Of a stretch of 39,704 nucleotides of DNA, positions 1 through 39,704 are shown one piece after another. A program made the position numbers and the translations under genes. This stretch comes from Nitrosomonas sp. GTDB taxonomy: Bacteria; Pseudomonadota; Gammaproteobacteria; Burkholderiales; Nitrosomonadaceae. The DNA is taken from positions 1 through 39,704 of the forward strand of contig JAGNZK010000027.1 of assembly GCA_017984435.1 (NCBI GenBank), given 5' to 3'. A model generated the notes under the pieces. The model saw nothing but the letters and a program-made list of their open reading frames with translations, was not told the origin of the DNA and did no database searches. Each line of letters begins with the position of its first letter. The first letter of the stretch is position 1.

Positions 1-2
1 CC

Positions 3-21
3 ACTTAAAATGATTTTAAGT
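3..21. repeat. Perfect AT-rich palindrome
   Basis: The 9-base arm acttaaaat (3-11) is repeated as its reverse complement attttaagt (13-21) around a single central g. No gene is visible from 1 to 350 on either strand apart from the hairpin at 283-325. The palindrome could be an operator or a small mRNA structure; no T-tract follows it. Confidence 0.4.
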
Positions 22-282
22 AGCCATTGCTGTAAGTTTTTTACCGAATGCACTTTTAATTCAGCGAGCGGCTTAGCTGAAAAAGGAAAAATGCGGAATG
101 AACTCATTACGAAACTCCTGTTGTATGGATTAATAGGGGATTGCAGAGCACGAAACAGATTTTAATGATATGATATTGTTTTATATATTATATTTGCCAA
201 GCATGATGTCGTTTTCGGAAGGTATTTTAAATGCAAATGCTGTGGAATGGTGTTGCGTGCGTTAACTGGAGCAATTGATACT

Positions 283-325
283 AAGCCTTAGTCGACAGCA
301 TAAAAAATACTGTCGGCTAAGGCTT
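283..325. repeat. Long stem-loop downstream of the EF-hand gene
   Basis: A 16-base arm (283-298, aagccttagtcgacag) pairs with 310-325 (ctgtcggctaaggctt) with one mismatched position (G-U possible) and an 11-base AT-rich loop. It lies 25 bases past the stop of the minus-strand EF-hand gene. It may end or stabilise that transcript, but there is no clear T-run on either strand, so it is not a textbook intrinsic terminator. Confidence 0.55.
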
Positions 326-350
326 CGAATAAATACCGATACGCTAGTTA

Positions 351-641
351 TTATTTTTGTTCAAAGCGCTCATGCATTTTATTTACCATTTTGTGTAGGT
401 TTTTCATTTCATCGATATCAAGTTTACCGTTTTGGTTTGTGTCATTTTGATCAAACATCCACTCATGGTGTTTCATGAATTCTTTTTTACTGACACTACC
501 GTCTTGTTCTTTTGTCATCACAGAAAGATCATTTTTTCCTTCATTTCCACTTGCTGCATTGGCACTAGTTGCGAAACTAGCTGTGGCCATTAAAAAAGGA
601 ATGATTGCGATCATAAATCCCATTTCTCGTTTCTGTATCAT
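351..641 (-). CDS. Secreted EF-hand domain protein
   Basis: A 96-residue protein with a hydrophobic N-terminal signal sequence (about residues 8-29, with an Ala-rich cleavage region ATSANAAS) and EF-hand character in its second half. The canonical loop is DQNDTNQNGKLDIDE, with Asp/Asn/Asp/Lys/Asp/Glu at the metal-ligand positions. An earlier stretch, KEQDGSVSKKEF, looks like a degenerate partner hand. The start is supported by a strong Shine-Dalgarno sequence, aaggagg, 7 bases upstream of the ATG. It is likely a periplasmic Ca2+-binding protein; its partner is unknown. It is monocistronic, with a long stem-loop just after the stop. Confidence 0.8.
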   Translation of the reverse strand: MIQKREMGFMIAIIPFLMATASFATSANAASGNEGKNDLSVMTKEQDGSVSKKEFMKHHEWMFDQNDTNQNGKLDIDEMKNLHKMVNKMHERFEQK

Positions 642-827
642 AGTGATGCCTCCTTAGTTTAGTTTTCATAAATTATTAAACGATTTTAAAAAATGACATT
701 TCCTCATAGTATATAAGCAATTGTCATAACATCTTTTATAGCAACAATCGCGCCAATTTATAATTTATTGATTAATAGATAATTTATTAATTATGGCAGT
801 ATCAAAAAGTTATGATTTCCAAATTTC

Positions 828-854
828 TGTGATACGATTCACAAAAAATTGTGA
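828..854. promoter_or_regulatory. Triple TGTGA/TCACA array (CRP/FNR-like operator)
   Basis: TGTGA (828-832), six bases, TCACA (839-843), six bases, TGTGA (850-854). The first pair is a perfect TGTGA-N6-TCACA palindrome like a CRP-family site. The half-sites repeat every 11 bases, about one helical turn. The last copy overlaps the GTG at 851, one candidate start of the next gene. The region 642-827 before it is AT-rich and has a direct repeat, ataatttatt, at 760-769 and 779-788; no gene is seen there. Confidence 0.5.
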
Positions 855-2704
855 TTTTGATGATAATTAATTTTGATTTGTGCTTCCGTCATTCACCGTT
901 GTTTGCGGCGATTGTCGATAAAACATATGCCTGTCGTGATATCAATACGGTCTGGCAAAAATATCTGGGGCTGCCGGGCATCGATACTGTTTCATACCCG
1001 CTCGAGGCGTTATTCAACCAACAGAACGATGCTGCACTCGTCAAGCAGATTACACAGGTTATACAGAACGGTATTGTGATGAGTGGCTGGCCGGTATCGC
1101 TATCGCGGCTGCAGTCGGAACAGGACCATACCGAAAGCGTTACGCTTCGGGGCATTCTGTCGGCATGGCGCATAGAACAGGCAGACGACAGACGACAATA
1201 CGCGCTGCTAGTGTTTACAGAAACAGCAGAATACAGTCGTGCGATCAATGAGCTCAATCAGTTGCAAAAGACGCATGAATTGATTCTTAAAGCGGTGGGA
1301 GAAGGGATTTACGGCGTTGATACGCAGGGCAATACAACCTTTGTAAATGAGGCGGCAACCCAGATTCTGGGATGGCGTGCCGAAGATGTCATTGGAAAGT
1401 CTCTGCACGACATCCACCACCATTCCTATCCGGACGGCAGACCATATCCAAGCAGCGAATGCCCGATTTATCGCGCATTTACAGATGGCGAAATACACCA
1501 GGGAGATGATGAATTCTTCTGGCGCACAGACGGCACGCCAGTTCCCGTTGAATATATTAGTACGCCTATTCGTGAGAATGGCGAGCTGAAAGGGGCGGTT
1601 GTTGTCTATCGAGACATCACCGAGCGCAAAAGAAACGAACAGCAACGTGAAACGGCCTATGAACAGATCAAAATACTGAATGATTTGCTCGCGCATGAGC
1701 GTGATTATCTGCGGGATGAAATCAATATCACCATCAATTTCGGCGAGATCATTGGCGAGAGCCAAGCTTTAAAACGCACGCTTGCTCAGATTGAGGCCGT
1801 CGCCAAAATGCCGACCAGTGTGCTGATTCTGGGTGAATCAGGGGTTGGAAAAGAAATGGTGGCACGCGCAATTCATGCGAATAGCGCCAGGGCTGACAAG
1901 CAATTGGTAAAAGTGAATTGCGCTTCTATCCCTAAGAATCTTTTTGAGAGCGAGTTCTTCGGGCATGTGCGCGGATCATTTACCGGCGCCCATCGCGACC
2001 GGTTCGGACGTTTTCATCTGGCCGCAGGCGGCACTCTTTTTCTGGATGAAATCGGCGAGATTCCTCTGGATTTGCAGGGAAAATTGTTGCGTGTTTTACA
2101 AGAGCATGAATTTGAGCGTGTAGGGGATGATAAAACAATCAAAATTGATGTGCGCATTATCGCGGCAACCAACCGTGATTTGAAGGCTGAAGTCGATGCC
2201 GGGCGGTTTCGTGAAGACTTGTATTATCGCCTGAGTGTTTTTCCGATCGAAGTGCCGCCATTGCGAGGGCGTGTCAAAGATATCGGCCCATTAGCAATCC
2301 ATTTCTTGCATAGTATTTGTACAGAACTGGGACATGAACCTTTATCACTGACGCAACAACAGTTGGATAGTCTGAGTAAATATCATTGGCCGGGCAATAT
2401 CCGAGAGCTCAAGAATGTCATCGAGCGGGCTGTCATTCTGACAAAAGGCAAGCGACTCAGACTTGATCTGGCGATGCCCGGCAATCATGAAGTCAAGCAA
2501 ACATTGGCCCATATACCAACCGAGGAAACAGAATTCGTAACCGAGGCCGTTTTTCGTGAGAAGGAAAAAATAAACATATATGCGGCCTTACAACACGCAA
2601 ACTGGCGTATATCCGGCACGGACGGCGCCGCGGAATTATTGGGCATCAAACCATCTACCTTTGCTTACAGAATGAAACTATATGGCATTAAGAAGCCCGA
2701 TTAG
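851..2704 (+). CDS. PAS-domain sigma-54-dependent transcriptional activator
   Basis: A 617-residue bacterial enhancer-binding protein. Residues 1-130 form a poorly conserved, possibly PAS-like sensor. Residues 140-258 are a PAS domain ending in a typical YRDITERKR. The AAA+ domain spans about 300-535, with Walker A GESGVGKE (328-335), the sigma-54 contact loop GSFTGA (375-380, a GAFTGA variant) and Walker B GGTLFLDE (393-400). The C-terminus (about 580-617) is a Fis-type helix-turn-helix. It should hydrolyse ATP to open sigma-54 promoters in response to a ligand or redox signal sensed by the PAS region. The start is uncertain: GTG at 851 or ATG at 860, neither with a good ribosome site, and the operator array overlaps them. 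The target is unknown; no clear -24/-12 promoter was found before the next two genes. Confidence 0.9.
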   Translation: MILMIINFDLCFRHSPLFAAIVDKTYACRDINTVWQKYLGLPGIDTVSYPLEALFNQQNDAALVKQITQVIQNGIVMSGWPVSLSRLQSEQDHTESVTLRGILSAWRIEQADDRRQYALLVFTETAEYSRAINELNQLQKTHELILKAVGEGIYGVDTQGNTTFVNEAATQILGWRAEDVIGKSLHDIHHHSYPDGRPYPSSECPIYRAFTDGEIHQGDDEFFWRTDGTPVPVEYISTPIRENGELKGAVVVYRDITERKRNEQQRETAYEQIKILNDLLAHERDYLRDEINITINFGEIIGESQALKRTLAQIEAVAKMPTSVLILGESGVGKEMVARAIHANSARADKQLVKVNCASIPKNLFESEFFGHVRGSFTGAHRDRFGRFHLAAGGTLFLDEIGEIPLDLQGKLLRVLQEHEFERVGDDKTIKIDVRIIAATNRDLKAEVDAGRFREDLYYRLSVFPIEVPPLRGRVKDIGPLAIHFLHSICTELGHEPLSLTQQQLDSLSKYHWPGNIRELKNVIERAVILTKGKRLRLDLAMPGNHEVKQTLAHIPTEETEFVTEAVFREKEKINIYAALQHANWRISGTDGAAELLGIKPSTFAYRMKLYGIKKPD

Positions 2705-2837
2705 AACCCGCATCATTGTATCAATGATAAATTTCCCGAAGACACAAATCCCGGAAGATTTGCTCTGTTATCCGCTAAACTTGTTCAAACCGAATCTCTC
2801 TAACAGAAACTCTCATCGCTGAATGACAGGAAACTTG

Positions 2838-3359
2838 ATGACTAAAAACCTTATTTCAATTTTGATCGGCCTGACGATGGCAACTTCCGGCTTTGCGCAT
2901 CAACACATCCGTCCCGGATTATGGGAAATCACCACAAAATCGGATCTACTGGCGCTGGTACCGCATATTCCCGCTGAACACATGCAGCAACTGAATAATC
3001 TCGCCAATCGCTATGGTCTTAAATTGCCAAAAATTGACAATGGCGCAGCCATTTCACATCTATGCATTACGCCGGAAATGGCGCAACAGGAAATCCCTAC
3101 TTATTTTTATGAAAACCGTTCCGGCTGCACCGTACAAAATGCCACGCGCACCGGCAACAGCTACAAAATGGATCTGGTATGCGCAAACCAACATTTCCAG
3201 GGTACCGGATCCGCACAAGGCACATTTACCAGTTCTGAAAGCTTCTCGGGAAGCACCGAATTCGACAGCACCATAAGCGGTAATCCGGTCTATGCAACAG
3301 CTGAAACCGTTGGCCGATGGGTAGGTGAACGCTGCGTCGCAGTTAATCCATTGCAATAG
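2838..3359 (+). CDS. DUF3617 family secreted protein
   Basis: 173 residues with a signal peptide (MTKNLISILIGLTMATSGFA, cut before HQH) followed by the DUF3617 pattern: an early RPGLWEITTK, a Cys in SHLCITPE, then GCTVQNATRTGNSYKMDLVC and a C-terminal GRWVGERC. Four cysteines suggest periplasmic disulfides. The ATG at 2838 is chosen over the in-frame ATG at 2823 because aggaaact sits just before it and the signal peptide then starts cleanly. The family has no established biochemical role. It lies between the sigma-54 activator and a porin on the same strand, but with separate intergenic gaps. Confidence 0.8.
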   Translation: MTKNLISILIGLTMATSGFAHQHIRPGLWEITTKSDLLALVPHIPAEHMQQLNNLANRYGLKLPKIDNGAAISHLCITPEMAQQEIPTYFYENRSGCTVQNATRTGNSYKMDLVCANQHFQGTGSAQGTFTSSESFSGSTEFDSTISGNPVYATAETVGRWVGERCVAVNPLQ

Positions 3360-3449
3360 CCACAACACCATGCATTCATCTCAAGTTACTATATAATTTG
3401 ACACGTTTTATTCGCCAACCGGTAGCGCGTGTCAGCGTGCAGATAAAGC

Positions 3450-4742
3450 ATGAAAAGCATGATAAAATTTTGTAGTTTCGTGGTGCTGGTAAACATAAGC
3501 GTTGCGTCATGCTATGCATTCAATATCACCTATAAAGGTGGTCCCAGAATCAAGAGTGATGATGGCAATTTTGAGATAGGACTCAACGGCCGCGGACATT
3601 TCGATGGCCATTCGCTATATCCAGATCAGGCTAATCCCGATTATCCGGCATTCGGCAGTCAATTGCTAAGTGACAATGATCACGATGGCTTTAATTGGCG
3701 CAGAACCTACGCCACAGTAACCGGAAGAATTCATAGCTTAAATTTTAAATTTGAAAATGACTTTGCGGTTAATGCGATCAGCCCTTTTCCTCATAGCCTT
3801 CGTGAAGCCTGGGTATCCACCAAACTAGGCCCAGGTCAACTAACAATCGGGCAATTCAAACCCTATCGCGGCTTGGAGGAAATAACCAGCTCTAACGAAA
3901 TTACACTCATGGAACGCCCATCGACTTCTGCAACCGGACTGTACAGCGGACGGCAGTTCTTAACCGGCATCGGTTACCGCTCCATGCTCAGAGATAATAT
4001 TGGCGTAGGTATCAATGTGATGAGCCTCTCTCACTTTGGATTGCCTGTTGAGGGCATCATCTACGGCGGCCGCGCTGTTTGGTTACCTTTAGATAAAGAA
4101 GGCAATATTCTCCACCTCGGATTTTCTATCAGCAGAGATACTGCCAATCGAGATTCGCTATCTGCCAGGATAGTCGATGTTTATGGCGGACGACTGGGCA
4201 TCACGCAATCCTTGGGAGTTGCGGGGGGAAGCTTTGGTGCGCCCCATAGCAATAGCCAATCGACTTTCTCTGCAGAAGCAGCCTACGCTATCGGCCCGCT
4301 TACGCTACAAGGGGAATACGCAATATCAAGGTTGGATAACACCCATCAAGTCAGCGGAAACTTAAGAAACTCCACCATTCAGGCTTTTTATGCGCAGGCA
4401 AGCTGGTTTGTGACAGGGGAACATGCAGTTTATAGAAAAGATCGCGGTGCTTTCGGCAAGCCTCAGCCGAGCGGCAAATGGGGTGCAGTGGAAGTTGCCG
4501 GGCGCTACGATCTTGCTGAGAATATCGATCAAAGTCTCATTGCCAATCCTTGTGGAACCGGCACCTCAAAATGTCAAGTTCAAGTCATTACGTTTGGAGT
4601 GAATTGGTATCCTTACCAAAATATCCGTTTTATGCTGAACTATTACCTATCAGAAGCCATGATGGGTAATACCAGCCCTAGCACACCGACACACAAAGAT
4701 AACCTATCTGTCGTTTCTTTACGTACGCAAATAAGTTTTTAG
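3450..4742 (+). CDS. Phosphate-selective porin O/P (OprP-like) family porin
   Basis: 430 residues: a signal peptide to about residue 23 (SCYAFN), then a beta-barrel of alternating strands ending in a terminal Phe (TQISF), the usual BAM recognition signal. Typical OprO/OprP family features are an early DGNFEIGLNGRGHFDG, FNWRRTYATVTGRI, an FENDF strand and an RPSTSATGLYSGRQ loop. It forms an outer-membrane channel for anions, in this family often phosphate or polyphosphate; the real substrate is not deducible. No strong ribosome site is visible before the ATG. A gacacg/cgtgtc inverted pair (3400-3433) lies just upstream. Confidence 0.85.
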   Translation: MKSMIKFCSFVVLVNISVASCYAFNITYKGGPRIKSDDGNFEIGLNGRGHFDGHSLYPDQANPDYPAFGSQLLSDNDHDGFNWRRTYATVTGRIHSLNFKFENDFAVNAISPFPHSLREAWVSTKLGPGQLTIGQFKPYRGLEEITSSNEITLMERPSTSATGLYSGRQFLTGIGYRSMLRDNIGVGINVMSLSHFGLPVEGIIYGGRAVWLPLDKEGNILHLGFSISRDTANRDSLSARIVDVYGGRLGITQSLGVAGGSFGAPHSNSQSTFSAEAAYAIGPLTLQGEYAISRLDNTHQVSGNLRNSTIQAFYAQASWFVTGEHAVYRKDRGAFGKPQPSGKWGAVEVAGRYDLAENIDQSLIANPCGTGTSKCQVQVITFGVNWYPYQNIRFMLNYYLSEAMMGNTSPSTPTHKDNLSVVSLRTQISF

Positions 4743-4835
4743 CTTAAATTCAATTTGTAAGAATATCTTCTGTTGTAGTGTCACACCTGCTAAGATTTAA
4801 ACACTCAAAAAACTCTCAAACAAATAAGGTGGCAA

Positions 4836-4931
4836 ATGTCTGAATTAATTGAACTTACTTTTTATTCAATAATTGCATTGGTGGTAGGATTTGTTGCAGC
4901 TCAGATCATCACCAATAAGTTTTTTAAATAA
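4836..4931 (+). CDS. 31-residue single-pass membrane peptide
   Basis: A small ORF too short for usual gene calling. It encodes MSELIELTFYS followed by a strongly hydrophobic run (IIALVVGFVAAQII) and a basic tail, NKFFK, giving one transmembrane helix with a charged C-terminal end. The ATG is preceded by aaggtgg with a short spacer, a good ribosome site. It is isolated, about 90 bases after the porin stop and convergent with mnmA. I do not recognise the family. Coding is supported by the ribosome site and the coherent membrane-helix composition. It might be a subunit-type micropeptide of a membrane complex. Confidence 0.6.
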   Translation: MSELIELTFYSIIALVVGFVAAQIITNKFFK

Positions 4932-5007
4932 AAAATTAACTACAGAATTCTGCCGCTTAAGCAGCATTGCGTTCAGAATGCTTTGGTAATATAGAATTTA
5001 TAATGCG

Positions 5008-6102
5008 CTATTCAATGATAACCCCACCGCCTAAGCATACCCTGCTTTCATAAATAACGACGGATTGACCTGGTGTAACAGCCCACTGGTCCTGTGCAAA
5101 ATCTACCTGACAATAATCCTGGGTAAGATTTGCAATCGCACAAGGCGCATCGGCTTGACGATAACGGGTTTTGGCAGCATAAACCCAATTGCAATGCGGT
5201 TGTTTTCCACTGATCCATGTCAAATCAGTTGCTTTCAAGGATGGTTTTAGTAAATCGGGATGATGATGGCCTTGCACGGCTATCAGAATATTTCTGGTCA
5301 TATCCTTGTCGGATACAAACCACGGCTCATCGCCGCCATCACGCGTACCGCCAATTCCCAGCCCTTGTCGTTGCCCGATGGTGTAATACATCAGCCCAAT
5401 ATGCCGACCGATCACCTTTCCTTCAGGGGTTTGAATTTCTCCGGGTTCATGCGGGAGATAGCGATTAAGAAATTCCCGGAATGGGCGTTCCCCAATAAAA
5501 CAGATACCTGTGCTGTCTTTTTTGGAGAAATTAGGCAGCTTTAACTCCTTAGCGATCTTACGCACTTCACGTTTATACAGGTGCCCGATTGGAAACAGCG
5601 TATTGGCAAGTTGCGCTTGATTCAATCGATATAAGAAATAGCTCTGATCCTTAGTACCATCTTCGCCTTTTAATAACTGAAATGCATCGCCAGCCTTACG
5701 CACCTGTGCATAATGCCCTGTCGCAATATAATCAGCCCCCAGTTTATTGGCATGATCCAGAAATGCTTTGAACTTGATTTCAGCGTTGCACAACACATCA
5801 GGATTGGGTGTTCGTCCGGCCTGATACTCTGCCAGAAAGTGTGAAAAAACCCGATCTTTGTACTCAGTCGAGAAGTTCACTACTTCGATCGGAATATCAA
5901 TGACATCCGCAACCGAAACGGCATCCAGAAAATCCTGACGGGAAGAGCAATATTCATCGGTATCATCATCTTCCCAGTTTTTCATAAACAGACCAACGAC
6001 ATCGTATCCCTGCTGTTTCAGCAAATAAGCAGCTACCGACGAATCAACACCGCCCGACATTCCGACCACCACACGCTGTTTTTTCATTACTTCATGACTC
6101 AT
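5008..6102 (-). CDS. mnmA: tRNA-specific 2-thiouridylase MnmA
   Basis: 364 residues, the normal family length. MnmA adenylates and thiolates U34 of Lys, Glu and Gln tRNAs, taking sulfur from the IscS/Tus relay. Visible are the PP-loop SGGVDSS (about 16-22), the catalytic Cys in NPDVLCN (Cys105), the second active-site Cys in STGICFIGE (Cys201), ATGHYAQ and the C-terminal beta-barrel region. The start is ATG 6102 (MSHEV), or ATG 6087 (MKKQR) inside it. The 5' end overlaps the upstream Nudix gene by 11 bases, so the two are probably translationally coupled. The sulfur-transfer role is consistent with the nearby Fe-S locus but does not require it. Confidence 0.95.
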
Positions 6103-6547
6103 AGTGCGTCAGCAATTCCAGCGAATAACGTTTACCGGCAATATGATCCTGGATGCATTGCATAACCAGTGGACTGCGATGACGTTGAATCCTTTGACGA
6201 ATCTTATCCAAATCGAACCAGGCTGCACGCAAGATACCATCATCGAGCACACGTTCCGGATCATGATGTGTCACGCGACCGCAAAATGCAAAACGAATAT
6301 ACGTGGTATCCACGCGATGCGAGTGCCATTGATAAATACCCAGCAAATATTCGGGTACAAAGGTATACGCCGTCTCCTCCAGTGTCTCCCGTATGGCGCC
6401 CTGAATAATGGATTCTCCCGGATCCAAATGCCCCGCGGGTTGGTTTAAAAACAAACCACAACCAGCTTCCGGTTCTTCCTCCACCAGCAAATACTTTCCA
6501 TCTTGTTCAATAACGGCCGCAACCGTTACATTGGGTTTCCAAATCAT
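6092..6547 (-). CDS. Nudix hydrolase, NudJ-like
   Basis: 151 residues. The Nudix box runs from GHLDPGES through IRETLEETA, with the Glu residues that hold Mg2+. The N-terminal [20 protein letters not shown] resembles NudJ (HMP-PP/thiamine-PP and nucleotide pyrophosphohydrolase), which often sits directly before mnmA in proteobacteria. The ATG at 6547 is chosen over an upstream in-frame ATG (6592) because family members begin at this MxxKPxVTVA segment. The exact substrate is unknown. It overlaps mnmA by 11 bases, and the gene order nudJ-mnmA is conserved in many genomes (established knowledge). Confidence 0.85.
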
Positions 6548-6718
6548 AGTTTTTTGTACGGTAAAAATTAATAATGAAAGACCGATTAGCAAAAATACTT
6601 TACATCTCCGCTGTTAGCCTGGAATTTTCTTATTATCGCATCGGCGCTATGAATTCGGTTGAAATTAATCAGGTGATGATTGATCTGAGTTAATCAAATT
6701 GAATAACGAACAAATCGG

Positions 6719-6771
6719 ATAGTTGACTAAATCAATCGGGTATTATATAGTTGACCAAATCAATCGGGTAT
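6719..6771 (+). promoter_or_regulatory. Two tandem IscR type-1-like operator sites
   Basis: A 28-base unit is present twice (6719-6746 and 6747-6774) with one difference (gact/gacc). Within each unit, 25 bases (6719-6743 and 6747-6771) follow the E. coli [2Fe-2S]-IscR type 1 consensus from ATAGTTGAC through AATCGGGTAT. I count one mismatch in the first copy and two in the second. The sites lie about 60 bases upstream of iscR, as expected for autorepression of an Fe-S assembly operon. Confidence 0.75.
6723..6751 (+). promoter_or_regulatory. Putative sigma-70 promoter of the iscR-suf operon
   Basis: A -35 TTGACT (6723-6728) and -10 TATAGT (6746-6751) with a 17-base spacer. The -35 box is inside the first IscR-like operator, so bound IscR would block polymerase. 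The repeat copy offers TTGACC (6751-6756), but its matching -10 is weak. Confidence 0.55.
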
Positions 6772-6833
6772 TATTAATTCAAAGATATATTTTTCCACAA
6801 TCAGCGCCACCCGATTTTCAAAAAGGAGCCATT

Positions 6834-7301
6834 ATGCGATTAACAACGAAAGGTAGATTTGCGGTGACAGCGTTACTTGATCTTGCTTTGCAACAAAGTA
6901 GTCATCCGGTAACATTGGCGGATATCAGCCAGCGGCAAAAAATTTCATTATCCTATTTAGAACAATTATTCGCAAAACTACGTCAATCCGAGCTTGTTGA
7001 TAGCGTGCGTGGCCCGGGAGGCGGTTATTGTCTTGCCAAAGACTTGGATAAAGTATCGGTAGCTGACATTATTCTTGCGGTCGATGAACCAATTGATGCA
7101 ACACAATGTGGCGGTAAAGAAAATTGCCATAACGATGGAAAATGTATGACTCATGACTTATGGGCAAAATTAAACGATCTCATTTTTGAATATCTTGGTG
7201 CAGTAACACTTAAGGAGCTTGTTGATAGCCAGATAAACCATCAACATAATGACATTGTACCGCTTATCGATATGCGTGAAACGACTGCTGCATACAATTG
7301 A
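6834..7301 (+). CDS. iscR: Fe-S cluster-sensing Rrf2 family regulator IscR
   Basis: 155 residues. It begins MRLTTKGRFAVTALLDLALQ, the classic IscR winged-helix start, with the recognition region SLSYLEQLF and RGPGGGY. The [2Fe-2S] ligand cysteines are present as C-x5-C-x5-C in TQCGGKENCHNDGKC, followed by MTHDLW. It represses its own operon when holo and derepresses it on Fe-S demand. The ATG at 6834 has aaaggag just upstream; the open frame runs further 5' but through the operator. It heads the suf locus and has two tandem operator-like sites in front. Confidence 0.95.
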   Translation: MRLTTKGRFAVTALLDLALQQSSHPVTLADISQRQKISLSYLEQLFAKLRQSELVDSVRGPGGGYCLAKDLDKVSVADIILAVDEPIDATQCGGKENCHNDGKCMTHDLWAKLNDLIFEYLGAVTLKELVDSQINHQHNDIVPLIDMRETTAAYN

Positions 7302-7451
7302 GCATGGTCTATTAAAAACAAGTTTTCAGTTTTCAAGAGTCTTACGATCTAGTTGTCGCAGAACAATTTTACTCAGTCTGTGTCTAATTGATTGCTGATG
7401 TAAGTATAATAAGCATTTGTTTATAATGAAATAAAATATTGGATTAATGCT

Positions 7452-7793
7452 ATGTCAATTACACTAACCGAGAGCGCTGCAAAACATATCCAGCAGCAAC
7501 TTGCAAAACGGGGTAAAGGGTTTGCATTTCGGATTGGAATTAAGAAATCAGGTTGTTCAGGATTTTCTTATCTATTTGATTATGCAGACGAGATACAGCC
7601 AGATGATCAACTGTTCGAATCTCATGAGACTAAAATTGTTGTAGATACAAATAGCTTGCCTTATCTGGACGGATCGCAAATCGATTTTACTAAAGAAGGT
7701 CTCAACAGCACATTCAAGTTTGTCAATCCTAATATTGATAATACCTGCGGTTGTGGTGATAGTTTCAGTGTAAAAGAATCTGCTAAGATTTAG
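7452..7793 (+). CDS. A-type Fe-S carrier (IscA/SufA/HesB family)
   Basis: 113 residues with the three invariant cysteines: Cys in KKSGCSGF and the C-terminal CGCG of DNTCGCGDSF. It accepts clusters from the scaffold and passes them to apo-targets. It sits between iscR and sufB, so a SufA-like role is most likely; sequence alone does not separate IscA from SufA. The 150-base gap after iscR shows no obvious terminator, so co-transcription is plausible. Confidence 0.93.
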   Translation: MSITLTESAAKHIQQQLAKRGKGFAFRIGIKKSGCSGFSYLFDYADEIQPDDQLFESHETKIVVDTNSLPYLDGSQIDFTKEGLNSTFKFVNPNIDNTCGCGDSFSVKESAKI

Positions 7794-7826
7794 TCAATAG
7801 CAACTTCAATTACAATATACAAAATA

Positions 7827-7865
7827 GCCTGATTATCAGGCATCTAAGACGATAAGATATCTTAT
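7827..7865. repeat. Two adjacent palindromes before sufB
   Basis: gcctga-tta-tcaggc (7827-7841) is followed by the perfect 14-base palindrome ataagatatcttat (7852-7865), in the 103-base gap between the A-type carrier gene and sufB. They could be a second regulatory site or mRNA hairpins that set the ratio of carrier to SufBCD. No T-run follows. Confidence 0.45.
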
Positions 7866-7896
7866 TTAAAGATACTAAAATAAAGGAATAAACCAA

Positions 7897-9333
7897 ATGA
7901 GCGCAGTATTGCAAAGTCTGGTTAATCAACCGTATAAACATGGCTTCGTTACTGAAATTGAGTCCGATATCGCACCTAAAGGACTCAATGAAGAAATTAT
8001 CCGATTAATCTCGACCAAAAAGAATGAGCCCGAGTGGCTTTTATCATTTCGCCTGAAAGCCTATCAGAAATGGCTGACAATGACTGCGCCTGAATGGCAG
8101 AATGTTCATTATCCAAAAATTGATTTTCAGGCGATCAGTTATTATTCAGCGCCAAAACCAAAGAAGAAATTGGCCAGCATGGATGAAGTTGATCCTGAAT
8201 TATTGCGCACATTCGAGAAGCTGGGCGTGCCTATGCATGAACGTGCAGCGCTTGCCGGTGTAGCCGTCGATGTCATCTTTGACAGTGTTTCAGTAGCAAC
8301 CACCTACAAGGAAAAACTTGCTGAGGTGGGTATTATTTTCTGTTCCATTTCGGAAGCGGTACAAAACTACCCCGAACTCATCCAAAAATATTTAGGCTCT
8401 GTTGTTCCCGTTGGGGATAACTACTTTGCAGCGTTAAATTCCGCCGTGTTTACGGATGGTTCTTTTTGTTTCATTCCCAAAGGCGTTAAATGCCCAATGG
8501 ATTTATCCACCTATTTCCGTATCAATACGGAAGGGTCCGGGCAGTTTGAGCGAACATTAATTATTGCTGAAGAAGGTGCATCAGTTTCCTATCTCGAAGG
8601 CTGTACCGCACCTAGATTTGACACTAATCAACTACATGCGGCAGTCGTTGAATTAATTGCATTGGATAATGCTGACATTAAATATTCAACGGTACAGAAT
8701 TGGTATGCTGGCGATGAAAACGGTGTTGGCGGCATATTCAATTTTGTCACCAAGCGAGGATTGGCCAAAGGTGTTAATTCCCGGATTTCCTGGACACAGG
8801 TGGAAACGGGTTCTGCCATTACATGGAAATATCCATCCTGCATTTTACGTGGCGATAACTCTGTGGGTGAGTTTTACTCGGTAGCCGTCACAAATAACTA
8901 TCAACAAGCGGATACCGGGACGAAAATGATCCATCTCGGAAAAAACACGCGCAGCACTATCGTCAGCAAAGGTATTTCAGCAGGACACTCGAACAGTAGT
9001 TACCGTGGTCTTGTGCGCATTACCCCAACTGCAGAGAATGCACGCAACTATTCGCAATGTGATTCCATGTTGATTGGCGATCAATGCGGTGCGCATACTT
9101 TTCCGTATATTCAAGTACACAACAACAGCGCAACAGTCGAGCATGAAGCTTCCACTTCCAAGATTGGTGAAGATCAGCTTTTTTACTTTTCTCAGCGCGG
9201 TATTGATGCAGAGGAAGCGGTTTCAATGATTATCAATGGTTTTTGTAAAGATGTGTTTCAACAATTGCCGATGGAATTTGCGGTTGAAGCCACGAAATTA
9301 CTGAGTTTCAAGCTGGAGGGTAGTGTCGGATGA
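7897..9333 (+). CDS. sufB: Fe-S cluster scaffold subunit SufB
   Basis: 478 residues, standard for SufB. It is the scaffold subunit of the SufBC2D complex on which nascent clusters are assembled. Visible family blocks are [26 protein letters not shown], the conserved Cys in [11 protein letters not shown], the parallel beta-helix core ([18 protein letters not shown]) and the C-terminal [15 protein letters not shown] plus [11 protein letters not shown]. The ATG is preceded by aaaggaataaacc. The stop overlaps the sufC start by 4 bases (ATGA), so translation is coupled. Confidence 0.97.
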
Positions 9334-10124
9334 TTGATAAAAATAGTACAACCATCCTTTCGGTTCAAGGATTACGCGCCAGTATCAATGGCACCGAAAT
9401 TCTGAAAGGTATTGATCTCACCGTTAAGAGTGGAGAAATACACGCCATTATGGGTCTCAATGGATCGGGCAAAAGTACTTTTGCAAAGGTACTCGCTGGT
9501 CATTCAGCGTATGGAGTCACCGCAGGATCGATTCAATTTGAAGGTAAAAACTTATTGGAATTGCCTCCCGAAGAACGCGCCCGTGCCGGATTATTTTTAG
9601 CTTTCCAATATCCCATTGAAATTCCTGGTGTAGCCAACACGCAATTTCTTCGCCTCGCCTACAATACCGTACAAGGGCAACGCGGAAAAGAAGAGCTAGA
9701 TCCACTTGAGTTTGATGATTTTGTGCGTGAAAAAATGAAATTACTGGACATGAAACCCGATTTCCTGGATCGCAGTGTCAATGAAGGTTTTTCCGGTGGC
9801 GAGAAAAAACGTAATGAAATTCTGCAAATGGCACTACTGGAACCCAAACTCAGTATTCTGGACGAAACAGATTCGGGACTGGATATTGACGCACTTAAAA
9901 TTGTGGCCAATGGGGTCAATCAGATCGCCAATCAAAATAACGCAACAATTCTGGTAACGCATTATCAACGCTTGCTGGATTATATCGTACCCGATTTTGT
10001 ACATGTCATGCAGGCAGGTCGCATTGTCATGACAGGCGGTAAGGAGTTAGCACTGGAGCTGGAAACACGCGGCTATGACTGGATCAATGCAAACAAACAA
10101 TCCGTTGCCGGAGTCATCGCATGA
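9330..10124 (+). CDS. sufC: SUF complex ATPase SufC
   Basis: 264 residues, an ABC-type soluble ATPase. Walker A is GLNGSGKST, the signature region is [15 protein letters not shown], Walker B and the catalytic region are [17 protein letters not shown], and the switch His is in LVTHYQR. It binds SufB and SufD and powers the conformational change needed for cluster formation. It overlaps sufB at the 5' end and sufD at the 3' end (4 bases each), a tightly coupled arrangement that suits a fixed-stoichiometry complex. Confidence 0.97.
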
Positions 10125-11422
10125 ATGAAATAGTGCCTACGAATTATCTCGAGTGCCTGCTTAAATCATGGTCGACAAAACCAACCGAATTGCTGCCCTG
10201 GTTGAGTCAATTACGTGCACAGGCCATTGATCATGTCGGTACACAAAGACTGCCCAATAAACGTGATGAAGAATGGCGCTTCACGGACATTTCGTCATTA
10301 GCCCACTTGCCCTATCAACCGTCACAACCTGAATACAATCTGCAAGCGCAGGATATTGAGCACTTGTACTTGAAAGAAGCAAAGAATCGTCTGGTGTTTG
10401 TTGATGGTCACTATTCTCCGCAGTTATCGACCACTATTGACCCGACAGTACTTATGATTGGCAATCTGCCGGCATTCTTATCCACGCATGCATCAATGTT
10501 GGAATCTCACCTGGGGCAATACGCAAAATTTGACAACAACGTATTTACCGCGCTGAATACAGCATTTCTGCGGGATGGTGCCCTGATAGTGGTTCCGAAA
10601 AACACCGCTATTGCTGAGCCGATTCACCTGTTGTTTATTGCCACGCAAAATGAAGTCACCAGTTATCCGCGCTGTTTATTGATCGGTGAAACGGGAAGCA
10701 ATGTAACACTGGTTGAAGATTATGTCGCCTTGCAGCAAGCAACTTACATCACCAATTCGGTCACAGAAATCAGTCTGGCCGCCAATGCACACGCCAAACA
10801 CATTCGCATCCAGCGTGAAAGCACGCGGGCTTTTCATCTGGCAAACTGCGTGGTATCGCTGGCGCATGCCAGCAACTATCAATCGGTCAGCATTTCACTG
10901 GGATCGCAGATTTCCCGCTACAACCTGGATGTTGGATTAACGGATGAAGCGGCAGAATGTACCATCGATGGATTGACTCTGATTTCAGATCGTCAACTAG
11001 CCGACACGCACACCTGTATCGATCATCTCAAGCCTAACGGTACCAGCCGTCAGCAGCATAAATGCATTGTCGATGACGCAGCACACGCCGTATTTAATGG
11101 AAAAATCATGGTGCGTCCGCATGCGCAACGTACCAACTCAGCGCAATCCAGTCGCAACCTATTACTCAGTAAGACAGCACAAGTGGATACTAAACCGCAA
11201 CTGGAAATTTTTGCCGATGATGTCAAATGCGCGCATGGCGCGACGGTTGGTCAGTTGGATCAGGAAGAAATTTTTTATCTGGAAAGCCGGGGTTTATCAG
11301 AAATAGCTGCACGCAATTTATTAACCTATGCATTTGGTGCGGAAATCATCGGCCGTATCCCTGTCAGCTCGCTTAAACAGCAATTGGAACAAGCGGTTCT
11401 TAATCAGACCCAGAGTAACTAA
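10121..11422 (+). CDS. sufD: SUF complex subunit SufD
   Basis: 433 residues. The N-terminal [10 protein letters not shown] block is followed by a beta-helix domain and a C-terminal [18 protein letters not shown] / [19 protein letters not shown], all SufD hallmarks. It is the SufB paralogue that completes SufBC2D and is implicated in iron entry; the conserved His in CAHGATVG is visible. It begins inside the sufC stop and ends two bases before sufS. Confidence 0.96.
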
Positions 11423-11424
11423 CC

Positions 11425-12684
11425 ATGAATCCAGCGAATGTCTCTCTAAAATCTGAAATTTCCTCCGACTTTGATTGGAAAAGAATCCGCGCCGATTTTC
11501 CTATCCTTAATCTTAAAATAGACGGTAAACCGCTCGTCTATCTTGACAACGCCGCGTCCAGTCAAATGCCGCAGCAAGTCATCGATCGCTTGGTAAAATA
11601 CCAAACCACGCAACATGCCAATATCAATCGTGCTGTCCACTATCTATCCGAAGTTGCCACGATGGAGTATCACAACGCACGTTGCACATTGCAACAATTC
11701 ATCAATGCACGTGAAGATCGCGAAATCATCTTTACCAGCGGTACAACCGATGCCATTAATCTGGTGATGCACGGTTATGGACGTAAATTTATTAAAGCCG
11801 GCGACGAAATCATTCTGACCACGCTGGAACATCATTCCAATATCGTACCCTGGCAAATGCTGGCCAATGAAAAAGGTGCAAAAATCCGTGTCGTTCCGAT
11901 TAATGACAAGGGAGAATTGGAAATTGATGAATATGAAAAATTATTTAATGAACGTACCAAGTTTGTTGGTCTGATTCATGTATCGAATGCGCTCGGCACG
12001 ATCAATCCCATCAAGCGCATGATTGATTTTGCTCACCAACATGGCGTTCCTGTCCTGATTGATGGCGCACAGGCAGCACCTCATATCACCATTGACGTGC
12101 AAGCGCTCGATTGCGATTTCTACACTTTTTCTGCCCATAAACTCTGTGGCCCAACCGGGGTTGGCATTCTCTATGGCAAAGCTGCTTTACTGGAAGCCAT
12201 GCAACCCTTTAAAGGCGGTGGTGACATGATTACTTCCGTCACTTTTGAGGAAACGATCTACAATACCATTCCGCATAAATTTGAAGCCGGTACACCGCCT
12301 ATCGCTGCTGCCATTGGTTTTGGCGCTGCCGTTGATTATTTGACGGCTATTGGCATTGAACACATTGCTGCATATGAGTCCACCTTGCTGGATTATGCAA
12401 CGGAATGCCTGAATGCGATTCCAGGTGTCAGAATCATTGGTACGGCTGCAGAAAAAACAGCTGTCATTTCCTTTACGATCGATGGCATTCATCCGCATGA
12501 TATCGGTACCATTTTAAATGAGGACGGCGTTGCAGTTCGTACCGGACACCATTGTGCACAACCGGTGATGCAGCGTTTTAATGTACCGGCCACTTCCCGG
12601 GCCTCATTTGCCTTCTATAATAAAAAGGCAGAAGTTGATGCCTTGGTAGCGGGCATTAAAACTGTTCAAAAGGTTTTTTTATAA
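11425..12684 (+). CDS. sufS: Cysteine desulfurase SufS
   Basis: 419 residues, a class V PLP enzyme that removes sulfur from cysteine as a persulfide. The N-terminal block is IRADFPIL and VYLDNAASSQMP; HHSNIVPWQ follows; the PLP-binding Lys is in TFSAHKLCGPTG; the catalytic Cys is in RTGHHCAQPVM near the C-terminus, in the short loop typical of group II desulfurases. Such enzymes need a sulfur acceptor, and the next gene encodes SufU. The TAA stop shares one base with the sufU ATG. Confidence 0.96.
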   Translation: MNPANVSLKSEISSDFDWKRIRADFPILNLKIDGKPLVYLDNAASSQMPQQVIDRLVKYQTTQHANINRAVHYLSEVATMEYHNARCTLQQFINAREDREIIFTSGTTDAINLVMHGYGRKFIKAGDEIILTTLEHHSNIVPWQMLANEKGAKIRVVPINDKGELEIDEYEKLFNERTKFVGLIHVSNALGTINPIKRMIDFAHQHGVPVLIDGAQAAPHITIDVQALDCDFYTFSAHKLCGPTGVGILYGKAALLEAMQPFKGGGDMITSVTFEETIYNTIPHKFEAGTPPIAAAIGFGAAVDYLTAIGIEHIAAYESTLLDYATECLNAIPGVRIIGTAAEKTAVISFTIDGIHPHDIGTILNEDGVAVRTGHHCAQPVMQRFNVPATSRASFAFYNKKAEVDALVAGIKTVQKVFL

Positions 12685-13166
12685 TGCACACCAACTCACT
12701 GTATCAGGAAGTCATTCTCGACCATAATCGAAAACCACGTAATTATGGCAAGTTGGATCATGCCAGCCACCAGGCAGTCGGCCATAATCCCTTATGTGGC
12801 GATCGCTTAGATATTACACTGCAACTTGAGCATGACCAGATCAATAGCATTGCATTCCAAGGTGAGTCCTGCGCAATCTGCAAGGCATCCGCTTCGATGA
12901 TGACGGCAGCAGTAAAAGGAAAATCCCGTTGCGATGCAGAAACACTGATTCATGAGTTTCGTGAATTAGCCACTGGAAAACTGGATCTCAATCACCCGCA
13001 CCATCTCGGACGCCTCACCGTTTTCTCCGGTATACGAGATCTACCGACACGCGTTAAATGTGCAATCTTACCTTGGCATACCTTGCATGCCGCACTCAAT
13101 TCAATCGCCAGCACATCGACTGAAGCCAATAATGATTCAGCGCAAGCGGTATCTAGTAGTTCTTAG
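12684..13166 (+). CDS. sufU: SufU-type sulfur transfer/scaffold protein
   Basis: 160 residues of the IscU-like fold. The three conserved cysteines are in NPLCGDR, GESCAICKASASMM and RVKCAILPWHTL, with the Asp of CGDR. The insertion between the second and third Cys and the ILPW ending mark it as SufU rather than IscU. SufU takes persulfide from SufS, replacing SufE. It starts one base into the sufS stop. The tail after about residue 140 is low-complexity Ser/Ala/Thr. The 137-base gap to nfu has only a short tgtatc repeat (about 13196-13207). Confidence 0.92.
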   Translation: MHTNSLYQEVILDHNRKPRNYGKLDHASHQAVGHNPLCGDRLDITLQLEHDQINSIAFQGESCAICKASASMMTAAVKGKSRCDAETLIHEFRELATGKLDLNHPHHLGRLTVFSGIRDLPTRVKCAILPWHTLHAALNSIASTSTEANNDSAQAVSSSS

Positions 13167-13303
13167 TTTAGCGAAGTAGTACCCAATGTTAGATCTGTAT
13201 CTGTATCTATATTGATTTAATTCAGTTCCACCACAATTTAATTATAGATGCCAAACAATCTTCCTGAATATTAATTGCAAACTCAATATTGATAAAAAAT
13301 AAA

Positions 13304-13864
13304 ATGCCAAAAATTGCTGATATTGAAGGAACACCCAATAAAAATGCTTTAAAGTTCATCCTTAAAGAACCCTTAACTTGGGGTATTGCACGATCGTACG
13401 ATAACGCCGAAGCCGCTAAAGATGATCCGTTGGCTTCTGCATTATTTGATATCGATCATGTAACGAATGTTTTTTACATCGATCATTGGGTCACCGTTAC
13501 CCAAGATGGGGAAGCTAATTGGCAAGACCTGGCACGCGAAATCGCCGATCCCATTCGCTCAGCACCTGCCGCCTCAGCACAGTCCGCCGAAACGGTAGCC
13601 GCTGCCAACAATGCACTTTCCGACTTAAGCCCGGAAGATCAATTACGTCTGGAAAGAATCAATGTTCTGCTGGATGAGGAAGTACGCCCCTATCTGCAGC
13701 ACGATGGCGGCGATTTACATATCTTAGGACTCGAAGGCAATATCTTGCACATCCACTACCAAGGCGCATGCGGCACCTGCCCCAGTTCCATATCAGGCAC
13801 CCTCAGAGGCATTGAAAATATGCTAAAAACCATCGAGCCTGATATACAAGTCATCGCCAGTTAA
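13304..13864 (+). CDS. Nfu-type Fe-S carrier (Nfu_N plus NifU C-terminal domain)
   Basis: 186 residues. The N-terminal half (MPKIADIEGTPNKNALKF to about residue 90) matches the Nfu_N scaffold domain. An Ala-rich linker follows, then a NifU-like C-terminal domain with EEVRPYLQHDGGDLHILG and the CGTCPSS motif, whose CxxC pair binds a shared [4Fe-4S] cluster. It acts as a late-stage carrier to target enzymes. The ATG at 13304 is preferred over an upstream in-frame TTG (13289) because the family begins at MPKI. It ends the Fe-S locus; 13865-13967 holds nothing recognisable. Confidence 0.9.
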   Translation: MPKIADIEGTPNKNALKFILKEPLTWGIARSYDNAEAAKDDPLASALFDIDHVTNVFYIDHWVTVTQDGEANWQDLAREIADPIRSAPAASAQSAETVAAANNALSDLSPEDQLRLERINVLLDEEVRPYLQHDGGDLHILGLEGNILHIHYQGACGTCPSSISGTLRGIENMLKTIEPDIQVIAS

Positions 13865-13967
13865 TAGCAGTTTTCTAATCAATTCTCTGGAAAATGATGA
13901 TGACACCAACGGCTTTTCGTTCCCGTTCGAGGTAGCTGCAATCATTTAAGATTTTTTGGTTGCTATC

Positions 13968-14960
13968 TTACGGTACCGGAAGCAATAGTCCACGTAACGT
14001 CAGCCCCACATTCGAGTCCGTATCCCGCAGTACCGGCATCGAATCCCAGTGCGGCTCGCTCATCGTACCCAGTAGATCGCGCATCTCGACAATCACCAAT
14101 TCCTGCAACTCTCGGTCAGGCTGAGCTGCGACGCTAACAAGAAAAATAGCATCGGCTGCATGCGAACTCCCGATGTTCGCCTCGATCTGTTGGCGAGTCT
14201 GAGGCATCGGTCCATCCTGCGCAGAGACAACGAATAGCAACCCATCACTCGCGATTGACGGCGGCCCGATCCTGGACGGCAGTCCCGCCAGCGACGGCAC
14301 AGTGAGATCCACAGCGTCCGACTGACCGAGTGCGACGAGCGCACGCCCGATAGGTAACGGTTGCAACCCATGCAGTGTCAGGCGGATATTCGGATCCGTT
14401 TCTCTGATCAATGGCATAGTGTTCCAACGTGGATCCCCCGCTTGTTCCAATACCTCCCGCATTTCAATAATTACGAGTTGGAGTAACTCTGCATCAACAT
14501 CGGCCATTTTCGTCACGAGAATGGCATCCATCGCGCGAGGAAGCGAGGCCACGGCTTCCGCATCGAGATGCGTCTGCGGCATAGGGCCGTCCTGCGCTGA
14601 GACAACGAACAATACTGTATCCACGGGCCTCGGGGTACCACCGTACTGTACCGGGAGCCCGGCTAGCAACGGCTTTGCTGTATTGACATGATCGGGGTGG
14701 CCAAGGACGACAATCATGACCCTGCTTGCTGTTAGCAATAAATTAGGCAAACTGTCAATGTAAATCGGATTGACATTCCCCCAAGGACCACCCAATACAT
14801 AGACGTCGTTATCGGTTGTGTTAACACCTGCATAAATAGTTGTTTCCGGATAAAACCGAAACAACCACGGTTCGCTACTTTGTGTTGTTTGATGGTTGGG
14901 AAAATACTGCGAATAATTATTCTCAGCCCAGTTAAACAATAAATATCGCTTCTCATTCAT
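13968..14960 (-). CDS. Protein of two degenerate EF-Tu G-domain fragments behind a WAE/FP module
   Basis: 330 residues, no signal peptide. Residues 6-75 form a small module (FNWAENNYSQYFPNHQTTQS, WLFRFYPETTIYAGV, DVYVLGGPWG), a pattern seen at the ends of various proteobacterial proteins. Residues 80-203 and 204-330 are tandem copies of a segment resembling EF-Tu from its G3 region through G5: GHPDHVN (compare PGHADYVKN), the identical stretch VVSAQDGPMPQT at 119-130 and 244-255, ELLQLVIIEMREVL (compare ELLELVEMEVRELL) and MPLIRETD. The P-loop is absent and the NKxD motif is TKMAD in copy 1 and lost in copy 2, so GTP binding is unlikely. The DNA is GC-richer than its neighbours (40 of 60 bases at 14281-14340). 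The ATG follows the stop of the DCC gene directly (TAGATG). Function unknown. Confidence 0.75.
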   Translation of the reverse strand: MNEKRYLLFNWAENNYSQYFPNHQTTQSSEPWLFRFYPETTIYAGVNTTDNDVYVLGGPWGNVNPIYIDSLPNLLLTASRVMIVVLGHPDHVNTAKPLLAGLPVQYGGTPRPVDTVLFVVSAQDGPMPQTHLDAEAVASLPRAMDAILVTKMADVDAELLQLVIIEMREVLEQAGDPRWNTMPLIRETDPNIRLTLHGLQPLPIGRALVALGQSDAVDLTVPSLAGLPSRIGPPSIASDGLLFVVSAQDGPMPQTRQQIEANIGSSHAADAIFLVSVAAQPDRELQELVIVEMRDLLGTMSEPHWDSMPVLRDTDSNVGLTLRGLLLPVP

Positions 14961-15332
14961 CTATAGGCGCCCGCTTCTTTTCAAACGCCGATTGACCATG
15001 CGATGGTAAAGCGATGCCAGCAATGGCCGAATCACCGGCAGACCGATCAGCCAAGCCAGCGGTTTTAGTAGTGATACCCGCGACATCAGCAAGATATAAG
15101 CATCAAGTTCGGAAACTATCTGTTGATACTCATCGCGAACATGCAATTCAGATAAAGCCTTGTGAGGATCAATACCCATATCACGCAGCTGCGCATCCTG
15201 CCCGCTGATATCGAACCAACACACATCTTCCCCATCTTTTCCCGCTAGCCTCTCATAGCTCTCCCGATCCTTGATGCAACTGGGACATGCGCCATCATAA
15301 AAAACAGTGATCTTTGGCTTTTCTTCACTCAT
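14961..15332 (-). CDS. DCC family thiol-disulfide oxidoreductase (DUF393)
   Basis: 123 residues. It starts ITVFYDGACPSCIKDRE, the DGxCxxC signature of the DCC/YuxK family, a thioredoxin-like cytoplasmic or membrane-proximal protein. Later blocks are VCWFDISG, LSELHVRDEYQQ and a C-terminal hydrophobic stretch with LLASLYHRMVNRRLKR. The exact redox partner is unknown. The ATG at 15332 is inside the end of the upstream kelch gene (8-base overlap), and its stop is immediately followed by the next ATG, so the three genes form one coupled unit. Confidence 0.85.
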   Translation of the reverse strand: MSEEKPKITVFYDGACPSCIKDRESYERLAGKDGEDVCWFDISGQDAQLRDMGIDPHKALSELHVRDEYQQIVSELDAYILLMSRVSLLKPLAWLIGLPVIRPLLASLYHRMVNRRLKRSGRL

Positions 15333-16326
15333 TATGTTCGACAATAGGGGGTATAAAAACTTCATTGACTTGACTAAAAGAGCCTCCCGGTGTTGGTCCA
15401 CCGCTGATTACGTATAGGCGCCCATTAACGACGGCTGAACCCAATCCATGACGTGCAGTGGGCATCGGGGCCATGGTACGCCACTGATCCATCGCAGAAT
15501 GATAGGCTTCATTCGTAGCGAATGTGCCGTCCTTCGTTTCGCCGCCAATAACATAAATCCAGTCATTGATGATACCTGCGGTTATGCCGCTACGAGGCGT
15601 TGGAAGATTCGCGCGTGGTTGCCATTGATTGGACTGCGGATCATATTCCTCAACGGTTGCCAAATTACGGTGATAATCCAGCTTAGGCCGACCACCGATA
15701 GCATAGATCCGATTTTCAGTCGCTACGACTGCCAGATGATCCCGTGGCGTAAACATGGATGCGCCGGATGACCAGGTATTCGTTTGTGGATCAAAAATTT
15801 CCACAGCACCGGAATTATGTTTACCATCATACCCGCCTATTGCATACAAACGGTTCTGATACACTGCAACGCCGAGTGCTCCGCGCGCGGTTGGCATCGG
15901 TGCCAGCTCGCGCCATTCCCGAGTCGCGGGATTGTATTGATAAACCGTGGCAACCGCATGCCAGACCGACAAGAAAGATTTTGTAAAACCGCCCACTACA
16001 TATAACATACCGTTAAGCGAAGCAATTCCCACATGATGCCGCCCTTCCGGTAGTGGCGTAGTGAATGACCAGGAATCAGCAGCCGTGTCATATACGGCCA
16101 CCTCATTACTGATGGCAAATTTCAAGACGTTGTCCAAATTGGGCCTATTAAACCCTCCCACCACATAAATCTTATCCGCAATAGCCGCTGCAGCCACTTC
16201 TGTTCGTTGTGTCGGCGCTGGCGCAGCCGTTGTCCATGTTCCTGTTGGAACATCAGCGAGTGCCGGGTTGTGTATAAAAGTAAAAAATAGAATGCCTGTG
16301 ATAATGAACAATCTTGAGATCAACAT
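15325..16326 (-). CDS. Secreted kelch-repeat beta-propeller protein
   Basis: 333 residues: a signal peptide (MLISRLFIITGILFFTF, cut near ALADV), then six kelch blades marked by IYVVGGF, LYVVGGF, LYAIGGY, IYAIGGR, IYVIGGE and LYVISGG, each followed by a Tyr and a W about 20-30 residues on. It should fold as a six-bladed propeller in the periplasm or outside the cell, a binding platform or (in some families) a sugar-acid mutarotase. ATG 16326 is chosen over 16383 because ggagg lies 8 bases upstream and the signal peptide then starts at the N-terminus. First gene of the minus-strand trio. 16327-16607 upstream shows no gene. Confidence 0.88.
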   Translation of the reverse strand: MLISRLFIITGILFFTFIHNPALADVPTGTWTTAAPAPTQRTEVAAAAIADKIYVVGGFNRPNLDNVLKFAISNEVAVYDTAADSWSFTTPLPEGRHHVGIASLNGMLYVVGGFTKSFLSVWHAVATVYQYNPATREWRELAPMPTARGALGVAVYQNRLYAIGGYDGKHNSGAVEIFDPQTNTWSSGASMFTPRDHLAVVATENRIYAIGGRPKLDYHRNLATVEEYDPQSNQWQPRANLPTPRSGITAGIINDWIYVIGGETKDGTFATNEAYHSAMDQWRTMAPMPTARHGLGSAVVNGRLYVISGGPTPGGSFSQVNEVFIPPIVEHNE

Positions 16327-16607
16327 GAAATATTCCTCCAGCAAATAATCAACTTTAGCGAGCGTGAGCTCGGTAATTTTCAATCATTGTGAATCTTCTT
16401 TCTCTGAGTAGCAATCTAAAATGCACGCAAATCCGGTTTTGATAAATCCCCGCCATCGCCGAGGCATTGATCGCTTTGAGTCAGCAATATACCCTACCGT
16501 TCTCAAATCAGCCTGAAAGCTATTTTAAATCGATTTACTATTTTGATTGCAGAGCGCACACTAACTTTTGTTCCTAATCAATTACTTTTAAGATTAACCC
16601 CATAAAA

Positions 16608-17516
16608 ATGAACATTCTCATGACCGGTGCAACAGGGTTCATTGGTCGGCACCTGGTATGGCGTCTGCAACAAGACCATCATACGATCAAAGTGCTGAGC
16701 CGGAATGGCATGCGCGCCAACCAAGAGTTAGGTGTATCGGCGTACGACTGGGACTATGCCAAAGAGGAAGTACCGGCCGCAGCACTGGAAAATATCCAGG
16801 TAATCATTCATTTGATGGGTGAAAATCTAGGTAATGGCCGCTGGACAGAGGAGCGCAAACGCGAGATTTATGATTCGCGCATCTTGAGTACTCGCAAACT
16901 AGTGTCAGCGGCGCCTTCCAGTGTGGAATGTTTTATCTGTGCTTCAGCGATCGGTATTTATCCCGGTCAGGGAGATGATGTTTATGATGAATCCTATGGC
17001 GTGCCTGATCATGGAAATTTCATGCAAACCATTTGCCATGACTGGGAAAAAGAGGCAGCGAACATTGAAAGCAAAGGGGTACGCCGGGTTAGCATTCGTA
17101 CCGGTATTGTATTGGGTGATGGCGGCATGCTGGCAAAGCTCTTGCCACTATTCAAACTGGGATTAGGCGGTCCTGTTGGTGATGGATGCCAATGGCTCCC
17201 ATGGATTCATATTCACGACCTGGTTTCGGCATACATAGCTGCCACCTTGGATACGCGCTATCACGGTGCGATAAATGTCGTTTCACCCAGCCCGGTACAA
17301 TATCGGGACTTTGCCACTGCTCTCGGTAGAACACTCCATCGTCCCGCATTCTTTCCTACCCCGGCTTTTATCTTGAAACTGGCATTAGGAGAAGCAGCTG
17401 CCTTGGCCCTCAACAGCTATCACATCGTGCCCACGAAATTGCTGCAGACATATGGCTTTGAATTCAAATTTACCGATCTATCTACCGCGCTTGAGGATTT
17501 ATTCGGGAAAGGCTGA
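16608..17516 (+). CDS. TIGR01777 family NAD(P)-dependent epimerase (YfcH-like)
   Basis: 302 residues, an atypical short-chain dehydrogenase. The Rossmann motif TGATGFIGRHL is at residues 6-16, followed by IHLMGENLGNGRW, the family-typical SASAIGIYP-like stretch (CASAIGIYPGQGD), VRRVSIRTGIVLG and WIHIHDLV. The C-terminal DUF1731 region is present (NVVSPSPVQYRDFATALG and a C-terminal FKFTDLSTALEDLF). The substrate of this family is not established. It is alone on the plus strand and convergent with efp across a shared terminator. Confidence 0.9.
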   Translation: MNILMTGATGFIGRHLVWRLQQDHHTIKVLSRNGMRANQELGVSAYDWDYAKEEVPAAALENIQVIIHLMGENLGNGRWTEERKREIYDSRILSTRKLVSAAPSSVECFICASAIGIYPGQGDDVYDESYGVPDHGNFMQTICHDWEKEAANIESKGVRRVSIRTGIVLGDGGMLAKLLPLFKLGLGGPVGDGCQWLPWIHIHDLVSAYIAATLDTRYHGAINVVSPSPVQYRDFATALGRTLHRPAFFPTPAFILKLALGEAAALALNSYHIVPTKLLQTYGFEFKFTDLSTALEDLFGKG

Positions 17517-17563
17517 AACAGTTTCGTAATGATTTGAAACGCCTGCATTGCTGATGATCTAAT

Positions 17564-17589
17564 AAAAAAGCGGCATTAGCCGCTTTTTT
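17564..17589. terminator. Bidirectional intrinsic terminator
   Basis: Perfect 11-base arms aaaaaagcggc (17564-17574) and gccgctttttt (17579-17589) around an atta loop give a GC stem flanked by A-run and T-run. It sits between the convergent epimerase gene and efp and can stop transcription from both sides. Confidence 0.92.
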
Positions 17590-17604
17590 AGATTCGAATA
17601 TGTA

Positions 17605-18168
17605 TCAAACACGCTTTCTGAATTCATTATTATGCGGATCGATCTCAATCTTGTCGCCAATTTCTACAAAAGCGGCTACCGGAATTTCAAATCCTGTCCC
17701 TACGAGCTTTGCCGGTTTCATGATTTTGCCCGTGGTATCCCCTCTTACCGCAGGTTCAGTGTATTCAACCTCGCGCACAATCGTGTTGGGTAGTTCCACG
17801 GAAATCGCTTTACCTTCATAAAAAGTCACTTGACACACATCTTCCATGCCGTCGATCAAATAATTCAGAACATCCGGCATATTGTCCGCTTCCACTTCAA
17901 TCTGGTTATAATCGGCATCCATAAAAACATAGAGTGGATCGGCAAAATAGCTGTACGTACATTCTTTGCGATCCAGAACAACCAGATCAAATTTTTCATC
18001 GGCTTTATAAACAGTTTCCATCGTGGTGCTGGAAAACAGATTCTTCAGTTTCATCTTAACCACAGATGCATTACGACCAGATTTGGTAAATTCAGCACGT
18101 TGTACAACCATAGGGTCAGTACCAACCATCACGACATTACCCGAGCGCAGTTCCATTGCGGTTTTCAT
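17605..18168 (-). CDS. efp: Elongation factor P, Arg32 type
   Basis: 187 residues, full length: KOW-like domain I ([22 protein letters not shown]), OB domains with [14 protein letters not shown] and the signature [22 protein letters not shown] relieves ribosome stalling at proline runs. The loop tip is KSGRNASVV with Arg32 where enterobacterial EF-P has Lys34. That is the type rhamnosylated by EarP, encoded by the next gene upstream. Start ATG with ggaatt before it. Last gene of rimO-earP-efp, followed by a terminator. Confidence 0.97.
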
Positions 18169-18247
18169 AGTTCAAATTCCAAAATTAAGTTGTAAGCAAA
18201 ACTGATGTTGTTTTATATCAACAAACATCAAATTCATAAGCGGCGGA

Positions 18248-19384
18248 TTATAGCCGATTTTCAACAAACTGCACCAGATTGGATGCCAAATCCTCTTGTT
18301 TCAGTAATTGTTTGCGCCAGCTCTCATGATGCTGCGTCAGAGCCTCTCGAAAGGCGAAGAAGTTTGTCCAAACGGTACTATTTATGTCATTGCCACCATT
18401 CCAGAAAATCCACATCTCACGCACAGTCGTTACCATTTTCATCGGCAATCCTCCGGTATATCGTTCAAGAAACGCATCCAGTTTTTTCCAATGCGCACCT
18501 TCCGATTGCGGATAAATATTCCAGATAAATGGACTACTTGCCCATTGGGCACGTACAAAGGAATCTTCACCGCGTACAAAATTAATATCGCAACTCCAAA
18601 GTAGCCAATCATAATCCATCTGCGCCATAAACGGAATGATCTGAATAGTTAGTTGTTCATGTTTTATCAAATAGTTAGTTTGTGATGATGCATGATTGAA
18701 CAATGCCGTAATGCGTTCCGCTACACTTCCTTGTGGCACAACCAACAAAACGGGCACTGAAGATTCTGATAACACCTGAATAAGTTTTTTGACCGGTGCA
18801 GTGTCATAACAAAATAGTGAAATACGTATTTCGCCGGATTGACGCTCAGGTAAACCGTTGCGTTGCAAGAATGTTTGTTCTGTTGCCATGTTAAAAGCAT
18901 CTCTCTGCGCCATTACATTCTTTTCGCGCAATAACCCGCCGGTGCCTTGCACAAAACCAGGGAAAAAACATGTTTTAGTTAAAGGGAAACGGGGATGTGG
19001 CGAAGGTAGACCATGATATTGGTTCACCCAAGACTCTGCGCTGAGATATTCCAGATTAATCCAAACCGGTTGTTTTCTCTGTTGCAACAGCATCTGCACG
19101 TAGCTATCCGGTAACTCACAAGCAAATGCTTCAATCACCACTTCTGCAGGGTCAACTTCTGTGAACGTTTGTCGCCAATGGCAGATATCGACACCTTGTA
19201 CGACTTGATACTGAATATTCGGATTAATAGCCGGTGCAATGCAGGAAAAACTTACCAGATCATCGACCCATAACCGTACTTTCTGGTGATGTTCCTGTGT
19301 CAATTGTCTTGCCAGGCGCCAACAAACGCCAATATCGCCAAAATTATCGATGACCGTACAAAAAATATCCCAACGGCGTTGCAT
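18248..19384 (-). CDS. earP: EF-P arginine rhamnosyltransferase EarP
   Basis: 378 residues (former DUF2331). EarP transfers rhamnose from dTDP-rhamnose to Arg32 of EF-P. The N-terminal WDIFCTVIDNFGDIGVCWRL carries the conserved Asp residues used in catalysis. INLEYLSAESW and the C-terminal CDINFVRGEDSFVRAQWA motif belong to the GT-B nucleotide-sugar site. It sits 79 bases upstream of efp, and its partner EF-P has the expected Arg32, so the pairing is consistent. It starts 25 bases after the rimO stop. Confidence 0.96.
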   Translation of the reverse strand: MQRRWDIFCTVIDNFGDIGVCWRLARQLTQEHHQKVRLWVDDLVSFSCIAPAINPNIQYQVVQGVDICHWRQTFTEVDPAEVVIEAFACELPDSYVQMLLQQRKQPVWINLEYLSAESWVNQYHGLPSPHPRFPLTKTCFFPGFVQGTGGLLREKNVMAQRDAFNMATEQTFLQRNGLPERQSGEIRISLFCYDTAPVKKLIQVLSESSVPVLLVVPQGSVAERITALFNHASSQTNYLIKHEQLTIQIIPFMAQMDYDWLLWSCDINFVRGEDSFVRAQWASSPFIWNIYPQSEGAHWKKLDAFLERYTGGLPMKMVTTVREMWIFWNGGNDINSTVWTNFFAFREALTQHHESWRKQLLKQEDLASNLVQFVENRL

Positions 19385-19409
19385 GGCAATGTATGGAATT
19401 GAGTGGTGC

Positions 19410-20747
19410 TTAACCTTTAATCATCGTGGCGAAAAGATCATGCGCATCCGAATCGGTAATTTCAACTTCGATGAAATCCCCAGGTTGTACGTTGACAGCT
19501 TCTTCCACGTAGACCAATCCGTCAATTTCCGGTGCATCAGCGCTACTTCTGGCAATCACGCCGTTTTCGGTCAATTCGTCAATCATCACGGTCATCCGCC
19601 GACCCACTTTCGCTGCCAAGCGCTGATGACTGATTTCTTCCTGCAATTGCATAAAGCGCGCACGTCGATCTTCCTTGATGTCTTCCGGTACTGGATCGGG
19701 CAACTGATTGGCTGTTGCCCCCTCTACCGGCGAATAAGCAAAGCATCCTACGCGGTCCAGTTGCGCTTCTCGCAAGAAGGTTAATAATTCTTCAAACTCG
19801 GCTTCCGTTTCGCCTGGAAAACCCACAATAAAAGTGCTGCGCAAGGTGATATCAGGACAGATCCGGCGCCATTGCTGAATACGCGCCAAATTATTCTCCG
19901 CATTGGCCGGACGTTTCATCGCTTTCAGGATGCGTGAATTGGCGTGCTGAAACGGCACATCCAGATAAGGCAATATCTTGCCTTCCGCCATGAGTGGAAT
20001 CACTTCATCCACATGCGGATAGGGATAAACATAATGCAGGCGCACCCATACCCCTAACGTGCCCAATGCCTGCGTAAGCTCAGTCATTCGGGTTTTAATT
20101 GGTCTACCTTGCCAGAAACCGGTGCGGTATTTCACATCAACACCATATGCACTGGTATCTTGTGAAATGATCAGCAATTCTTTCACACCGGCATCCACCA
20201 GATGTTCCGCTTCCTGCATTACCTGATGAATCGGCCGGCTCACCAGATCGCCGCGCATCGAAGGAATAATACAGAACGTACAGCGATGATTACAGCCTTC
20301 GGAAATTTTAACATAGGCGTAATGCTTGGGTGTCAACCGAATACCTTGAGGCGGTATCAAACTGGTATAAGGGTCATGCGGTTGCGGCAAATGGGTATGG
20401 ATGGCAGACATTACTTCCGGCAACGCATGCGGTCCGGTAACAGCCAATACTTGGGGATGGGCTTTTTTAACCACATCGCCATCTTCTTTAGCGCCTAAAC
20501 AGCCTGTCACAATGACTTTGCCGTTTTCAGCCAACGCTTCACCGATGGCGTCTAGCGATTCTTCAACAGCACTATCAATAAAACCGCAGGTATTCACAAC
20601 AACCAGATCGGCATCTTCATACGAAGGCGATATTTCATAACCTTCAGCGCGTAACTGTGTCAGGATCTGTTCGGAATCCACCAGTGCTTTTGGGCAACCC
20701 AGCGAAATAAAACCAACTTTTTGTGCAATGTGCTTAGAGGATGACAT
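19410..20747 (-). CDS. rimO: Ribosomal protein S12 methylthiotransferase RimO
   Basis: 445 residues. RimO uses radical SAM chemistry and two Fe-S clusters to methylthiolate Asp89 (E. coli numbering) of ribosomal protein S12. The UPF0004 domain begins [16 protein letters not shown] with cluster cysteines also in VNTCGF and TGCLGAKE. The radical SAM cysteines are in [13 protein letters not shown]; the TRAM domain is C-terminal. ATG 20747 ([11 protein letters not shown]) is chosen over an upstream in-frame ATG (20789), which would add an odd non-family extension. It is likely the first gene of an operon with earP and efp. Confidence 0.95.
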
Positions 20748-21054
20748 GTAAAAATAATTAGTGAAGAATATGAGGTGACAATGGAGCAAGTACCAAATTT
20801 TATCTGATAACTGCCGGTTACAGATTCTTTATCTGCAAGTCATTGGTAAAATGAGTAATTCTCTACCAGAGATTTTGTGTCACTGAAACAAGACACAATT
20901 AATATTGTGTTTCCGATTTTCAAAGAAGCAATCAGCCTTTTGCCCAACCGAGGTATCGCCCCAATGAATTCATGCACCATTCGATTACTACCTATCTGAT
21001 AAGCGGCCATACCGAAATTGAGGAGGATTTTGAAAAAGAATCGGATGAGAAATT
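20748..21054. other. Gene-poor stretch with a palindrome and a possible gene remnant
   Basis: About 300 bases without a convincing gene. acacaat-taat-attgtgt (about 20894-20911) is an inverted repeat that could be an operator. A plus-strand open stretch from 20903 to 21058 has no good start except ATG 20972 (28 residues, starting MHHSITTYLISGHTEIEEDF). It might be the 3' end of a lost gene. I cannot assign it. Confidence 0.3.
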
Positions 21055-21279
21055 CTAATCTGTCCCAACAAACCGTGCTGCATCAATAATCGACCACAGA
21101 TGAAAAATTCCACCAATAATCGCAGGAATGATCAACACTGCGAAAAAATAACCTATCCCGGCAATGGCAAAAAATAAAATTGCCGCTAATATCCGCCCTT
21201 GCACCAGTTGCCCCAAACCCGGGAAAAAGAAACTACAAACCGCTGCGAGTACATTTCCACCAGATCCCTGCCCTGACAT
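21055..21279 (-). CDS. Small two-helix membrane protein, TM2-like
   Basis: 74 residues: a Gly-rich start, then two hydrophobic segments (about 10-24 plus 30-45, and 47-62) around FFFPGLGQLVQGR, a pattern like the TM2-domain family (a helix, then PGLGQLY-type turn), with WSIIDAARFV near the end. Probably an inner-membrane protein of unknown function. The start has ggaggg-like gagggagaaca directly before the ATG. It is separated from cbbR by about 250 bases with no recognisable gene, holding only a small hairpin gtagga-ctat-tcctac at 21475-21490. Confidence 0.72.
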   Translation of the reverse strand: MSGQGSGGNVLAAVCSFFFPGLGQLVQGRILAAILFFAIAGIGYFFAVLIIPAIIGGIFHLWSIIDAARFVGTD

Positions 21280-21525
21280 TGTTCTCCCTCTCTCGATATT
21301 GTTACAAAATGCGGTTACTCATTGTACCTTCATACCTTATTAACACTGATAATCGATAGTCATCATATCACTTGTTGCCATTTTCTCTATCTCTTTGAAT
21401 TATCTGATTTAGATTAAGTGAATTTCATTGAGATAGTTTAGGTCGCTCATTGCTAATTTTACATGACAACAATGGTAGGACTATTCCTACTCAACTATAT
21501 CAAATTACTTAAACCTGTAGCATGT

Positions 21526-22440
21526 TTATTTTTTTGACTCAATCATCAGCTTTGCAGCTTCTTTTAACAGAAACTCTCTGAAAGCATTGGCTACACCGGA
21601 TAAGCGCTTATTTTTCCGATTCACCACATGCCAGTAGCGAATAATAGGAAAGCCTTGCACATCAAGAACTTTCAAACGATTCATTTCAAGTTCCAATTCC
21701 GCAGTATGCTGCGACATAATCCCTAGCCCCATTCCCGCTTGTACGGCTTGTTTAATGGCTTCGGTGGTGTCCGTCTCCATGCCTTTATTGATTTTGATTT
21801 GATGTTCCGCAAAAAAACGCTCCATGGCACCGCGCGTTCCAGAACCGGATTCACGCACCAAAAAAATCTCTTTTTCCAAGCGCTTAACAGGTATTTTATG
21901 CACATGACACAGCGGATGATGCGGCGGTGCTATGACTACTAATGGATTCTCCATAAAGGATTCACTATCAATATCAAGGTCCTCCGGCGGTTGCCCCATG
22001 ATTGCCAGATCAATCAGATTATCCGCCAATTGTTTCAATACTGTTTCACGATTCGAGACATTTAAACTGACGGTAACACCACTGTAACGTTGACAAAACT
22101 TTGCCAACAGATGCGGTGCAAAATAATTGGCCGTTGTCACCACCGAAATATTTAATTTACCGCGCTCCATACCTTTCAATTCATCCAGAGCAACTTCCAT
22201 ATCCGATAATTGTTGGGAAATTAAGCGACTATACTGATACAACTCCCTTCCTGCTTCAGTTAGATAAATTCGTTTACCTAATTGCTCAAATAGCGGTAAA
22301 CTAATATTGTCTTCCAATTGCTTAATTTGCATGGAAACAGCTGGTTGAGTTAAGTGAAGTTCATCAGCGGCACGTGAATAGCTCAAGTGCCGGGCAACCG
22401 ACTCAAATACTTTTAATTGCCGCAAAGTAAGATGCAACAT
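21526..22440 (-). CDS. cbbR: LysR-type regulator CbbR
   Basis: 304 residues. The N-terminal winged HTH is LTLRQLKVFESVARHLSYSRAADELHLTQPAVSMQIKQLE, nearly the canonical CbbR sequence. The effector domain follows (VVTTANYFAPHLLAKF, LAIMGQPPEDLDIDSESFMENPLVVIAPPHHPL). CbbR activates Calvin-cycle operons in response to metabolites. It is transcribed away from cbbL, the usual arrangement, with a shared 198-base regulatory region. Confidence 0.93.
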   Translation of the reverse strand: MLHLTLRQLKVFESVARHLSYSRAADELHLTQPAVSMQIKQLEDNISLPLFEQLGKRIYLTEAGRELYQYSRLISQQLSDMEVALDELKGMERGKLNISVVTTANYFAPHLLAKFCQRYSGVTVSLNVSNRETVLKQLADNLIDLAIMGQPPEDLDIDSESFMENPLVVIAPPHHPLCHVHKIPVKRLEKEIFLVRESGSGTRGAMERFFAEHQIKINKGMETDTTEAIKQAVQAGMGLGIMSQHTAELELEMNRLKVLDVQGFPIIRYWHVVNRKNKRLSGVANAFREFLLKEAAKLMIESKK

Positions 22441-22485
22441 GAATCATCTCAATAAAGTTCACATAAGCACAACCTTATCATAAAT

Positions 22486-22500
22486 ATCAGAATTACTGAT
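22486..22500. promoter_or_regulatory. Putative CbbR operator in the cbbR-cbbL intergenic region
   Basis: atcag-aatta-ctgat is a perfect 15-base inverted repeat with the LysR-type T-N11-A spacing. It lies directly before a candidate cbbL -35, where an activator would contact polymerase. The flanking sequence is AT-rich. Confidence 0.5.
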
Positions 22501-22529
22501 TTGTTCTTATAGATAATTAACGCTATAGT
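22501..22529 (+). promoter_or_regulatory. Candidate cbbL promoter
   Basis: A weak -35 TTGTTC (22501-22506) and a good -10 TATAGT (22524-22529) with a 17-base spacer, right after the CbbR-like palindrome. A weak -35 fits an activator-dependent promoter. The leader to cbbL is about 100 bases. Confidence 0.4.
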
Positions 22530-22638
22530 ACATTTCATCGCTTTGAGTAGTCATGTTTGATGTTTGTAACACAATATCCTCTCTTTTCTGTCTGTGTTGT
22601 TGGCTGGAGCTGAGTGGAATTTAACTGGAGAAGAAATT

Positions 22639-24060
22639 ATGGCCGTAAAAACATATAACGCTGGTGTAAAAGAATACCGACAAACTTACTGGACCCCTGA
22701 TTACACGCCGCTGGATACCGATCTTTTGGCATGTTTCAAAATTACGCCACAGCCCGGCGTACCTCGTGAAGAAGTCGCTGCTGCGGTGGCTGCAGAATCT
22801 TCCACAGGTACCTGGACCACCGTGTGGACTGATCTGCTTACCGATCTGGATTACTACAAAGGGCGTGCTTACAAGATTGAAGACGTACCTGGGGATGACA
22901 CTTGCTTCTACGCTTTCGTGGCATACCCGATCGATCTTTTTGAAGAAGGTTCTGTCGTTAACGTATTGACCTCGCTGGTAGGTAACGTGTTTGGTTTTAA
23001 AGCATTACGCGCACTGCGTCTGGAAGATGTTCGTTTCCCGATTGCTTATGTCAAAACTTGCGGAGGACCTCCAGCAGGTATTCAAGTGGAACGCGATCGT
23101 TTTAACAAATATGGCCGCGCACTGTTAGGTTGCACCATTAAGCCCAAACTAGGCCTATCCGCCAAAAACTATGGCCGTGCCGTATATGAATGTCTGCGCG
23201 GCGGTCTGGATCTGACCAAGGACGATGAGAACATTAATAGTCAACCTTTCATGCGTTGGCGCGATCGTTTCCAATTCGTGGTGGAAGCTTGCCAAAAAGC
23301 CGAGCGTGAAACCGGAGAACGTAAAGGTCACTACTTAAACGTAACTGCACCGACCCCGGAAGAAATGTACAAACGTGCAGAGTTTGCTAAGGAATTGGGT
23401 GCACCGATCATTATGCATGACTACTTGACAGGTGGTTTAACCGCCAATACAGGTCTGGCTAACTGGTGCCGCAACAATGGAATGCTGCTGCACATCCATC
23501 GTGCTATGCATGCCGTACTTGATCGCAACCCACACCATGGTATTCATTTCCGCGTTTTAACCAAAGTGCTGCGTTTATCAGGTGGCGATCACCTGCACTC
23601 CGGTACTGTGGTCGGTAAACTGGAAGGTGACCGTGCGGCAACTCTCGGCTGGATCGATACCATGCGTGATAAATTCATCAAAGAAGACCGTAGTCGCGGC
23701 CTGTTCTTCGATCAGGATTGGGGTTCCATGCCAGGCGTATTCCCGGTTGCGTCGGGTGGTATTCACGTTTGGCATATGCCAGCACTGGTCGCAATCTTTG
23801 GTGATGATGCTTGCTTGCAGTTTGGTGGTGGTACCTTGGGTCATCCATGGGGTAACGCTGCTGGCGCCGCTGCTAACCGCGTGGCACTAGAAGCCTGCGT
23901 AGAAGCACGTAACCAAGGTGTTGAAATCGAGAAAGAAGGCAAAGCGATTCTAACCAAGGCAGCTAAAAGCAGTCCCGAACTAAAAATCGCCATGGAAACA
24001 TGGAAAGAGATCAAGTTCGAATTTGATACTGTTGATAAGCTGGACATAGCCCACAAGTAA
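22639..24060 (+). CDS. cbbL: RuBisCO form I large subunit
   Basis: 473 residues. It carboxylates ribulose-1,5-bisphosphate in the Calvin cycle. Active-site features are TIKPKLGLS (phosphate/proton Lys), [12 protein letters not shown] (carbamylated Lys plus Asp and Glu that hold Mg2+), [25 protein letters not shown] (loop 6 Lys) and [10 protein letters not shown]. The start [18 protein letters not shown] matches form IA proteins. With CbbQ and CbbO downstream and no carboxysome shell genes, it fits the IAq (non-carboxysomal) subtype. The ATG at 22639 has ctggagaagaaatt before it; the open frame extends upstream without a ribosome site. Confidence 0.98.
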
Positions 24061-24074
24061 GCAATACATAACCA

Positions 24075-24112
24075 AAGGAGAAAAGCTGATGATTAATGCT
24101 ACTTTTCTCCTT
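24075..24112 (+). repeat. Perfect 11-base stem-loop between cbbL and cbbS
   Basis: aaggagaaaag (24075-24085) pairs exactly with cttttctcctt (24102-24112) around a 16-base loop. The left arm contains a Shine-Dalgarno-like aaggag. The hairpin could protect the cbbL 3' end or sequester that ribosome site. There is no T-run, so it is not a terminator. Confidence 0.65.
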
Positions 24113-24136
24113 CATCTCTCTAAAGTTAAGGAATAA
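24089..24136 (+). CDS. Possible 15-residue leader ORF before cbbS
   Basis: ATG at 24089 begins MINATFLLHLSKVKE and ends with TAA three bases before the cbbS ATG. It has aaaggag 8-9 bases upstream, but that site is inside the left arm of the hairpin. The end of the ORF also carries the cbbS ribosome site (aaggaataa). It could couple cbbL and cbbS translation. It may equally be chance. Confidence 0.3.
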   Translation: MINATFLLHLSKVKE

Positions 24137-24139
24137 ATA

Positions 24140-24496
24140 ATGAGTGAAGTAATCGATTACAAATCACGTGTTAGTGATCCAGCAAGCCGCAAATTTGAGA
24201 CATTCTCTTACCTGCCTGCGATGTCTGACAAAGATATTAAGAAGCAAGTGCAGTATTTAGTTAGTAAAGGCTGGAATCCAGCTATCGAGCACACAGAACC
24301 AGAATATATCATGGACTCCTACTGGTATATGTGGAAGCTACCCATGTTTGGTGAAACTGATGTAGACCGCGTACTGGCAGAAGCCGCCGCTTGTCATAAA
24401 GCTAACCCGAATAATCATGTTCGTTTGATTGGCTACAACAATTTCAACCAGTCGCAAGGTACCGCCATGGTGATATACCGCGGCAAGACTGTTTAA
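24140..24496 (+). CDS. cbbS: RuBisCO form I small subunit
   Basis: 118 residues: [23 protein letters not shown], the conserved [25 protein letters not shown], and VRLIGYNN near the C-terminus. It caps the L8 core to form the L8S8 holoenzyme. The ribosome site aaggaataa precedes the ATG. A strong terminator follows the stop, so the large/small subunits can be made in excess over the downstream CbbQ/CbbO. Confidence 0.98.
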
Positions 24497-24520
24497 GACA
24501 CAACGGGTTTCGTACCCTGG

Positions 24521-24558
24521 AACCCCCTTTACCTGCAACAGGGTCGGGGGTTTTTTTT
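24521..24558 (+). terminator. Intrinsic terminator after cbbS
   Basis: aaccccc (24521-24527) pairs with gggggtt (24546-24552), with further pairing inside the loop (acc/ggt), followed by eight T's (24551-24558). A small hairpin gggt-ttcgt-accc (24505-24517) precedes it. It should stop most cbbLS transcripts before cbbQ. Confidence 0.85.
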
Positions 24559-24603
24559 GATCAAAATAAAATACTTATCAGATCGCTATAACAGGAGTTC
24601 ATC

Positions 24604-25410
24604 ATGAGCAAAATCATTGATCAATACCGCGTGACCGCAGAGCCCTATTACCATCCCGTAGCTGATGAAGTGGAATTATTTGAAGCGGCCTATTCAGTGC
24701 GCATGCCTATGATGCTGAAAGGTCCTACCGGGTGCGGCAAAACCCGTTTTGTCGAACATATGGCATGGAAATTAAAAAAACCGCTGATTACCGTCGCCTG
24801 CAACGAAGATATGACCGCATCCGATTTGGTGGGCCGCTTTTTGCTGGATGCCAATGGCACACGTTGGCAAGATGGCCCGTTGGCTGTCGCCGCACGCTAT
24901 GGTGCCATCTGCTATCTGGATGAAGTCGTTGAAGCACGCCAGGATACCACCGTGGTGATCCACCCATTAACCGATAATCGCCGTGTCTTGCCACTGGAGA
25001 AAAAAGGTGAACTCGTTCATGCACATGCAGATTTCCAGATTGTCATTTCCTACAATCCAGGGTATCAAAGTTTGATGAAAGACCTCAAACAATCGACTAA
25101 ACAACGTTTTGGCGCGCTGGATTTTAATTACCCCAGCCATGATATCGAAAGTGAAATTATCGCGCATGAAACCGGCGTATCCACTGAAATTGCAGAAAAA
25201 CTGGTATCGATTGCCGAACGTGCACGTAATCTGAAAGGTCATGGATTGGACGAAGGCATTTCAACACGCATGTTAATTTACGCCGGCAGCCTTATCGTCA
25301 AAAAGGTAGATGCCCATGCCGCTTGCCGCGTTGCCCTGGTGCGCCCCATTACCGATGACCCTGATATGCGTGATGCACTGGATGCCGCTGTTTCAACTTT
25401 CTTTAATTAA
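24604..25410 (+). CDS. cbbQ: AAA+ RuBisCO activase subunit CbbQ
   Basis: 268 residues of the MoxR branch of AAA+ ATPases. Walker A is [11 protein letters not shown], Walker [12 protein letters not shown], with sensor-type ISYNPGYQS and [12 protein letters not shown]. CbbQ hexamers work with CbbO to remodel RuBisCO blocked by inhibitory sugar phosphates. Ribosome site caggagttcatc before the ATG. It lies after the cbbS terminator, with cbbO 58 bases downstream. Confidence 0.96.
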
Positions 25411-25468
25411 AATTTGGCGAATTCATTGCATACCGTTGCTCAATAATCTTTTATAAGAGTGTGTCACG

Positions 25469-27796
25469 ATGAGTATTAATCTGGATGACTACAAAGAATT
25501 ACTGGAAGATCTGGAACCGGAATCGATTGAATTGCTCAATCACGCTTGGCCTGAAGTAGTCAAAACTTTTTCGGCGCGCGGACTGGATAATTATCTGAAA
25601 GGCGTCTCAGCACTGCGTGGATTAGGCCGTGGACGCAGCCTGGTGGATTGTTGGATTGACGAAATTCCATTGGTTACCAAAGAAATTGGTGAGGATGTCA
25701 TCAGCGATCTGGCGACTTCCGTGCTTTCACTCGCTTCAAGAACTTCAGGTGCGGTGATCGAACTAGTATTAGCCACCTCCCCTACAGCCGCCAAGCGCTT
25801 GGGCGATGCGCAGTTATTTCAGAATTACCTGCAGTTCCTGAATACACTGATTGCACAAGCGCCGCGCGGCATGCGCCCCATGCTCAACAAACTGGATATC
25901 CTGTTCGGGCAACTGACGCTGGGGGGCTTACGCCGTTGGGCGATGTGGGGAGCCCATGCGCATCGCACGAATTATGAAGAGCAGATGAAATACTTTGGAT
26001 TGGAATCCAAGGAATCGCTCGCGGTTTTACAAAAGGAACGTAAAGGCACGCTGTTTGTGGATGTGCAGCGCCGCATCAATATGTATCTGCGCGCTCTTTG
26101 GGCACGCGATTTTTTCATGAAACCCACTTCCGGTGATTTTGAGTCGCGCGAGGGCTACAAACCTTATATTGAAAATTATTTCATCTACTTGCCCGATGCC
26201 TATGACAGCCATGGCGATGTCACCGCCACCGAAGTTTATCGGGCCGCCGCCGCACATGCTGCCGCGCATCTGGTGGAAACCAAGCAACCCATTTCCGCGG
26301 AAGGATTAAATCCGATGCAAATGGCGGTGATCTCCGTGATAGAAGATGCACGCATTGAAGAACTTGCCATTCGCCGCTTTCCCGGATTGCGTAAAACCTG
26401 GGCTGCGTTGCATACCGCCACACCGGACATGGCTGCCACGATGGGAGATTATCTCAATCGCTTGGCACGTGCTTTACTCGACCCGAATTATCAGGATAAA
26501 GATCCCTGGATTACGGAAGGCCGTCGTCTTTTTGCAGCCGCACAGGACAAATTGGACAGCTATCAAATCTCCTGGGACATCGGAGTCCAACTGACCCACA
26601 GCTTTAGAGAAAAAAATATCCCTTTCGCCATACATACGGATCACCTCACCGCACCCTATCGCGATGACAATCGTTATTTCTGGGAATTCGAGGAATTTGA
26701 TTTAAATAAATCCCTATCGGCTGGCTATGAAGCACCGAAACAAGTGCGCAAATACGTCAATGTGATGGAATTCGCCAACGAAGTCGAAGTGGAATCAGCC
26801 GGAGACGATGCGCAGGAAATCTGGGTTATGGGCACTGAATTCTTCCCCTATGAAGATACCGGTGTTTCCTATAACGAACTGGAAGGTAAAGAACCGGTGT
26901 CAGCGCCCTATCACTATTCCGAATGGGACTACCAGATTCAGCTGGAACGCCCTGATTGGGCAACGGTACAGGAAAAACGCGCCAAACTGGGTGATATGCA
27001 ATGCATCGACGACATCGCGCAGCAATACAAGCGTGAGATTGCACGCATGAAGTTTTTACTGGATGCGATGCAACCACAAGGTACTCGCCGCATCCGCAAA
27101 CTGGAAGATGGCGATGAAATCGATATCAACGCCGCCATCCGTTCGATGATCGATATCCGCATGGGCATGCAACCTGATCCCCGTATCATGATGCGCTCGG
27201 TGCGCAAGGTTCGCGATATCTCGGTATTGGTATTGCTGGATCTATCCGAATCCACCAACGAAAAAGTCACCGGGCATGATTACTCCGTGCTGGATTTGAC
27301 CCGCCAGGCCACCGTACTGCTCGCAAACGCCATTAACAAAATCGGCGATCCGTTTGCGATCCACGGCTTCTGCTCGGATGGGCGCCATGACGTGGAATAT
27401 TACCGCTTCAAGGATTTCGACCAACCCTACAACGAAATCCCCAAAGCCCGCCTCGCCGGCATGACCGGACAATTGTCCACCCGCATGGGCGCCGCCATGC
27501 GTCACGCCAGCCATTACCTGAAATTGCAGAAATCGGCGAAGAAACTACTGCTGGTCATCACTGACGGCGAACCTGCCGACGTCGACGTACGCGACCCGCA
27601 ATACTTGCGCCACGACACCAAAAAAGCCGTGGAAGAAGCCGGTCGCTCAGGTATCCTCACCTACTGCATGAGCCTTGATCCACGCGCGGATCAATATGTG
27701 TCACGCATTTTTGGCGAACGCAATTATCTGGTGGTGGATCATGTGGAACGATTGCCGGAGAAACTACCGGTGTTGTATGCGGGATTGACGAGGTAG
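25469..27796 (+). CDS. cbbO: CbbO, von Willebrand factor A adaptor of CbbQ
   Basis: 775 residues, as for CbbO. The N-terminal two-thirds is helical; the C-terminal VWA domain (about 590-775) has the MIDAS motif LLDLSESTNEK (DxSxS), a Thr-containing segment (MTGQLSTRMGAAMRHA) and VITDGEPADVDV. CbbO bridges CbbQ to RuBisCO, with the MIDAS metal contacting it. The gene ends the cbbLSQO set with no later cbb gene; the next ORF is unrelated and more AT-rich. Confidence 0.95.
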   Translation: MSINLDDYKELLEDLEPESIELLNHAWPEVVKTFSARGLDNYLKGVSALRGLGRGRSLVDCWIDEIPLVTKEIGEDVISDLATSVLSLASRTSGAVIELVLATSPTAAKRLGDAQLFQNYLQFLNTLIAQAPRGMRPMLNKLDILFGQLTLGGLRRWAMWGAHAHRTNYEEQMKYFGLESKESLAVLQKERKGTLFVDVQRRINMYLRALWARDFFMKPTSGDFESREGYKPYIENYFIYLPDAYDSHGDVTATEVYRAAAAHAAAHLVETKQPISAEGLNPMQMAVISVIEDARIEELAIRRFPGLRKTWAALHTATPDMAATMGDYLNRLARALLDPNYQDKDPWITEGRRLFAAAQDKLDSYQISWDIGVQLTHSFREKNIPFAIHTDHLTAPYRDDNRYFWEFEEFDLNKSLSAGYEAPKQVRKYVNVMEFANEVEVESAGDDAQEIWVMGTEFFPYEDTGVSYNELEGKEPVSAPYHYSEWDYQIQLERPDWATVQEKRAKLGDMQCIDDIAQQYKREIARMKFLLDAMQPQGTRRIRKLEDGDEIDINAAIRSMIDIRMGMQPDPRIMMRSVRKVRDISVLVLLDLSESTNEKVTGHDYSVLDLTRQATVLLANAINKIGDPFAIHGFCSDGRHDVEYYRFKDFDQPYNEIPKARLAGMTGQLSTRMGAAMRHASHYLKLQKSAKKLLLVITDGEPADVDVRDPQYLRHDTKKAVEEAGRSGILTYCMSLDPRADQYVSRIFGERNYLVVDHVERLPEKLPVLYAGLTR

Positions 27797-27832
27797 GTAG
27801 GTTTGTTCGATTGGGTATACAAAAACAAAATA

Positions 27833-28366
27833 ATGGAAATAAACCGTAACTCCGCTATCGAAGCAGTGATTGTTCTAAATTACCCGATCGCAGATTTTGT
27901 AGCTGGAACAATTGTATTTATTGACTATCGCGCACGCTATAAATCAAAAGAACTTAGTGACATACAGTTAAGTGCGGTTGAAAGAATGTGCTTTTCACAT
28001 CTTGCACTTTCACTTTTCAAATTACTAGAATTCTGGGAGCGTTACCATCAATTACTGCCAGAAAGACATCATGCAGATTTAAAGGAATTAAACAAAAAAA
28101 TTCGTAAAAAAGGTGTTGAAAATTTTAGAAATAAAGTCTCTGGCCATATACTTGATAAAAAATCACAAGAACCATTAAAACCTGCAGAAATAACGAATTT
28201 ACTTGAGGGATTAATTGGTGAACATGCTGATACCTTTCTCAATTGGATTAATAATCCATCTGCTAATACTTATCCCAATACTGTTGTTAGTATTGTTGAA
28301 ACAATTCGAGACTCTATTGCCCGACAGTATGTTATTACCCCGGATGAAATTATTAATAGCGAATAG
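27833..28366 (+). CDS. Hypothetical protein with a HEPN-like RNxxxxH motif
   Basis: 177 residues, mostly helical, no signal peptide. I do not recognise a named family. ENFRNKVSGHILDKKS (R99 to H105 from the chosen ATG) fits the R-x4-6-H motif of HEPN ribonucleases, and the following EPLKPAEITNLLEG resembles the helix often found after it. ATG 27833 is preferred to an upstream in-frame TTG (27803). There is no clear ribosome site. The AT-rich composition and Lys/Ile-rich protein differ from cbbO, suggesting acquired DNA. No partner antitoxin gene is evident beside it. Confidence 0.6.
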   Translation: MEINRNSAIEAVIVLNYPIADFVAGTIVFIDYRARYKSKELSDIQLSAVERMCFSHLALSLFKLLEFWERYHQLLPERHHADLKELNKKIRKKGVENFRNKVSGHILDKKSQEPLKPAEITNLLEGLIGEHADTFLNWINNPSANTYPNTVVSIVETIRDSIARQYVITPDEIINSE

Positions 28367-29053
28367 ATCGAATAACCTTGCACCATCTCGGAGCAGTCTA
28401 TCAGCACGGCAGAATGCACCGACGCCAGAAGGCGCATCAATCATGTCAATCGCGCCCATCCAACATATATTATTGATTCCCGCCTTCGCGGGAATGACGA
28501 TGAGTGCGACAGGTTAATGGAGTAACGCCTCGAACACTAGCATCGCCATCAAACCCGCCCTGCAGCATGCCGTCACGCGCCGTACATTCCTTCCACACAT
28601 TCGGGGTCAGGTCTAGAACAGAGAATATTTCTAGAACTCAAGCTCGATAGGATCGAGATGGTCTGAATTACTACAGTGCGGGGTAATTCCATCTTCATCC
28701 TCCACCTCATGAAACTTCCGGCTTCTTGGAAATCAACATACCTCAATGTTAGCGAAACCTCTCTGCAATCTCCAAGAAATTGTAGGAAATATTACGAAAG
28801 AATATCCGTCAATACAGAACTTATTCTTCCAAAAATACTATCATTCGCAATATGTTTCTTACGGAATAGAAACCATTATTTTTCCACCTTGTGTAGTAAG
28901 TCAATATAGATTAATACCTTTGCCGCATCATTCAGATTATTTCCTAAAATTTCTCTAAAAAATTCGATAGTTATGTCGCTATAACAGCTCAATTTTTACA
29001 ACAGATACGCAATGTCACTAGACAATTAAATTTACGCAATTAAAGGGACGAAT
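28367..29053. other. Gene-poor region with repeat remnants
   Basis: No convincing gene in 687 bases. It contains a REP-like hairpin (28476-28495), a short block attcggggtcaggtct (28599-28614) like sequences found beside REP-associated transposases, and the inverted pair tctagaa (28612-28618)/ttctaga (28629-28635). Short open stretches from 28676 and 28746 have no ribosome site or family resemblance and are treated as chance. Confidence 0.45.
28476..28495. repeat. REP-like extragenic palindrome
   Basis: attcccgc-cttc-gcgggaat, perfect 8-base arms with a tetraloop, followed by gacgatgag. This is a very common short repeat core in beta- and gammaproteobacterial intergenic DNA (Neisseria and other REP-type families). 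It probably forms a stable hairpin and may exist in many genomic copies. Confidence 0.7.
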
Positions 29054-30337
29054 ATGGAAGGGCTTATTGTTGAACCATCCAGAACATATCAAAAACTTCT
29101 ATCATCTGCGATTGAGTTAGGTGGATTTGGAACCCAACAGGTTTCAACAGGCAATGAGGCCTTGATGCTACTTAAAAAACAATCCTTTGACCTTGTATTT
29201 ATTGCGATGCATTTGCAAGATATGGATGCTCCTAAGTTTTCATCACATCTTCGAGCTGATTTACGTACTCGACAAATACCCGTAGTTATGGTCACTTCGA
29301 ACGAAGATAAAAAACTATTGGATGAAGCATTCTCAGCAGGTGTGACAGAAATATTCGCTAAACATGAATTGGATAAGATCACAAACTATGCAGCACAATT
29401 CTCCAGAAAAAAATGTGGTAAAACAATATCCGGGCATATTTTATATATTGAAGATAGTCCATCAACTGCAAGCCTGACATCAACTGTATTAAGAAATAAT
29501 GGGTATACCGTTGATCATTTTATTACTAGTGAAGAAGGCATAGCAGCATTCAAGAAAAATACATATGATCTGGTGCTCACTGATATATTGCTCAAGGGTA
29601 AATTAAATGGCCATGGCACTGTAAAAGCTATACGACACTTGGTGGATGATAATAAAAAGCATGTGCCACTATTGGTATTCTCTGTGCTTGACGATCCTTC
29701 GCACAAAGTGGAATTGCTGCGTCTAGGTGCCAACGATTATGTCACCAAGCCACTCATTCAAGAAGAACTGCTTGTAAGAGTCAGTAATTTTATCAATACT
29801 AAAAAATTATTGGACAAAGCTGTCACGCAGCAAAATGTTATACAAGAATTAGCAATGAAAGATCAACTGACCGGCTTGTATAATCGTTATTTCCTGATGG
29901 AAACTGCATCGGCAAGATTGCGTGAAGCAACACGCCATAATATCCCTTATAGCCTGATAATCGTTAACATAGATAAACTTAAGTCAATCAATCAAAGTTA
30001 TGACCACTTGACCGGAGATATGGTATTGAGAGAAATAGCTTTCCTATTAGCTAAATCTATCCGTAAGGAAGATATTGCCGCTCGTTATGATGGAGAGAAA
30101 ATTGTCTTGCTACTATCGCATTGTGATGTCTCAAATGCAGCGATTATTGCGGAAAAAATGCGTAAATCCATTCAAAAATTGCACCCTTCAGACTTGAATG
30201 TAACCGCAAGTTTTGGTATCGCTGAAATACAGCAAGATTCTTCAGAAGGTTTCACTGAGTTATTTAAAGCAGCCGATGAAGCCATTTGCCAAGCAAAATC
30301 AAACGGTGGCAACCAAGTGATTGCACGCTATTCGTAA
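29054..30337 (+). CDS. Two-receiver GGDEF-type response regulator with degenerate motifs
   Basis: 427 residues: receiver domain 1 (about 2-116), receiver 2 (127-250), linker, GGDEF-type domain (about 268-427). Receiver 1 has Ala51 where the phospho-acceptor Asp is expected (DLVFIAMHLQDMDA), so it is probably a pseudo-receiver. Receiver 2 keeps the acidic pocket (YIEDSPS), the acceptor Asp177 (DLVLTDILL) and the Lys in YVTKP. The GGDEF signature is RYDGEKIVLLL, lacking the first Gly, with Lys and Ile in place of the acidic residue and Phe, so cyclase activity is doubtful. The domain may bind GTP or c-di-GMP as a sensor. ATG with aaagggacg upstream; monocistronic. Confidence 0.88.
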   Translation: MEGLIVEPSRTYQKLLSSAIELGGFGTQQVSTGNEALMLLKKQSFDLVFIAMHLQDMDAPKFSSHLRADLRTRQIPVVMVTSNEDKKLLDEAFSAGVTEIFAKHELDKITNYAAQFSRKKCGKTISGHILYIEDSPSTASLTSTVLRNNGYTVDHFITSEEGIAAFKKNTYDLVLTDILLKGKLNGHGTVKAIRHLVDDNKKHVPLLVFSVLDDPSHKVELLRLGANDYVTKPLIQEELLVRVSNFINTKKLLDKAVTQQNVIQELAMKDQLTGLYNRYFLMETASARLREATRHNIPYSLIIVNIDKLKSINQSYDHLTGDMVLREIAFLLAKSIRKEDIAARYDGEKIVLLLSHCDVSNAAIIAEKMRKSIQKLHPSDLNVTASFGIAEIQQDSSEGFTELFKAADEAICQAKSNGGNQVIARYS

Positions 30338-30402
30338 AGAATATTCAACCATAACCCACTACCGCAAGTTCCTTAAAATTTATCAAAACTGAATTACTAC
30401 AA

Positions 30403-33400
30403 TTAATACGCCAAGCGCACACTCAGGTTAAAAAATCGCCCGCGGCGGAACTGCCGCGTAATCTCATCGCCTTGTGTAATACGTATATCATCATCGAGCA
30501 GATTCTGCATGGAAGCTTGCATCGACAAGCCTTTGTATAAATTCTGGCTGAACACAAAATCCAGTTGGTGTACAGGTTGTTCATATTTATCCGGCGCACC
30601 CAGCACCCCGGCTGCCAGAATGCGTTTGCTGGAAACGTTATATAATAGGGTAGCTTGTGTTTTCCAAATAGGATTGTCATAGCCGATCTGAAAATTAAAA
30701 ATCTGTGCGGAGTGTCCTTGCAACGGTCTGTCGTTCGTTGTTTGCGCAGTGAGATTTTGGGCAGTCAATTGAATGTTCGATGCTGACCAGGTGTAATTGC
30801 CACCGACATAAAAATTCTGCAAAAGCGGGTGTACAAAATCCAATTTCTTTAATAACTCCAACTCAAACCCATAAATATTTGCTTTATCGGCATTTTGATA
30901 GGTATTGAGTCCGGCACTACCTTGAACCGCAACCAGTTCAATCGGATTGGTTAAATCTTTCCAGAAAAATCCGGCAAAGATATTTTCAGTCGGGGATAAG
31001 TAATATTCCCAACGTGCATCCCAATTGGTAATGGCCGTTTGTTTCAAATTGGGATTACCGACGGTTTCCTGGTTGGTATTGATATCGGTAAAAGGCGCTG
31101 ACGATAATTCTCTGAAATCCGGACGTGATAACGTTTGACTGAAACCCGCACGCAGTTGTTGCTTATCCGTGAGAAACAAAGTTGCATTGACAGACGGTAA
31201 CATATCAATTCTGTTAAGTCTGGCAGTCGTCGGCTTATTATTCAGGGAAACCGTATCAACTCTCTGATCGTTGTCTTCCCAGCGTAATCCACCCGTTATA
31301 TTAACCCTGTCATACAACGTCCAATCCATTTTCCCATAGTAGGAAAACAGACTCTGGGAAGCGCTATATTTATCGCTGGGGCGCGTCACATCACGAAGCT
31401 GAAACCCATTTGTACCGATATACTGGGGTCGCAAAATACTTTCGAGTGATGGCTGCCCGATTACTGCTACATTACTCGCATCCGGACCAAAGCGAAAATA
31501 ATTGAAGCGTTGAATGTTTGAATCCCTGGTTTTACTCTGGGTAATAAAACCGCTGCTCAAGGTCACCTTATGATGCGTTGCAGGTTGCATCGGCAATTTT
31601 CCATCAATCCGCCAACTTTGATCTTTATCAACCAAATCTGCGAACATGACCTGATTACTATCTGCTCGCTGAGAAAAGAATTCGTTACCTTGCCTATTGG
31701 AATCATAGCGATAATCCCGCGTTTTAGGTTCATCTCTATTGGCGGTTGCATTGGTATATAGCCAGTTAATGGATAAATCCTTCAGCCAATCCAATCGATG
31801 TTCACCACCCACCTGAGTCATCAATAATTGATTGGAAAAAAACTTCAACCTCGTTCTACGGATATCACTCGTCTCCGTATCGATAAAACCTTGCGTAATC
31901 CTCGCTTCATCAATCGATTGACGCAAAAACATGGTCTTAGCAAATACCCGATGATTGTCTTTGTACTGGAGTTCCGTTCCTGCATAACCGGTTACCTGTA
32001 CTTCCCGCAGCGATCTTTGCATATCGAAATCCTGCACCTTTTTTAAATCCGCAGAGACAAATTCACGGCTGACCTCATTTTGTTTCCTGAATTCCTGTTT
32101 CCAGCCCGTCGCGGCTATATAACCTAATCTAAAATCGCCCAGCGCAAAACTATCTCCCATAGATGCCTGGAAACCGCTATCCGGCCCACGTTTTTTCTTA
32201 TCAACATCCCATACCCCCGATAAGTCCTCACCAAACTTTTCGATCTGCCCAGGCGTAGCGCCACTTGGGTTAAACACAGATGCTGGTTGTAGATTCCCAT
32301 CCTTAGTCGCGGCAGCAAGCGAATCAGGCATGGCGCGCGCACCATCGTCATAGCTGGTAAAATCAGCGCCGCCTCCTTTATAAGTCAATCCATCTTTAAA
32401 AGTCGTATTATCGCTGATACCCGTTTGCAAATTTAAATTGAAGAAGAATGCATCGGGAATGCCGCGTGTGCGCAATTCCACCGTACCACCCGCAAACTCC
32501 GCCGGACGATCCGCTGAATAAGTCTTCTGTACCATCACGCTTTCCAGAATATTGGTTGGAAAAAGATCCATCGGTACCACACGCCTTGTCGCATCCGGAC
32601 TGGGAATGGCAGCACCGTTCACCAGGGTAGTTGTATATCGTTCACCCAATCCGCGGATAAAAATGAACTGGCCACCCACTAGCGTCAATCCGGAAGCTCG
32701 CCGTAGTGCACTGGCAGCATCGCTATCACCCGCCCGGCTGAATTGCTCAGCGCCTAATACCGTTGCAACAGAAGTTGCAGTTCGTTGTTCTTCGATAACT
32801 GATGCAACAGTACCCGCGAGATGAGGCTCCAACACCACATATTCCGCCAACTCAACACCAGCCGGCGTCAGCTTGAAACTAAGATCGGTATTCTGCGCAT
32901 GCGTAACTTTCACTTCATCTTGCGTTTGACTGCTATAAGCACTATGCAACAACGAAACACTATAGTTGCCGGCGGATACAGTAGTGGTAACCTTTCCCTG
33001 CTTATCGGTTCTGAGTTTTTGTTGCGATCCGCTCAGAAAAACCTGTACATCCTTAACGGGTTTTCCGGTTTCTGCCGATAAAACTTGTACAGCAATTGTT
33101 CCTTCTCCCTGGTCGCGGCTCCCTGCAATCACCGCATCTGCGCCAGCCATGGTACCAGCCAGTGAGCTCTCAATATTCAATAGCGGTTTTCGCTTACTGG
33201 GAAAAAAAGTAACCAGGATTTGTGCATTCTCTGTAGAGCGCAATGGCAAATCAAACGTAAATTGCCGAGTTCCTGCTTTGATCGTAAATTGGTAGAGACC
33301 GGGAGGTAATTTTCCGGCTATGCTTCCATTCGTATTGGTCTTAAGCGGTGTGTCTCCAGCCTTCCAGGTATACGTTGCAGGAATCGCCTCAAAAATCAGT

Positions 33401-33624
33401 TTTGCGGTGGATTTGTCAAAGGATTCGCTACTGATCAACAATTCAGCATCCGCAATGGGCAATCCATTCTGGAATAAGTGAATGGAGAATTCCGCCTTTT
33501 CAGTCTCTCCCCAGGCAACAGGGCTGGCTAGCGTAATCGCTATAAAAACCAACACAGCAAAGGCATAAGATTTAATGGCCGGCAACGCATCAGACCATAA
33601 AGATTTGTTAGATTCAGTGTTCAT
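30403..33624 (-). CDS. TonB-dependent outer-membrane receptor
   Basis: 1073 residues with a signal sequence (about 18-42, VLVFIAITLASPVAWGET). Two Ig-like/carboxypeptidase-regulatory-like modules follow (AELLISSESF to about 150, and VQVLSAETGKPVKDVQVFLSG, about 190-260). The plug begins near TSVATVLGAEQFSRAGDSDAA, with FIRGLGERYTTTLVNGAAIP and RPAEFAGGTVELRTRG; the barrel ends NLSVRLAY. A stretch ELAEYVVLEP before the plug may be the TonB box. The ATG at 33624 is chosen over 33660. It is the last gene of the TonB2-type cluster, the likely client of that TonB. The substrate is unknown. Confidence 0.92.
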   Translation of the reverse strand: MNTESNKSLWSDALPAIKSYAFAVLVFIAITLASPVAWGETEKAEFSIHLFQNGLPIADAELLISSESFDKSTAKLIFEAIPATYTWKAGDTPLKTNTNGSIAGKLPPGLYQFTIKAGTRQFTFDLPLRSTENAQILVTFFPSKRKPLLNIESSLAGTMAGADAVIAGSRDQGEGTIAVQVLSAETGKPVKDVQVFLSGSQQKLRTDKQGKVTTTVSAGNYSVSLLHSAYSSQTQDEVKVTHAQNTDLSFKLTPAGVELAEYVVLEPHLAGTVASVIEEQRTATSVATVLGAEQFSRAGDSDAASALRRASGLTLVGGQFIFIRGLGERYTTTLVNGAAIPSPDATRRVVPMDLFPTNILESVMVQKTYSADRPAEFAGGTVELRTRGIPDAFFFNLNLQTGISDNTTFKDGLTYKGGGADFTSYDDGARAMPDSLAAATKDGNLQPASVFNPSGATPGQIEKFGEDLSGVWDVDKKKRGPDSGFQASMGDSFALGDFRLGYIAATGWKQEFRKQNEVSREFVSADLKKVQDFDMQRSLREVQVTGYAGTELQYKDNHRVFAKTMFLRQSIDEARITQGFIDTETSDIRRTRLKFFSNQLLMTQVGGEHRLDWLKDLSINWLYTNATANRDEPKTRDYRYDSNRQGNEFFSQRADSNQVMFADLVDKDQSWRIDGKLPMQPATHHKVTLSSGFITQSKTRDSNIQRFNYFRFGPDASNVAVIGQPSLESILRPQYIGTNGFQLRDVTRPSDKYSASQSLFSYYGKMDWTLYDRVNITGGLRWEDNDQRVDTVSLNNKPTTARLNRIDMLPSVNATLFLTDKQQLRAGFSQTLSRPDFRELSSAPFTDINTNQETVGNPNLKQTAITNWDARWEYYLSPTENIFAGFFWKDLTNPIELVAVQGSAGLNTYQNADKANIYGFELELLKKLDFVHPLLQNFYVGGNYTWSASNIQLTAQNLTAQTTNDRPLQGHSAQIFNFQIGYDNPIWKTQATLLYNVSSKRILAAGVLGAPDKYEQPVHQLDFVFSQNLYKGLSMQASMQNLLDDDIRITQGDEITRQFRRGRFFNLSVRLAY

Positions 33625-33790
33625 TTGGCGTATCAGGCCCCCTCTCCACCTGCAATCCAATTGCTCGTGAAGATAAATTCTCAGTTAATCAGTTAAGAAA
33701 AGTGTCTTAGTAGGTGTTAAGGCGGTATCAACAAAAATACCGTGAATGATGTTTCTTGCGCAAAATTGACAGTCGATTGCAGCGATCGTA

Positions 33791-34960
33791 CTAGGTACAT
33801 TGCCATGGCTCGGTTTTGCAAACTTCCATCAAACGACGTAGTTCGGTCCCTTTCCTGAAAAGCTCGGCATTCTTCAAATGATCCAAATGTTTGTTAGCCT
33901 CTGGAAAGCGACCACTCGAAAACAAAGCGTAAGCCAACGCATAACGTACATCCTGATCTTCCAGTAGGCCGGTGCGATACAAACTGGATTCCATATTGGC
34001 AGCACGCTCATACTGTTTTAATGCCAAAAAAATGGATAGTCTTTGTTTAAATTTTACTTTCTGATCACCGATGCTTTCATTCAGCGTCAACGCCTTATGA
34101 AATCGACCTGCACGCCGGTAGATTTCTGCCGCTTCAGCTTGTAGATTGGGATTTAGTAGCCCTGCCTGCTCCAAAATAAATGCCGCCGAATTGAGTTTTC
34201 CCTGATCCAGGTAAGTGTGTGCGAGCAATTTTGCGACCATCTCGTCATGCGGAAACTGCAAGCGCGCAATTTCCAGAATACTGAGTGCTTCCTGGTACTC
34301 TTTACTGAGCCTTAATGCATTTCCTAAGGCGATATAATCGGTGGCGGTGGCTTTTGATCGCCGCAAATATTCTCTGCCGAGCTTGACAGCTTCTTGATAG
34401 AGTCCAAGTTCAACGAAATAAAAAACCTTGCGCTTGAGAAAGCGGAAATCTGCCGGAAAGGCTTTTTGTCCGTTGTTTAACGTATTAATGGCCGCATCGG
34501 TTTCTTTCAAATGCCAGTAGGATTCCGCTTTTAAGCTCAGCAAAGTGGCATCCTTATTGACCTGGTCGCCCGCTTTGCCAATCGCATCGATAGTCCGCTG
34601 ATAGTCTTTAAGTCCAAAATAGACTTGTGCCAGATAGATAAATATCGCCTGATCTTTTTGTCCGTTCTTAACCGCCTGTTGCAAGCTGTCTTTGGCGGCG
34701 ACAAGATCATTCAAACCCATATAAGCCAAGCCCTGCAAGGTGTAAAATCTGGCCAAATCCGTTTTCTTATTTTCCAGATCAACGCTTTGCAGCGCTAATA
34801 AAGCACGATCGCTATGTCCATCTTTCAGCATAATCGCCGCAAGTTCGATAAAATCTGCCTGCTGTGCTTTATTCTCGGCTGTCCATACAGAACTGCTGTA
34901 AAAGCCAAGGATCATGGCAACCATCATGCAATGGATCTGCTTGACTATCTGGTTTCTCAT
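33791..34960 (-). CDS. Periplasmic TPR-repeat protein of the TonB2-type cluster
   Basis: 389 residues. An N-terminal signal (HCMMVAMILGFYSSSVWTAEN) is followed by about ten TPR-like helical pairs (for example FYTLQGLAYMGLNDLVAAKDSLQQ). It should sit in the periplasm as a scaffold. A TPR protein is standard after tonB in Vibrio/Shewanella-type TonB2 operons (established knowledge). The start could be ATG 34960 or an in-frame GTG at 34972. It lies 15-27 bases after tonB and about 165 bases before the receptor. Confidence 0.88.
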   Translation of the reverse strand: MRNQIVKQIHCMMVAMILGFYSSSVWTAENKAQQADFIELAAIMLKDGHSDRALLALQSVDLENKKTDLARFYTLQGLAYMGLNDLVAAKDSLQQAVKNGQKDQAIFIYLAQVYFGLKDYQRTIDAIGKAGDQVNKDATLLSLKAESYWHLKETDAAINTLNNGQKAFPADFRFLKRKVFYFVELGLYQEAVKLGREYLRRSKATATDYIALGNALRLSKEYQEALSILEIARLQFPHDEMVAKLLAHTYLDQGKLNSAAFILEQAGLLNPNLQAEAAEIYRRAGRFHKALTLNESIGDQKVKFKQRLSIFLALKQYERAANMESSLYRTGLLEDQDVRYALAYALFSSGRFPEANKHLDHLKNAELFRKGTELRRLMEVCKTEPWQCT

Positions 34961-34987
34961 TTTATGCACCAAGATTAAGCCGGAAAA

Positions 34988-35626
34988 TCAGGAGAGGTCG
35001 AAGCGAATCTTTTGCTTTGCCCATACCCTTACCGTGTCACCCTTATATTTTGCCGGTTCAAAATGCCATGCACGAATACCTTGTAAAGCAGCCGAATCAA
35101 AGATTCCCGATGGATTGGATTCCAGCACTTGTACCTGATTGACGGAGCCATCCATTTCAACCAGCACTGACAAAACCACATAACCCTTGACACCATTCTT
35201 TTTAGCTACCGGAGGATACTTAAAGGTTCCTCTGGTAATGGGTTTTGGCGGAACATCCACCAGATCCGCTGTCATGACAGCATTCCCCGTCTTACCCAGC
35301 AAACCATCATCCAGATTCCTCCCCTGTCCATCATCCAGGCCCAACAATCCCAGATCAATACCCGAAAGGGCTGTGTCGAGCCCTTTAAAAGGTGCAGGCG
35401 CTTGCGGCCGAGTGACTTGTTTTTTGGGCTCTACTTTCTTGATCTCTTTTTTAGGTTCTTGTTTGATTTCCCGGGTCATACTGATTTCTGTCACTTCCTG
35501 CGGCGGTGTTCTCTCAATCTTTCCCATATAATGATTCATCAGCACTATCAGGCCGAAAACCAGTATCACTCCGAATAGCATCGACACAGCCCCAGCCACG
35601 TGTTGTTTCAATTTCATCGTCTCCAT
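34988..35626 (-). CDS. TonB2-type energy transducer TonB
   Basis: 212 residues. Residues 10-30 are the membrane anchor (AVSMLFGVILVFGLIVLMN). A Pro/Lys-Glu-rich periplasmic stretch (REIKQEPKKEIKKVEPKKQ) follows, then the TonB C-terminal domain from about 130: YPPVAKKNGVKGYVVLSVLV, DGSVNQVQVLES and ALQGIRAWHFEPAKYKG. It passes proton-motive force from ExbB/ExbD to the outer-membrane receptor. Short linker, as in TonB2 proteins. ATG 35626 or the in-frame ATG four codons later. Seven bases after exbD. Confidence 0.94.
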   Translation of the reverse strand: METMKLKQHVAGAVSMLFGVILVFGLIVLMNHYMGKIERTPPQEVTEISMTREIKQEPKKEIKKVEPKKQVTRPQAPAPFKGLDTALSGIDLGLLGLDDGQGRNLDDGLLGKTGNAVMTADLVDVPPKPITRGTFKYPPVAKKNGVKGYVVLSVLVEMDGSVNQVQVLESNPSGIFDSAALQGIRAWHFEPAKYKGDTVRVWAKQKIRFDLS

Positions 35627-35632
35627 TTTTCT

Positions 35633-36037
35633 CTACCCCGCTTCTTTTTTAGTTGCCACACCTACACTCTCGGCCCCTGCTAAACGTGCCTGATCGACGA
35701 CTTCAACCAGCTTGCCTGCAGGAACACCTTCATCCGTCACTACCAAAACTACTTTGCTGGCAGAAGAACTCAATAAATCACGTAATTTGCTTTGTATCGA
35801 CCACAAGCGTACCGGCTCGCCATCCATATAAGTGTCGCCGTTGCGGTCAATAAACAGGCGAATTGCCTTACTCGATGCCGCGACGGAACTACTGGCCTTA
35901 GGGCGCTCCAGTTCCAGTTTCATATCTTTTACGAAGGTCGTCGTGACCATAAAAAAAATCAGCAAAATAAAAACGATGTCAATCAACGGTGCCATGTCGA
36001 TCGTGGCTTCAGCCTCATTGGATTCTTTACATCTCAT
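35633..36037 (-). CDS. exbD: ExbD/TolR family biopolymer transport protein
   Basis: 134 residues. One N-terminal membrane helix, IDMAPLIDIVFILLIFFMVTTTFV, carries the essential Asp (PLIDIVF) that conducts protons. The periplasmic ExbD domain follows (IRLFIDRNGDTYMDG, VVLVVTDEGVPAGKLVEVVDQARLAG). Together with ExbB it forms the ion-driven motor energising TonB. It lies 15 bases after exbB. Confidence 0.95.
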   Translation of the reverse strand: MRCKESNEAEATIDMAPLIDIVFILLIFFMVTTTFVKDMKLELERPKASSSVAASSKAIRLFIDRNGDTYMDGEPVRLWSIQSKLRDLLSSSASKVVLVVTDEGVPAGKLVEVVDQARLAGAESVGVATKKEAG

Positions 36038-36052
36038 CGCGCATATTTCCCA

Positions 36053-36661
36053 TTAAGTTTTTTTGACAGTCGTTTGATGACACAGCAGGTCTTTGACCTG
36101 AGAAAGGTCCTGCTCAATTTGTTGCTGTTTCCGATTGAGGATGCTATGCGCTAATAAACCCGGGATTGCTACAGTTAGCCCCATTTGGGTGGTAAACAAA
36201 GCTTGCGAAATACCGCCAGCAATACCGCCGGATTGAGAATGCAGCGTCATAGTCGCCAACGAATCAAATGTTTCAATCATGCCAATCACGGTACCCAACA
36301 AACCCAGCAAAGGAGAAATCAGAATAACCACACGCACTAAAACAGAAAATTTTCCGATCTCTCTTTCATAATCATAAAAGGCCGCATCCAGGTGACGCCG
36401 CAGGTTTCTGACGCCTTTCCGCTTTAATGCAATACCTTGCTGTATCGCCCGCGCAACAATATTTTTAGCCGACTGATCTTGATGATCCTGGTAATATTTC
36501 AGCATGTCCCGCACACCCATTAACTTAGGCTCTTTCATGACCCAGAATCGATAACCCAATCCGTACCACAGTAACAAGATACAAAGCACCAGCGGCGGCA
36601 TGACAATCCCACCTGCAACAAACAATTCCTTGATCAATATAGTAAATTCGGTAAGATTCAT
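36053..36661 (-). CDS. exbB: ExbB/MotA/TolQ family proton channel protein (ExbB2-like)
   Basis: 202 residues. Three membrane segments: about 17-40 (GGIVMPPLVLCILLLWYGLGY), about 100-120 (LVRVVILISPLLGLLGTVIGMI) and about 145-165 (GISQALFTTQMGLTVAIPGLL). The conserved MotA_ExbB motif LLGLLGTVIGMIETF is present. It starts one base after the TtpC stop. Confidence 0.95.
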   Translation of the reverse strand: MNLTEFTILIKELFVAGGIVMPPLVLCILLLWYGLGYRFWVMKEPKLMGVRDMLKYYQDHQDQSAKNIVARAIQQGIALKRKGVRNLRRHLDAAFYDYEREIGKFSVLVRVVILISPLLGLLGTVIGMIETFDSLATMTLHSQSGGIAGGISQALFTTQMGLTVAIPGLLAHSILNRKQQQIEQDLSQVKDLLCHQTTVKKT

Positions 36662-36662
36662 T

Positions 36663-38156
36663 TCAAGCGTTATTCAATACCAGGGTATTCTCATTCATAG
36701 TAGGTACAGCCGCCTCTTCCAGATCTAATCCACCACCCAGAAAAACATTGGTAATTCTGAGTGCCGAATGCTCCATGTCGCGTTTAATATTTCTTGCCCA
36801 GGAAGATAACAATGAGCCCAGCAATAAGGTCGGAATGGCGACGATCAGGCCCAGTTCCGTTGTGACCAGTGCGATGGCGATACCTTCCGACAATAATTTG
36901 GGATCGCCGGTACCAAACTCGGTGATCATGTCAAACGTTTCAATCATTCCGGTGACAGTTCCCAGCAAACCAAGCAATGGTGCTATCGAAGCAATCACTA
37001 AAATGGCAGATCCAAAGCGATCCAATGGCCCGGATTCTTGCAAGATTGCTTCATAAACGATGCCTTCCATGTGGTCTCTGTCATCTTTCAAATGACGCAA
37101 TGTATATAGCAACACACGGCTTATTGCGGACGAGCTTCCTTCACAATTTTTCTTGGCAGCATCCAGATCACCTGCAGCAAGCTGCTGGAGTATCCGATCA
37201 GAAAGTTGGTGCGTATTGGCGCTATTCGAACGCAGTAAATAAGCCCGAATCAGGATGAGAAATACAGCAACGGCCCCGAGTATCACGATGATCCAGCCAA
37301 TCGGGCCACCTGAATCGATGATACCGATGATGGTTTTTTTGGGTGTTTCTTCGATGGCGTTTGTGCGTGACTCAAATAAAAACAACTTTAAAATGTCAGG
37401 TTGCTGGTTTTTCGCCAAAGCATCTGCACTTTCCGCACCGGAACCCTTCCATATCTTGAAATCACCGCCCCCCGCAGGTACTAAACTACCACTACCATCG
37501 GTACTGATGCCATACGCTGCAATATTGCCTAAATGAATCAGCGTTCCCTGAGTCTGTTTGCCGTTTTCCAGAAAAAAACTCCCTGATTTTGTCTGGATTG
37601 CTCCAAGCCCTTGAAGTAAAAACTGAGCCTGTCTGAACAAATAACCTACTTTAATTGGATCATTCCCTTTAGTTTCCTTAATGACCGAAGGCATTTCAAT
37701 GTCATGATTCTTCAGGGTTGCTTCTGCTTGCAGGTAAGTTGTTTCCAAGATATCGCTACGCTCAGTCACAGCAGCTTCTTTACGTTCAACTTCTGTTAAC
37801 TGCGCATTGAGTTGGTCAATTTTCGTCGAACGTTCAACAGAACTGCGTTCAAGACCATTGATCTTGCTGCTAAGTGCCTGTTCTTCACGACTTGCTGTGG
37901 ATTGATAATTCCTCAACCGGTCCACTAATTCACGTTTCTGTGCTTCCAGAAATGCATATTCACGTTTATAGGCAGTTTCCAGATTAACTGCTTCCTGCTT
38001 GGATGAGTTTTGCTTTTTAGGTGATACAGTTTCAGGCTTGCCTTCCGGTGTTGATACGGATACATTCTCGGAAGTAACTGCGGTTTTATTCTCTTTGGCA
38101 TAGCCTGAACTGGCTATTGCCGTTAATATTAACGATATTACTAATATTTTTTTCAT
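36663..38156 (-). CDS. TtpC-like MotA/TolQ/ExbB protein with a periplasmic coiled coil
   Basis: 497 residues: signal sequence (MKKILVISLILTAIASSGYA), a long coiled coil about 45-140 (YAFLEAQKRELVDRLRNY, EEQALSSKINGLERSSVER), a DUF-like middle domain, then membrane helices from about 282 (GWIIVILGAVAVFLILIRAYLL) and a MotA_ExbB region with LLGLLGTVTGMIETFDM and IALVTTELGLIVAIPTLL. This matches the TtpC partner of Vibrio-type TonB2 systems, essential there for TonB2 function. It overlaps the DUF3450 gene by four bases (ATGA). Confidence 0.93.
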   Translation of the reverse strand: MKKILVISLILTAIASSGYAKENKTAVTSENVSVSTPEGKPETVSPKKQNSSKQEAVNLETAYKREYAFLEAQKRELVDRLRNYQSTASREEQALSSKINGLERSSVERSTKIDQLNAQLTEVERKEAAVTERSDILETTYLQAEATLKNHDIEMPSVIKETKGNDPIKVGYLFRQAQFLLQGLGAIQTKSGSFFLENGKQTQGTLIHLGNIAAYGISTDGSGSLVPAGGGDFKIWKGSGAESADALAKNQQPDILKLFLFESRTNAIEETPKKTIIGIIDSGGPIGWIIVILGAVAVFLILIRAYLLRSNSANTHQLSDRILQQLAAGDLDAAKKNCEGSSSAISRVLLYTLRHLKDDRDHMEGIVYEAILQESGPLDRFGSAILVIASIAPLLGLLGTVTGMIETFDMITEFGTGDPKLLSEGIAIALVTTELGLIVAIPTLLLGSLLSSWARNIKRDMEHSALRITNVFLGGGLDLEEAAVPTMNENTLVLNNA

Positions 38157-38923
38157 TTTCTCAACGGATTTGGTATTTCAAAATAACCCTGACGTATCTG
38201 TTTCTTCAACGAGTCAAATAAATTCTTGATACGCTCGCTATCACCAGCGTTATCGACTGCCTCAAATTTCCAATCGCCATCCGCTGATCGTCTGGCTACG
38301 CCACCTCTGTTATCTCTGGTTTGGAAAAAAAGAAATACCGTGCCCAGCTTTGCAATATCTACCAGCACCTTTTCTCCATCCAGCAATATGGTTTGCTGGT
38401 AAATTCCATTTTCCTTGCTTAAACGAATTTCATCTTCAATCAATGACCATGCCTGACTAACTGCTTTATTGGGATCAATCAGTTGATTAGCCACATTATT
38501 TTCGAGATCATGAATGGCTTTGATGCGATCCTCCGTTTTGAATGGAAAACCTGTCTGAATATGGCGTTTATAATCACTCAGAACCGTTAACAAGACGGGT
38601 TTTAGGTTCTCGCCCGATTGCTCGGTTTTTTTTGCGTTCTCGGTCATCTTTTCAATGGAATGTTGCAGCTTCTCGATACTCAGTTTTTGCCTTCTTTCCT
38701 CGACACTCAAATCTGCCAATTGCGAAGTAAGCGCAGACATTTTGCTGCTATGTTTTTCCTTCTCGGTATCCAACTGTGTTTGCAGTGTTTCGACTTCACC
38801 GCGGATTTTGGCCAGCGACTTTGCCAAATTCTCCAGGCTGCTTCCCATGACCACAGGAACGGAAAGCAATAACCCTCCCCCTCCTATGAATAAAATTATT
38901 TTCTTAAAAAAATGTTTATGCAT
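38153..38923 (-). CDS. DUF3450 periplasmic coiled-coil protein of the TonB2 cluster
   Basis: 256 residues: signal sequence (KKIILFIGGGGLLLSVPVVMGSS), then a long coiled coil about 30-100 (LAKIRGEVETLQTQLDTEKE, SVEERRQKLSIEKLQ), then a globular DUF3450 region (FPFKTEDRIKAI, AWSLIEDEIRLSKENGIYQQT, TRDNRGGVARRSADGDWKF). DUF3450 genes head TonB2/TtpC operons in many marine gammaproteobacteria. Ribosome site gggattt before the ATG. First gene of the operon; 38924-39059 upstream has no gene, only an atgaca/tgtcat inverted pair (39027-39044). Confidence 0.9.
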   Translation of the reverse strand: MHKHFFKKIILFIGGGGLLLSVPVVMGSSLENLAKSLAKIRGEVETLQTQLDTEKEKHSSKMSALTSQLADLSVEERRQKLSIEKLQHSIEKMTENAKKTEQSGENLKPVLLTVLSDYKRHIQTGFPFKTEDRIKAIHDLENNVANQLIDPNKAVSQAWSLIEDEIRLSKENGIYQQTILLDGEKVLVDIAKLGTVFLFFQTRDNRGGVARRSADGDWKFEAVDNAGDSERIKNLFDSLKKQIRQGYFEIPNPLRK

Positions 38924-39059
38924 AAATCCCGTTTAATCAAAAAATCGACTGAGATGCGTCATACCCGATTGACAATCAATCCCCATCAGCAATGTCCGCA
39001 TACTACAAGTTGAATATTTCATTTTCATGACAGTTCGATGTCATTTAATCTCTATTGAG

Positions 39060-39536
39060 GCGGTGGATCAGGGAATATCAGAGATATTGATGGAGATCAG
39101 GCATTCCGAGGCAATGGGCAACTGACATCGAAGCAAGAAGAAATTCGGCAATTGAAGCGAAAGAAACGAAGTGAGATATTCGTTCATCACCCAAAGGAAG
39201 AAGACCTACCCGATTGGCTTGATGTGCCAACTCATGGGCGTGAATCGTAGCGCCTACTATGATTATGTCCGGTACGCTGGTAATCAGATTAATGCACGAT
39301 TCTATGAGGAAATGCTTGAGACAGTTCGAGGCGTAGCAAAAGTCAGCAATGATACAAAAGCATTGAATGCGTTATGTTATCCGATTGGTCGCTGGAAAGC
39401 CCGAAGTCTGATGCGGGAAGCCGGCGTGCAAGTAAGGCACCGGAAGAAGTACAAGGTGACGACTGACAGCAATCACAAACAACTGGTATTTGAGAACAGG
39501 CTGAATCGACAGTTTGATGTTGCCAATCCCAATTAG
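39060..39536 (+). pseudogene. Decayed IS3-family element (orfA end plus truncated orfB)
   Basis: From about 39096 the frame reads DQAFRGNGQLTSKQEEIRQL, the coiled-coil end of an IS3-family orfA. A collapsed junction follows, and then the frame from 39171 (MRYSFITQRKKTYPIGLM) is an orfB start, with NRSAYYDYV and WKARSLMREAGVQVRHRKKY. The usual YGSRR segment between DT and KALNAL is missing, and the frame stops after VANPN, before any of the DDE catalytic residues. The element is therefore dead. It lies directly next to another IS start, an insertion hot spot at the edge of the TonB cluster. Confidence 0.85.
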
Positions 39537-39656
39537 TCCGCTCTGAATAACCCATAACGATGTGATTTTATGTAATAAATAGATAAATTTGAGCGGTTAA
39601 ATTCACCAGTTCTTGGTAAAATTGCAGCAATTTCCTGCAAATTTAGCGAGAGTTAC
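39537..39656 (+). other. Junction between the IS3 remnant and the next transposase
   Basis: About 120 AT-rich bases with no gene. It may hold the left end and promoter of the following IS5-like element; the terminal inverted repeats cannot be confirmed because the other end is outside the window. Confidence 0.35.
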
Positions 39657-39704
39657 ATGGGACCAAAACCGCGCACGCCAGAGAACAATGACTTATTTCG
39701 CCAA
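39657..39704 (+). CDS. IS5-like transposase, first 16 codons (cut by the window edge)
   Basis: The ATG at 39657 reads MGPKPRTPENNDLFRQ to the window edge. This resembles the N-terminus of IS5-family transposases frequent in Nitrosomonas genomes (from memory). Only 16 residues are visible, so family, integrity and orientation rest on that short match. Confidence 0.55.
   Translation, partial: MGPKPRTPENNDLFRQ

Follow-up and report, generated by a model that had tools for sequence, protein, structure and literature searches.

A duplicated EF-Tu G-domain fragment without GTP-binding motifs in Nitrosomonas, a possible member of a rare family of exported pseudo-G-domains

We analysed a stretch of 39,704 nucleotides (hereafter the window) from the 2.8-Mb genome assembly of a Nitrosomonas sp., focusing on a minus-strand gene that starts directly behind a gene for a DCC1-like protein. 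The gene and its parts are laid out as follows.

14961..15341 (-): DCC1-like thiol-disulfide oxidoreductase (PF04134), upstream neighbour in the same direction
13968..14960 (-): complete gene, encoding 330 aa; by eye, the window copy has no signal peptide
14937..14960 (-): 24 nt with the new start (MNEKRYLL), immediately behind the DCC1-like stop codon
14721..14942 (-): N-terminal export-associated module (LFNWAENNY...IDSLPNLLLTA), GC about 40%
14352..14717 (-): EF-Tu-like unit 1, 122 aa, GC about 56%
about 14436-14627 (-): significant EF-Tu core of unit 1
14571..14606 (-): VVSAQDGPMPQT of unit 1
13971..14348 (-): EF-Tu-like unit 2, 126 aa, GC about 59%
about 14025-14249 (-): significant EF-Tu core of unit 2
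14196..14231 (-): VVSAQDGPMPQT of unit 2

Near the end of the window, at 39171-39536, an open reading frame resembles by eye the start of an IS3-type transposase.

The earlier note on this DNA, made from the letters alone, had described a segment of roughly 125 residues present twice and had traced it to EF-Tu, and both parts of that description held. Units 1 and 2 (122 and 126 aa) are 50% identical to each other, share VVSAQDGPMPQT without a difference, each contain the LVIxEMR(E/D)xL stretch that resembles EF-Tu helix D, and carry the xPxxR(E/D)TD ending as MPLIRETD and MPVLRDTD. Pfam GTP_EFTU matched the protein in two stretches (32.3 bits, E=9.6e-8, gathering cut-off 26.5 bits), and EF-Tu was the top NCBIfam family (61.8 bits, E=5e-17), the best family other than EF-Tu being SelB at 26.7 bits. 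With 57.9 bits the gene missed the curated EF-Tu cut-off (TIGR00485, 522.4 bits). Among solved chains phmmer found EF-Tu (best E=7.2e-8), placing residues 237-313 in unit 2 on EF-Tu 98-173, and profile-profile comparison agreed: the five known units, two in this gene, two in Nitrosomonas sp. GRE_AOB_3 and one in Microbacterium, matched 36 EF-Tu with P=8e-16 across EF-Tu 97-173, a segment that we take to run from beta4 to beta6 of the G domain. Judged by sequence, the match is not chance, and 13968-14960(-) can be assigned by descent to the GTP_EFTU superfamily, whose Pfam gathering score it passes.

The limits of the homology are narrower than first described. Profile-profile comparison gave no significant match outside the core at EF-Tu 97-173, so the proposal that the match starts at a G3-like GHPDHVN did not survive; the first 22-23 residues of each unit scored no better than the best of 30 shuffles in ungapped scans against 36 EF-Tu, the P-loop and G3 compete as best EF-Tu placement for the first residues of unit 1, and at the position of GHPDHVN in the first copy the second has GQSDAVD. 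EF-Tu domains 2 and 3 are absent, there being no further Pfam family at E≤10. TDPNIRLTLHG (TDPNxxLTLxG) was tried as the end of EF-Tu domain 2 and rejected (P=0.26).

We then aligned the five units (window 1, window 2, GRE_AOB_3 1, GRE_AOB_3 2 and Microbacterium). In EF-Tu numbering, D99, V104, V105, A107 and DGPMPQT (109-115) are kept in all five, as are D142, E144, L148, V149, E152 and L157. The P-loop, NKxD, which gives guanine specificity, and G5 have established roles in GTP binding. The earlier note had reported the P-loop missing and NKxD eroded, and the alignment bore this out: GxxxxGK[ST] is absent from the 330-aa window protein, whose profile match begins at EF-Tu 97, DxxG has no supported counterpart in the units, and NKxD is lost in 5/5, with V135 in place of the N135 found in 36/36 EF-Tu compared. 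The G5 motif SA(L/K) is also lost in 5/5 units, where ETD, DTD or SPG stands instead. Because P-loop, NKxD and G5 are absent or lost, the protein should not be a working GTPase.

Among the genomes searched, one homologue with the duplicated segment was found, in Nitrosomonas sp. GRE_AOB_3. Of 199 other genomes only one, which we take to be this one, had a full-length match to the EF-Tu-like part (E=2.2e-139, 86%); the remaining 115 matching genomes reached at best E=2.9e-8 over about 75 residues. GRE_AOB_3 carries the same gene at the same site (L044, 86% identical), with one difference at its start. Its protein begins MKNPIKQFILLFCTLIFVGSINVASADTAGD, by eye a typical signal peptide, and the interval from the DCC1-like stop to the module measures 230 nt, compared to 24 nt in the window, leaving about 206 bp missing from the latter. 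By eye, the 230-nt interval contains AAGGAG, an ATG and the signal peptide. The gap may be an assembly error; taken at face value, a deletion of about 206 bp would have removed the signal peptide in the window strain, so that the protein made there probably stays in the cytoplasm and its function may be on the way out.

Selection on the gene was estimated from this single genome pair. Window versus GRE_AOB_3 dN/dS was 0.128 for the module, 0.111 for unit 1 and 0.145 for unit 2, and the flanking genes (n=8) gave 0.013-0.147, a range that spans the gene's own values. The gene has been under purifying selection, as read from a comparison to which any recent relaxation in the window strain would be invisible. 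We consider it possible, if somewhat unlikely, that the window copy is a decaying relic, either in the wrong compartment or not made, and that the GRE_AOB_3 copy alone is functional. The missing interval with its start and signal peptide speaks for decay, as does the want of a clear Shine-Dalgarno sequence ahead of the new ATG, compared by eye with AAGGAG in GRE_AOB_3. On the other hand, the 330-codon frame is unbroken, dN/dS stays at 0.11-0.145 over module and units (pairwise values being blind to recent loss), and the new ATG lies directly behind the upstream stop, where translational coupling is possible. Decay of the window copy would also be compatible with an exported pseudo-G-domain as the gene's original product.

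The genomic surroundings point to no partner or function for the EF-Tu-like gene. A DCC1-like gene occurs in 35 of 86 Nitrosomonas genomes, and around it, in 30 loci, the EF-Tu-like gene was found in the window and GRE_AOB_3 only. One further locus (L125) pairs kelch with the DCC1-like gene and has no EF-Tu-like gene; in the other 27, we looked for six genes within about 1.5 kb and could identify the DCC1-like gene only.

The N-terminal part, by comparison, is widespread. The earlier note had seen the EF-Tu fragments as fused to an unrelated N-terminal module, which agrees with matches to this module (residues 7-78) elsewhere in Nitrosomonas with other passengers: it is present in 71 of 86 Nitrosomonas genomes, the window's own included (E≤1e-5), and the window and GRE_AOB_3 modules match at E=6.7e-42 with 88% identity. 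We read 30 module proteins from 33 loci tried, window and GRE_AOB_3 included, and most start by eye with a signal-peptide-like segment. A Pfam scan of six found RCC1-like repeats in three and CopC in one, while two, which have a common passenger of about 200 aa, gave no match above cut-off. The module itself has no Pfam match above cut-off in the proteins scanned and received no NCBIfam name in the window protein. The Nitrosomonas module proteins (LLNWAENNYPEYFP...) share their N-terminal module with the present gene and differ from it in their passengers, RCC1-like repeats or the common ~200-aa domain as opposed to EF-Tu-like units; the GRE_AOB_3 protein has a signal peptide, and the window copy is without one. 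In both genomes GC content is 40-42% in the N-terminal part and rises abruptly to 56-60% in the units, which fits a foreign passenger.

Two further observations concern the module. It sits on very different passengers (for example at L002, L093, L096 and L107), like a shuffled cassette. In the host genome a module paralogue (L004 1399-2245) seems to be divided between two frames that overlap, one of 96 aa and one of 226 aa, and is probably broken.

A more distant relative was found in Microbacterium sp. SS28. Its protein P0002, on a 4.75-kb contig (L045), combines a lipobox-like LAGC, a single EF-Tu-like unit (26.5 bits in Pfam, exactly the cut-off) and a PASTA domain (23.7 bits, cut-off 23.2); signal peptides and lipobox were read by eye. 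Its points of likeness to the Nitrosomonas proteins are a signal-peptide- and lipobox-like start, the dead EF-Tu-like unit and the residues E120-A121; it differs from them in having one unit, a PASTA domain, another phylum and other neighbours. The three neighbours of P0002 (L045 206-3415) gave no Pfam match above cut-off and no NCBIfam match. One of them has a NQVNSNFCGPTSITYEL stretch that resembles by eye a cysteine-peptidase active site.

We compared the likeness of P0002 to the Nitrosomonas units with its likeness to EF-Tu. A profile of the four Nitrosomonas units gave P0002 56.1 bits, compared to 46.2 or less for 36 EF-Tu; a 255-residue window query gave 44.7 versus 39.0 bits, and a single-unit query 42.3 versus 34.3 bits, a modest gap. 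Positions 120-121 read E-A in 5/5 units and L-L in 47/47 distinct EF-Tu segments, and all five units have in common an N-terminal strand with LG. In trees, the five units fell on the same side of one branch (support 99/95), and when the two unit-1 rows were removed the remaining three still grouped (99/97). Forcing the Microbacterium unit together with 12 EF-Tu of its order was disfavoured (p-AU=0.026 with all units, 0.038 without unit 1), and the four Nitrosomonas units formed their own group with support of 94/83, which was not starred. These trees rest on 82 columns, and their branches are very long, so that attraction between them may contribute, as the tree program itself warns; in the first tree the bootstrap had yet to converge. 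The EF-Tu comparison sets were picked by DGPMPQT, and the 47-segment set also by LNKxD, so these motifs are constant in them by choice, and for the same reason the trees left out the Microbacterium host's EF-Tu (DGPMAQT, unlike the DGPMPQT of the P0002 unit) and a Nitrosomonas EF-Tu piece (L023).

One common origin for the Nitrosomonas units and the Microbacterium unit is likely on these data. We think it unlikely that EF-Tu was captured twice independently and that the likeness reflects convergence of decaying G domains around a conserved DGPMPQT. In favour of two captures, much of the identity lies in the stretch that EF-Tu itself keeps, and the Microbacterium locus came from a pattern scan holding AQDGPMPQ, so that this string is shared partly by selection; the long branches and the single-unit advantage of just 8 bits over EF-Tu point the same way. 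Independent capture is harder to reconcile with E120-A121 and V135 shared against EF-Tu, with the N-terminal LG strand in 5/5 units and with the tree grouping and AU tests. A shared Q108 was dropped as evidence of kinship, as it lies within the search pattern and occurs in 3/47 EF-Tu.

Relatives turned up in two lineages only (Nitrosomonas and Microbacterium) among the matches listed and the genomes sampled. The contig pattern scan yielded at least 594 matching stretches, and the five loci examined included the two relatives; the other three (L046, L047 and L048) are ordinary EF-Tu. A search of 398 Pseudomonadota (E=1e-8) gave no new member: 16 other genomes passed, matching at query 161-239 only in frames of 265-504 aa, with NKxD after the motif in 14/14 fetched. 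Among 399 genomes of the host's order (E=1e-15) only its own passed. On the Microbacterium side, 396 genomes of the phylum (E=1e-15) returned the P0002 genome (G584) and G1116, the latter rejected as EF-Tu with P-loop and NKxD; 129 genomes of the genus (E=1e-8) returned G584 only; and 297 genomes of the order (E=1e-5) gave no new member, as 101 others passed at query 103-183 in frames of 308-729 aa, 24/24 fetched having NKxD and the rest being taken as EF-Tu by their frames. The genome samples overlap, and counts include the centre genome. Because the thresholds were chosen to keep EF-Tu out, weak members with a single unit may have escaped. Phage and plasmid records matched the window protein (5 phage, 30 plasmid) and P0002 (10 plasmid), none over 80% of the query, and where annotated they are EF-Tu or SelB. 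Three viral contig scans confirmed no member. In the part of the literature covered, no paper was found to describe a protein derived from EF-Tu that is separate, degenerate or exported.

An origin from the tuf gene of the host gained no support: there was no long DNA match to the EF-Tu loci fetched, and among the matches listed the blastn pieces were 22-65 nt, mostly across the DGPMPQT stretch. The host assembly itself has no match above the EF-Tu cut-off, and outside long frames the start of EF-Tu is matched there by nothing but a 41-residue open frame (G000:C63:5332-5448); probably the assembly broke at duplicated tuf genes and the host tuf dropped out.

The earlier suggestion that the protein acts as an EF-Tu decoy or mimic, binding EF-Ts, kirromycin-type ligands or a toxin, gained no support, the contact residues giving a mixed picture. 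His118, which we take to be an EF-Ts contact, is replaced in 5/5 units together with Leu120, Leu121 and Gln124, and Tyr160 in 4/5, the roles of positions 118, 120 and 160 in this argument being our assumption. Position 124 reads S, G, L, G and G (window 1, window 2, GRE 1, GRE 2, Microbacterium), domain 3, which supplies the rest of the kirromycin site, is missing, and EF-Ts would not be met because the relatives begin by eye with signal-peptide-like segments. According to passages of PMC6950810, Gln124 is used to measure the kirromycin pocket between EF-Tu domains 1 and 3. Passages of PMC5770160 place His19, His84 and Gln114 of EF-Tu around EF-Ts Phe81 and indicate that Tse6 appears to use this EF-Ts interface, Gln114 included, and EF-Tu is called a hot spot for such toxins in a passage of PMC7690452. 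Only Gln114 of these three residues falls within the matched segment, where it is kept in 5/5 units as part of DGPMPQT (one lineage having been found through that motif); His19 and His84 have no supported counterpart. No toxin or immunity gene was recognised by eye in the window. We hold it very improbable that the units bind EF-Tu-seeking toxins (Tse6-type, CDI) or elfamycins and so spare the real EF-Tu; half a G domain would make a poor decoy, if a conceivable one. It is likewise very improbable that a mobile family of exported EF-Tu look-alikes in unrelated bacteria uses a DGPMPQT surface to intercept, in the envelope, toxins of competitors or antibiotics that seek EF-Tu.

A surface adhesin that mimics moonlighting EF-Tu also seems very improbable. 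In its favour, the GRE_AOB_3 protein combines a signal peptide with a piece of EF-Tu, and passages of PMC5593925 report that heparin and fibronectin columns retain surface EF-Tu as well as the fragments cleaved from it. Those fragments are likewise EF-Tu pieces outside the cytoplasm, but as described there they are cleaved from genuine EF-Tu, whereas here a separate gene has its own export module. The heparin-binding motifs given in that text are basic, in contrast to the present proteins, which are acidic (pI 4.0-4.6) with 2-4 lysines.

As the best account of these genes we lean towards a rare and dispersed family whose exported pseudo-G-domains derive from EF-Tu and have been turned into a binding scaffold. 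The reuse of dead GTPases as scaffolds is known. Compared with EF-Tu (TIGR00485 / PF00009 GTP_EFTU), with which they are homologous across EF-Tu 97-173, DGPMPQT included, the present proteins have no P-loop, DxxG, NKxD or SAx that we could find, lack domains 2 and 3, are duplicated in Nitrosomonas and have a signal peptide in the relatives. The beta4 to beta6 part of a G domain of EF-Tu type would have lost nucleotide binding, been duplicated and been joined to the Nitrosomonas export module; in Microbacterium a single unit would have ended up in a lipoprotein that also has a PASTA domain. The protein would neither bind GTP nor work in translation. Outside the cytoplasm it would most likely act in the cell envelope as a small alpha/beta scaffold for binding, with two units offering two related surfaces in Nitrosomonas and one in Microbacterium.

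Since the units pass the Pfam GTP_EFTU cut-off, automatic annotation could name such genes 'elongation factor Tu', and they may have been overlooked for that reason. If our reading is right, a core translation domain would have been excised, deprived of its nucleotide binding and shared by different phyla as a component of the envelope. These proteins would then offer a small system in which the role of the DGPMPQT loop can be tested independently of GTP.
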